DNA from: Myxococcales bacterium | GTDB taxonomy: Bacteria; Myxococcota_A; Polyangia; Polyangiales; Houyiibacteriaceae | Direction of reading: 5' to 3' | Assembly: GCA_029862185.1 (NCBI GenBank) | Contig: JAOTXX010000028.1 | Location: forward strand, 1-44,853 | Length of the DNA: 44,853 nt | Shown here: one piece after another, positions 1 to 44,853 of the stretch | Numbering within the stretch: the stretch's first letter is position 1 | Layout of the letters: each line of letters opens with the position of its first letter | The notes under the pieces: model-generated | What the model was told of the DNA's origin: nothing | The model's input: only the letters and a program-made list of their open reading frames with translations | Databases searched by the model: none | Position numbers and translations under genes: made by a program

Positions 1-48
1 CTGCCGCCCAAACGCCTTTCGCAGGCCTCGTACTTCGAACAGTGCCAT
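1..48 (-). CDS. ABC transporter ATP-binding protein, N-terminal fragment (partial)
   Basis: Read on the minus strand from an ATG at 46-48, the left edge encodes 16 codons, MALFEVRGLRKAFGRQ, and runs out of the window. The pattern of a hydrophobic strand, then V-x-x-L-x-K-x-F-G, is the standard opening of ABC-transporter ATPase domains, just before the A-loop and Walker A. The start lies 12 bases beyond the stop codon of the HiPIP gene on the same strand, so it is probably the third gene of a dsbD-HiPIP-ABC operon. No catalytic motif is inside the window, so the substrate cannot be guessed and the assignment rests on the N-terminal signature alone. Confidence 0.65.
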   Translation of the reverse strand, partial: MALFEVRGLRKAFGRQ

Positions 49-60
49 GCCGCCCGCGGG

Positions 61-381
61 TCAGCCCTTTGCCGCCCAAGAGCTGCAATACCCCATGGGG
101 TGGATTGGGCCTTTGACGAGGGTGCATCGCCCACATTCGTTCTTCTTGCCCGCCAGGTAAAACGCGCAGTTTTCGCAACTCTTGCTTTCGCCGTGCGGAG
201 AGAGGTCGCGATACTCGAGCTGCGTTCGTAGCGCCAAGTCGTCGTCGCGAAGCCCGCTCACGTCTTCGCAATGAAGCTCTGGCTTCGTGCAAGCGTTGAG
301 CAGGGCAGGCGTCGAGCCGATCACGGCCAAGCGCACGCTGTGGCCAAGCATCCGGCGTCTCGTAAGGGTCCTCATCCTCAT
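61..381 (-). CDS. High-potential iron-sulfur protein (HiPIP), Tat-exported
   Basis: Small periplasmic one-electron carrier with a single high-potential [4Fe-4S] cluster. The C-terminal part has the HiPIP cysteine order C-x2-C, about 13 residues, C, 12 residues, C, ending in the typical G-Y-C-S-S-W; the likely ligands are C69, C72, C86 and C99 in the 106-residue form, with C83 an extra cysteine. The N-terminus has a twin-arginine motif (TRRRML) and a hydrophobic stretch, as expected for export of a folded cofactor protein. LLNAC could be a non-canonical lipobox. I chose the ATG at 381 because AGGAG lies 8 bases upstream; a GTG at 390 overlaps that site. It sits 42 bases after dsbD. HiPIPs usually link the bc1 complex to a reaction centre or oxidase; neither is seen here. 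Confidence 0.85.
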   Translation of the reverse strand: MRMRTLTRRRMLGHSVRLAVIGSTPALLNACTKPELHCEDVSGLRDDDLALRTQLEYRDLSPHGESKSCENCAFYLAGKKNECGRCTLVKGPIHPMGYCSSWAAKG

Positions 382-423
382 TCCCGTCACTCCTGCGCGG
401 AGGTTAGCACGGCCCAGCTCGGA

Positions 424-1743
424 TCAGCGAACGGCGTCCATCAGTTTTAGAAACGCGTCGCACTCCACCATTCCGGTGATGCGAGAAGCCTCCGAGCCAT
501 CGCTATGATGAAGGACCACGAGAGGCAGACCGGGTTGCTCGTACGCTTTGAGCAGTGCCCATTTTTCGTCGGTTGCTTGCTCGGTGCTCAGGTCCACCCT
601 CACCGTGACGAATCGCTGTGCCTCCGAGACGACGCGGGGGTCGCTCAGAACGTCCCGTTCGAGCTCCTGGCATGCTCCGCACCAATCGGCACCGAAGTCC
701 ACGAGCATAGGCCTCCCTTGGGCGACGGCCTGCGCCTTGCCGGCGTCAAAGCTTTCGATCCAACGGATGTGCGCGCCAGGAGGCAACGCTTCCGCCCAGC
801 CGACGATTCCGAGAACGCCCGCCACGCAGGCGGCGACCCCGACCGTTTTGCGAACGCGTGCTCCCCACGCTCTCCTCTTGAACGACAGGTGAATCGCTCC
901 GACGATGACCCCTCCGGCCAGCAGCCCAAGAGCCACGGCGAGCCAAGTCTCGTCGCGTATCACCGGACGTGGATAGGGAAGGACGCCGCGCAGGTAGTAC
1001 AACGCGAGGGCAAGCATCGCGATTCCGAACACGCTTTTCGTCCACTCGACCCAGTGCCCCGACTTCGGCAACGCGATGGCGAAGGTTCCGACGAACCAGA
1101 ACAACACGCCGATCCCGATCGCGTAGACGAACAAGGCAAGCGCGCCAAACGCGACGTTCCCCGTCGTGGCCACCCAGGTCAGCAGGACTGCGAGAACCGG
1201 CCCCGTGCACGGAGCGGCGATGAGCCCGTTGACCAAGCCCAGCACGAACGCGCCGCGCATGCCGAAGCCACCCGCCTGTGCAAGCCGGTTCTGCAAGACC
1301 GAGGGCAGTGCGAGGTCGAACAAGCCGAACATGCTCAACGCCATCACCGCGAACAAGGTCGACAGAGCCCCGAGAACCCAGGGGCTCGTCAGGGCGCTTC
1401 CAAATGCGCTTCCCGTCAGTGCCGACATGACCCCAAGCGGCGTGAACAGCGCTGCGATGCCCAGAACAAAGGCGCTCGAGAGCATCGCCGCCTTGGCGCG
1501 GCTTTCTGCCTGCCTTGCGCCGAACACGCTGACCGTGACCGCGATCATCGGATAGACGCAGGGGGTGAGTGAGGTGGCCAGACCCGCGAGGAAGACGAGG
1601 CCCAGCGCGCCCAGATAGCTACCGTCCAGGAGTGCCGTCGCAAACGGTGCGGTCAACTCGCCCAGGCTGTCGGCGGACGCACGCGCCTCCGCGACCCAAG
1701 CGGCGACAAATCCCAGTAAACCGACCCAGGCGCTCCGTCGCAT
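424..1743 (-). CDS. dsbD: Thiol:disulfide interchange protein DsbD, form lacking the N-terminal domain
   Basis: Inner-membrane protein that passes reducing power from cytoplasmic thioredoxin to periplasmic thiols. After a possible signal or anchor segment (1-22) comes a CcdA-like core of about eight membrane helices with the two redox cysteines in SLTPCVYP (C62) and AAPCTGPV (C179). It ends in a thioredoxin domain with the active site WCGAC (C355, C358). At 439 residues it lacks the periplasmic alpha domain of E. coli DsbD, the usual final electron donor, so this form must pass electrons directly from its thioredoxin domain to clients. It is first in a minus-strand group with the HiPIP and ABC genes. 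GAAGG abuts the ATG, an unusually close ribosome site, so the exact start is a little uncertain. Confidence 0.92.
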   Translation of the reverse strand: MRRSAWVGLLGFVAAWVAEARASADSLGELTAPFATALLDGSYLGALGLVFLAGLATSLTPCVYPMIAVTVSVFGARQAESRAKAAMLSSAFVLGIAALFTPLGVMSALTGSAFGSALTSPWVLGALSTLFAVMALSMFGLFDLALPSVLQNRLAQAGGFGMRGAFVLGLVNGLIAAPCTGPVLAVLLTWVATTGNVAFGALALFVYAIGIGVLFWFVGTFAIALPKSGHWVEWTKSVFGIAMLALALYYLRGVLPYPRPVIRDETWLAVALGLLAGGVIVGAIHLSFKRRAWGARVRKTVGVAACVAGVLGIVGWAEALPPGAHIRWIESFDAGKAQAVAQGRPMLVDFGADWCGACQELERDVLSDPRVVSEAQRFVTVRVDLSTEQATDEKWALLKAYEQPGLPLVVLHHSDGSEASRITGMVECDAFLKLMDAVR

Positions 1744-1813
1744 CCTTCAACTATGGTGCTCGATTGGTTGACCGTCCACGAACCGGGGACGTAGCCTTTC
1801 AGCAGGGAACACT

Positions 1814-2368
1814 TTGCCGCTACTTTTCCTTCTGCTCATCGCCATTGCCACCGGGGCGCTTTCGGCTCATGCCGGCCGCGGCGAGCTTCGGCACAGCTCG
1901 GACCCGGTTTGGCGTATGGAGACCTTCCTCGCCTATGCCCTCTTCGTTGCCTTGGTCCTCTTGCCAACCGCGATCTACTTCTATGTATTTCATGGTGACT
2001 GGTTTCTTTTCTACTGGGTGGACACGGCTCGTGCCCCGTGGTTCTGGGGCCTGCTAGGCGGGTTGCTGTTGCTGGGCGCGGCGTCGCTCGGGTTTAGGGT
2101 CGGCTTGGCGCTCTCTCGAGCTTCGCGCGATCTGGCAGCCCGTCGAATCACCGCCGGCACGATCTTGATCGCCTTGTCGGTATGGCCGCTCGCGTGGACC
2201 CGCCTGTCCGTCGTTGGTTCCTACCGGCAGTTCACTCGCGACTACGGGCTCGTCGCCTTCTTCGCAAGCCCCGCGTTCTATTCCGGGCTCGCCATGGTGC
2301 TGATCATCGTGCTGGCCTTTGGCTGGTTGGTCTACCGGGTCGACCGGCACACTCGCGACAGCGTCTAA
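1814..2368 (+). CDS. Small integral membrane protein of unknown function
   Basis: I do not recognise the family. The 184-residue product begins with a hydrophobic signal or anchor (PLLFLLLIAIATGALSAHA) and has about three further membrane segments, near residues 36-58, 76-100 and 112-130, then a last one near 155-175 and a short charged tail. The start is TTG, with AGCAGGGA just upstream; the first in-frame ATG (1916) would remove the first hydrophobic segment. It is transcribed divergently from dsbD across 70 bases. A weak promoter match, TTGACC (1768-1773) and TAGCCT (1792-1797), would give a very short leader. No metal ligands, cysteines or catalytic motifs are visible. Confidence 0.6.
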   Translation: MPLLFLLLIAIATGALSAHAGRGELRHSSDPVWRMETFLAYALFVALVLLPTAIYFYVFHGDWFLFYWVDTARAPWFWGLLGGLLLLGAASLGFRVGLALSRASRDLAARRITAGTILIALSVWPLAWTRLSVVGSYRQFTRDYGLVAFFASPAFYSGLAMVLIIVLAFGWLVYRVDRHTRDSV

Positions 2369-2384
2369 GCGGACAGCAGCGAGG

Positions 2385-5300
2385 TCAGCGGGAAGGAATC
2401 ATTCCCATGTGTTCGCGCAAGAACATCGCTGGCGGTGACGCCCAAAACTTCAACGCATCGATGTACGTTGGATGTCCATCGAAAGTTTCGCCCTCGGCTT
2501 CTCGCTCCGGCGCGATTCGGCTCCGCACGTCTTGAACCAGCGGCTCGAGGTCATCGCAGAGAAGCAGAGCGGCTCGGATCGCGGTTCGCTGTGCAGCATG
2601 GACCCAACGGTCGAACTTTACTCGCTTGGCTTGGGAATACGCTAGGGCCGCATCGCGCACCAACTTACGGTCGCGCCGGGGGATCGCCCGCTGCAACCTC
2701 CGCGTTTGCTCGTTCAAGAACTCTTCGCTGGTCAGGCCCGACCCGAAGTCTGGCTTCACGATACGCGCGGCCGACGCCAGCAGAACATCGAGCTCCCGGG
2801 GCGTGAGCTTGTCGATCGCATGGTAGCCACGTGCGATTTGCGTCATCGGCTGAGCGAGCATGAACGTCTGGGTCTGCGGGTCTTTCTCCATGATGGTTGC
2901 TGGCACCAGCACGGCGGGATGGGTGCCGAACTCAATCGTGATGCCCCGGTTTCGCACCCGGTGGAGGAACAAATCGAAACTCCGAATATCGAGCGCAGCA
3001 GCGAGTTGGTTTGCGATCTCGCGGAGCGGATGATTGGCTTCGGTTGGCAGGCGGTCTCGCGTTGCGAGCCCGTAGCTTTGGAGGTCTGGGGGGTAGAGCT
3101 TGGCGAGGGCGGGGCTCAGGGCTGCGAGAAGGGCACCGGCCGCAGCGTCCTCTGCACGCGGCGTACCCAGTTCTTCCAAAATGGAGCCACGAAGCGACCT
3201 CGGTCGAACCTTGGCCGGCCATGGTTCAACTGCGGAGATCCTCGCGTCGTCCTTCTCGTCGTTCACACCCATCTGAAGCAGGGGCAAGCTTGCGATTCGT
3301 GCTTCCCTGGCGCGACCGTCCGCTTGATAGGTGATCGCAAGCTCGCGCCAGATCTCTTCGCGCATCGGCTCTTCTGCCAGCACGGCTTGGAGTTGTTCGA
3401 CGGCCTCGGCTTGTTCGCCTCGAGCGCGGAGTCGCGTGGCCAGCTCGCGTCGGAGGTCCGCGTTTCCGCCACCCTCTTCGAGCCCTCCTCGAAGAGCCTC
3501 TACTGCAGCATGCTCATCCCGGCAGTGGTCCGACAGGACTCGGGCGACCTCGAGGGTAGTGGTCACCCGGCCCAGCGCATCTTTGGCCCGATGCTCGCGC
3601 AGAGCGTCTGCGTAGGCCCGCCAATCGCTCGGGCTCGTACAGAGGGATTCGAGCGTCCGCGCCGCGTCTCTGCCTGGCCCTTCGAGAACCACTGCGCGCT
3701 GGAGCGCGAGCTTCGCATTCTGCGAGTTTCCGGTAGCGTGCTCGAGCTGGCCCAGCCGAATGAGCGCGTCTCCCCGTTCGTGCCCCTCGCTCGTGTCGAG
3801 CAGATGTCGCGTGACCTCCAGCGCCTGCGGTAGCTGACCGAGCGCCTCGTGAATCAAGGAAAGCTCTTGCAGCGCCGCAGGATCACCCGGCTCCATGACC
3901 AGAGCGGCTTCGACATGACGCAAAGCCTTGTCGGGCATGTTCAAACGTTCGCGATACAGACGGGCAAGATCGAGCACCACCCTATGCAAGCGGGTGTTCT
4001 CCGGCGCGGCCGCGAGCAACTGCTCCATTGTGGCCGCCGCCTCGTGCCAAGACTGATTGGCTGCAAAGTGTTGTGCGAGACGGTCCAAGGCATCGAGGTT
4101 GCGGGGCTGGACTTTCAAAACGCGTTGCAGTGTGCGGATGGCGGCCGGCAGCTCCTCGAGCTCGGTGCTCTGCACCCGTGCAACGGACAGCCAGAGCGCG
4201 CTGGCCCGGTCCACCGATCGTGCGCTCGAAGCGGCCTGGGAAAGCCGGTCCACCAGCGACGACCAGGCGGCGTCGATCGTGAGCACGTCCACGAGACCCT
4301 CAGCGGCCTCCGTGGAATCGGGCCAGAGCTCGAGCGCCTGCTCGAAGTTCCGTTTCGCTCCGTCGTGGTCTCCGATACGCTCCAAGCGAACTTGCGCGCT
4401 TTGCACGTAGAGCTCCGAAGCGGCTTTGGCATCGCGCTCGGCCTCTGCTTCTCGGCGGAGCGCATCGACCAGCGCGGTCGGGTCGTCGGTCTCCTCTGCG
4501 ACGCGGGTGAGTCCGCGAGCCGCGCCGATGTGATAGGGGTCCGCAATGGAGGCCGCGCGAAACTGCTCGATCGCCTGTGTGTCTTCTTGCCCTTCGACCC
4601 GCTCAGCAAGGCGAGCGCGGTGAGCCGCTGCGACAGCCGGGTCCTGCGCCGAACGCGCAACGAGGGAATCCACCTCGCGAAGGAGCTCGTTGTCTCCACG
4701 GCCCAAGGCCAAGCGCTCGAGCTCGAGCAAGGCCCCCAAGTCCGAAGGAGCGACTTCCAGGACGCGCCGATACGCTCCGACGATATCATCGTACTCCCCG
4801 AGCCCCTGATGCTCCAGAAGGCGAGCGAGCTCGTAGAGAGCCGCAATTCGACCGCTGGGATCTTCGAGCACCTCGGCTTGCTTCGAGTACACGGCGCACA
4901 GCGATTCCCATGCGCCAACCTGCCGGTGCAGTTGCTCCAGCGCCAGCAGCGCTCCGAGATTTGCCGGGTCAATCCCTAGCACCTGCTCCCAACTTTGAAT
5001 CGCTTGGCGGTGCTTGTCTTGACGCTCCAAGACTTGCGCTTTGCGCGCAAACAGGGCGATTCGTTGGGTCGGCTCCTCGCTGAGCTTGAGCTCGCGCTCG
5101 AGGTCAGAAAGCAGATGGGTCCAGTCCTGCTCTTCGGCGCGCACTCGTGCCAGAGCGTCGACGGCGGGCCGGTACCTCCCATCCGCGGTGATCGCGGACT
5201 CGTATGCGGTCATTGCTTTCGTTCGATCCTCGAGATGCTCTTCGTAGACCTGGCCGAGCAGGAATGCCGCTCGCGCTCGCACCCGAACGGCGCTCGAGTT

Positions 5301-7457
5301 GCGAAGCTGGAGCTCCAGGACGTCCACCAAATCCGCCCAATCGCCTCGCTCCCGAAGTTGACGTGCGAGCTCTTGAAGCGAAGGTGCATGCGAAGGATCG
5401 ACCTTGATCGCCTCGCGGTGATATCGGAGCGCGTCGTCGTCGCTTCCTAGGCGATCGCGGGAGATCTCCGCCATTTTCTGCAGGAGGGCCACTCGGCGAT
5501 GCTTGCTCGGAGCGAGCCGGAGCTCTTGGCCATAGACGTCGAGCAAGTCGTTCCAGCGCCCCGCCGCATAGTAGAGACGCCCGAGGCTCGACAGGGTCGG
5601 AACGTGACGGGGGTCTTTGTCGAGCGCGCGGCGGTAGCGGGCGATGGCCGCATCGCGGTCATCCAGGTGTTCGTCGAGGACCTCTCCGGCTCTGTGCAAG
5701 AGCGCGACCAATCGGTCCCGCTCGACGGTGAGCTCGATTTCATAGTCGAGCGCCTCGAGTAGCTCCCGTGGCCGATGCGCTCGCGCAGCAGACCGTTGCC
5801 AAGCTTGGACCGCGCTGAGGTGCGCCGAATCCTGCTGCAAGACCCGCTTGTAGGTTTGGGCAGCCAGCGCAGGTTCATCGAGCGCGTCCTCGTAGATCTG
5901 CGCGATCTTGAGCAGGTACGACACCGCTCTCGAACCGCTCGCTCGATCCAGCGCGTTTTCGTAGAGCTGAATCAGGTCCTTGGGCTTCTGGACGTCTGAA
6001 AGCAGCCGCGCCAGAGCCTTGAATGCCGTGGGGTGGTCCGGCATGGCGTTGAGCGAGCGATGATAGTGCTCGATCGCGTTGTCGATGGCGTTGAGCCTAG
6101 TCTCGTAGATCTCCGCCGCGCGCGCGTGTGAGTCCGCTCGCCGCTCGGCATCGGTCGTGTACCGTGCCTCTTGAAGACACATCTCGACCAGCTTCGGCCA
6201 GGCGCCGCGAATCCGGTAGAGTAAGCTCAAGGCTTGCAAGCTCGAGAGCGAGGTCGGGTCGAGCTCGACCGCTCGCTCGTGCCAGGTGATGGCCTGATCT
6301 ACGTCGCGAAGCTCCTCTTCGTAGAGCCGCGCGATGCGTTGCGTGTAGGTGAGCTTTTCCGCTTCGTCGTCAGTCCCCTCGGCCAGTGCTTCGAGGGTTT
6401 CGACCAAGGCTTGTAGGTGCTGTCCGGATTCATAGTGGCGGGCGAGCTCGCCGAGGATCAATGGATCGCCCGGCTGAAGGCTTCGCGCCTGCTCCAGCGT
6501 CTGGATCGCACCATCCCGATTCCCTAGTAGCTCTGCATGGATGCGTGCCGCGCGGTATAGCGACGAAGCCTTCAGGGCAGGGCCGGTCGCCAACTGCGCC
6601 TCGGCTTCGAGCGTGCGGATCAAGTCGCGCCAGCGACGTTGGCCATAATACAGTCGTTTCAACGCTTGCACCGCGACGACGGCGCTTGGGTCGAGTTGCA
6701 ACGCCGTCTCGTAGAGCTCAGCCGCTTGTTCGGGACGCTGTTGTCGGGTTTCGAGCAACTGCGCTCGTCGGATGATCAGCGCGGCGCGGTGCGCGTCATT
6801 CGATGTGGCTGCATTGGCGAGCTCGGCGAGATTGCGATCGACGTCCGGCCACAGTTGTTTCGCGAACGAGCGCTGCTCGGTGGCTCTCAGGATTGCCGCG
6901 TGCGAACGGTCCAATGCGCGCGCCGTATGATACGCTTCTTCCGCCGCTTCTCGATTGCCGAGGACGTCTTCGAGGAGGCGCCCCTTCAACAGGTACAGGG
7001 TTGCCTTGTCGCTCGGTCGGCGTGTTACCCGCGCCTCGGCGTCGAAGAGCGGAAGCGCTTCGTTGAACATTCGTCCGCCGAGAAGGAGCCGGCGCGTGGC
7101 GCGAATGGCTGGCACGTAGTCTGGCGCCCGCTCCAAAGTAGCCTGGTAATACCCGAGCGCGCGCCGCGCATCTTTGAGTGGCCCTTCGCAGCTGCGACCC
7201 ATCTCGAAGTACAGTCGGGCGGCGCGACGGACGTCCGGCTGTTCCCCCAGCTCGCGCTCGCACTCTGCGATCCAATCTCGGGCGCGCCGTGTGCGATCCG
7301 CTTCGGACGGCGCGGGCCGTCGCTGCGTGCGGGGCGCCGGAGCGCCGGGCAGGGCGGGAGGGATCGCCGAGTCTGGCTCGTCGACGAGATCGTCTTGCCC
7401 CAGCGCCTGCGTCACCTCACGGCGCAGTGCCGCGCTCTCCCCGTCCTCGAACACCAT
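2385..7457 (-). CDS. Giant tetratricopeptide-repeat protein (1690 aa)
   Basis: Almost the whole protein is helical TPR repeats of the A-x-x-x-Y-x-x-A-L-x-x-x-P form. They often come as a double module of roughly 75 residues: one repeat with A-x-I-Y-E-x-x-L-x-D-x-x-x-A, then one with L-x-x-L-y-x-x-x-g-x-W-x-d-L. The first 70 residues are acidic, then proline- and arginine-rich, with no signal peptide, so it is probably a cytoplasmic scaffold. The last 280 or so residues are not TPR; they hold conserved-looking blocks such as PLREIANQLAAAL and TPRELDVLLASAARIV and match no fold I can name. Such long TPR proteins are common in Myxococcota and mostly unstudied. It lies 84 bases downstream of the RpoH-like gene, perhaps in one transcript. 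Long antisense open frames within it are coding-bias artefacts. Confidence 0.85.
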   Translation of the reverse strand: MVFEDGESAALRREVTQALGQDDLVDEPDSAIPPALPGAPAPRTQRRPAPSEADRTRRARDWIAECERELGEQPDVRRAARLYFEMGRSCEGPLKDARRALGYYQATLERAPDYVPAIRATRRLLLGGRMFNEALPLFDAEARVTRRPSDKATLYLLKGRLLEDVLGNREAAEEAYHTARALDRSHAAILRATEQRSFAKQLWPDVDRNLAELANAATSNDAHRAALIIRRAQLLETRQQRPEQAAELYETALQLDPSAVVAVQALKRLYYGQRRWRDLIRTLEAEAQLATGPALKASSLYRAARIHAELLGNRDGAIQTLEQARSLQPGDPLILGELARHYESGQHLQALVETLEALAEGTDDEAEKLTYTQRIARLYEEELRDVDQAITWHERAVELDPTSLSSLQALSLLYRIRGAWPKLVEMCLQEARYTTDAERRADSHARAAEIYETRLNAIDNAIEHYHRSLNAMPDHPTAFKALARLLSDVQKPKDLIQLYENALDRASGSRAVSYLLKIAQIYEDALDEPALAAQTYKRVLQQDSAHLSAVQAWQRSAARAHRPRELLEALDYEIELTVERDRLVALLHRAGEVLDEHLDDRDAAIARYRRALDKDPRHVPTLSSLGRLYYAAGRWNDLLDVYGQELRLAPSKHRRVALLQKMAEISRDRLGSDDDALRYHREAIKVDPSHAPSLQELARQLRERGDWADLVDVLELQLRNSSAVRVRARAAFLLGQVYEEHLEDRTKAMTAYESAITADGRYRPAVDALARVRAEEQDWTHLLSDLERELKLSEEPTQRIALFARKAQVLERQDKHRQAIQSWEQVLGIDPANLGALLALEQLHRQVGAWESLCAVYSKQAEVLEDPSGRIAALYELARLLEHQGLGEYDDIVGAYRRVLEVAPSDLGALLELERLALGRGDNELLREVDSLVARSAQDPAVAAAHRARLAERVEGQEDTQAIEQFRAASIADPYHIGAARGLTRVAEETDDPTALVDALRREAEAERDAKAASELYVQSAQVRLERIGDHDGAKRNFEQALELWPDSTEAAEGLVDVLTIDAAWSSLVDRLSQAASSARSVDRASALWLSVARVQSTELEELPAAIRTLQRVLKVQPRNLDALDRLAQHFAANQSWHEAAATMEQLLAAAPENTRLHRVVLDLARLYRERLNMPDKALRHVEAALVMEPGDPAALQELSLIHEALGQLPQALEVTRHLLDTSEGHERGDALIRLGQLEHATGNSQNAKLALQRAVVLEGPGRDAARTLESLCTSPSDWRAYADALREHRAKDALGRVTTTLEVARVLSDHCRDEHAAVEALRGGLEEGGGNADLRRELATRLRARGEQAEAVEQLQAVLAEEPMREEIWRELAITYQADGRAREARIASLPLLQMGVNDEKDDARISAVEPWPAKVRPRSLRGSILEELGTPRAEDAAAGALLAALSPALAKLYPPDLQSYGLATRDRLPTEANHPLREIANQLAAALDIRSFDLFLHRVRNRGITIEFGTHPAVLVPATIMEKDPQTQTFMLAQPMTQIARGYHAIDKLTPRELDVLLASAARIVKPDFGSGLTSEEFLNEQTRRLQRAIPRRDRKLVRDAALAYSQAKRVKFDRWVHAAQRTAIRAALLLCDDLEPLVQDVRSRIAPEREAEGETFDGHPTYIDALKFWASPPAMFLREHMGMIPSR

Positions 7458-7541
7458 CGTGGCTTACATGCTACTCCGGCCGAGCGAAGTTCGCATCGGC
7501 CCTCGTGGGGTGAGCAGCCACCCTACATCTGAGCAGGTATG

Positions 7542-8378
7542 CTAGGCGGCCGGGGCCAGGTCTTTCAGCTCTTCGGCGAGCTTTTTCTTTGCCCTGGCCT
7601 CGAGCTGTCGCGCTCGTTCCCGGCTCACGCCGAGCTCGCGCCCCAGGGAGGCGAGGGAAGCGGAGTCGTCGCTCAGGATACGCTTCTCGACGATCAGCCG
7701 CTCTCGATCGTCGAGCACTGAAAGGGCGCCGGCGAGACGGAGCTGAATCCCGCTCTGCCTGCGTTGGCGAGCGACAATCTGATCCTGAGGCTCTGCCGTG
7801 CCCGGTAGCATCTCGACCAGGGTCGAATCCGAGTCATGGTACGCGGGCGCATCGAGCGAGATTTCGCGTTGATCGAGGCGGCGGAGCAGCTCCGTCATTT
7901 TAGCCGGGGTCGTGTCGAAGTCGGACGCAAGCGTGGCGATCAGTTCTTCCGGATCGGCGATGACGTTCGACAGACGCGCTCGCTCGCGGCGAAGTCGGAA
8001 GAACAGCTTCGAGCGGAATGGCCCAGAGCCGGCGCCGACCATGGTGCTCGACCGCACGACCGCCTCGAGGACGAACGCGCGAATCCAGTAGCCCGCGTAG
8101 GTCACGAATCGTGTGCCACGGTGTGGATCGAACTTGCGAACGGCCGTCACCAGGCCAACGCTACCCTCCGCAATCAGGTCGCCAAGGGTGACTCCATACC
8201 GACGGTATTGGAGTGCAATCGCGACCACATAGCGCAGATTGGCTTCCACGAGACGATCGGTCGCGCTTTGATCTCCTTCACCGGCGCGAAGCGCTAGCTC
8301 GTGCTCGACTTCACGCGACAACTTCGGGATGGCCCGGACTTGCTGGATATATCGATCGAGGGATGCGGATGACTGCAT
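7542..8378 (-). CDS. RpoH-like alternative sigma-70 family factor
   Basis: A 278-residue group 3-type sigma factor. Region 1.2 is short (LDRYIQQVRAIPKL), region 2 spans about 46-110 (EANLRYVVAIA, GDLIAEGSVGL, FDPHRGTRFVTYAGYWIR), and region 4 has the helix-turn-helix LGRELGVSRERARQLE near 245-260. FRSKLFFRLRRER at 121-133 matches the RpoH box (QRKLFFNLR type), which marks the heat-shock sigma subfamily and contacts core polymerase. Myxobacteria carry several RpoH-like factors (the SigB/SigC group) used in development as well as stress, so heat-shock duty is not certain and I give no symbol. AGGA lies about 8 bases before the ATG. The AT-rich upstream region has its own likely promoter. No anti-sigma gene is adjacent. 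Confidence 0.88.
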   Translation of the reverse strand: MQSSASLDRYIQQVRAIPKLSREVEHELALRAGEGDQSATDRLVEANLRYVVAIALQYRRYGVTLGDLIAEGSVGLVTAVRKFDPHRGTRFVTYAGYWIRAFVLEAVVRSSTMVGAGSGPFRSKLFFRLRRERARLSNVIADPEELIATLASDFDTTPAKMTELLRRLDQREISLDAPAYHDSDSTLVEMLPGTAEPQDQIVARQRRQSGIQLRLAGALSVLDDRERLIVEKRILSDDSASLASLGRELGVSRERARQLEARAKKKLAEELKDLAPAA

Positions 8379-8462
8379 GGTGATATCCTGTATGCGCTCT
8401 GTACCGTTACGTTACGTCACTGTCTAGCAGGAACACCGTCCATGTTGTGTCCAACTATTTGA

Positions 8463-8489
8463 AGTATAACTTAGACAAAAGTAAGACAA
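8463..8489 (-). promoter_or_regulatory. Candidate promoter of the RpoH-like sigma gene
   Basis: On the minus strand TTGTCT (8484-8489) and TATACT (8463-8468) are separated by 15 bases. The -10 matches the sigma-70 consensus at five of six positions; the spacer is short. A second TTGTCT copy lies at 8473-8478, so the -35 hexamer is directly repeated 11 bases apart, which could instead be an operator. Transcription would begin near 8456, leaving a leader of about 78 bases. This is the most AT-rich stretch of the first 12 kb. Confidence 0.4.
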
Positions 8490-8503
8490 ACGCAAGTAGA
8501 TAT

Positions 8504-8522
8504 TTGAGCGAGAATCGCTCAA
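8504..8522 (-). terminator. Perfect 8-bp inverted repeat after the A-type carrier gene
   Basis: TTGAGCGA and TCGCTCAA pair perfectly around a 3-base loop, 30 bases past the stop codon of the Fe-S carrier gene. In the minus direction it is followed by AATATCTACTT, only weakly T-rich, so termination would be inefficient. It also sits just upstream of the candidate sigma-gene promoter and could be an operator for a dimeric regulator. It is not a CIRCE element. Confidence 0.4.
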
Positions 8523-8552
8523 CGGGGACATCAGGCTGAAATTACAGGGGAA

Positions 8553-8876
8553 TCAGGTGGCGAAACTAGAGCCGCACCCACAGGTTTGGCTCGCCTGGGG
8601 GTTCTGGAACTTGAACCCGGCGCCCTGGAGGCCCTCGACATAGTCGATCTCGGTGCCTTCGACGTACTGCGCGCTCATCATGTCCACGTAGATGGGAATG
8701 CCGTGCGAATTAAACGTCTGATCCAAATCGGATGTTTCGTTCTCGAAGAACAAATCATAGGAAAAACCCGCGCAACCGCCGCCGATCACACGCACTCGAA
8801 GCCCTTGATCCGCCAGGCCTTCGGCGTCTCGGATCTCTTTGACTTTCTCTGCAGCTCGGTCGGTGAGGGTCAGCAT
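8553..8876 (-). CDS. A-type iron-sulfur carrier (HesB/IscA/ErpA family)
   Basis: Carries nascent Fe-S clusters from the scaffold to apoproteins in the cytoplasm. The 107-residue length and the three invariant cysteines fit the family: C35 in GGGCAGFSY, and C99 and C101 in the C-terminal C-G-C motif, followed by GSSF. Sequence alone does not separate IscA from ErpA; the gene is away from any isc or suf cluster, as erpA usually is. It lies 55 bases downstream of ygfZ on the same strand, and YgfZ also acts in Fe-S assembly, so the pairing looks functional. No strong ribosome site is seen before the ATG. Confidence 0.9.
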   Translation of the reverse strand: MLTLTDRAAEKVKEIRDAEGLADQGLRVRVIGGGCAGFSYDLFFENETSDLDQTFNSHGIPIYVDMMSAQYVEGTEIDYVEGLQGAGFKFQNPQASQTCGCGSSFAT

Positions 8877-8931
8877 GAGGCCACTATAAGGTCGGAGAGC
8901 GGATCGCGCCAGCGTCGAAGCTTCCGTATCG

Positions 8932-9894
8932 TCACGTCTGCTCCGCGCACACCCCCGGCCCTGTTTCCACCGTCCCGAGCGCGCGCGCGGCGAGCCCCGC
9001 GATCATGAAGCCTTCTGGGTCTTCCGATTCGTGTCCCCGCTTCAGAAAGCCTAGTGCCCGCACGCCCTGTTCACCCACGGCGGCTGACGTGACCTCGCCA
9101 ACGACGGCGCCGCTCACCGTAATGGGGGTCTTGGCCGCCGGGGCCACCGAGCCTTCGATCGCCCAACGCCAAAGCACCTTGGGGGCCTTGCCCCGGTTCT
9201 CCAGCATGACGACCGTCTCTTGTCCGATGTAGCAGCCCTTCTTGAATGAGACGGCGACTGGGTTCAGGCCGCTTTCCTGAGGGTAGGTCCAGTCGCCGAA
9301 ATCCACGCCGAAGCGGGGCCGTCCGCGAAGGACATGAGCCTGAGCCCAGACCTCGCTGCTAACGGCGCCGCCACCAAGCTCGTGACTGCGCGCGATCAGG
9401 CTCGTCAGCTCCGACTCGAGCGCTGCGTCCGCGACCACCCATTGCCGTCCTTCGAGGCCGAGCCGGTCGGCAGGCCAGCCATCGCCGCGAAGCTCGTTCG
9501 AACGAGGCCCCTGAGCTGCGATAACGCGCAGGTCTTTTCGATGTTCGAGATCGACGTCCTCCATGATGATGTATCGATCGAAGCGCTCGAGCAGGGCATC
9601 GACCTGGGCCGCCGGGACGTCGAGCCAAAGCTCGCTTTCCCGAACGAGCACATAGACGTCTGCCAAAATTCGTCCCTTCAACGTGAGCACGAAGCCGTAC
9701 ACCGAGCTCCCGGGCTCGACGCCTTCGAGCTGGTTCGTGACCTGCCCTTGCAACCAGTCGTGCGCGTCGTCCCCGGCGACCGAAACGATCGCGCGGTCGT
9801 CGAGGGCAAGAACGCCCACGGAGTGTTCCAACCAGGCGAGCTCGTTTGCTTGGGCCATCAGGCCAGTATTGGTGCGCCAGTCGCGTGCAGGCAA
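8932..9894 (-). CDS. ygfZ: Folate-binding Fe-S assembly protein YgfZ
   Basis: GcvT-fold protein that uses tetrahydrofolate to support maturation or repair of [4Fe-4S] enzymes, including MiaB in E. coli. The diagnostic signature K-G-C-Y-x-G-Q-E followed by R-G-K is present (KGCYIGQETVVMLENRGK, catalytic C221 in the long form). The GcvT-type N-terminal half includes DDAHDWLQGQVTNQ. Length (320) is near the E. coli protein (326). The longest form starts at a TTG (9894), 9 bases after birA; the in-frame ATG at 9858 gives MAQANELAWLEH and is a fair alternative, and neither has a convincing ribosome site. It sits in a nadC-birA-ygfZ run and before the A-type carrier gene. Confidence 0.88.
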   Translation of the reverse strand: MPARDWRTNTGLMAQANELAWLEHSVGVLALDDRAIVSVAGDDAHDWLQGQVTNQLEGVEPGSSVYGFVLTLKGRILADVYVLVRESELWLDVPAAQVDALLERFDRYIIMEDVDLEHRKDLRVIAAQGPRSNELRGDGWPADRLGLEGRQWVVADAALESELTSLIARSHELGGGAVSSEVWAQAHVLRGRPRFGVDFGDWTYPQESGLNPVAVSFKKGCYIGQETVVMLENRGKAPKVLWRWAIEGSVAPAAKTPITVSGAVVGEVTSAAVGEQGVRALGFLKRGHESEDPEGFMIAGLAARALGTVETGPGVCAEQT

Positions 9895-9903
9895 GCGCCG
9901 GGC

Positions 9904-10686
9904 TCAGCTCTCGAGCGGCTCGATGCGGGCTGCGTGAAGAGCACGCAGGCCGGTTTGGGTTCGCACGAGGGCTGCGCCGTCATGATCGATGCCCTCGAAA
10001 ACACCTTCGCCGCCTTCGAATCGGATTCGTTCGCCAAGAAGCGCGAGGCTCGGCCGAAGGGCGTCCACCACGGCAGCTGCGCCGTCCTTGACGAGCCGGT
10101 TTACCCATCGCTCCATGTGAAACAGGACAGCCGCCAACACCTCGGCGCGATCCAATGGTTTCTGGCCGAGCGCTTCGGCTCGCAGTGACGTGGCCACGCC
10201 CTTGAGCGCCTCGGGCCATTGCATGCGGTTCACGTTGAGCCCCACGCCGATGATGACTGAATCGATGCGTATCCCAAGCGTCCGGCTTTCGACGAGAATG
10301 CCAGCGCACTTGCGCCGATCGATCCAGATGTCGTTCGGCCACTTCACCTGGACGGCGCGGCCCGATAGGAAGCTAGCCGCCGCGTCGCGAACCCCGAGCC
10401 CGCTGGCAAGCGTGACCAATGCGGTCGAGGCGGGTTCGACCGAGGGACGGGCAACCACGGAGAAATAGAGGTCGGAGCCCGGCGGCGATTCCCACTGCCG
10501 CCCATGCGCGCCGCGACCCCGGGTTTGTTGGCCGGCAAGTACGAGGTGGCCGTGGCTTGCACCTCGTGCAGCGGCCGAAGAGGCATCGTCCATCGTCGAT
10601 TCGGTGCTCTGTATGATGGTCAACGACCTGCCCCAGCCACCGCGGATCAACTCGCCGAGTCGCGCCGGCTGTAGATCCTCGAGCAC
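9904..10686 (-). CDS. birA: Biotin--[acetyl-CoA-carboxylase] ligase, non-regulatory form
   Basis: Joins biotin to the biotin carboxyl carrier protein through biotinyl-AMP. The biotinyl-AMP loop GRGAHGRQW (57-65), the substrate motif KWPNDI (115-120) and KCAGILVE (126-133) are all present. The roughly 60-residue N-terminal DNA-binding domain of E. coli BirA is absent, so this is a pure ligase and cannot repress biotin genes itself. The start is GTG, 3 bases after the nadC stop codon. TGGAG at the end of nadC provides the ribosome site, which implies translational coupling. nadC-birA neighbours are common in bacteria, often with a type III pantothenate kinase gene, which is not next to it here. 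Confidence 0.92.
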   Translation of the reverse strand: MLEDLQPARLGELIRGGWGRSLTIIQSTESTMDDASSAAARGASHGHLVLAGQQTRGRGAHGRQWESPPGSDLYFSVVARPSVEPASTALVTLASGLGVRDAAASFLSGRAVQVKWPNDIWIDRRKCAGILVESRTLGIRIDSVIIGVGLNVNRMQWPEALKGVATSLRAEALGQKPLDRAEVLAAVLFHMERWVNRLVKDGAAAVVDALRPSLALLGERIRFEGGEGVFEGIDHDGAALVRTQTGLRALHAARIEPLES

Positions 10687-10689
10687 GAG

Positions 10690-11538
10690 CTAGCTCCAGT
10701 CCAGACCGAGATCGCAGGCCGGCGACGAGTGAGTGAGCGCGCCGACGCTGATGACGTCGACTCCGAGCGCGCCCAAGCGAGCGACGCGATCGAGGGTGAT
10801 GCCGCCCGACACCTCGACGAGCGCCCGGCCATCGACGAGGGTCAGCGCGTCACGCACCTGCTCGTCGTCGAAATTGTCCAGCATGACGATGTCGGCTCCC
10901 GCGGCCAGCGCTTCCTGCAACTGCTCCGGAGTGTCGACCTCGCATTCGATGCGGCAGGTGTGCGGTGCATAGGCCCGCGCCCGCTGGACCGCGTGACGGA
11001 CACCGCCCGCCGCGGCGATGTGGTTGTCCTTGATCAAAACGGCGGCACCCAAATCTTCGCGATGGTTGTGTCCGCCGCCGCAGCGAACCGCATAGCGCTC
11101 CAAGGCCCGGAGCCCGGGGGTCGTTTTGCGGGTGTCGGTGATTCGGGTCGACGAACCCTCGGGCAAGGCGTCCACGAAACGCTTCGTCATCGTCGACACG
11201 CCCGTGAGGCGTTGCATGAAATTGAGCGCGACGCGCTCGCCGAGCAGAATCGATGTCGCGGGTCCGGAAATAGTCGCCAGCGTCGCGCCCGAATCGCAGC
11301 GATCACCCTCATCCACGTGCCTTTCGACATCGACGAGAAGGTCGACCTGCGCGTACACCTCTTCGAGAATCGGAAGCCCACAAACGACGATGGGCTCGCG
11401 TGAGTTGAGCTTCGCCGTGCCGATCGTGGTCGATTCGACACATGCCTCGCTGGTCAGGTCTCCGCGGTCGATGTCTTCGGAGAGCGCGCGACGAACCGTT
11501 TCGCTAAGAATCGTGGGAGCGGGCGGAGTGACCTGCAT
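10690..11538 (-). CDS. nadC: Nicotinate-nucleotide pyrophosphorylase (quinolinate phosphoribosyltransferase)
   Basis: Converts quinolinate and PRPP to nicotinate mononucleotide, CO2 and pyrophosphate in de novo NAD synthesis. At 282 residues it is full length. Visible motifs are EDIDRGDLTS near the N-terminus, TRKTTPGLR (136-144), GGGHNHR (154-160), IKDNH (169-173) and the barrel phosphate-binding strands IVMLDNF and LVEVSGGI. The ATG lies 7 bases after the stop of the membrane protease gene and birA follows directly, so the four-gene run CPBP-nadC-birA-ygfZ is probably one operon. nadA and nadB are not in the window. Confidence 0.95.
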   Translation of the reverse strand: MQVTPPAPTILSETVRRALSEDIDRGDLTSEACVESTTIGTAKLNSREPIVVCGLPILEEVYAQVDLLVDVERHVDEGDRCDSGATLATISGPATSILLGERVALNFMQRLTGVSTMTKRFVDALPEGSSTRITDTRKTTPGLRALERYAVRCGGGHNHREDLGAAVLIKDNHIAAAGGVRHAVQRARAYAPHTCRIECEVDTPEQLQEALAAGADIVMLDNFDDEQVRDALTLVDGRALVEVSGGITLDRVARLGALGVDVISVGALTHSSPACDLGLDWS

Positions 11539-11545
11539 ATCGCAG

Positions 11546-12286
11546 TTATAGCCAACTCCGCGTGAGAATCTCGGAATAAAGGTTGCTCATCGCGTGGAGA
11601 GCGAGCGCTGCGCCGATTCCACCGCGCCATCCGCGCGTCCATCCGAACAGAAGAGCGGGAAAGAAGACCGCGAGGCGCGCGGGATGGGGGTCGACGATGA
11701 AATGGATCGCCGCAAATAGGATCGCCTGAAGGACCCATGCGCGCGGTGCGAGCCTCACCCCGAGCACGCGGAGTCGGGTCTCCTCGAGGTCGCTCAAAGC
11801 CGTCTGCAGGTAGCCACGAAAGAATGCCTCCTCGGGCAAGGCGACCACGATGAGCTGCGCTAAGACGAAGCTCGTAGCATTGGCCGGGAGCGTGAGCCTG
11901 AAAGCCCCGGCAGGCTGATTCCACAAGTAGAAGCCGAGCGCGAAGAGCGGGAACACGACGGCTGCAATCCCAAGCGCGACTCCGAGCTCCACCGCCGCAG
12001 AAGGCAGCGCGCTGCGAATCGTGCGACCGAGATCGAAAATCCCGAGCGGACCCGCCCCGTGGTCGTCCACCGGGGGTTCGAGCAGCCCACCCAGGCCAAC
12101 GCCGAAATGCGAGGGGTCGCTTCGTGTGAGCCGGATCGAAGTCAGTAGAAAGATGGTGGCGACGACGAGATGGACGTACTGCCCCACGAAGGCGATCGAC
12201 TCGAGCCGGGTAACCGCGAAGACCGACGCGCACACCAGGGCATACACCCAAAAGATTCGCCGGAGTGGTGCGCGCACGGAAGCCAT
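11546..12286 (-). CDS. CPBP-family glutamic intramembrane protease
   Basis: Polytopic membrane protein of the Rce1/CAAX-protease-like (CPBP) family. The catalytic set is complete: E152-E153-x3-R157 in PEEAFFRGY, H195 in FAAIHF and H231 in ALHAMSN, each in a membrane helix. I chose the ATG at 12286 (246 residues); the frame stays open to 12451, but the extra residues are not membrane-like and would overlap the dnaG promoter and start region. In Myxococcota some members act as myxosortases that cleave MYXO-CTERM anchors; this one could be such an enzyme, but the sequence only proves the superfamily. It is the first gene of the nadC-birA-ygfZ run and is divergent from dnaG. Confidence 0.82.
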   Translation of the reverse strand: MASVRAPLRRIFWVYALVCASVFAVTRLESIAFVGQYVHLVVATIFLLTSIRLTRSDPSHFGVGLGGLLEPPVDDHGAGPLGIFDLGRTIRSALPSAAVELGVALGIAAVVFPLFALGFYLWNQPAGAFRLTLPANATSFVLAQLIVVALPEEAFFRGYLQTALSDLEETRLRVLGVRLAPRAWVLQAILFAAIHFIVDPHPARLAVFFPALLFGWTRGWRGGIGAALALHAMSNLYSEILTRSWL

Positions 12287-12315
12287 CGCGCCACAACTAC
12301 AGCGGCCCGCGGCGC

Positions 12316-12343
12316 TTGCCAAGAACCAGACGAAGCCTACACT
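12316..12343 (+). promoter_or_regulatory. Candidate sigma-70 promoter of dnaG-rpoD
   Basis: TTGCCA (12316-12321) and TACACT (12338-12343) are 16 bases apart and match consensus at five and four positions. Transcription would start near 12350, giving a leader of roughly 37 bases to the dnaG GTG. It lies in the 100-base gap between the divergent protease gene and dnaG. Confidence 0.4.
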
Positions 12344-12386
12344 GCCTTCTCTTCGCAGGGACGGCGAGCATGGGCGAGACGCGGCG

Positions 12387-14219
12387 GTGATTTCCGAAGA
12401 CAAGATTGCTGAGATCCGCGACCGCGCGCCAATTGCAGAGGTCATCGGCAACTACGTTGCGCTCAAGAAGTCTGGCAACAGCCTCAAGGGCCTTTGCCCC
12501 TTCCACAACGAGAAGACGCCGTCCTTCTACGTGCATCCGAGTCGCGGCTTCTACCATTGCTTCGGCTGCAAGGCGTCGGGCGACATCTTCTCGTTCTTGA
12601 TGCACGTCGAGGGCAAGACGTTCCCCGAAGTCGCGCGCGACCTGGCCGAGCAAACCGGCGTTCAGTTGCCTGTCTACGATCCCGAACGCGAGGCTGAGCA
12701 CCAGCGCAATAAGAAGCAGTCCCAGCGCCTCGCTTCATTGATGGAGCAGGCGACCGAGTTCTATTGCGCCCAGCTTCTCGAGCATCCCGATGGCGGCATC
12801 GCGCGCCACGAGCTCTCGGACCGCGGAATCAGCGAAGAGTCCACCCGCAAGTTCCGTTTAGGCTATGCACCTCACGGATGGGACTCGCTCGTGCGTTTCT
12901 TAGAAGGCGCCGGTGCGTCACCCGCCGACGCGGAAGCCGTCGGCCTGATCGTTCCGCGCCGCTCGGGCCGCGGCCACTACGACCGCTTCCGCCACCGATT
13001 GATGTTTCCGATCGCCGATGTGCACGGCAAAGTCGTGGCCTTCAGCGGCCGAGCGCTCGCCCCTGCACCGTCGATGGAGGAGCAGAAGGAGCCTCCCGCG
13101 AAGTACCTCAACAGCCCAGAGAACCAGCTCTATCACAAGGGCGAGGTTCTCTACGGATTGCACGAAGGCCGCGTCGAGATCCGACGCGAAGACGCCAGCG
13201 TTCTGTGCGAAGGCAATTTCGACTTGGTCGCGTTGCATCAGGCCGGCTTTCAGAACTCGGTTGCGCCCATGGGGACGGCCTTCACCGAAGCACACGCCAA
13301 GCTGCTCAAACGCTTTGCGCAGAAGGTGGTCTTGCTCTTCGATGGCGACAAGGCTGGCCGTAAGGCGGTTCGTGAAGCGCATACGGTCGTGGGCAAAGCC
13401 GGGCTCGAAGCACACGTCGTGACGCTGCCGCAGGGCGCTGACCCCGACAGCTTTCTCCGAGAGCAGGGAGCGGAGTCTTTGCGAATTCGAATCGTGAGCG
13501 CCCCCACCATAATCGAGTATTTAATCGACGACGCAGCCGCCAGCTCGGAATCAAACCCGCACGCAAAGGCAGAGTCGATCGCCAAACTTGGTCCGATTCT
13601 TGCCAAGGTTGAAAGCCCGATCGAACGCGGTCTCTATGTTGAGCGCGTTGCCCGCAAATTTGGGATCACGGACGTAGGTTTGGTGCGCCGCGAGTTGCGC
13701 CGCGGACTGGGTCGACAGACCGAACGAACCATCGCTCGTCGTGACGCAGTGCAGCAGCCGATTGCAACGCGGGTGTCGGAGTTACAGTTGAAGTTGATTT
13801 CGCTGCTGATCGATCAACCGACCTTGGTTAACCACGAAGGGGTGGATAAGCTTCCGAAGCTTTTGACGAGCCCTGATCTTCGCGCCATCTTTGATTCTAT
13901 CTTGCAGATGGTGGATAGGCAGGGATCGCTCAATGTCTCGTCATTGCTGGACGAGTTGACCGACAATCAACTCAGGCCGTGGTTGGAAGCGAAGTTGGCA
14001 GTGCAGGAGCACGACCTCGAAGAAGCACGTCAAATTCTCGACGAGGGCCTTCCACTTCTCGAGCGAAAAAACATCGAACATGAACTGCCCCGTTTGCAAC
14101 AGCGCATCGTAGAAGCGCGCCGAGTTGGCGACGATGCGCTGGCGGCAGGGCTCACTCGAGAGTTTGTGGAGCTGACGCGCAGCGCTCACAAGCTCAAGTC
14201 GAACACGAAGCAGAGGTGA
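12387..14219 (+). CDS. dnaG: DNA primase
   Basis: Synthesises RNA primers for the replication fork. The 610-residue product starts at GTG with [15 protein letters not shown]. The zinc-ribbon CHC2 domain has C37, H40, C58 and C61 (LCPFH and FHCFGC-type knuckles). The TOPRIM core shows [15 protein letters not shown] (the metal-binding glutamate) and [12 protein letters not shown] (the D-x-D motif). The C-terminal helical part, from about 450, is the helicase-binding region. The frame is open upstream to 12021, but those codons overlap the divergent gene and do not look like primase; there is no in-frame ATG nearby. It overlaps or abuts rpoD, forming the dnaG-rpoD core of the macromolecular synthesis operon; rpsU is missing from its usual place upstream. 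Confidence 0.95.
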
Positions 14220-14221
14220 AG

Positions 14222-16072
<1,851 letters not shown>

Positions 16073-16122
16073 TGAGGCTCAGGGAGACGGCCAGCCTTCG
16101 GCCGCGAACGCCGATCTGCGCA

Positions 16123-16207
16123 CGCTCAGCCGACGTGCTCCCTCCGTCATCCTCGACGTAGCGCTGCTACGTCTCCGGTGACTCCAGTCCGCGCCTTCGG
16201 CTGAGCG
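16123..16207. repeat. Nested inverted-repeat element downstream of rpoD
   Basis: Outer arms CGCTCAGCCGA (16123-16133) and TCGGCTGAGCG (16197-16207) pair perfectly over 11 bp. Inside, GTCATC/GGTGAC (16146-16151 and 16177-16182, one G-U pair) and GACGTAGC/GCTACGTC (16155-16162 and 16166-16173) form a second hairpin with a symmetric 3-by-3 internal loop and a 3-base end loop. It starts 50 bases past rpoD and lacks a T-run, so it is more like a palindromic repeat or mRNA 3' stabiliser than a terminator. Confidence 0.5.
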
Positions 16208-16304
16208 CACGCACCTCGCCGCCCGCGACTCGAAGTTGATCGTCACCCTGAGCTGAACGAGCGAGCCGATTTCGGAGCCTGTGCGACGTTGACTCCGCCA
16301 CATA

Positions 16305-16325
16305 TCGCGCTTTTTTCCACGCCCC
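16305..16325. repeat. 21-base motif shared with 17811-17831 (copy 1)
   Basis: TCGCGC, six T, then CCACGCCCC. The same 21 bases occur at 17811-17831 with one difference (CCGCGCCCC). Both copies are intergenic and on the same strand. Chance agreement over 20 of 21 positions is unlikely, so they are probably remnants of one dispersed element. Confidence 0.45.
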
Positions 16326-16346
16326 TGAAACCATATCCTTTCAATA

Positions 16347-16464
16347 GGAGAACGGCTCGGGATGGGCAGCACAGGGATTGGGTCGAGCCTAGCCGTGGGT
16401 CGTCTTAAGGATTCGGGGGCGAGTGGGTCCCAATCCCGAGCACGCCCGTCGCGAGCCGTTCTCC
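16347..16464 (+). ncRNA. Candidate 118-nt rod-shaped structured RNA
   Basis: The ends pair over 13 perfect bp: GGAGAACGGCTCG (16347-16359) with CGAGCCGTTCTCC (16452-16464). Moving inward there are GATGGGC/GCCCGTC (16361-16367 and 16444-16450, 7 bp with one G-U), a symmetric 6-by-6 internal loop, GGGATTGGG/CCCAATCCC (16374-16382 and 16429-16437, 9 bp), and GCCTAGCCG/CGGGGGC (16387-16395 and 16414-16420, AG bulge), closing on an 18-nt loop. A -10-like TATCCT (16334-16339) would start transcription at the first base of the stem; the -35 (T-rich, 16311-16316) is poor. It lacks the SRP RNA loop and is shorter than known 6S RNAs. No T-run follows; it ends 61 bases before the tRNA and may be co-transcribed. 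Confidence 0.5.
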
Positions 16465-16525
16465 GATCTGTACGGGTGATGTTTCGTTCGCGTTGAGCGC
16501 GTGATCGGGCTAGAAGTGGCGATGA

Positions 16526-16599
16526 GGGCCCATAGCTCAATTGGTTAGAGCCCCCGGCTCATAACCGGGTTGTTCCTGGTTCGAGTCCAGGTGGGCCTA
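16526..16599 (+). tRNA. tRNA with anticodon CAU, probably tRNA-Ile2 (lysidine type)
   Basis: A 74-nt cloverleaf: acceptor GGGCCCA/TGGGCCT (1-72 is a G-U pair), D-stem GCTC/GAGC, anticodon stem CCCGG/CCGGG with loop CTCATAA (anticodon CAT at 16560-16562), 5-nt variable loop, T-stem CCTGG/CCAGG with loop TTCGAGT, discriminator A. CCA is not encoded. It lacks the three G-C pairs before the anticodon loop that mark initiator tRNA. The C4-G69 and C5-G68 pairs are the determinants known for TilS recognition of E. coli tRNA-Ile2, so I favour tRNA-Ile(CAU) over elongator tRNA-Met. tilS is in this window at 25446. Confidence 0.9.
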
Positions 16600-16614
16600 C
16601 TACGTAAAACGAAA

Positions 16615-16630
16615 AAGGGCGTCGGCCCTT
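16615..16630. terminator. Short terminator-like hairpin after the tRNA
   Basis: AAGGGC and GCCCTT pair around GTCG, 15 bases past the tRNA. The A-run lies on the 5' side, so the canonical stem-plus-T layout (GCCCTT then TTTCGTTTTAC) reads on the minus strand; in the tRNA's own direction CGTCGTG follows, without T-run. It may act weakly in both directions. Confidence 0.4.
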
Positions 16631-16723
16631 CGTCGTGACGTGGCTTCCAGCATTTGCCGTGTTGCACCCGCTGCAAAGGCACGCTACAGCCCCGCCAGCT
16701 CAGGCTGACCACGGAGGCGATCC

Positions 16724-17437
16724 TTGCGCGAAGAGCTCGTAGCGCTTGCAAAACTTGCTGAGATGGATGACTCGGCGCGTGACATCGACGCCGAGCTCAA
16801 GCAGATTCCGCAGCGGCTCGAAGAGATGCGGAACAGTGTGCAGACGCTGGAGACCATGCTTGCCCAGGAGCGTCAACAGCTCAGCGAAGCCGAGCAGCTG
16901 AAAGTCCAGCAGAGCGGCGAGCTCAAGGAGCGAAGCGAAGGGCTGCAGCGGGCTCGCAAGAAGGTCGCCCAGGCGACGAGCATTCGTGAAGCCGACGCAG
17001 GCGAGCGAGAGGTCGAGGCCAATCGCCGCGCCATCAAGGAGCGCGAAGACGAGCTGGGCCGAATCACGCAGGCGATCGAAGCGAAGACAGCTTCACTCGC
17101 CGAGCGTGAGAAAGACTTCGAAGCGACCAAGACCTCTCTTCAGGCGGACGAAGAGTCTTCGAAGGCCCGTGTCGCCGAGCTCGAGGAGCAGCGCGCCAAA
17201 CTGCTCGACGGCCGCGACGTGCTTGCCGCCAAGGTCTCCAAGACGATCGTCAAGCGCTACGAACGCCTCAAGACCGGAATCCCGAACGCGGTGATCATCA
17301 TCAGCGACGGCACATGCACGGCGTGCCGCATGGCGCTACCGCCCCAGTTGACGATCGAGCTCCAACGAGCGAACGAAGTACATCAATGCCCCCACTGCCG
17401 CCGGATCATCATTCATAAGGTGGTGGTGGAGGCGTAG
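16724..17437 (+). CDS. Coiled-coil protein with C-terminal C4 zinc ribbon (CT398-like family)
   Basis: The 237 residues form a long antiparallel coiled-coil hairpin (about 10-175, charged heptads rich in E, K, Q, R) followed by a zinc ribbon with C198-x2-C201 (CTACRM) and C222-x2-C225 (CPHCRR). This layout matches the widespread zf-RING_7/CT398-type family of bacterial proteins, whose role is not settled; binding of nucleic acid or an RNA-polymerase-related partner has been suggested from structure. The TTG start is well supported by GGAGG 6 bases upstream (16713-16717). It stands alone between the tRNA and the repeat region and may share the tRNA transcript. Confidence 0.85.
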   Translation: MREELVALAKLAEMDDSARDIDAELKQIPQRLEEMRNSVQTLETMLAQERQQLSEAEQLKVQQSGELKERSEGLQRARKKVAQATSIREADAGEREVEANRRAIKEREDELGRITQAIEAKTASLAEREKDFEATKTSLQADEESSKARVAELEEQRAKLLDGRDVLAAKVSKTIVKRYERLKTGIPNAVIIISDGTCTACRMALPPQLTIELQRANEVHQCPHCRRIIIHKVVVEA

Positions 17438-17455
17438 GTGGGGTTGCTGAGCGTG

Positions 17456-17582
17456 GGGCCTGGTTTGGTTTAATTACACCGCCCGCCCACCCCCACCCGT
17501 AATCCTCCCTGGCGCGGCATTCGCTTCGCTTTGCCTTGCCGGCGCGTTGCGCCGGGCTTCGCCCTTCGGGCTCGCGCTGCCG
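17456..17582. repeat. Dispersed intergenic repeat, copy 1 (127 bp)
   Basis: This stretch is nearly identical to 41589-41716, with about half a dozen differences, in the same orientation. It begins GGGCCTGGTTTGGTTT and ends CGGGCTCGCGCTGCCG. It holds two hairpins: CCGGCGC/GCGCCGG around GTT, and CCC-TTCG-GG, a stable UUCG tetraloop type. It starts 19 bases after the zinc-ribbon gene. Open frames across it have no protein-like composition. No flanking target duplication or transposase is seen, so it is a non-autonomous or REP-like element. Confidence 0.75.
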
Positions 17583-17734
17583 CCTGCTGTCTTGTGGGGG
17601 GGTGTTCCGATGCCGCTCTCTTACACAAATGGATATGAGTGGAGGGGCGCGGCGGAGCGCGATGTGGGGGTTCGGCGGCGTGTGAGTGACAAGCGGCCAC
17701 GTCAGCAACACCCGCCGATTGGCGCGAGCCCCGA

Positions 17735-17792
17735 GGGGCGCCTTGCGTGGCCCCTGCTCGCAGTCCTTCCGGCCACCTTTGCAAGGCGCCCC
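17735..17792. repeat. Strong inverted repeat between zinc-ribbon gene and ilvE
   Basis: GGGGCGCCTTGC (17735-17746) pairs perfectly with GCAAGGCGCCCC (17781-17792); GTGG/CCAC (17747-17750 and 17773-17776) extends the stem after a 4-base bulge. There is no T-run directly after it on either strand, but it lies between two convergent genes and 42 bases past the ilvE stop codon. The rest of 17583-17833 holds no credible gene. Confidence 0.5.
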
Positions 17793-17810
17793 GTCCGCTG
17801 AACTCCCGCG

Positions 17811-17831
17811 TCGCGCTTTTTTCCGCGCCCC
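17811..17831. repeat. 21-base motif shared with 16305-16325 (copy 2)
   Basis: TCGCGC, six T, then CCGCGCCCC, one base different from the copy at 16305-16325. It abuts the ilvE stop codon (17834). Confidence 0.45.
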
Positions 17832-17833
17832 GG

Positions 17834-18754
17834 CTAGACGATCGCCAACCAGCTCTGGTCCGGCACCCTCACCCCGCGCACCGCGTCGAAATAGGCGCTC
17901 TGCACCATTTCGGTGATGGGCCCGCGAGAGCCGATGCCGATGCTGCGATCATCGAGCTCGCGCACCGGGGTGACCTCCGCCGCGGTGCCGACCATGAACA
18001 CCTCGTCGGCGATGTAGAGCTCGTCGCGCGAGATCAGTCGCTCGTGGATGGTGAGCCCAAGGTCCTTCATGACGCGCATGACCGAGTTGCGCGTGATGCC
18101 GGCGAGGATCGAGACCCCCATCGGAGGCGTGGCGATCTCGCCATCTCGGACCACGAAGATGTTTTCGCCGGAAGCTTCAGAAACGTAGCCCTGTGTGTCG
18201 AGCATGATCGCTTCGTCGTAGCCGATGGCCTGGACCTCGCGCTTAGCGAGGATCGAGTTGACGTAGTGGCCGTTGATCTTGCCCTTTGACATCAGGGTGT
18301 TGACTCCGGCGCGTTGAAACGAGCTCACCTTCGCTCGGATTCCTTTGCGAAGTCCCTCTTCTCCGAGGTATGCGCCCCAGCGCCAGGCGATGATCGACAC
18401 CCGGGTGGCATTGGACTTCGCGCCGAGCCCCATCTCTCCGTCTCCCATGAAGGCGATCGGCCGCAGGTAGCACTCGTCGAGGCCATTGGCCCGGACTGTT
18501 TCGAGGCAGGCCTCGACGATTTCCTCCTGGCTATACGGAATTGGCAGCATACAGATGTGAGCAGAATCGAACAGGCGTCGAACGTGTTCTTCCAGACGAA
18601 AGATCGCGCTGCGCCCGTCGCCGAGCTTATAACAGCGGATGCCCTCGAAGACGCCCAGCCCGTAGTGAAGCGTGTGCGTCAATACGTGGACGTTCGCCTG
18701 GTCCCAAGGAATGAGCTTCCCGTCGAGCCAGATCTTGTCCACTTTGTCCACCAT
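17834..18754 (-). CDS. ilvE: Branched-chain amino acid aminotransferase
   Basis: PLP enzyme (fold type IV) for the last step of valine, leucine and isoleucine synthesis. The 306-residue product has the family's start ([26 protein letters not shown]), the phosphate- and substrate-site residues in FEGIRCYK, the PLP lysine K159 in [12 protein letters not shown], the substrate-loop motif [10 protein letters not shown] and [13 protein letters not shown]. This pattern fits IlvE rather than D-amino-acid aminotransferase or aminodeoxychorismate lyase. AAGGAG lies about 7 bases before the ATG. It is monocistronic and divergent from yajC. Its leader contains a G7 tract in a hairpin (18766-18786). Confidence 0.95.
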
Positions 18755-18765
18755 TGCTGCTCCTT

Positions 18766-18786
18766 ACCCCCCCACCAAGCGGGGGT
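18766..18786 (-). promoter_or_regulatory. Leader hairpin with G7 tract before the ilvE ribosome site
   Basis: In the ilvE mRNA, ACCCCC pairs with GGGGGT around a short loop, and the G7 run (18767-18773 on the plus strand as C7) ends just before UAAGGAG. The Shine-Dalgarno itself is left free. A factor or RNA binding the G-tract could change access to the start codon. Confidence 0.4.
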
Positions 18787-18822
18787 CGCGCGTTTGTAGC
18801 ATAAATCCACAATTCCGGTGAG

Positions 18823-18851
18823 TTGACCTGGTTGGGGGCATGGAGTAGAAA
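18823..18851 (+). promoter_or_regulatory. Sigma-70-type promoter of yajC-secD-secF-recJ
   Basis: TTGACC (18823-18828) and TAGAAA (18846-18851) are exactly 17 bases apart and match consensus at five and four positions. Transcription would start near 18858, about 56 bases before the yajC GTG. Confidence 0.55.
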
Positions 18852-18913
18852 CGCCGGCGCTCGAGGGGCCCGGATAGCAGCGTGCATCCGGGCTCGACGC
18901 GCATTGAGGGTTA

Positions 18914-19300
18914 GTGGTGCTCTACTCATTATTTCACATTCTGCTTCAGCCCGACGTCAGCGGCGGTCCAGTTCCCGTGGCTCCGACTGGTGGCGGCGGA
19001 CCGGCGCCAGGGCCCATGGGCTGTGGTGGTGGAACCGAGCAAATCGGTTTTCTCCTATTGATGTTTGCGGTCCTCTACTTCCTCATGATCCGCCCACAGC
19101 AAAAGCGAGCCAAGCAGCACGACGCGATGATGGGCGCCCTCAAAAAGGGTGACATCGTCCGAACCAACGGCGGAGTCCGCGGCGAGATCACGGCGCTCGA
19201 CGACCGCGATGTGACGATCGAGATCGCGGAACGAACGCGAATCAAGGTGCTGCGGAGTCACGTTGCCGGGTTGGACCAACCCCCCGAACAGAAAAGCTAA
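18914..19300 (+). CDS. yajC: Preprotein translocase accessory subunit YajC
   Basis: Single-span inner-membrane protein that associates with SecD and SecF in the Sec holotranslocon. The 128 residues comprise a glycine/proline-rich N-terminus, one membrane helix (about 44-60, FLLLMFAVLYFLMI) followed by the family's RPQQKRAKQ, then a small cytoplasmic domain with the typical L-K-K-G-D-I-V-R-T-N-G-G-V-R-G. The start is GTG with GAGGG upstream; a second GTG at 18917 has slightly better spacing. It begins the operon and is 17 bases from secD. Confidence 0.95.
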   Translation: MVLYSLFHILLQPDVSGGPVPVAPTGGGGPAPGPMGCGGGTEQIGFLLLMFAVLYFLMIRPQQKRAKQHDAMMGALKKGDIVRTNGGVRGEITALDDRDVTIEIAERTRIKVLRSHVAGLDQPPEQKS

Positions 19301-19317
19301 ACGCACAGGCGAGGATC

Positions 19318-21117
19318 ATGGATCGAGGCTGGTATTTTCGTTTGGCAATCGTTGTCGGCTCGTCCGTCTTGGGCTTCCTTGCCCTTTGGCCGAGCGTGGA
19401 TCGATGGTTGCCCTGCCCGGACATCGTCAAAGAGACGTTCGAGAATCAAATCAACCCCGGCCTCGATATCAAGGGCGGTCTGCGGTTGATGTACGAAGTC
19501 GAGGTCGATGAATACATTCGCGACCGTCGAGACCGAATCGCCGAGCAAGTACAGCGGCAGTGCGGCGTCTTAATCGGTGTCGTCCCTGAAGAGGAAGCCG
19601 ACGACATCGACCGAGCCAAGCTCGACGAGATTCGACAACGATGCAAAGTCGAGCGCGTGGACAAAGACGGTGGCGCGGTTCGCGCGATTCGAATCACGTT
19701 TTCGAATCAAGAAGACGCAAGCAAACTGTCCAAGACCTGGGTGAAGGACTATTTCCGCGACCTTCGAGTGGCGAGCGGTGTCGGCGATCTGGTGGTCGAC
19801 CTTCACATGCGGGAAGAGCAGCTTGCCAACATGCGAGAGACGGCGGTCCGTCAATCCGAACGCACCATCACCAACCGCATCGACAGCATGGGCGTGCTCG
19901 AGCCGACCGTCATCGCCCGGCCCAATGATGGCGACATCATCATCGAAATACCCGGCGCGCAGGAGAGCTCGTTCGAGCGCATCAAATCGATCATCAGCCG
20001 AACCGCACAGCTGCAGTTCAAGATTGTCGATGACGAATCGGACTCGCGCTCTATCTTCACTACGCCACCCGAGGGCATCTACCTCAACCAGGGCGCTCAG
20101 ACCTTTGCTGAGGCCTTCGGTGAGGATGCGCGCGATCGTCTTCGCGCATACATCGCAACGCTTCCTGTGCCCGACGATCACGAGCTCTCCATCGGTCGGC
20201 AGGAGCCCGACCCCGACCGGGGCGGCGAAGGCTGGCGCACCTACTACATGTACCGAGTCGCAGATGCGACCGGCGAAGATCTCGATGACGCGGCCGTGGG
20301 CTTCGACCCTCAGAGTGGCAGCCCCGAAGTCGACTTCACGATGAACACGCGCGGCGCTTCGCGGATGGCTGACCTCACCGGCCGAAGCATTGGCAAGCGC
20401 ATGGCCATTGTTCTCGATGACCGCGTGGAGTCCGCGCCGGTCATCCAGGGTCAGATCGGCGCGCGAGGCCGCATCACGCTCGGCGCCTACCTCGACCGCA
20501 ACGAGCTCCTGCAAGAGGCCAAAGACTTGGTCGTCGTGCTCCAGGCCGGCGCGCTTCCTGCGCCGCTTCGGCCCGCCAACGAGCAGCTCATCGGCCCGAC
20601 ACTCGGTCAGGACTCCGTCCGGAAGGGCGCTTTCGCCGCGCTGGTCGGGGTCATCCTCGTCGTTGTGTTCATGGCTCTCTACTATCAGGTCGCCGGCCTG
20701 GTCGCGGACGCCATGGTCTTGTTGAACTTGCAGCTTCTCCTCGGCGTCATGTCGGGCATTGGAGCGACGCTCACGCTGCCGGGGGTCGCAGCCATCGCGC
20801 TCACCGTCGGTATGGCCGTCGACGCGAACGTGCTCATCACCGAGCGCATCCGCGAGGAGCTGAGGCTCGGGAAGTCGCCGCGCTCTGCAGTGGAGCAAGG
20901 GTACGCCCGGGCGTACTCGTCGGTCTTCGACAGTCAGCTGACGACAGCCATTGCCGGCGTCGTCCTTTGGCAGTTTGGCACTGGGCCGATCAAGGGCTTC
21001 GCCACGATGCTGCTGATCGGTATTGGCACTTCGCTCTTCACCGGCACGTTCTGCTCGAAGGTGCTCTTCGACTGGCTCGTGCGCGGGCTGCGTGTGCAGC
21101 GACTGCGGGTGGGCTGA
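19318..21117 (+). CDS. secD: Protein translocase subunit SecD
   Basis: RND-type membrane subunit that uses the proton gradient to pull exported proteins out of SecYEG on the periplasmic side. It has an N-terminal membrane helix, then NPGLDIKGGLRLMYEV (conserved D1 motif, near 45-60), a large periplasmic P1 domain (to about 430) and five C-terminal helices with the proton-relay block GMAVDANVLITERIREEL. At 599 residues it is typical of SecD when SecF is separate. The P1 region carries an acidic insertion around 250-320 (QEPDPDRGGEGW). GAGG lies just upstream of the ATG. secF starts 1 base after the stop codon. Confidence 0.96.
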   Translation: MDRGWYFRLAIVVGSSVLGFLALWPSVDRWLPCPDIVKETFENQINPGLDIKGGLRLMYEVEVDEYIRDRRDRIAEQVQRQCGVLIGVVPEEEADDIDRAKLDEIRQRCKVERVDKDGGAVRAIRITFSNQEDASKLSKTWVKDYFRDLRVASGVGDLVVDLHMREEQLANMRETAVRQSERTITNRIDSMGVLEPTVIARPNDGDIIIEIPGAQESSFERIKSIISRTAQLQFKIVDDESDSRSIFTTPPEGIYLNQGAQTFAEAFGEDARDRLRAYIATLPVPDDHELSIGRQEPDPDRGGEGWRTYYMYRVADATGEDLDDAAVGFDPQSGSPEVDFTMNTRGASRMADLTGRSIGKRMAIVLDDRVESAPVIQGQIGARGRITLGAYLDRNELLQEAKDLVVVLQAGALPAPLRPANEQLIGPTLGQDSVRKGAFAALVGVILVVVFMALYYQVAGLVADAMVLLNLQLLLGVMSGIGATLTLPGVAAIALTVGMAVDANVLITERIREELRLGKSPRSAVEQGYARAYSSVFDSQLTTAIAGVVLWQFGTGPIKGFATMLLIGIGTSLFTGTFCSKVLFDWLVRGLRVQRLRVG

Positions 21118-21118
21118 C

Positions 21119-22252
21119 ATGGAGTTCATCAAACCCGGCACCTACATCGACTTCATGAAGTACCGCGGGCCGGTCATCACCGTCCTCGCTCTCATGGCGA
21201 CCCTGAGCTTGGTCTCGCTCTTTTATCCCGGGCCCAACTACGGCATCGACTTTGCCGGCGGCACCGAGGTTCAGCTGCGCTTCACGGGCGATACGACCTC
21301 CGCCGAAGTCCGGAAAGCTCTCGAAGATTCCGGTTACGCACGCCCGGACGTCATCAGCGTCGAAGATCAGCCAAACGAGTACATCATCCGCGTTCAAGAG
21401 GTGTCGTCCTTGCCCACCGAGCAGGTCGAGAAGATTCGAGAGACCGTGGCTGCTGCGCTTGGAGAGGGCGTCCTGCAGGAGATGAAAGTCTCGCCGGGCG
21501 GCGACAAGATTACGCTTCGCGTTTCGGGCCCAGTCAACGAGCAGCAGCTTCAAGAGGCGCTCATGGCCGGGGGCGCAAACGTACGCTCGGTCAACTCGCT
21601 CACGGGTAGCCGCAATCCACGTTACGAGGCCCAATTGGTCGGTGTCGCGGACGAGCTCATGACCGAGCTTCAGGAGCGGTTCGGGGAGCGCGCGCCCGCA
21701 GATGCGCTTCGAGTCGAGTGGGTCGGTCCAAAGGCTGGTGAGCAGCTTCGCGACGCGGCGATTCAGTCTCTGCTGTATGCCATCGCGTTCATCATGCTTT
21801 ACGTGGCGTTTCGCTTCGACCTGCGATTTGCGCCCGGTGGCGTCATCGCGATGTTCCATGACGCGCTCATCACGCTCGGCATCTATGTCCTTCTTCAAAA
21901 GGAAGTGAACCTCACCACGGTCGCAGCACTTCTCACGATCATGGGTTATTCAATTAACGACACGATCGTCGTGTTCGACCGAATCCGTGAGAACATGGTG
22001 CGCGTTCGCGACAAGAGCCTCCGCGAGCTGATCAACCTCAGCACCTCGCAAATGTTGTCGCGAACGATCGTCACCTCGCTCACGACGCTCCTGTCCGTGT
22101 CCGCGTTCTTCTTTTTGGGCACGGGAGTCATTCAGGACATCGCCTTCGCGCTTGGCATCGGCATTCTCATCGGTACGCTGTCTTCGATCTTCATCGCGGC
22201 GCCGATCACCGAGCTCATGGATCGGCGCCTCTTCAGTCGTACGCGGGGCTAG
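21119..22252 (+). CDS. secF: Protein translocase subunit SecF
   Basis: Partner of SecD in the proton-driven late step of protein export. The 377-residue product starts MEFIKPGTYIDFMKYRG and has a first helix, the D1-like motif YGIDFAGGTEVQLRF, a periplasmic domain and five more helices with YSINDTIVVFDRIREN, the SecF proton-relay signature. The ATG is separated from the secD stop by one base (TGACATG), implying coupled translation. The reading frame is open further upstream, but inside secD and with no SecF similarity. recJ follows 4 bases after the stop. Confidence 0.96.
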   Translation: MEFIKPGTYIDFMKYRGPVITVLALMATLSLVSLFYPGPNYGIDFAGGTEVQLRFTGDTTSAEVRKALEDSGYARPDVISVEDQPNEYIIRVQEVSSLPTEQVEKIRETVAAALGEGVLQEMKVSPGGDKITLRVSGPVNEQQLQEALMAGGANVRSVNSLTGSRNPRYEAQLVGVADELMTELQERFGERAPADALRVEWVGPKAGEQLRDAAIQSLLYAIAFIMLYVAFRFDLRFAPGGVIAMFHDALITLGIYVLLQKEVNLTTVAALLTIMGYSINDTIVVFDRIRENMVRVRDKSLRELINLSTSQMLSRTIVTSLTTLLSVSAFFFLGTGVIQDIAFALGIGILIGTLSSIFIAAPITELMDRRLFSRTRG

Positions 22253-22256
22253 CTTC

Positions 22257-23933
22257 GTGGGTAGGTTTCGCGTGCGGCCCCCCGACGAAGTGGCGGCCGG
22301 CATGCTTGCCGAGGCATCTGGATTGGGTCTGACAGCGGCCCAGGTGCTTCTCAATCGAGGCATCCGCAGCGTCGATGAGGCCTCGCCCTTCCTCGACGCG
22401 ACGCTGCGCAGCTTGAGCTCACCCGACAACATGGCCGACCGGGCACTGGCGTCTGAACGGATTGCGCGCGCGATTCGCGCCGGGGAGCGCATCGTCGTCT
22501 TTGGCGACTATGACGTCGACGGCACCACCTCGGCCGTGATCCTGAGCGAAGTGATCGCCGCGCTCGGCGGAGAGGTGCGGACACTCATCGCCGACCGATT
22601 CAAGGGAGGCTACGGACTCAGCGACCAGGCCGTCGATCGTTGCCTCTCCGAGGGGCCGGGCCTCTTGGTCACCTCCGATTGCGGCTCCAGCGATCACGAG
22701 CGCATCGCCAAGGCCAACGCCGCCGGGGTCGACGTCATCGTGGTCGATCACCACCTCGTCCCCGCAGAAGCACTCCCCGCGTTCGCGTTTCTCAACCCGC
22801 ATCGGCCTGAGTGCGGTTTTGATTACAAAGGACTCTGCAGCGCGGGGCTTGCTTTCTCGTTGGGCGCAGCGCTTCGCACCGAGCTCGGTGCGTCGCTCGA
22901 TCTCCGCGCATGGCTCGATCTGGTCGCGATCGGAACGATCGCCGACGTCGCACCCCTGACGGGTGACAACCGGCGTTTGGTGCGCGCCGGATTGATGGCG
23001 ATCGGATCCCCCAAGAGCAGGCCGGCGCTCGCTGCGCTTCGGCAAGCGGCAAAGATTCCCGAGTCCGCACAGCTCACCGCTCGCGATGTGGCGTTTCGCT
23101 TTGCACCGAGGCTAAACGCCCCTGGCAGGCTCGGCGTCGCAGACCTGACGCTTCGTTTCTTGACTACGAAGAGCGGAAAGGAGGCCTGGCGCTTGCTCGA
23201 GGACGTCGAGGCTCGGAACGACGAGCGAAAGATGCTCACCCAGCAGGCGACCGAGGAGGCATGCGTGCAGGTCCTCGAGCTGTACGGAGAAGCGCCGGAG
23301 GAAGGAGTGGTCGTGGCGAGCCAGTCCTGGCATCGCGGGGTCGTCGGTATCGTGGCTGCCCGGCTGGTGGATACCTTCGGGGTCCCAGCGGCCGTCATCG
23401 CCTTGGACGGCGAACACGGTCACGGCAGTGTGCGCACGATTGGCAACATCGACGTTCATCGCGCGCTCGCGGACTGTGCGCCGCATCTAAGCGGATGGGG
23501 TGGGCATCGAGCCGCGGCGGGGCTCTCACTCTCGAAGTGCGACCTCGACGCCTTTCGCGCCTCGTTTCTACACGCGACGCAGGGCGCGGCAGATGCCCAA
23601 CCACGGGAAGTGCAAGTCGACGTGGCGCTCGGAGGTGCGTTCCGGGTCCCGACGGTCGAGGACTTGCAGCGCCTCGGGCCATTTGGCGAAGGTCACCCGG
23701 TGCCTACATTCATGCTCAATGCGCAGGTCGTCGAGGCGACCGGGGTCGGGGAAGGGCGCGTTCACGCAAAGCTCAAGTTGCGCGTGGGCCAAGAATCGAT
23801 TCGAGCATTCGCGCCGGGCATGTTCGCCCGGTTCGAAGGCCGTGAAGCGCTCGAGCTCGTCGGCGAGTTTCAGCCCGATCATTGGATGGGCGGACGCTCG
23901 GTCGAGCTCCTCGTCAAAGACGTGCTCGACTAG
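22257..23933 (+). CDS. recJ: Single-stranded-DNA-specific exonuclease RecJ
   Basis: 5'-3' exonuclease on single-stranded DNA used in recombination and mismatch repair. The DHH phosphoesterase motifs are present: FGDYDVDG (82-89), TSDCGSSDHE (motif II, serine-rich compared with the more usual D-C-G-I) and VVDHH (162-166). Later come NPHRPECGFDYKGLCSAG, FRFAPRLNAPGR and the DHHA1 motif GGHRAAAG, followed by the OB-like C-terminal domain. The 558-residue length from the GTG at 22257 matches the family; the upstream frame overlaps secF and is not RecJ-like. recJ after secDF is a known arrangement. The stop overlaps that of the convergent crotonase gene (CTAG). Confidence 0.94.
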   Translation: MGRFRVRPPDEVAAGMLAEASGLGLTAAQVLLNRGIRSVDEASPFLDATLRSLSSPDNMADRALASERIARAIRAGERIVVFGDYDVDGTTSAVILSEVIAALGGEVRTLIADRFKGGYGLSDQAVDRCLSEGPGLLVTSDCGSSDHERIAKANAAGVDVIVVDHHLVPAEALPAFAFLNPHRPECGFDYKGLCSAGLAFSLGAALRTELGASLDLRAWLDLVAIGTIADVAPLTGDNRRLVRAGLMAIGSPKSRPALAALRQAAKIPESAQLTARDVAFRFAPRLNAPGRLGVADLTLRFLTTKSGKEAWRLLEDVEARNDERKMLTQQATEEACVQVLELYGEAPEEGVVVASQSWHRGVVGIVAARLVDTFGVPAAVIALDGEHGHGSVRTIGNIDVHRALADCAPHLSGWGGHRAAAGLSLSKCDLDAFRASFLHATQGAADAQPREVQVDVALGGAFRVPTVEDLQRLGPFGEGHPVPTFMLNAQVVEATGVGEGRVHAKLKLRVGQESIRAFAPGMFARFEGREALELVGEFQPDHWMGGRSVELLVKDVLD

Positions 23934-24709
23934 CGTCCCGTCCACTGCGGTTCGCGCTTCTGAAAAAACGCCGCGAGGCCTTCCTTGGCGTCCTCGCTCG
24001 CAAGCACCGCGTAGAGTTGGTCGCGAAGGTAGGGCAGCGCATCTTCGACCGGCATCTTGCGTTGCTCGTTGTAGGCGTTGAGGCCCATCCGCATCGCGTT
24101 CGGTGACTGCTTGGCAAGCTGGCCCGCAAGCTCAGCCACTCGAGCGTCGAGCTGATCGTCGGGCACGACCTCGGTCAGCAAGCCGATCTCCTTGGCCTTA
24201 GCTGCCGTGATCTTGTCGCCGAGCAGCATGAGCTTGAGCAACTCGCGTGAGTGGATGACCCGCTGGAGGACCGCCATGATCATCATGGGGAACAGGCCGC
24301 GCTTGATCTCCGGCGTCCCGAGAATGGCACTCTCACACGCGATCGCGAAGTGACAGCAGGCAACGATGCCCATCGCGCCACCCATCACGTATCCCGGAAT
24401 GCGCGCGACGATGGGCTTTTTCATCGTATCGAAGCGCAGCAGCAAGTCGTCGAATTCGCCCTTCTTCTCGAGCCTTCCGCGCTCCGCGGTCATGCCCTTG
24501 AGGTCAGCCCCTGCGCTGAACGCATTCCCGGCGCCCGTCAGAATGATGACACGCACCTCGTCGGCGGCCTCCGCGTCGTCGAGCGCCCAGAGCAGCTCGT
24601 TGACCAGCTCCTGGCTCAAGGGGTTCTTCTTTTCGGGCTTGTTGAAGGTCAGGGTGACGATGTGGCCGTCCTGCTGCACCAGCAGGGATTGAAAGTCGCG
24701 CTCCTCCAT
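23930..24709 (-). CDS. Enoyl-CoA hydratase/isomerase (crotonase) family protein
   Basis: The 259 residues have the crotonase fold: NKPEKKNPLSQELV, the oxyanion-hole element AFSAGADLKGM (about 64-74), and GYVMGGAMGIVACCHFAIA (the second oxyanion glycines), then GTPEIKRGLFP. The glutamate that corresponds to rat hydratase E164 (PEI) is present, but the position of E144 is glycine (GGAMGI rather than GGGCEL). With only one acid, simple hydratase activity is doubtful; an isomerase, a hydrolase or a hydratase of branched substrates is possible. It is monocistronic and its last codon overlaps the recJ stop on the other strand. Confidence 0.88.
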   Translation of the reverse strand: MEERDFQSLLVQQDGHIVTLTFNKPEKKNPLSQELVNELLWALDDAEAADEVRVIILTGAGNAFSAGADLKGMTAERGRLEKKGEFDDLLLRFDTMKKPIVARIPGYVMGGAMGIVACCHFAIACESAILGTPEIKRGLFPMMIMAVLQRVIHSRELLKLMLLGDKITAAKAKEIGLLTEVVPDDQLDARVAELAGQLAKQSPNAMRMGLNAYNEQRKMPVEDALPYLRDQLYAVLASEDAKEGLAAFFQKREPQWTGR

Positions 24710-24833
24710 CGCGGGATTCTCGGGCGGCCAACCCTCGAATTCAAGGCAAATGATTCCCTACGTAATGTCGCGTGGTTGCGGCGGTTTCGGCGTGCGTGTA
24801 ATGTAGGCACTGGAGCAGGTGGGGGAATTGAAC

Positions 24834-25436
24834 GTGCAACGAATCGGATGTGCCTTGGCACTGCTGGCGGCGTTTTCGCTGTCGGCTATGCCTCGCGCCG
24901 CCGAAGCCCAGGACTCCACCGTGGTCTTCGCGGACCTTCGGGCCACGCCGAAGGGCACCATCGGCCTGGGCCTGGTCGGCGCCGAGCTCGGGCTCATCAT
25001 CCCGTCGGTGTCGGGGCTCAACAAAGCTTGGGCGCTTTCGGTGTTTCCGATCGTCGGCGCCACGGGTGGCGCGCTTGCTGGCTATTTTGCGCTCGACAAG
25101 CCCGGCCGCTCGAAGGGTTCGGTTGCGGTGCTGGTCGTTGGCCTCGCTGGCGTGATGCCCGCCATCCTTTTTACGGTCAAAGGCGTCCGCAAGGAGCGCC
25201 AAGACAACTGGGAGCCCACGCCGCAGATTCGGCTTCGAAGCGAGAAGGAGCAAAGAGCCCTCGAGACCGCTGAAGCCGGGCCCGGGCTTCTTCGGCGTTC
25301 CCGTTCCGGCCTTCGCGTCGCGGCCCCTGCCTTTTCCTTTTCCAGACGGGCCGTACAGGACGCTGAAACCCTGCGAATGGGTGGCCTCCGCGACCGAACG
25401 GAGTTGCGGCTTTCCCTCGCGTCGGGCGTGTTTTAG
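24834..25436 (+). CDS. Secreted or membrane-attached protein of unknown function
   Basis: I do not recognise this family. A signal peptide (CALALLAAFSLSAMPRAAEA, cut before QDS) precedes about 175 residues. Two glycine- and alanine-rich hydrophobic segments (near 43-58 and 75-112) look like membrane helices or a small transmembrane hairpin; the C-terminal third is basic (R-rich) and low in structure. GTG at 24834 is preferred, with GGGGGA 7 bases upstream; GTG at 24819 or TTG at 24828 are alternatives in the same frame. The tail after about residue 135 is weakly protein-like and its end is less certain. tilS begins 9 bases downstream. Confidence 0.55.
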   Translation: MQRIGCALALLAAFSLSAMPRAAEAQDSTVVFADLRATPKGTIGLGLVGAELGLIIPSVSGLNKAWALSVFPIVGATGGALAGYFALDKPGRSKGSVAVLVVGLAGVMPAILFTVKGVRKERQDNWEPTPQIRLRSEKEQRALETAEAGPGLLRRSRSGLRVAAPAFSFSRRAVQDAETLRMGGLRDRTELRLSLASGVF

Positions 25437-25445
25437 CGTCCGTTC

Positions 25446-26408
25446 ATGATCACCTCGACGGTGCGGCGTACCGTTCGTGAGCGCGGCTTGGTTTCCCCCG
25501 GAGATCACGTCTTGGTGGCGTGCTCCGGTGGGCCGGATTCGACCGCCCTCGTGCACCTGCTCCATCGCTTACGGGCCGAGCTAGGCATCACCCTCAGCGT
25601 TGCGTCGATCGACCACGGCCTCCGGCCTGAATCCGCGTCCGAAGTGGAGCAGGTGTCGGCGCTTGCAAACGAGCTTGGCGTTCCCTTCTACAGCGAACGG
25701 GTCGAGGTGCCGAGGCAGGGGGCGTCGATTCAGGGCCGGGCCCGCGAGCTCCGGTATCGCGCCCTCCATGAGATCGCCCGGACTCACGGCGCAACGTGCA
25801 TTGCGGTGGGCCACAGCCAGGACGATCAGGCTGAAACGGTGCTTGCCCGGATTCTGCGAGGAACGGGGATTCGTGGCCTCGGGGGGATCGAACCACGCCG
25901 GGCGGACGGGGTGATCCGGCCGCTCCTCGACTGCCGTCGTTCCGACCTTCGCAACTACGTTCTCGATCGCGGTCTGCCATTCATCGATGATCCGTCAAAT
26001 CATCAACGGGACTTCGAGCGAGCTCGGATTCGCCATGAGGTCTTGCCCGTGCTGCTTGCCGAAGATTTTCGTTTGGTCCAACACCTCAGCGCGCTCGGCG
26101 AAGAAGCAGCCGAGCTCAATGCCTACCTCGACGCACAGCTTCCCCCACCGCCGCCGCAGGGCGAGCGCACGATCTCGGTCGAGACCCTGGCCGAGATCGC
26201 CGCGCCCGTTCGGGTTCGATGGTTACGGCGCTGGATCGCGCGGGAAACAGGATTAACTCCAAACCGTAGCCACCTGGTCGAGATGGGCCGACTTCTTACG
26301 GGTCAGGGCGAGGTCCTGCTAGGATCGGGTTGGTCGGTCCGTCGGCAAAGCGGCGGGCTTTCGTTGGAATATCGTGAGCATCGAAGGACACGCAGCAACC
26401 GCTCTTGA
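25446..26408 (+). CDS. tilS: tRNA(Ile)-lysidine synthetase TilS, short form
   Basis: Converts C34 of the CAU anticodon of tRNA-Ile2 to lysidine, so that the tRNA reads AUA and accepts isoleucine. The PP-loop SGGPDS (27-32) for ATP binding, IDHGLRPES, and the GHSQDDQAETVLARILRGTGIRGLGG block are all diagnostic; RPLLDCRRSDLRNYV and the DPSNHQRDFERARIRHEVLP motif follow. At 320 residues it lacks the second C-terminal domain of E. coli TilS (432 aa) and resembles the compact form known from Aquifex. The likely substrate is the tRNA at 16526-16599. ftsH follows after 123 bases, the order tilS-ftsH being common in bacteria (often with hpt between). Confidence 0.95.
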   Translation: MITSTVRRTVRERGLVSPGDHVLVACSGGPDSTALVHLLHRLRAELGITLSVASIDHGLRPESASEVEQVSALANELGVPFYSERVEVPRQGASIQGRARELRYRALHEIARTHGATCIAVGHSQDDQAETVLARILRGTGIRGLGGIEPRRADGVIRPLLDCRRSDLRNYVLDRGLPFIDDPSNHQRDFERARIRHEVLPVLLAEDFRLVQHLSALGEEAAELNAYLDAQLPPPPPQGERTISVETLAEIAAPVRVRWLRRWIARETGLTPNRSHLVEMGRLLTGQGEVLLGSGWSVRRQSGGLSLEYREHRRTRSNRS

Positions 26409-26531
26409 GCCGCCCTTGCGTCGCCAAGGGAGGCGAAGGTTGCCAACTGGGCTCTGCGGCCTCACAAAGACATGTAGGGGTTGTGGCTCCAAGCTAGTTC
26501 GACAGCTCGGCCTCCCGTCCCGCCTTACCAT

Positions 26532-28475
<1,944 letters not shown>

Positions 28476-28490
28476 ACGACGGAGGTCCTG

Positions 28491-29333
28491 ATGCCCGAGC
28501 TGTGGGGCGTCCTCAATGTAACGCCGGATTCGTTCAGCGATGGGGGTAAGTACCTAGAGCCTGGGGCGGCGATCGATCACGGCCGACGGTTGCTGCAGGA
28601 CGGCGCCGAGGTGCTCGATATCGGCGGCGAATCGTCGAGGCCCGCCGGCCGAGCCTATGGAGAAGGCTTCGATGAGGTGCCGGCCGTCGAGGAGATTCGG
28701 CGCGTCGTACCGGTCATCGAAGTCCTGGCGGGACGGCTCGGGGCGCGTGTTTCCATCGATACCGTCAAGCCGGAGGTCGCTACGGCGGCGCTCGCGGCCG
28801 GCGCCAGCGTCGTCAACGACGTGCGTTGTGCTCGAGATCCTGCGCTCGCGAAGGTCGCTGCGGCAAGGGGCGCCGACTACGTCATCATGCACAACCGTGG
28901 TCGAGGCGAAGCGCGCTCGCCCAACACCGACTACGGGGACGTCGTCGAGGACGTGCTGGCCGAGCTCTTGGCGGCTGCTGAACGCGTGGAGCGTGCAGGG
29001 GTGCCACGGGCGTCGGTCTGGCTCGATCCGGGGCTGGGATTCGCCAAGACAGCCGCCCAGTCGGCTGAGCTGCTAAGTTCTCTTGGGCGTTTCCGAAAGA
29101 CCGGATACCGTGTACTAGTGGGGCCTTCGCGGAAATCCTTCATCGCCGAGCTTGCGCCTAATCCAGGTGGAGAGCCGCCTCCTGTCGACGATCGCCTCGG
29201 CGGCACGGCAGCCGCGGTTGCGATTTGTGTGGCTGCAGAAGTCGATGCGGTACGCGTCCACGATGTGTTCGTGATGCGCCAGTTGATTCGCGTGACCCAG
29301 GCCCTCCATGAAGCCGGCGGAGGCGCACGGTGA
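28491..29333 (+). CDS. folP: Dihydropteroate synthase
   Basis: Condenses dihydropterin pyrophosphate with p-aminobenzoate to dihydropteroate; target of sulfonamides. The TIM barrel shows NVTPDSFSDGG (9-19), DIGGESSRP, VSIDTVKPEVA, VVNDVR, LDPGLGFAKT, VGPSRKSF and the C-terminal RVHDV. All substrate residues expected for the family (N, D, K, S-R, R-x-H) are in place, so it should be active. GGAGG lies 6 bases before the ATG. The stop overlaps the cdaA GTG (GTGA), so translation of the cyclase is probably coupled to it. Confidence 0.95.
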   Translation: MPELWGVLNVTPDSFSDGGKYLEPGAAIDHGRRLLQDGAEVLDIGGESSRPAGRAYGEGFDEVPAVEEIRRVVPVIEVLAGRLGARVSIDTVKPEVATAALAAGASVVNDVRCARDPALAKVAAARGADYVIMHNRGRGEARSPNTDYGDVVEDVLAELLAAAERVERAGVPRASVWLDPGLGFAKTAAQSAELLSSLGRFRKTGYRVLVGPSRKSFIAELAPNPGGEPPPVDDRLGGTAAAVAICVAAEVDAVRVHDVFVMRQLIRVTQALHEAGGGAR

Positions 29334-30259
29334 TCGAAGTGCTCACCAGCGTTTTGAGCGAGCTCAGCTCCGGCTTCTCGAGCTTCTTTCAGCGAAGCCC
29401 TTGGGAAGTGCTTCATGACGCGCTGGACATCGGACTCGTCGCGGTTCTCATTTACTGGGCCTTGGTCATCTTGCGTGGAACCCGCGCGATGCAAGTGGCC
29501 ATCGGACTCAGTCTCGTTTTCGTCGGCTATCTCTTTGCGCGTCGCATCGGCTTGGTGACCGTCACCACGATTCTGGATTCGGTGCTCGCCTATCTGGCGG
29601 TCATCGTCGTGATCATCTTCCAATCGGACATCCGGCGTGCGCTCGCGCGAATGGGAAGGCGACCCCTACTTCGGGGGCAGCGCACCGCCAAGGAGACGCA
29701 AACCATCGAAGAAGTGATCAAAGCCGCTGGAACGCTCGCACAGAAGCGCATCGGCGCCTTGGTCGCGTTTGAGCGCAGCGCCGCGCTCGACGAATTCATC
29801 GAGCGGGGTACCGAGGTCGATGCTGCGGTTAGCAAAGAGCTGCTGCACAGCGTGTTCGTACCGAGCTTCGAGAACCCCATGCACGACGGCGCCGTCGTAA
29901 TCCGCGAGGGTCGAATCTGGCAGGCGGGTGTGTTCCTGCCGATGGCAGGCTCTGCCGGAGGCGACCGTTCGCTGGGTGCGCGCCACCGCGCTGGGATTGG
30001 CATCACCGAAGAAACCGACGCGGTCGTGGTCGTCGTCAGCGAGGAGCGTGGGGCGATTTCTCTGTGCTTCGACGGCAACATCGTTCGAAACCTCGACGTT
30101 AGCTCTTTGCGGGATGCGCTTTACGGCCTCTTCTACGCACCCAAGCGCAGTCGCCGCAAAGCCGCGGATCGGCGCACAACCTTGGCGCCGCCCGAGGCGA
30201 GTCGTTCGCAGAGCCCAGATGCCGTCATCACGGTGAAGAAGGCGGAGGAAACGCGGTGA
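29330..30259 (+). CDS. cdaA: Diadenylate cyclase CdaA (c-di-AMP synthase)
   Basis: Makes cyclic di-AMP from two ATP at the membrane. Three N-terminal helices (about 34-50, 55-72, 78-98) are followed by the DAC (DisA_N) domain with the catalytic D-G-A motif (186-188, MHDGAVVI) and R-H-R (218-220, LGARHRAGIG). After the cyclase domain is a 50-residue charged tail (KRSRRKAADRR and onward) without known motif. The GTG start has GGAGG 6 bases upstream and overlaps the folP stop. cdaR follows with the same type of overlap. c-di-AMP is best known in Gram-positives but is also made in deltaproteobacterial groups. Confidence 0.95.
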   Translation: MIEVLTSVLSELSSGFSSFFQRSPWEVLHDALDIGLVAVLIYWALVILRGTRAMQVAIGLSLVFVGYLFARRIGLVTVTTILDSVLAYLAVIVVIIFQSDIRRALARMGRRPLLRGQRTAKETQTIEEVIKAAGTLAQKRIGALVAFERSAALDEFIERGTEVDAAVSKELLHSVFVPSFENPMHDGAVVIREGRIWQAGVFLPMAGSAGGDRSLGARHRAGIGITEETDAVVVVVSEERGAISLCFDGNIVRNLDVSSLRDALYGLFYAPKRSRRKAADRRTTLAPPEASRSQSPDAVITVKKAEETR

Positions 30260-31221
30260 GCGCCATCGTCGAAGCGCTGAACGCCGTGCGGCTTCTCGTC
30301 ACCGAGAACCTTGGCCTCAAAGCCAGCGCGCTCGGCATCGCGATCCTCATGTTTTCGCTCGTGCACGGTGCCGAGGACATGGAGCGAAACATCTATGTCG
30401 ACGTCGCCGTCCGGCCGCCACCCGACGCCAAGGACATGATTCTGGTCACCGAGACGCCGGACCGGGTACGAGTGCGTCTCAAGGGCAGTCGCGCCCGATT
30501 GAATTCACTCCGCCAGGAAGCCCTGCCTGCGGTCGACGTGGAGCTCAAGTCTCGCGAAGACTCGCGGTACTATTTCGAGAAAGAGATGTTCGATTTGCCC
30601 GCAGGCGTTTCGGTCATGCAGGTCGTGCCGCCATCCTTGGTGTTCAAATGGGTGCCTCGGGCCGTCCGCGACATCCCGGTCGAGGTGTTTCTGGAGGGCC
30701 AGCTGGCTCCGGGCCTCGAGTGGGCGGGGGAGCCCGAAGTGTTTCCGGAGGCAGTCGAGGTCGATGGACCGCGAGATGTCGTCAACTCGATTCGCACCGT
30801 TCGGTCGATGCAGGTCGACGTTTCGGAGCTCGACGAAGGCGTCGTTCAGCGCGAGGTGCAACTCGTCTCGGCTCCGGCGAACACGAGCTTCGACACGCAA
30901 ACTGTTCTGGTGACCCTGCGGGTCCAAGCCAAGTTGAAAGTTCGCGTGCTCTCGCCGTTGCGGGTCGACGCTGAGGGCGTCGTTCCTCGTGCGCTTCGGC
31001 CTCGAGCAGTCGCCGCCCGCATCCGCGGCCCTGAGGCGCTGGTTGACGCCTTGAATCCGGCCTCGGTGCTCGCCATCGTAAGCCTGAGCGAGACGTCCAC
31101 GAAGAAGGGCGCCGTAGCGGTGCCGGTCGAGCTACGCGGATTGCCCGACGGCATCGAAGTGCTCGGGGTCGAGCCGTCGGCCATCACCGTCCTCTTCAAC
31201 GAGCCGCCAGCAGTCCCCTAG
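30256..31221 (+). CDS. cdaR: YbbR-domain protein, CdaA regulator CdaR
   Basis: Membrane-anchored partner that modulates CdaA. A single N-terminal helix (about 15-36, ENLGLKASALGIAILMFSLV) is followed by YbbR-type beta domains outside the membrane; the repeating pattern is visible as V-x-V-R-L-K-G (near 72-78), V-P-V-E-V-F-L-E-G and I-P-V-E style strands, and VEVDGPRDVVNSIRTVRS. The GTG start is in a GTGA overlap with the cdaA stop and has GGAGGAA upstream. In Firmicutes glmM is next on the same strand; here the next gene is glmM on the opposite strand, and the two genes converge across 69 bases with no clear terminator. Confidence 0.9.
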   Translation: MSAIVEALNAVRLLVTENLGLKASALGIAILMFSLVHGAEDMERNIYVDVAVRPPPDAKDMILVTETPDRVRVRLKGSRARLNSLRQEALPAVDVELKSREDSRYYFEKEMFDLPAGVSVMQVVPPSLVFKWVPRAVRDIPVEVFLEGQLAPGLEWAGEPEVFPEAVEVDGPRDVVNSIRTVRSMQVDVSELDEGVVQREVQLVSAPANTSFDTQTVLVTLRVQAKLKVRVLSPLRVDAEGVVPRALRPRAVAARIRGPEALVDALNPASVLAIVSLSETSTKKGAVAVPVELRGLPDGIEVLGVEPSAITVLFNEPPAVP

Positions 31222-31290
31222 CCACCCCCGATTGCAAATCCGGTGAACGCGGAGCGCCTTGACGCGACGCGGGGCTTTGCCATTTTTCGG

Positions 31291-32658
31291 CTAGCGGGCG
31301 AGCTTGAACTCTTTCTTGGCTTCCTCAGCGATGCCGTTGGCCATGGCTTCGATGCGGTCCTGTTTGGGGCCCTCGATCATGACACGAAGCTTCGGCTCGG
31401 TTCCGCTCCATCGGACCAGCACGCGGCCGTTCTTGCCGAGGGACTTCTCCGCAAGGGCGATTGCTCGACGGGTCTTGGGCAGCTCTTGGAGGGCACGGCG
31501 ATCGGGGAGTGTGACGTTCACCAGCACTTGCGGAACCCGTTGCATCGCGTCGCTGGCGAGCTCGGACAGCGGTCGCCCTTCGCGCAGCACGATGGCGAGC
31601 ACCTGCATGGCCGCGACGAGGCCGTCGCCGGTCGTCGCATGGTCGAGAAAGATCAAATGTCCGGATTGTTCTCCCCCGAAATTGAGGCCCCGTTGCCGCA
31701 TGGCGTCGACGACGTAGCGGTCACCAACGTTGCACCGCAATAGTTTACCACCGTCCTCTTCAATCGCGCGCTCGAGGCCGAGGTTGCTCATGACGGTGGT
31801 CGCGAGGGTTCGTCGCCGAAGGCGCTTGGCGCGGAGCATTCGCGTCGCGCACAGAGCCATGATCGCGTCGCCGTCGATCTGATTGCCTTTTTCGTCGATC
31901 ATGATGATGCGGTCGGCGTCGCCGTCGAGGGCGATGCCGAGATCTGCGCCACGTTTTCGGACCTCTTTGGCACAAGCATCCGGGTGCAGCGCACCGACCT
32001 TGTGGTTGATGTTTTTCCCGTTGGGCCGCACGCCGATGGCGTGGGTCGTCGCACCAAGCTCGGAAAAAACCAGTGGCGCGGTTCGGTACGCGGCGCCATT
32101 GGCTGCGTCGACGACAATCCTCACGCCTTCCAAGGTCAACTCGTCGGGGAAAGACGCTTTGACGAAGGCGACGTAACGCCCCGGTGCGTCGTCCAATCGC
32201 TCCGCGCGGCCAACGCGGACTCCGGTCGGGCGCTTCTTGTCGAGCTCCGAACCGAAGATCAGAGCCTCGATTTCTAGCTCGACTTCGTCGGGGAGCTTGA
32301 ACCCATCCGGTCCGAAGATCTTGATTCCATTGTCCTGGTAGGGGTTGTGCGACGCGCTGATGACCACTCCCGCATCCGCCCGCATGCTAGTGGTGAGGTG
32401 CGCGATGGCGGGCGTCGGCAACGGCCCTGACAGCAGCACCTCACCGCCCAGCGCGCAGATGCCTGAAGCGACGGCCGTCTCGAAGAGGTAGCCTGAAAGA
32501 CGAGTGTCCTTTCCGACGACAATCCTGGGCACGTGCTTCACCCGCTTCCCGGCTTGATACGCGATGGCGGCGCCGATGCGAAAAGCGACCTCCGGTGTCA
32601 TGTCCCCGCGATTGGCGAGGCCGCGAATCCCATCGGTTCCGAATAGTTTGCGACTCAT
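31291..32658 (-). CDS. glmM: Phosphoglucosamine mutase
   Basis: Converts glucosamine-6-phosphate to glucosamine-1-phosphate for peptidoglycan and LPS precursors. Full length (455). It starts RKLFGTDGIRGLAN, has the phosphoserine loop VISASHNPYQDNGIK (S103), the metal loop DGDADR, the sugar loop GGEQSGH and the phosphate-binding RWSGTEPKLRVM. The G-T-D-G-I-R-G start and S-A-S-H-N-P identify GlmM rather than ManB/PMM. It begins 7 bases after the tamB stop codon, so it is the third gene of a tamA-tamB-glmM run, not part of the cdaA-cdaR operon that it faces. Confidence 0.96.
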   Translation of the reverse strand: MSRKLFGTDGIRGLANRGDMTPEVAFRIGAAIAYQAGKRVKHVPRIVVGKDTRLSGYLFETAVASGICALGGEVLLSGPLPTPAIAHLTTSMRADAGVVISASHNPYQDNGIKIFGPDGFKLPDEVELEIEALIFGSELDKKRPTGVRVGRAERLDDAPGRYVAFVKASFPDELTLEGVRIVVDAANGAAYRTAPLVFSELGATTHAIGVRPNGKNINHKVGALHPDACAKEVRKRGADLGIALDGDADRIIMIDEKGNQIDGDAIMALCATRMLRAKRLRRRTLATTVMSNLGLERAIEEDGGKLLRCNVGDRYVVDAMRQRGLNFGGEQSGHLIFLDHATTGDGLVAAMQVLAIVLREGRPLSELASDAMQRVPQVLVNVTLPDRRALQELPKTRRAIALAEKSLGKNGRVLVRWSGTEPKLRVMIEGPKQDRIEAMANGIAEEAKKEFKLAR

Positions 32659-32665
32659 GCTTGCT

Positions 32666-35600
32666 TCATGGCTCCCAGGTGATGTCGATGCTCCAGTTCG
32701 ACGGCGGAGCGAAGGTGCCCGTCGTGACGAAGTTTAGTGGCCAAAGGGCCTCGATCAAGAAACCAGGCCGCTGGGCCTGTGCGGTCGTGTTTGGGCCACC
32801 CTCGCTGCGCCGAGCTACGAACTGTCCTTCGACGTACAGCCCACGGATTGGAACATTGTCGGGAATCACGCTGTCCACGTTGAAACCGACTTGTACGGCC
32901 GTGTCACCCTCGGTGTCGTCGGCGGAGGCTTGTCCTTGAGTGATGCCAAACGTCGGCGCAAATCCGCCAAACTGAGACTGCAGGGAAGCGGAGAACAGAC
33001 CGGCTGCCACGCCGCTCAGGAAGTCCGTCGTGTCCTGGGATGCTTGTGCGGTCGACGTGTTGACCCCGCGTTGTTGACGCGTCGTGCCCGTGACGAGTAG
33101 GGCGATCACCTGCGCTTGGCTGGTCGTGGGCACGCTCGACTTGAACTCGATTTTCGGGTCGCTGAGGCGACCAGAGACGATGACAGTCACGTCATCGTTG
33201 CTGCCGCGCAAGGAGTGGCGCGCAACCAGGTCGACTTTGGCGTCCATCTCGGGGTCGCCGTCGAAAATCATGTTGCCGGAACGCACTTCGAACCGTTTCC
33301 CGAAAACCTTGAAGTTGCCCGTGTGGAGGGTCACCGATCCTTCTACCGAAAGCTCTTCGGCCATGCGCGTATCCAACTTGGCCGTCGCCTCGACGTAGAA
33401 GCCCTGGTCTTTGCTCCGGATCACGAGTCGATCCTCGGAGCGCACCTTCAGATTCACGAAGTACGCGCCGGATTTGCGAATCGGCTGATATTCTTCGCCG
33501 ATGAAGAAGACCTCGGGATGTGGCGCAAGGTCCTGTGGGGTCGCCGAGGTTTCCGGGATGTCGAGCACGAGCTTGCGCAGGCTTACCTCTCCATCGAGGC
33601 CCTCGTCTTCGAACTTAGCCCTCATCCGGGCGGTTCCAGCGAGCCGCGCGATGATCGAGCCTTCTTGGCGTAGAGGGAAATCCTTCGCTTTGACCACGAA
33701 GTCCGCGTCATTGAGGCGCAGCTTCTTGAACCCAACGCGGCCGTCGAGCGTCGCCGAGCCGTTCGTGTCTGTCACTTTCAGACCCGTGATCGCGACGCCA
33801 TCCTCGTCGAAAATTGCACGGCCAGCCACGTTCTCGAGCGTCTGGCCCACCGCTCGAACGTTGACTCGGCCGTCCGTGAGGTCGACGCTTCCCACGAGCT
33901 TCGGGTCCTGCACGCGACCCTGTGCCGTCACGCTGCCCTGAAGGATTCCCTCGACGTTGACCACGCCGGCCATCCAGGCGAGCACCGCCTGCAAGGGCAT
34001 CCGGTCGAAATTCGCTTTCGCGTCCACGTCGCCTTTCTTGGCGAGCTCTGGGACCGGATGTTCGCTGTCCCAAATCAGCGGGACTTTCGCGGCAATGGTC
34101 GAGGAGCCCCCATTCCACCAGCGCATGTCCATGTCGATTGCTGCAACCCCGTCGTGGTACCCGCCGGAAACGCGGTTTAGCGAGGGTGGCGTTTCGACGA
34201 TCGTATTTACCATCCCGGCTCGCCGGCCCGGCTCGAGGCGGCGCGCGCGAAGCTCGTCGGACTCCATCGAGAAAGAGAGATCCGGATCATCGCTGAAGAG
34301 GCCCGTGGCTTTGAGCTGCGCCGAGAGGACACCCGCGGCGTACCGACATAGGTAAGGCAAGTTCTCCATGGGCGCGTCATAGAAGTCCGCGCTGATTTGG
34401 GTCACTGGCCATGGGGGAATCTCGGCCCTTCGCAACCAATCGTCGAGCGGCGTCACCAAAGAGGCCTGCAGGTTGAGCACCTTTGCGTTTCCCACGACGC
34501 CGTCCATGGTCAGCTCGGTGACCCCGTCTTCCAGTTGCGCTCTGACCGTCGCGCGCGGGTTGGCTTCGCTTCCGCACAGGCCCTCCGAGGAGTCCGAGAG
34601 CCAATCGATGCTGGAATGGAAATCGCCTCGAGTTCGGAATGCGCCGCCGGCGAGCGTGAAGCTGGCTGCGAGCTGCAGACGGTCTGCATCTGGTACGAAG
34701 AGCCCGCTGAGTTTCTTCGGGTACGCGCTCAACCGCCTTGGCGGCACGCGCACCGAAACGCGCCACGGTGAAGTCGCCAGTGCTTCCACAGCCTCGCTCG
34801 GCTTCTGAGCCAAGTGAACCAGGTCGACCAGCAGGCTGCCTTCGCCTTCGATCAACTCGCCTTCGTCATCCGCCATGCGAACTTGGGCGAGCAGCGCACC
34901 GTACTCGTATCGGAAATCCGATGCGAGCTTCACGGGACCCCAGCGGTCGACGATGAACCCTGGGATCTTGATGTTTCCCTTGAATGCAGATGCATCGATT
35001 GGGCCTGAGAATCGAATGCTGGCATCGGCGTAGCCCCGAACGTTCGGCATGTCTTCCTCGAGAATCAGCTCGAGCAGCGTCAGGTCCATCGCCCCGGTGC
35101 TCAGCGTCGTCTCGTAAACGCCTTCGCGCAGGGACTCGGCAACCCCTCCGGGCATGGGGTCCACGAAGCCGGTGGTGCTCAGCGTGAAGTTGCCGCGCCC
35201 GCCGAAATCGACCTGCGCATCGGCGTCGAGCAGTCCCTTGTCGTAGTTGATCAGATAAGCGGCGTTGACCGGAGAGATATCCCAGAGCACCGCGTCTGTG
35301 AGGGTGCCCTCCGCGACGATCGTCGGCTCTCGGTCGAGGTCGCCGCGAAACTCGAAGTGCAGGTCGACCCCGCCCGTGAAATCCGGCGCCGTCCGCGGAT
35401 AGAGAATCTTCAACACGGCCAAATCGAAATTCTCCAAGTCGGCGCGGATGTCGTCGGGCCCGTCGAAAAGCCACACGCCCTGGGCGTCGAGACGCTGCGG
35501 TCCATTGCCGATCAAGACCCGATCAAACGAGAGCCCATTGTCGGGGTCCAGCGTCGCATTGTTGACCGAACCCCTCCACGAGAGATCGCCCACGGCCAGC

Positions 35601-37273
35601 TCGACCTCGTCGACATCGAGCCGATAGATGCCCTCATTGGCCGCAACGCGGGCTTGAAACTCGGCGCGGCGATCGCCAGGCGCCGTGAACTCGCCGGTCG
35701 CGGTGTACTCCCTAGGGCCTCCTTTCAGGAGCGCTCGCCCGTTGCCAATCGGGTATCCCGCGACCCGGAGCGCCGCGCCGTCGAGCGCTAAATCGACCTT
35801 GGGCTTGAAGGGATCACCCCAGACGCGCCCCTCGAGGATGATGAAGTGCGCGCTGAGCGCTCCATACTGAAAGTGATCGAAGCGCACGCGGCCGTTGGCC
35901 TCGAAGTCCTCGCGCACCGTCTGGCGAATGCGCAGGTCGAAATCCGCGCCGCCCTCGATGCCCGACACGAATTGCTCGAAGTTGGGATCGCCGCTCACCT
36001 CGGGAATGTTCCCAACGACATGGATGTCCGTGATGCCTGCGTACTCGACCTGTCCGTCCAGATGCACGTCACCGCCCGCGTACTCGGCATCCACCGAGTC
36101 GATGTCGAGCCCGTCGTCGCGCGCTCGGATCTTTGCAAAGAGGGCCGGAATGTGGATGTCTTCGTATTTGAAGGCCTCCGTTTCGATCTCGACCCCGAGG
36201 ACGTCCTCGTTCTTGGGGTCGCTGGTCATCTCGATGCGACCCCCGACCGCGATCTCTGGTACGCCGCCGATCACTTTGGCTAGCTCGAGTCGAGGGCTGG
36301 CGATCTCGATTCGAGTCACGCCCTCCGTTGGAAGGTCCCCGTTGATTCGTGCGCGCCCTCCTGCAGTCTGTACGTCGGATTGGAGGCGATAGTCCTCCTC
36401 AGGTCCCCAAAGGCGCACCCAGCCCGTCGCATCTCCTTTGAGCGACTCCGCCCAGTCGAAGCCGACCTCGTATAGGGTTTCGGCCCGAACCGGTTCCACG
36501 CGGATGAAGAGATCGAGGTCCCAGGGGTCTTCGGGGGCGCTGTCTTCGCGCGGGCTGTAGACGAGCTCGGCGGTCAGATTCTCTTCCCCGCGGCTCGCCT
36601 CGGCGGTGACCTGTGTGCCTCTCACGTCTGTGTGGACGCTGCCGACGATGTTGTCGATGCTCGCTTCGAACGGGAACGGTTTGACCAGGCGGCCCTCGGC
36701 GGACCAGACCTCGATATCGGTAATCCAGTAGAACTCCATTCGACCCTTGGTGTCGAGGTCGACGACTCGGATGTCCTTCAAGCCGAGCAACTCTCCGGTC
36801 ACGTCGAGGTTGCGAAGGTCCACGTTGTCGACGATGGCGTGGAAGGGCTCTCCCACCGTGGGCGATTGGTCGGCCGCCTCGAATGCCGCCAAGAACGTCG
36901 GCGCTCCTTCGCCATCGTCGATGAGGTCCACCCAGCCATTGGTCAGCTCGGCATAATAGAATCGGAGACGCCCACGGAGAGCCGCGATTGGATCGATACC
37001 AAGCTCCACCGTTTCACCGTAGATGATCGCGCGGCCATCGGGGTCATAGACGAACGTGTCTTTGACGATCGTGTGCCAGAGCCGGAGCTGCGTGATGTAG
37101 CCGGCGTGCATGGTTCCGACCATCTGGTCGGAGACGAACTCGTTCAGCATGTCACGACCAATCCGTCGGCCGAGGTCGGTATCCAGATGAAACAGAACGC
37201 TCGAGAGCACCGAGACGATGGCGAGCAGCGGCCAGCCGAGAAACCAGCTCACCAAGCGGGAGAGCCAGCGCAT
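32666..37273 (-). CDS. tamB: Translocation and assembly module protein TamB
   Basis: AsmA-like inner-membrane-anchored protein that spans the periplasm and works with TamA in outer-membrane protein insertion or lipid transport. One N-terminal helix (about 8-28) precedes about 1480 residues of repetitive beta structure (AsmA/VPS13-like groove) ending in the conserved DUF490 C-terminal domain, with TGTTRQQRGVNTSTAQ and a final beta-strand WSIDITWEP. At 1535 residues it is longer than the E. coli protein (1259). The ATG overlaps the tamA stop (TGATG), so the two are translated together. Long antisense frames within it (for example 35357-35791) are not genes. Confidence 0.9.
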   Translation of the reverse strand: MRWLSRLVSWFLGWPLLAIVSVLSSVLFHLDTDLGRRIGRDMLNEFVSDQMVGTMHAGYITQLRLWHTIVKDTFVYDPDGRAIIYGETVELGIDPIAALRGRLRFYYAELTNGWVDLIDDGEGAPTFLAAFEAADQSPTVGEPFHAIVDNVDLRNLDVTGELLGLKDIRVVDLDTKGRMEFYWITDIEVWSAEGRLVKPFPFEASIDNIVGSVHTDVRGTQVTAEASRGEENLTAELVYSPREDSAPEDPWDLDLFIRVEPVRAETLYEVGFDWAESLKGDATGWVRLWGPEEDYRLQSDVQTAGGRARINGDLPTEGVTRIEIASPRLELAKVIGGVPEIAVGGRIEMTSDPKNEDVLGVEIETEAFKYEDIHIPALFAKIRARDDGLDIDSVDAEYAGGDVHLDGQVEYAGITDIHVVGNIPEVSGDPNFEQFVSGIEGGADFDLRIRQTVREDFEANGRVRFDHFQYGALSAHFIILEGRVWGDPFKPKVDLALDGAALRVAGYPIGNGRALLKGGPREYTATGEFTAPGDRRAEFQARVAANEGIYRLDVDEVELAVGDLSWRGSVNNATLDPDNGLSFDRVLIGNGPQRLDAQGVWLFDGPDDIRADLENFDLAVLKILYPRTAPDFTGGVDLHFEFRGDLDREPTIVAEGTLTDAVLWDISPVNAAYLINYDKGLLDADAQVDFGGRGNFTLSTTGFVDPMPGGVAESLREGVYETTLSTGAMDLTLLELILEEDMPNVRGYADASIRFSGPIDASAFKGNIKIPGFIVDRWGPVKLASDFRYEYGALLAQVRMADDEGELIEGEGSLLVDLVHLAQKPSEAVEALATSPWRVSVRVPPRRLSAYPKKLSGLFVPDADRLQLAASFTLAGGAFRTRGDFHSSIDWLSDSSEGLCGSEANPRATVRAQLEDGVTELTMDGVVGNAKVLNLQASLVTPLDDWLRRAEIPPWPVTQISADFYDAPMENLPYLCRYAAGVLSAQLKATGLFSDDPDLSFSMESDELRARRLEPGRRAGMVNTIVETPPSLNRVSGGYHDGVAAIDMDMRWWNGGSSTIAAKVPLIWDSEHPVPELAKKGDVDAKANFDRMPLQAVLAWMAGVVNVEGILQGSVTAQGRVQDPKLVGSVDLTDGRVNVRAVGQTLENVAGRAIFDEDGVAITGLKVTDTNGSATLDGRVGFKKLRLNDADFVVKAKDFPLRQEGSIIARLAGTARMRAKFEDEGLDGEVSLRKLVLDIPETSATPQDLAPHPEVFFIGEEYQPIRKSGAYFVNLKVRSEDRLVIRSKDQGFYVEATAKLDTRMAEELSVEGSVTLHTGNFKVFGKRFEVRSGNMIFDGDPEMDAKVDLVARHSLRGSNDDVTVIVSGRLSDPKIEFKSSVPTTSQAQVIALLVTGTTRQQRGVNTSTAQASQDTTDFLSGVAAGLFSASLQSQFGGFAPTFGITQGQASADDTEGDTAVQVGFNVDSVIPDNVPIRGLYVEGQFVARRSEGGPNTTAQAQRPGFLIEALWPLNFVTTGTFAPPSNWSIDITWEP

Positions 37274-39417
37274 CAGTAAGCCTCACCGATGGTGAAATGG
37301 AAGGCCCCTGGCACGCCTCCGCGAATGAATCTGAAGATGTTGAACGCGTTGGGCGGCGGCTCTCCGCCTACGACCTGCCACTTGGGAATCAGGAAACCGA
37401 AATCGAGGCGGATCGGGCCGACCGGGGTTTGGTAGCGGAACCCAAAACCCGCCGCGGCGCGGATGTAGTTGAAGCGCCACACTTCACCCCGATTCACGTC
37501 TCCGAAGTCCATGAACAAGGCCGTGGCAAAACTTTGGGTGACGGGAAGGCGCCATTCGATGCCAGCCTCCCATCGGCGAAGCCCGCCGTCGTTTCTGGCG
37601 TCGATGCCCTCACGGTTGAGCGAATTGATGCTCCCCGGGTCGCCGAGAAACCCGCCAAAGAAGCCACGGTGGCTGGTCGGGCCGCCCGATCGCAAACGGT
37701 AGTTTTGCGGCCCCAGCCCCTGCCCGATGAGGTCCAAGCTATTGCGGTCGCGCGAAAATATGAACATCGCGCCCATGCTGAACCGAAACGCCAGCGTCGA
37801 CGAAAGAGGCAAGGGCGCGTAGCCGCGAACCTCGGGGGTGACGCGAATATACTGCCAAGAGCGCTGCAACTTGGCCGGCGACTGCTGGCTTCCGACTTGA
37901 AAGAAAAACCCGGCGCGCGGGCTTCGCGAGTCGTCCCGAAGGTCGACGATGACGCTTTCGTCGAAAAACACGACCTGGTAGCTGGTAGGGAACCGGGGGT
38001 CTTTGTCGACAACCAGATAGGTATCGTAGTTCAAGGCGCCGACGAGCAGGAGCCGGCCGTCGAAGAATGGTCGCGAAAGGCTTCCGCGAATTTGAAGGTC
38101 ATGGCGGCGAAAGAGCTCGTAGGGGTCGGGGCCCCAGTCGTGGCGAAATTGAATCGCCGACGTGGTGCGTGGCTCGAGAAACGCGGGTCGCCGATACTCG
38201 ACGCGGAGCTCATTTCCAAAGATGAATCCTCGGCCGAACCGAAAGAACGGGTCACGGGCGACGATCTTTGGGCGATCCTCGATCCGGAGTCGCCGGAAAC
38301 CACCGATGAAGTTTCGGTGCTCGAACAGCCCGAACAAGTGAACGTCCGAAATGCGCGTGTCCTGCTCCAGGGTTAGTGTGGCGATCGTGCCGCTCTGGAC
38401 TCCGGCGCCGATGCCCCAGCGAATGTTCCTCCCGGGCTCGACGGCGATGTTGACGTCGACGACCCCCGTACACTGTTCCTCCCCGTCGCGTCGCGGGGTC
38501 GAGGTCACGTTCACCGATGCGAGCGCGCCCAGCGCGTAGACCGCTCGCTGGGCGTCCGCGATGTCGCTCAAGCGAAAGACTTCCCCCGTCTTCAGGTCCG
38601 CGACGTCCAAAATCGTATCCGCCGGCAGCGTGCCGCTACCGGTGACGGTGATGTCGCCTAGCCTGCACGATGGTCCGGTCTCGACGAAGAGCCCGACCGA
38701 AGCCTCTCTCTTTTCCCGATCGATCTCGATCCGCCCCGAGACGTTGCCGCAGGCGTAGCTCGCCTCTTTCAGTTGGCGCCGAATCGCGCGCTTGCTCCTC
38801 TCGTAGATCGACTCGTCGAACGGTTTGCCGACCTCGAGCTCGACCGCGTTGTCGATCTCTTTGCGGTTCCCCGATTCCCAGGCTTCGTGGCCGCTGACCT
38901 CGATCGATTTCACCAAGACTGGCTCACCCTCTTCGATGTCGATGCCGATACTGAGCTTGCAGCCTTCGTCGACGCCTTCTCGGTCGCACGGGGCTTGGCC
39001 GCCAGGCGCCACGACGATGCGGTCGTCGTTTGCAGCCGACGGTGGGTCGAACTCGGTGCTGACGACAGCCGCGTCGTAGTAACCGCGCGCCTGGTACCAG
39101 CGCTCGATTCGCTGCATGTCACGGTCGAACACCGCGGAATCCAAGGTGGGCCAGCCCTTGCGAAGCTTTCTCCAGAGGTCGAATGACACCCGGTTCCCGT
39201 CGAAGGGTGGAACCCCGCAGCTTGGGTCTGCGCTGGTCCCGAACGCAAAGGTGACCCGCTCCCGCTCCTGGCTGGCGAGACAAGCCCTCAGGGCCTGGGG
39301 ATCGAGCTCCTTCATCCCGTTGAAACGGATCCGGTCGATGCCGTACGCATCCTCTGGGATCGTCTTGCATCCGCTCGCCAGAACGAGCAGGAGGCAGATG
39401 CATCGCCGGCGAGCCAT
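37273..39417 (-). CDS. tamA: Omp85-family outer membrane protein TamA, probable lipoprotein
   Basis: POTRA-beta-barrel protein that inserts substrates into the outer membrane with TamB. The 714 residues start with a signal peptide ending LVLASGC-K (lipid-acceptor candidate C17). POTRA domains follow (about 25-330; FNGMKELDPQ, VLVKSIEVSG and CRLGDITVTGSG are strand starts), then a 16-strand barrel domain (about 335-714) with the L6 motif HRGFFGG and a C-terminal strand ending in FHFTIGEAY. Seven cysteines (46, 67, 144, 153, 223, 251, 316) lie only in the periplasmic part and suggest disulfides. TamA rather than BamA is inferred from the overlap with tamB. Confidence 0.9.
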   Translation of the reverse strand: MARRRCICLLLVLASGCKTIPEDAYGIDRIRFNGMKELDPQALRACLASQERERVTFAFGTSADPSCGVPPFDGNRVSFDLWRKLRKGWPTLDSAVFDRDMQRIERWYQARGYYDAAVVSTEFDPPSAANDDRIVVAPGGQAPCDREGVDEGCKLSIGIDIEEGEPVLVKSIEVSGHEAWESGNRKEIDNAVELEVGKPFDESIYERSKRAIRRQLKEASYACGNVSGRIEIDREKREASVGLFVETGPSCRLGDITVTGSGTLPADTILDVADLKTGEVFRLSDIADAQRAVYALGALASVNVTSTPRRDGEEQCTGVVDVNIAVEPGRNIRWGIGAGVQSGTIATLTLEQDTRISDVHLFGLFEHRNFIGGFRRLRIEDRPKIVARDPFFRFGRGFIFGNELRVEYRRPAFLEPRTTSAIQFRHDWGPDPYELFRRHDLQIRGSLSRPFFDGRLLLVGALNYDTYLVVDKDPRFPTSYQVVFFDESVIVDLRDDSRSPRAGFFFQVGSQQSPAKLQRSWQYIRVTPEVRGYAPLPLSSTLAFRFSMGAMFIFSRDRNSLDLIGQGLGPQNYRLRSGGPTSHRGFFGGFLGDPGSINSLNREGIDARNDGGLRRWEAGIEWRLPVTQSFATALFMDFGDVNRGEVWRFNYIRAAAGFGFRYQTPVGPIRLDFGFLIPKWQVVGGEPPPNAFNIFRFIRGGVPGAFHFTIGEAY

Positions 39418-39524
39418 CTACCTAGGGCTTGTAGCGCGGGGAACCCCAATTCCGCCAGCGAACTGCGTGATTTCGGCCGTTTGGCGACCGTCCTGCCGGC
39501 TGCTACAGCTATCGCCACGTCGCC

Positions 39525-40958
39525 ATGAAGCAGTACTTCGTCCAGACCTTCGGCTGCCAGATGAACGTCCACGACTCCCGTCGCATCGAGGAGGTCCTTC
39601 GGGCGAGCGGCTACCGTGAGGCAAGCGAACCCGCTTTGGCCGATCTCCTGCTCGTCAACACCTGCAGCGTCCGCGAGAAGGCGGAGCACAAGCTGATGAG
39701 CCTTCTCGGCACGTTTCGACCCTTCAAGGAGGCGCAGCGAGGCACGATTCTGGCCGTAACCGGCTGCGTCGCCCAGCAAGAAGGCGAGCGATTGCTTCGA
39801 AAGGCGCCCTTCGTAGACATCGTCCTCGGACCGGACAACATCCCCGAGCTTCCCGCGCTGATCCGCGAAGTCGAGCACGGGGCCCCGCCGATCACCAGAA
39901 CGGTGTTCGACATGGACGACCCCCAATTCCTCCGAGCCAAGCCTCACGCAGATCGCCGGGAAGTCACCGCGTACGTGACCGTCATGAAGGGCTGCGACGA
40001 GCGCTGCACGTTTTGTATCGTTCCCTATACACGTGGGTCCGAGCGATATCGGCCCGCAGACCAGATCGTCGGCGAGATTCACGACCTCGTCCGAGGGGGC
40101 GTGCGGGAGATCACCCTCCTCGGGCAGACCGTCAACTCCTGGCACGAACCCGGTGCGGATGCGGAGGCTAGCAAGACCGAGTCGAGGCTGGCCGCGTCCA
40201 CATCTCGATTTGCGGGGCTGCTCCGGCGGATCGCGGAAGAGGTTCCTGACCTCTGGCGGCTTCGCTACACCTCTCCTCACCCACGGCACATCACCGCCGA
40301 GCTGGTGGCGGCGCACGCTGACCTCGGGGTGCTTCCCTCGCACGTGCACCTGCCGGTGCAGTCGGGTTCGGATCGCCTACTTCGGCGGATGGCGCGGCGC
40401 TACACGGCCGAGGAATACATCGCGCGAACCGACGCATTGAAGCAAGCGAGGCCGGGTCTCACGCTTTCTGCCGATTTCATCGTCGGCTTCCCGGGGGAAA
40501 CCGAGGAAGATTTCGAACAAACGCTCGAGCTGGTGCGGCGCGTCGGCTTCGTTGCCGCGTTTGCGTTCAAATACTCGCCGCGGCCGTACACGCCGGCGCT
40601 CAAGCTCGGCGATGAGGTCTCCGAAGAGGTGAAAGACGATCGCCTGGCGCGCTTGTTTGCCATCGTCGAAACCCAACAGCAGGCGCACCTCCGATCGTTG
40701 GTCGGCCAAGATGTGCAGGTTCTGGTAGAAGGCCCTTCACCAGGGGACAACGGCCGCTTCGCTGGGCGCAGCGAGCGAAACGAGATCGTTCATTTGATCG
40801 CGCCCGACGGTCACGACCCGACCGGCGAGTTGGTCACCGTGACGATCGACGAGCCGTTTCGCCACAGCCTGTCCGGCTACTTGACCGGGGCAAAGGGCCT
40901 CGCAGACCGCGGCCCACGCACGCGCCTTTCAGTGCTTGGCGCTGGAGGCGTAGCCTGA
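39525..40958 (+). CDS. miaB: tRNA-2-methylthio-N6-dimethylallyladenosine synthase MiaB
   Basis: Radical SAM methylthiotransferase that adds a methylthio group at C2 of N6-isopentenyl-A37 in tRNAs reading UNN codons. It has the UPF0004 domain with cluster cysteines C11, C47 and C81, the radical-SAM motif C157-x3-C161-x2-C164 (CDERCTFC), the TSPHP and VQSGSD blocks, and a TRAM domain (about 400-465). The N-terminus QTFGCQMNVHDS and the GCDERCTFC form favour MiaB over MtaB and RimO. The insert around 215-232 (EASKTESRLAAS) is mildly unusual. It is divergent from tamA and its stop is followed immediately by the vanZ-like frame. Confidence 0.95.
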   Translation: MKQYFVQTFGCQMNVHDSRRIEEVLRASGYREASEPALADLLLVNTCSVREKAEHKLMSLLGTFRPFKEAQRGTILAVTGCVAQQEGERLLRKAPFVDIVLGPDNIPELPALIREVEHGAPPITRTVFDMDDPQFLRAKPHADRREVTAYVTVMKGCDERCTFCIVPYTRGSERYRPADQIVGEIHDLVRGGVREITLLGQTVNSWHEPGADAEASKTESRLAASTSRFAGLLRRIAEEVPDLWRLRYTSPHPRHITAELVAAHADLGVLPSHVHLPVQSGSDRLLRRMARRYTAEEYIARTDALKQARPGLTLSADFIVGFPGETEEDFEQTLELVRRVGFVAAFAFKYSPRPYTPALKLGDEVSEEVKDDRLARLFAIVETQQQAHLRSLVGQDVQVLVEGPSPGDNGRFAGRSERNEIVHLIAPDGHDPTGELVTVTIDEPFRHSLSGYLTGAKGLADRGPRTRLSVLGAGGVA

Positions 40959-41011
40959 GTAGCAATTCGCTCCGGCAGAGCCTTCGCGCATGGCGCTTCG
41001 CGCTTCTGTAC

Positions 41012-41344
41012 ATGGCTCTGATTTTCGTGATTTCGTCATTCGAGGTCCAAGTTCCGGGGATTCGGCACATCCCGCTGCGCGACAAGGGCATCCACTTCGT
41101 CGAGTACGCGATCCTGGGCTGGCTTTGCGCCACGGCGTCCAGGCAAAGCTGGCCTTCCGCTTCGGCGTGGCGAACGGCGGCGTTTGCGGTCTTTGTTTCC
41201 CTGCTCTGGGGACTGTCCGACGAGATTCACCAGGCGCTCGTGCCGGGTCGTTCCTCCGAGCTCAGCGATGTCGTTGCCGATCTCTTGGGCAGCGTCGCCG
41301 GCGCCGCAGGCTCGTATCTTTTTTCGAACAGAACTGTAAGCTAA
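41012..41344 (+). CDS. VanZ-family membrane protein
   Basis: Small four-helix membrane protein. DKGIHFVEYAILGWL and DEIHQALVPGRSSELSDVVADLLGSVAG are the VanZ-like signature blocks. The family's biochemical role is unresolved; VanZ itself gives teicoplanin resistance. The ATG at 41012 cuts into the first helix: residues encoded just upstream in the same frame (SLRAWRFALLY) look like genuine family sequence, but there is no ATG, GTG or TTG in that frame back to the miaB stop. A CTG at 40955 overlapping the miaB TGA would restore a normal N-terminus. The gene is otherwise downstream of miaB in the same direction. Confidence 0.8.
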   Translation: MALIFVISSFEVQVPGIRHIPLRDKGIHFVEYAILGWLCATASRQSWPSASAWRTAAFAVFVSLLWGLSDEIHQALVPGRSSELSDVVADLLGSVAGAAGSYLFSNRTVS

Positions 41345-41380
41345 TGCACCGCAAACCTGGACCTAAGGCAAGCGCTACCA

Positions 41381-41409
41381 TTGACGCGTTCAGTCCTTGT
41401 ATTTAGATT
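41381..41409 (+). promoter_or_regulatory. Sigma-70 promoter of the small RNA at 41416
   Basis: TTGACG (41381-41386) and TAGATT (41404-41409) are separated by exactly 17 bases; the hexamers match consensus at five and four positions. It lies 37 bases beyond the vanZ stop codon, with no protein start of its own downstream for 470 bases. Transcription would start near 41416. Confidence 0.65.
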
Positions 41410-41415
41410 GTAGGT

Positions 41416-41545
41416 GCTGCAGGCAAAGCAGTTCTCGAAACGAGAAAACCAACATATTTTGCCGGTGGATCCCCCCCATAAGTCCACCGGTTGTTCCCCG
41501 CCCGGTCGTGTCTCCCCCCTCCAAACGACCGGGCGACCCTTTTTT
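41416..41545 (+). ncRNA. Candidate small regulatory RNA with two C-tract hairpin loops (about 130 nt)
   Basis: From the predicted start the transcript could fold as a weak CTGC/GCAG stem; TTCTCG-AAA-CGAGAA (41432-41446, 6 bp); an AU-rich single strand (AACATATTTT); CCGGTGGA/TCCACCGG (41462-41469 and 41483-41490) with a loop of seven C followed by AUAA; and CGCCCGGTCGT/ACGACCGGGCG (41499-41509 and 41525-41535) with loop GTCTCCCCCCTCCAA; then T6. The promoter, compact stems, terminator and absence of an open frame fit a stand-alone small RNA. C-rich or UCCC loops are a known device by which small RNAs bind G-rich ribosome sites (RsaE-type RNAs of Staphylococcus). I cannot match it to a named RNA. 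Confidence 0.6.
41499..41545 (+). terminator. Intrinsic terminator of the small RNA
   Basis: An 11-bp perfect stem (41499-41509 with 41525-41535), 15-base loop, then ACCC and six T (41540-41545). The four bases between stem and T-run are slightly more than usual. Confidence 0.6.
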
Positions 41546-41588
41546 AAACGGTAGTGGCCGCGCGGGTGGGGCGTGGTTGATGGGCTGC

Positions 41589-41716
41589 GGGCCTGGTTTG
41601 GTTTAGTTACACCGCCCGCCCACCCCCACCCGTAGTCCTCCCTGGCGCGGTATTCGCTGCGCTTTGCCTTGCCGGCGCGTTCGCGCCGGGCGTCGCCCTT
41701 CGGGCTCGCGCTGCCG
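41589..41716. repeat. Dispersed intergenic repeat, copy 2 (128 bp)
   Basis: Nearly identical to 17456-17582 in the same orientation. One inserted base changes the first hairpin from CCGGCGC-GTT-GCGCCGG to CCGGCGCG-TT-CGCGCCGG, which keeps or lengthens the pairing. It lies 43 bases beyond the small RNA's terminator. Between this repeat and the next gene (41717-41882) I see only a weak redoxin-like open frame. Confidence 0.75.
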
Positions 41717-41882
41717 TAACCTTTGTCGAACTGGGATGTCCTCGGGCACTTGGGTCCGTTGAAGCGTTGCTTTCCGATTCGGTTCTACGTCGATCAGGAT
41801 GGCCAGCTAGCGCGGCAGCTCGGCACGAAAAAGCAATGGGAAGCCCTCGACTGGTCTGGTGTACACACCTACAGTTCGCGCC

Positions 41883-42932
41883 ATGACGTTTCGTGGAAAT
41901 CGCTCATGCGCGATAGGCTCGGTGCTCGCCGCTTTTTTCGTGCTGAGCTGCGCCAGCTCCCAGGCACCTGGCGCGACGGAGCCACAGGCCGGCGCCGAAC
42001 CCCAAGCCTTGGTGGACCCGCTCCCCTCCTGGAACGACAACAGCACCAAAGCGCGGATCATCGACTTCGTCCGCGCCGTCACCGACCCTGAGGACCCGGC
42101 TTTCGTCGAGCCCGCGGATCGGGTGGCAACCTTCGACAACGATGGGACGCTCTGGGTTGAGCAACCGCTCTACACCGAGCTGGCCTTCGCACTCCATCGG
42201 GTCAAGGATCTCGCGAAAGTTCACCCCGAATGGAAAGACCAGCAGCCATTCAAAGCCGTCATCGAGGAGGACCGGGACGCCCTGGTGTCCGCGGGCACTC
42301 GGGGCCTGATCGAAATCGTGATGGCTTCGCACACCGGCATGAGCACGACGCTTTTCGATACGATCGTCGCGGAATGGCTGCGGGATTCCCGTCATCCCAA
42401 GCTCCAAAAGCCGTACACCGAGCTCCACTACCAACCGCAGCTGGAGCTCTTGCGCTACCTCGAGGCCAATGGCTTCAAGACGTTCATCGTTTCGGGTGGA
42501 AGCGTGGAGTTCATCCGCATGTTTTCCGAAGAGGTTTACGGGATTCCGCGAGAACGAGTGATCGGAACATCGATCGCAACGCGATACGCGGTTCAGGCGG
42601 GCAAGCCCACGCTCTTGCGCCTACCCGAAATCGACCACGTCGATGACAAGGCCGGCAAGCCGGTGGGCATTCACCAGCACATCGGTCGGCGCCCCATCCT
42701 CGCCTTTGGGAATTCCGACGGGGACTTCCAGATGCTGGAGTGGACCACCGTGGGCAGCGCCGGAGCGCGCCTGGGATTGCTTCTCCACCATGATGACGCC
42801 GAACGGGAATACGCCTATGATCGCAACAGCAAAATAGGCAAGCTCGACCAGGCGCTCGATGCAGCAGGCCAGTCGGGTTGGCTCATCGTCTCGATGAAGA
42901 ATGACTGGAATGCGGTCTTCACGACGAAGTAG
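41883..42932 (+). CDS. Secreted HAD-superfamily phosphatase-like lipoprotein
   Basis: A 349-residue protein with a lipoprotein signal (IGSVLAAFFVLSC-ASS, lipid cysteine C23) and a haloacid dehalogenase core. Motif I FDNDGT (D85, D87), motif II VSGGS (S204), the motif III lysine near KAGKPVG (about K259) and motif IV GNSDGD (276-281) are all present, so it should be an active phosphohydrolase of the class with a helical cap between motifs I and II. The substrate is not evident; export to the periplasm suggests a phosphate ester met outside the cytoplasm. ATG 41883 is preferred because the lipobox is then well placed; a GTG at 41859 adds eight residues. The next lipoprotein gene follows after 10 bases. 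Confidence 0.82.
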   Translation: MTFRGNRSCAIGSVLAAFFVLSCASSQAPGATEPQAGAEPQALVDPLPSWNDNSTKARIIDFVRAVTDPEDPAFVEPADRVATFDNDGTLWVEQPLYTELAFALHRVKDLAKVHPEWKDQQPFKAVIEEDRDALVSAGTRGLIEIVMASHTGMSTTLFDTIVAEWLRDSRHPKLQKPYTELHYQPQLELLRYLEANGFKTFIVSGGSVEFIRMFSEEVYGIPRERVIGTSIATRYAVQAGKPTLLRLPEIDHVDDKAGKPVGIHQHIGRRPILAFGNSDGDFQMLEWTTVGSAGARLGLLLHHDDAEREYAYDRNSKIGKLDQALDAAGQSGWLIVSMKNDWNAVFTTK

Positions 42933-42942
42933 AGGTTCCAAG

Positions 42943-43925
42943 ATGACGCGACCGATGATCCATGGACTGGCCCTCGCGTCCACACTGCTGGCGCTCACCG
43001 CGTGCAAAGACTCCAAAACGGCGGCCGACGCTGCCGCAGCGGACGGCAGTGGGGTTCGCTTACTGGACAAGGGGCAGAGGCCGCGGTCGGCACTTCGGTA
43101 CAGTGTATCCGCCGGGACGACGACCAGCTCTACGACGACGTTTCGGGTTGCGAGCCTCGCCACCAGTGAAACCAACGCGGCGTTGACGATTCTGCCGGGC
43201 CTTCGCCTCGACATCGTGTCCGGTCCTGCAGAGCTGACCGAGCTCGGCGTGAAGTTCAAAGTCGATGTCGTGCGCTCCGAGGCCGTGGTGCCGGACGATT
43301 ACGACCAAGACTTGGCAGACCAGCTCCGAGGCGGAGCAGCGCTTGCCGAGAGCATCGGCGGTTGGGTCGAATTGGACGACCGCGGTCAACTGTTGGCTGG
43401 CGCCCTCAACGAGCAGACCAAGCGCTCGGATATCCCGGTGCGGCTGATTCGGATGATCGTCAATTCTCGCGAAACTTTGACACGCGTCCGGCTTCCCGAA
43501 GAAAAGGTCGGTCTTGGCGCGCGATGGGAGTCCCGCCGGCAGATCAAGGCATACGGCTTCAACTTGCAGCAGGTGGACACGTACACCCTGGTCGACCGGG
43601 TGGGCGACGAGGTGATGCTCAACGTCACCGTGCAGCAGATGGCGCGTCCGCAGACCATCGAGTTCCCCGAAGAGGAGATCGCAATCTCGGTCCAGTCGAT
43701 GACCTCACAGGCCGACGGGCAGATCATTCTCGATCTCCGCGCGCTCGAGTCCGATGCATCGGCAAACGGGACGGCGGAGGATCACCTCCTCGTCAAGACC
43801 GCAAAGGGTGCCGAATCCATCGACATCAAGGAGGAGTTCGAGGTTCAGGTCGCCAATACGACGTCGCTCGGAAGCAGCACGCCGGTGCCGGATGATACGA
43901 AGGCCCGCCGGCGAGACAAGCGGCG

Positions 43926-43929
<4 letters not shown>
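42943..43929 (+). CDS. Uncharacterised lipoprotein
   Basis: The 328 residues begin with a clear lipoprotein signal, [14 protein letters not shown] (C21). The mature part looks like two beta-rich domains: an early [20 protein letters not shown] region and, near 185-205, the block [18 protein letters not shown], which resembles the P-x-x-V-G-x-G-A-x-W signature of some secreted beta proteins; no catalytic set is seen. A polar, basic tail ([12 protein letters not shown]) ends it. AGAGG is 7 bases before the ATG and overlaps the end of the HAD gene's stop region, so the two are an operon. The stop overlaps the convergent lepA stop (CTAG). Confidence 0.7.

Positions 43930-44853
<924 letters not shown>

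Follow-up and report, generated by a model that had tools for sequence, protein, structure and literature searches.

The intergenic interval at 41381-41545 of the window (the whole 44,853-nucleotide stretch that was analysed, contig C104 of a 4.29-Mb assembly) very probably encodes a genuine small regulatory RNA that belongs to one Myxococcota genus and had not been described before. As judged from sequence comparison, this RNA is probably a stand-alone, genus-restricted product of ~130 nt that acts in trans, with the C-rich loop of its third stem-loop (SL3) repressing G-rich ribosome-binding sites without Hfq, and with outer-membrane lipoprotein genes as the best candidate targets. The initial annotation had proposed both an undescribed small RNA (sRNA) gene that has a promoter and a terminator of its own and an action on G-rich leaders. 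The predicted gene is well supported by comparative evidence, and the predicted action by comparative evidence together with the candidate targets.

Promoter and predicted transcript

The constant upstream neighbour of the sRNA unit is a vanZ-like gene (41012-41344, forward strand; PF04892), and the unit lies between the vanZ stop and the next gene. Upstream of vanZ lies a miaB-like gene (39525-40958, forward strand; UPF0004, radical SAM, TRAM). Public named contigs with the same locus carry the labels Deltaproteobacteria, Myxococcales or Polyangiaceae.

A sigma-70-type promoter, TTGACG-17-TAGATT, is located at 41381-41409 on the forward strand (TTGACG at 41381-41386, TAGATT at 41404-41409). 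It is the only sigma-70-like site within 40900-42000, where 0.1 would be expected from shuffles. The −35 hexamer TTGACG and the 17-nt spacing are identical in 16 of 16 relatives, all of which also have a TAnnnT −10 box, while the spacer is merely 55% identical. Placed from the −10 box, the start of the predicted sRNA would be at 41414 and its end at 41545 on the forward strand, giving ~130 nt. The fold of the interval 41381-41545 has a z of −4.2 and that of the predicted transcript a z of −5.3, with no shuffle equally stable; across four species z ranges from −3.5 to −7.4.

The promoter, the hairpins with C7 and C6 loops, the 11-bp stem and the T6 that had been annotated in this interval were all confirmed from sequence and folds, and two of the annotated elements needed revision. 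The 5′ domain (41416-41445, forward strand) forms two small hairpins in the window, GCUGC..GCAGU and UCUCG-AAA-CGAGA. The second of these, described initially as a 6-bp hairpin TTCTCG-AAA-CGAGAA, is present in the window but limited to the closest relatives, and most of the genus has a single 5′ hairpin, GAGGAC..GUUCUC, in place of the window's pair. In the window the 5′ hairpin is weak. SL2 (41461-41491, forward strand) has a 10-bp stem and an 11-nt loop, CCCCCCCAUAA, with seven consecutive C; its stem is retained in all 16 relatives, with two-sided changes at two pairs. SL3 (41499-41535, forward strand) is terminator-like, with an 11-bp stem and a 15-nt loop, GUCUCCCCCCUCCAA, in which six C are followed by UCC and which contains the proposed main seed CCCCUCCAA. 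ACCC and a U6 tract follow at 41536-41545 on the forward strand (T6 at 41540-41545) and form the probable 3′ end; conservation reaches up to CUUUUUAA, where similarity ends. The annotated terminator is therefore not a textbook one: the 11-bp stem and T6 are both there, but the four bases ACCC intervene between them, and the scan for such sites left it unlisted. In some relatives the U-tract is only UUAUU.

As no terminator was seen between vanZ and the sRNA hairpins, SL3 may also end the miaB–vanZ transcript. The hairpins could then be the terminator region of that operon, released by processing as a 3′UTR-derived RNA, for which trans action may remain. That the RNA is always directly 3′ of vanZ in the genus, with no other terminator between the two, fits such an origin. 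We nevertheless find it unlikely, since the interval from vanZ to the RNA holds an invariant TTGACG-17-TAnnnT around a diverging spacer, and since neither conserved C-rich loops nor SL2 would be needed for a mere terminator.

C-rich loops and the probable seed

With the exception of one species (L017, GCCGCUCCUUAUAA), the SL2 loop carries a run of 6-9 C, whose 3′ flank varies. In SL3 there are 6-8 C in the relatives, and the word CCCCUCCAA occurs in 16 of 17 genomes; the stem of the exception, L012, is also damaged. Because one species has lost the SL2 run, whereas CCCCUCCAA persists in 16 of 17 genomes, the seed more likely lies in the terminator loop. The RNA had initially been thought to carry two copies of the same seed. 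What the two loops have in common is a C-run, not a seed: CCCCUCCAA is found in SL3 only, and two equal seeds are not supported given the loss in L017 and the variable 3′ flank of SL2. CCUCC is the core of the 16S anti-Shine-Dalgarno; CCCCUCCAA contains CCUCC, with flanks that differ from those of 16S.

Persistence of a C-run whose length varies by one or two bases among species is what a loose seed would show, and also what a sponge would show if its C-tracts bound a cytosine-preferring protein (or G-rich RNA) with no action on ribosome-binding sites. We regard a sponge as quite improbable, because the conserved word CCCCUCCAA reaches past the C-run and matches the leaders described below base for base.

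Conservation and distribution

Using BLAST, we found the region downstream of miaB–vanZ in 17 of the 19 genus genomes; the assemblies of the other two (G001 and G002) are also without vanZ. A covariance search of Myxococcota, together with conserved loops or compensatory changes in relatives, had been named initially as checks of the proposal. The covariance model R1, built from 16 sequences, recovered a single copy from each of 16 genomes of the genus (114-149 bits, E down to 1e-30) and nothing comparable outside the genus over the 184 genomes searched in the order. The loops are conserved, and 5 of the 26 pairs have changed on both sides, with a covariation score above all 500 shuffles. Standard pairs fill 95.2% of cells in the three helices, compared to 28-51% with slid partners. 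By part, the SL3 stem has an identity of 0.94-0.97, SL2 one of 0.78-0.81 and the 5′ domain one of 0.60 (89.6% of cells paired), and identity falls to 0.40 over the 35 nt directly past the U-tract. SL3 hardly varies and so says little on covariation.

Elsewhere in the family, another gene (carbonic-anhydrase-like by eye) mostly comes directly after vanZ, and no such sRNA was seen in the vanZ-downstream sequence of these other genera. Single copy, syntenic in the genus and not found in other genera of the order, the sRNA appears to be a genus-restricted gene in a fixed place. Weak covariance matches of 29-32 bits outside the genus (G027, G121 and G138) were set aside; the one in G027 (L036), a terminator-like hairpin, has neither C-run loops nor vanZ and was judged to be chance. 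A stem-pattern scan of named genomes gave, among the matches listed, mostly unrelated hairpins, and only contigs of Myxococcota/Deltaproteobacteria type scored above 100 bits among them; the actinobacterial loci fetched by stem pattern included no credible match to the model among the matches listed.

Attenuators usually consist of a structured RNA and a terminator placed in front of a gene. What follows the sRNA varies among relatives, with a HAD-like gene in the window, a lepA-like gene on the opposite strand near L014 and tandem repeats elsewhere. The RNA persists while downstream sequence and genes differ, which makes a cis-acting leader or attenuator of the downstream gene very unlikely. 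Chance hairpins, or a piece of the dispersed DNA repeat that starts ~30 bases downstream (41575-41716), can practically be dismissed, being refuted by the conservation of a single-copy, syntenic RNA.

The repeat itself is ~145 bp long and has two window copies, the one beginning ~30 bases past the sRNA and another at 17442-17582, which are 92% identical. Further copies occur on other contigs of the window's genome and in relatives, and part of the repeat folds as a long hairpin. In many relatives (L005-L017), low-complexity tandem hexamers (CAGCGT, GGACCG, CCAGCG and similar) stand directly 3′ of the sRNA U-tract.

Proposed mechanism and candidate targets

In the trans-acting mechanism that we propose, the ~130-nt sRNA would form three stem-loops, and the loop word CCCCUCCAA of the terminator hairpin would pair in the cell with G-rich ribosome-binding sites (UUGGAGGGG), the C-run of SL2 being a possible helper. 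Pairing would keep the ribosome from entering and lower translation of the target mRNAs, presumably under some physiological signal, and Hfq should not be needed. A search of the window's genome for Hfq (PF17209) found none, with the control genomes positive. The best candidate targets would be outer-membrane lipoprotein genes, including one for an OmpA-family lipoprotein.

Targets were sought with patterns and in sampled stretches, not by whole-genome prediction. The exact complement of the SL3 loop word, UUGGAGGGG, has an AUG at most 13 nt 3′ of it at 76 places in the 19 genus genomes, compared to 28 for the reversed pattern; ordinary Shine-Dalgarno signal accounts for some of this excess. 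In lipoprotein A (MRRIILMAMVLAVTVAGCNRFPD...), UUGGAGGGG is the ribosome-binding site, and the 20-nt leader ACCCUUUGGAGGGGA[C/G]UUAUG is essentially identical in 11 genomes, with proteins down to 47% identity. The same leader can also fold on itself as a small cis hairpin (CCCU..AGGG). For the OmpA-family lipoprotein (PF00691), GGAGGGG lies 5′ of the start in all 13 genus orthologs whose start could be read, while the surrounding bases vary. It was found in none of the readable outgroup leaders, most of which have AGGAGG-type sites; this contrast between genus and outgroup is one evolutionary event. As background, among 628 roughly called genes of two genomes, GG comes directly after GGAGG at only 3 of 89 sites.

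Pairing with the SL3 loop has a predicted energy of about −18.6 kcal/mol, versus about −10.2 kcal/mol for the 16S tail. Ranked by duplex energy among sampled, crudely called genes, the candidates reach only the top 3% in G000, the window's genome, and ~10% in G016. The complementary sites are all Shine-Dalgarno sequences too, so selection for ribosome binding accounts for part of their conservation. In G014 the target leader is retained, yet the sRNA copy is without CCCCUCCAA and has a broken stem, possibly through an assembly error.

A guanylate-kinase-like gene has GGAGGGGGAGUUCCAUG as its ribosome-binding site in G000 (C153:29539-29555), G010 and G012, and may be a further target of the sRNA. 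GGAGGGGGGTTGGAATG, common to several genomes, was rejected as a target; it is antisense to the start of a small conserved coding sequence (MoaD/ThiS-like by eye). In G009, GGAGGGGGGAGAATG, part of which is perfectly complementary to the sRNA loop UCUCCCCCCUCC, is repeated on many contigs (e.g. C14:15725-15739; L216/L266). It looks like a piece of a dispersed repeat, and the G009 pattern matches number 62, compared to 10 for the control pattern.

Comparison with known C-rich-loop RNAs

Rfam gave no credible match for the sRNA at either gathering or permissive thresholds; the window's sole Rfam match at the former is a tRNA gene at 16526-16599. No published description of the sRNA was found in a literature search. 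The sRNA is a new family, of a C-rich-loop kind that is already known.

The 6C RNA (RF01066) is known as B11 in mycobacteria and scr3558 in Streptomyces (PMC12395582, PMC4046766). B11 has three stem-loops, with six C in loop 2 and nine in the terminator loop, and the B11/6C terminator loop is reported to pair with G-tracts near ribosome-binding sites, leading to repression (PMC12395582). Features in common are a length of ~100-130 nt, a C-rich loop 2 (C6 in B11), a C-rich terminator loop 3 and three stem-loops (B11); 6C hosts are without Hfq, and none was found in the window's genome. Two stem-loops with about six C each, the mark of 6C RNA, are found here as well, with C7 and C6 in the window and C6-9 and C6-8 in the relatives apart from one loop-1 exception. 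In contrast, stems, locus and phylum differ, the loops here are of 11 and 15 nt, with CCCCUCCAA in place of plain C-runs, and 6C occurs in Actinobacteria, whereas the sRNA members found here are from Myxococcota only. The RF01066 covariance model gave no match at the locus with E up to 10, and none at the locus in the 19 genus genomes, in a test that is not very sensitive, as the control C. glutamicum also scored below the RF01066 cut-off. On these comparisons the sRNA resembles 6C/B11 in build but is not detectably related, and we do not file it as a 6C RNA.

The sX13 RNA of Xanthomonas, with C-rich loops, represses mRNAs with G-rich motifs near the start independently of Hfq (PMC3771888). 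It likewise has three stems and C-rich loops, but these are 4C/5C loops in another phylum, and there is no Rfam match here and no sequence relation was seen. In rhizobia, the NfeR1/alpha-r14 RNAs silence mRNAs at the ribosome-binding site through unpaired anti-Shine-Dalgarno motifs (PMC10746234). An identical CCUCCUCCC occurs in all three alpha-r14 hairpins, whereas here one loop has CCCCUCCAA and the other a plain C-run; the loop reads CUCCCCCCUCCAA, and CCUCCUCCC is not present in every loop. Pxr of Myxococcus xanthus, reported to lie 3′ of nla19 with a sigma-54 promoter and to have originated in Cystobacterineae (PMC5568312), was the only studied trans-acting sRNA found in the myxobacterial literature searched. 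Both are myxobacterial three-stem-loop sRNAs of recent origin, but promoter type and locus set them apart, with a sigma-70-type promoter and the vanZ locus here.

A bolder reading, which we offer tentatively and hold to be rather doubtful, is that a myxobacterial genus without Hfq recently and independently evolved a 6C/B11-like RNA, its terminator loop imitating the 16S anti-Shine-Dalgarno tail and outcompeting it, and that the lipoprotein genes with matching UUGGAGGGG sites form a genus-wide envelope regulon. If the trans-acting sRNA is true, it would be the second such myxobacterial RNA, from another lineage, with predicted targets and no Hfq, and it would suggest separate origins of C-rich-loop riboregulation in actinobacteria, xanthomonads and myxobacteria. 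It also offers a test of a general rule, namely that G+C-rich bacteria without Hfq place the seed in the terminator loop.

A structured leader upstream of fusA

The G-tract of the fusA leader was rejected as a target of the sRNA; it is one arm of a cis stem and is conserved where the sRNA is absent. A conserved structured leader lies ahead of fusA (EF-G) in the rpsG–fusA intergenic region (~58560-58750 of G000:C58; L233 1385-1560; L267-L295) and is found family-wide, with no match in Rfam. Its outer stem, CCCUCUCYGA/UCGGAGGGGG, encloses a hairpin, and 5 of 15 pairs have changed on both sides. This is possibly an autoregulatory leader for S7 or EF-G.
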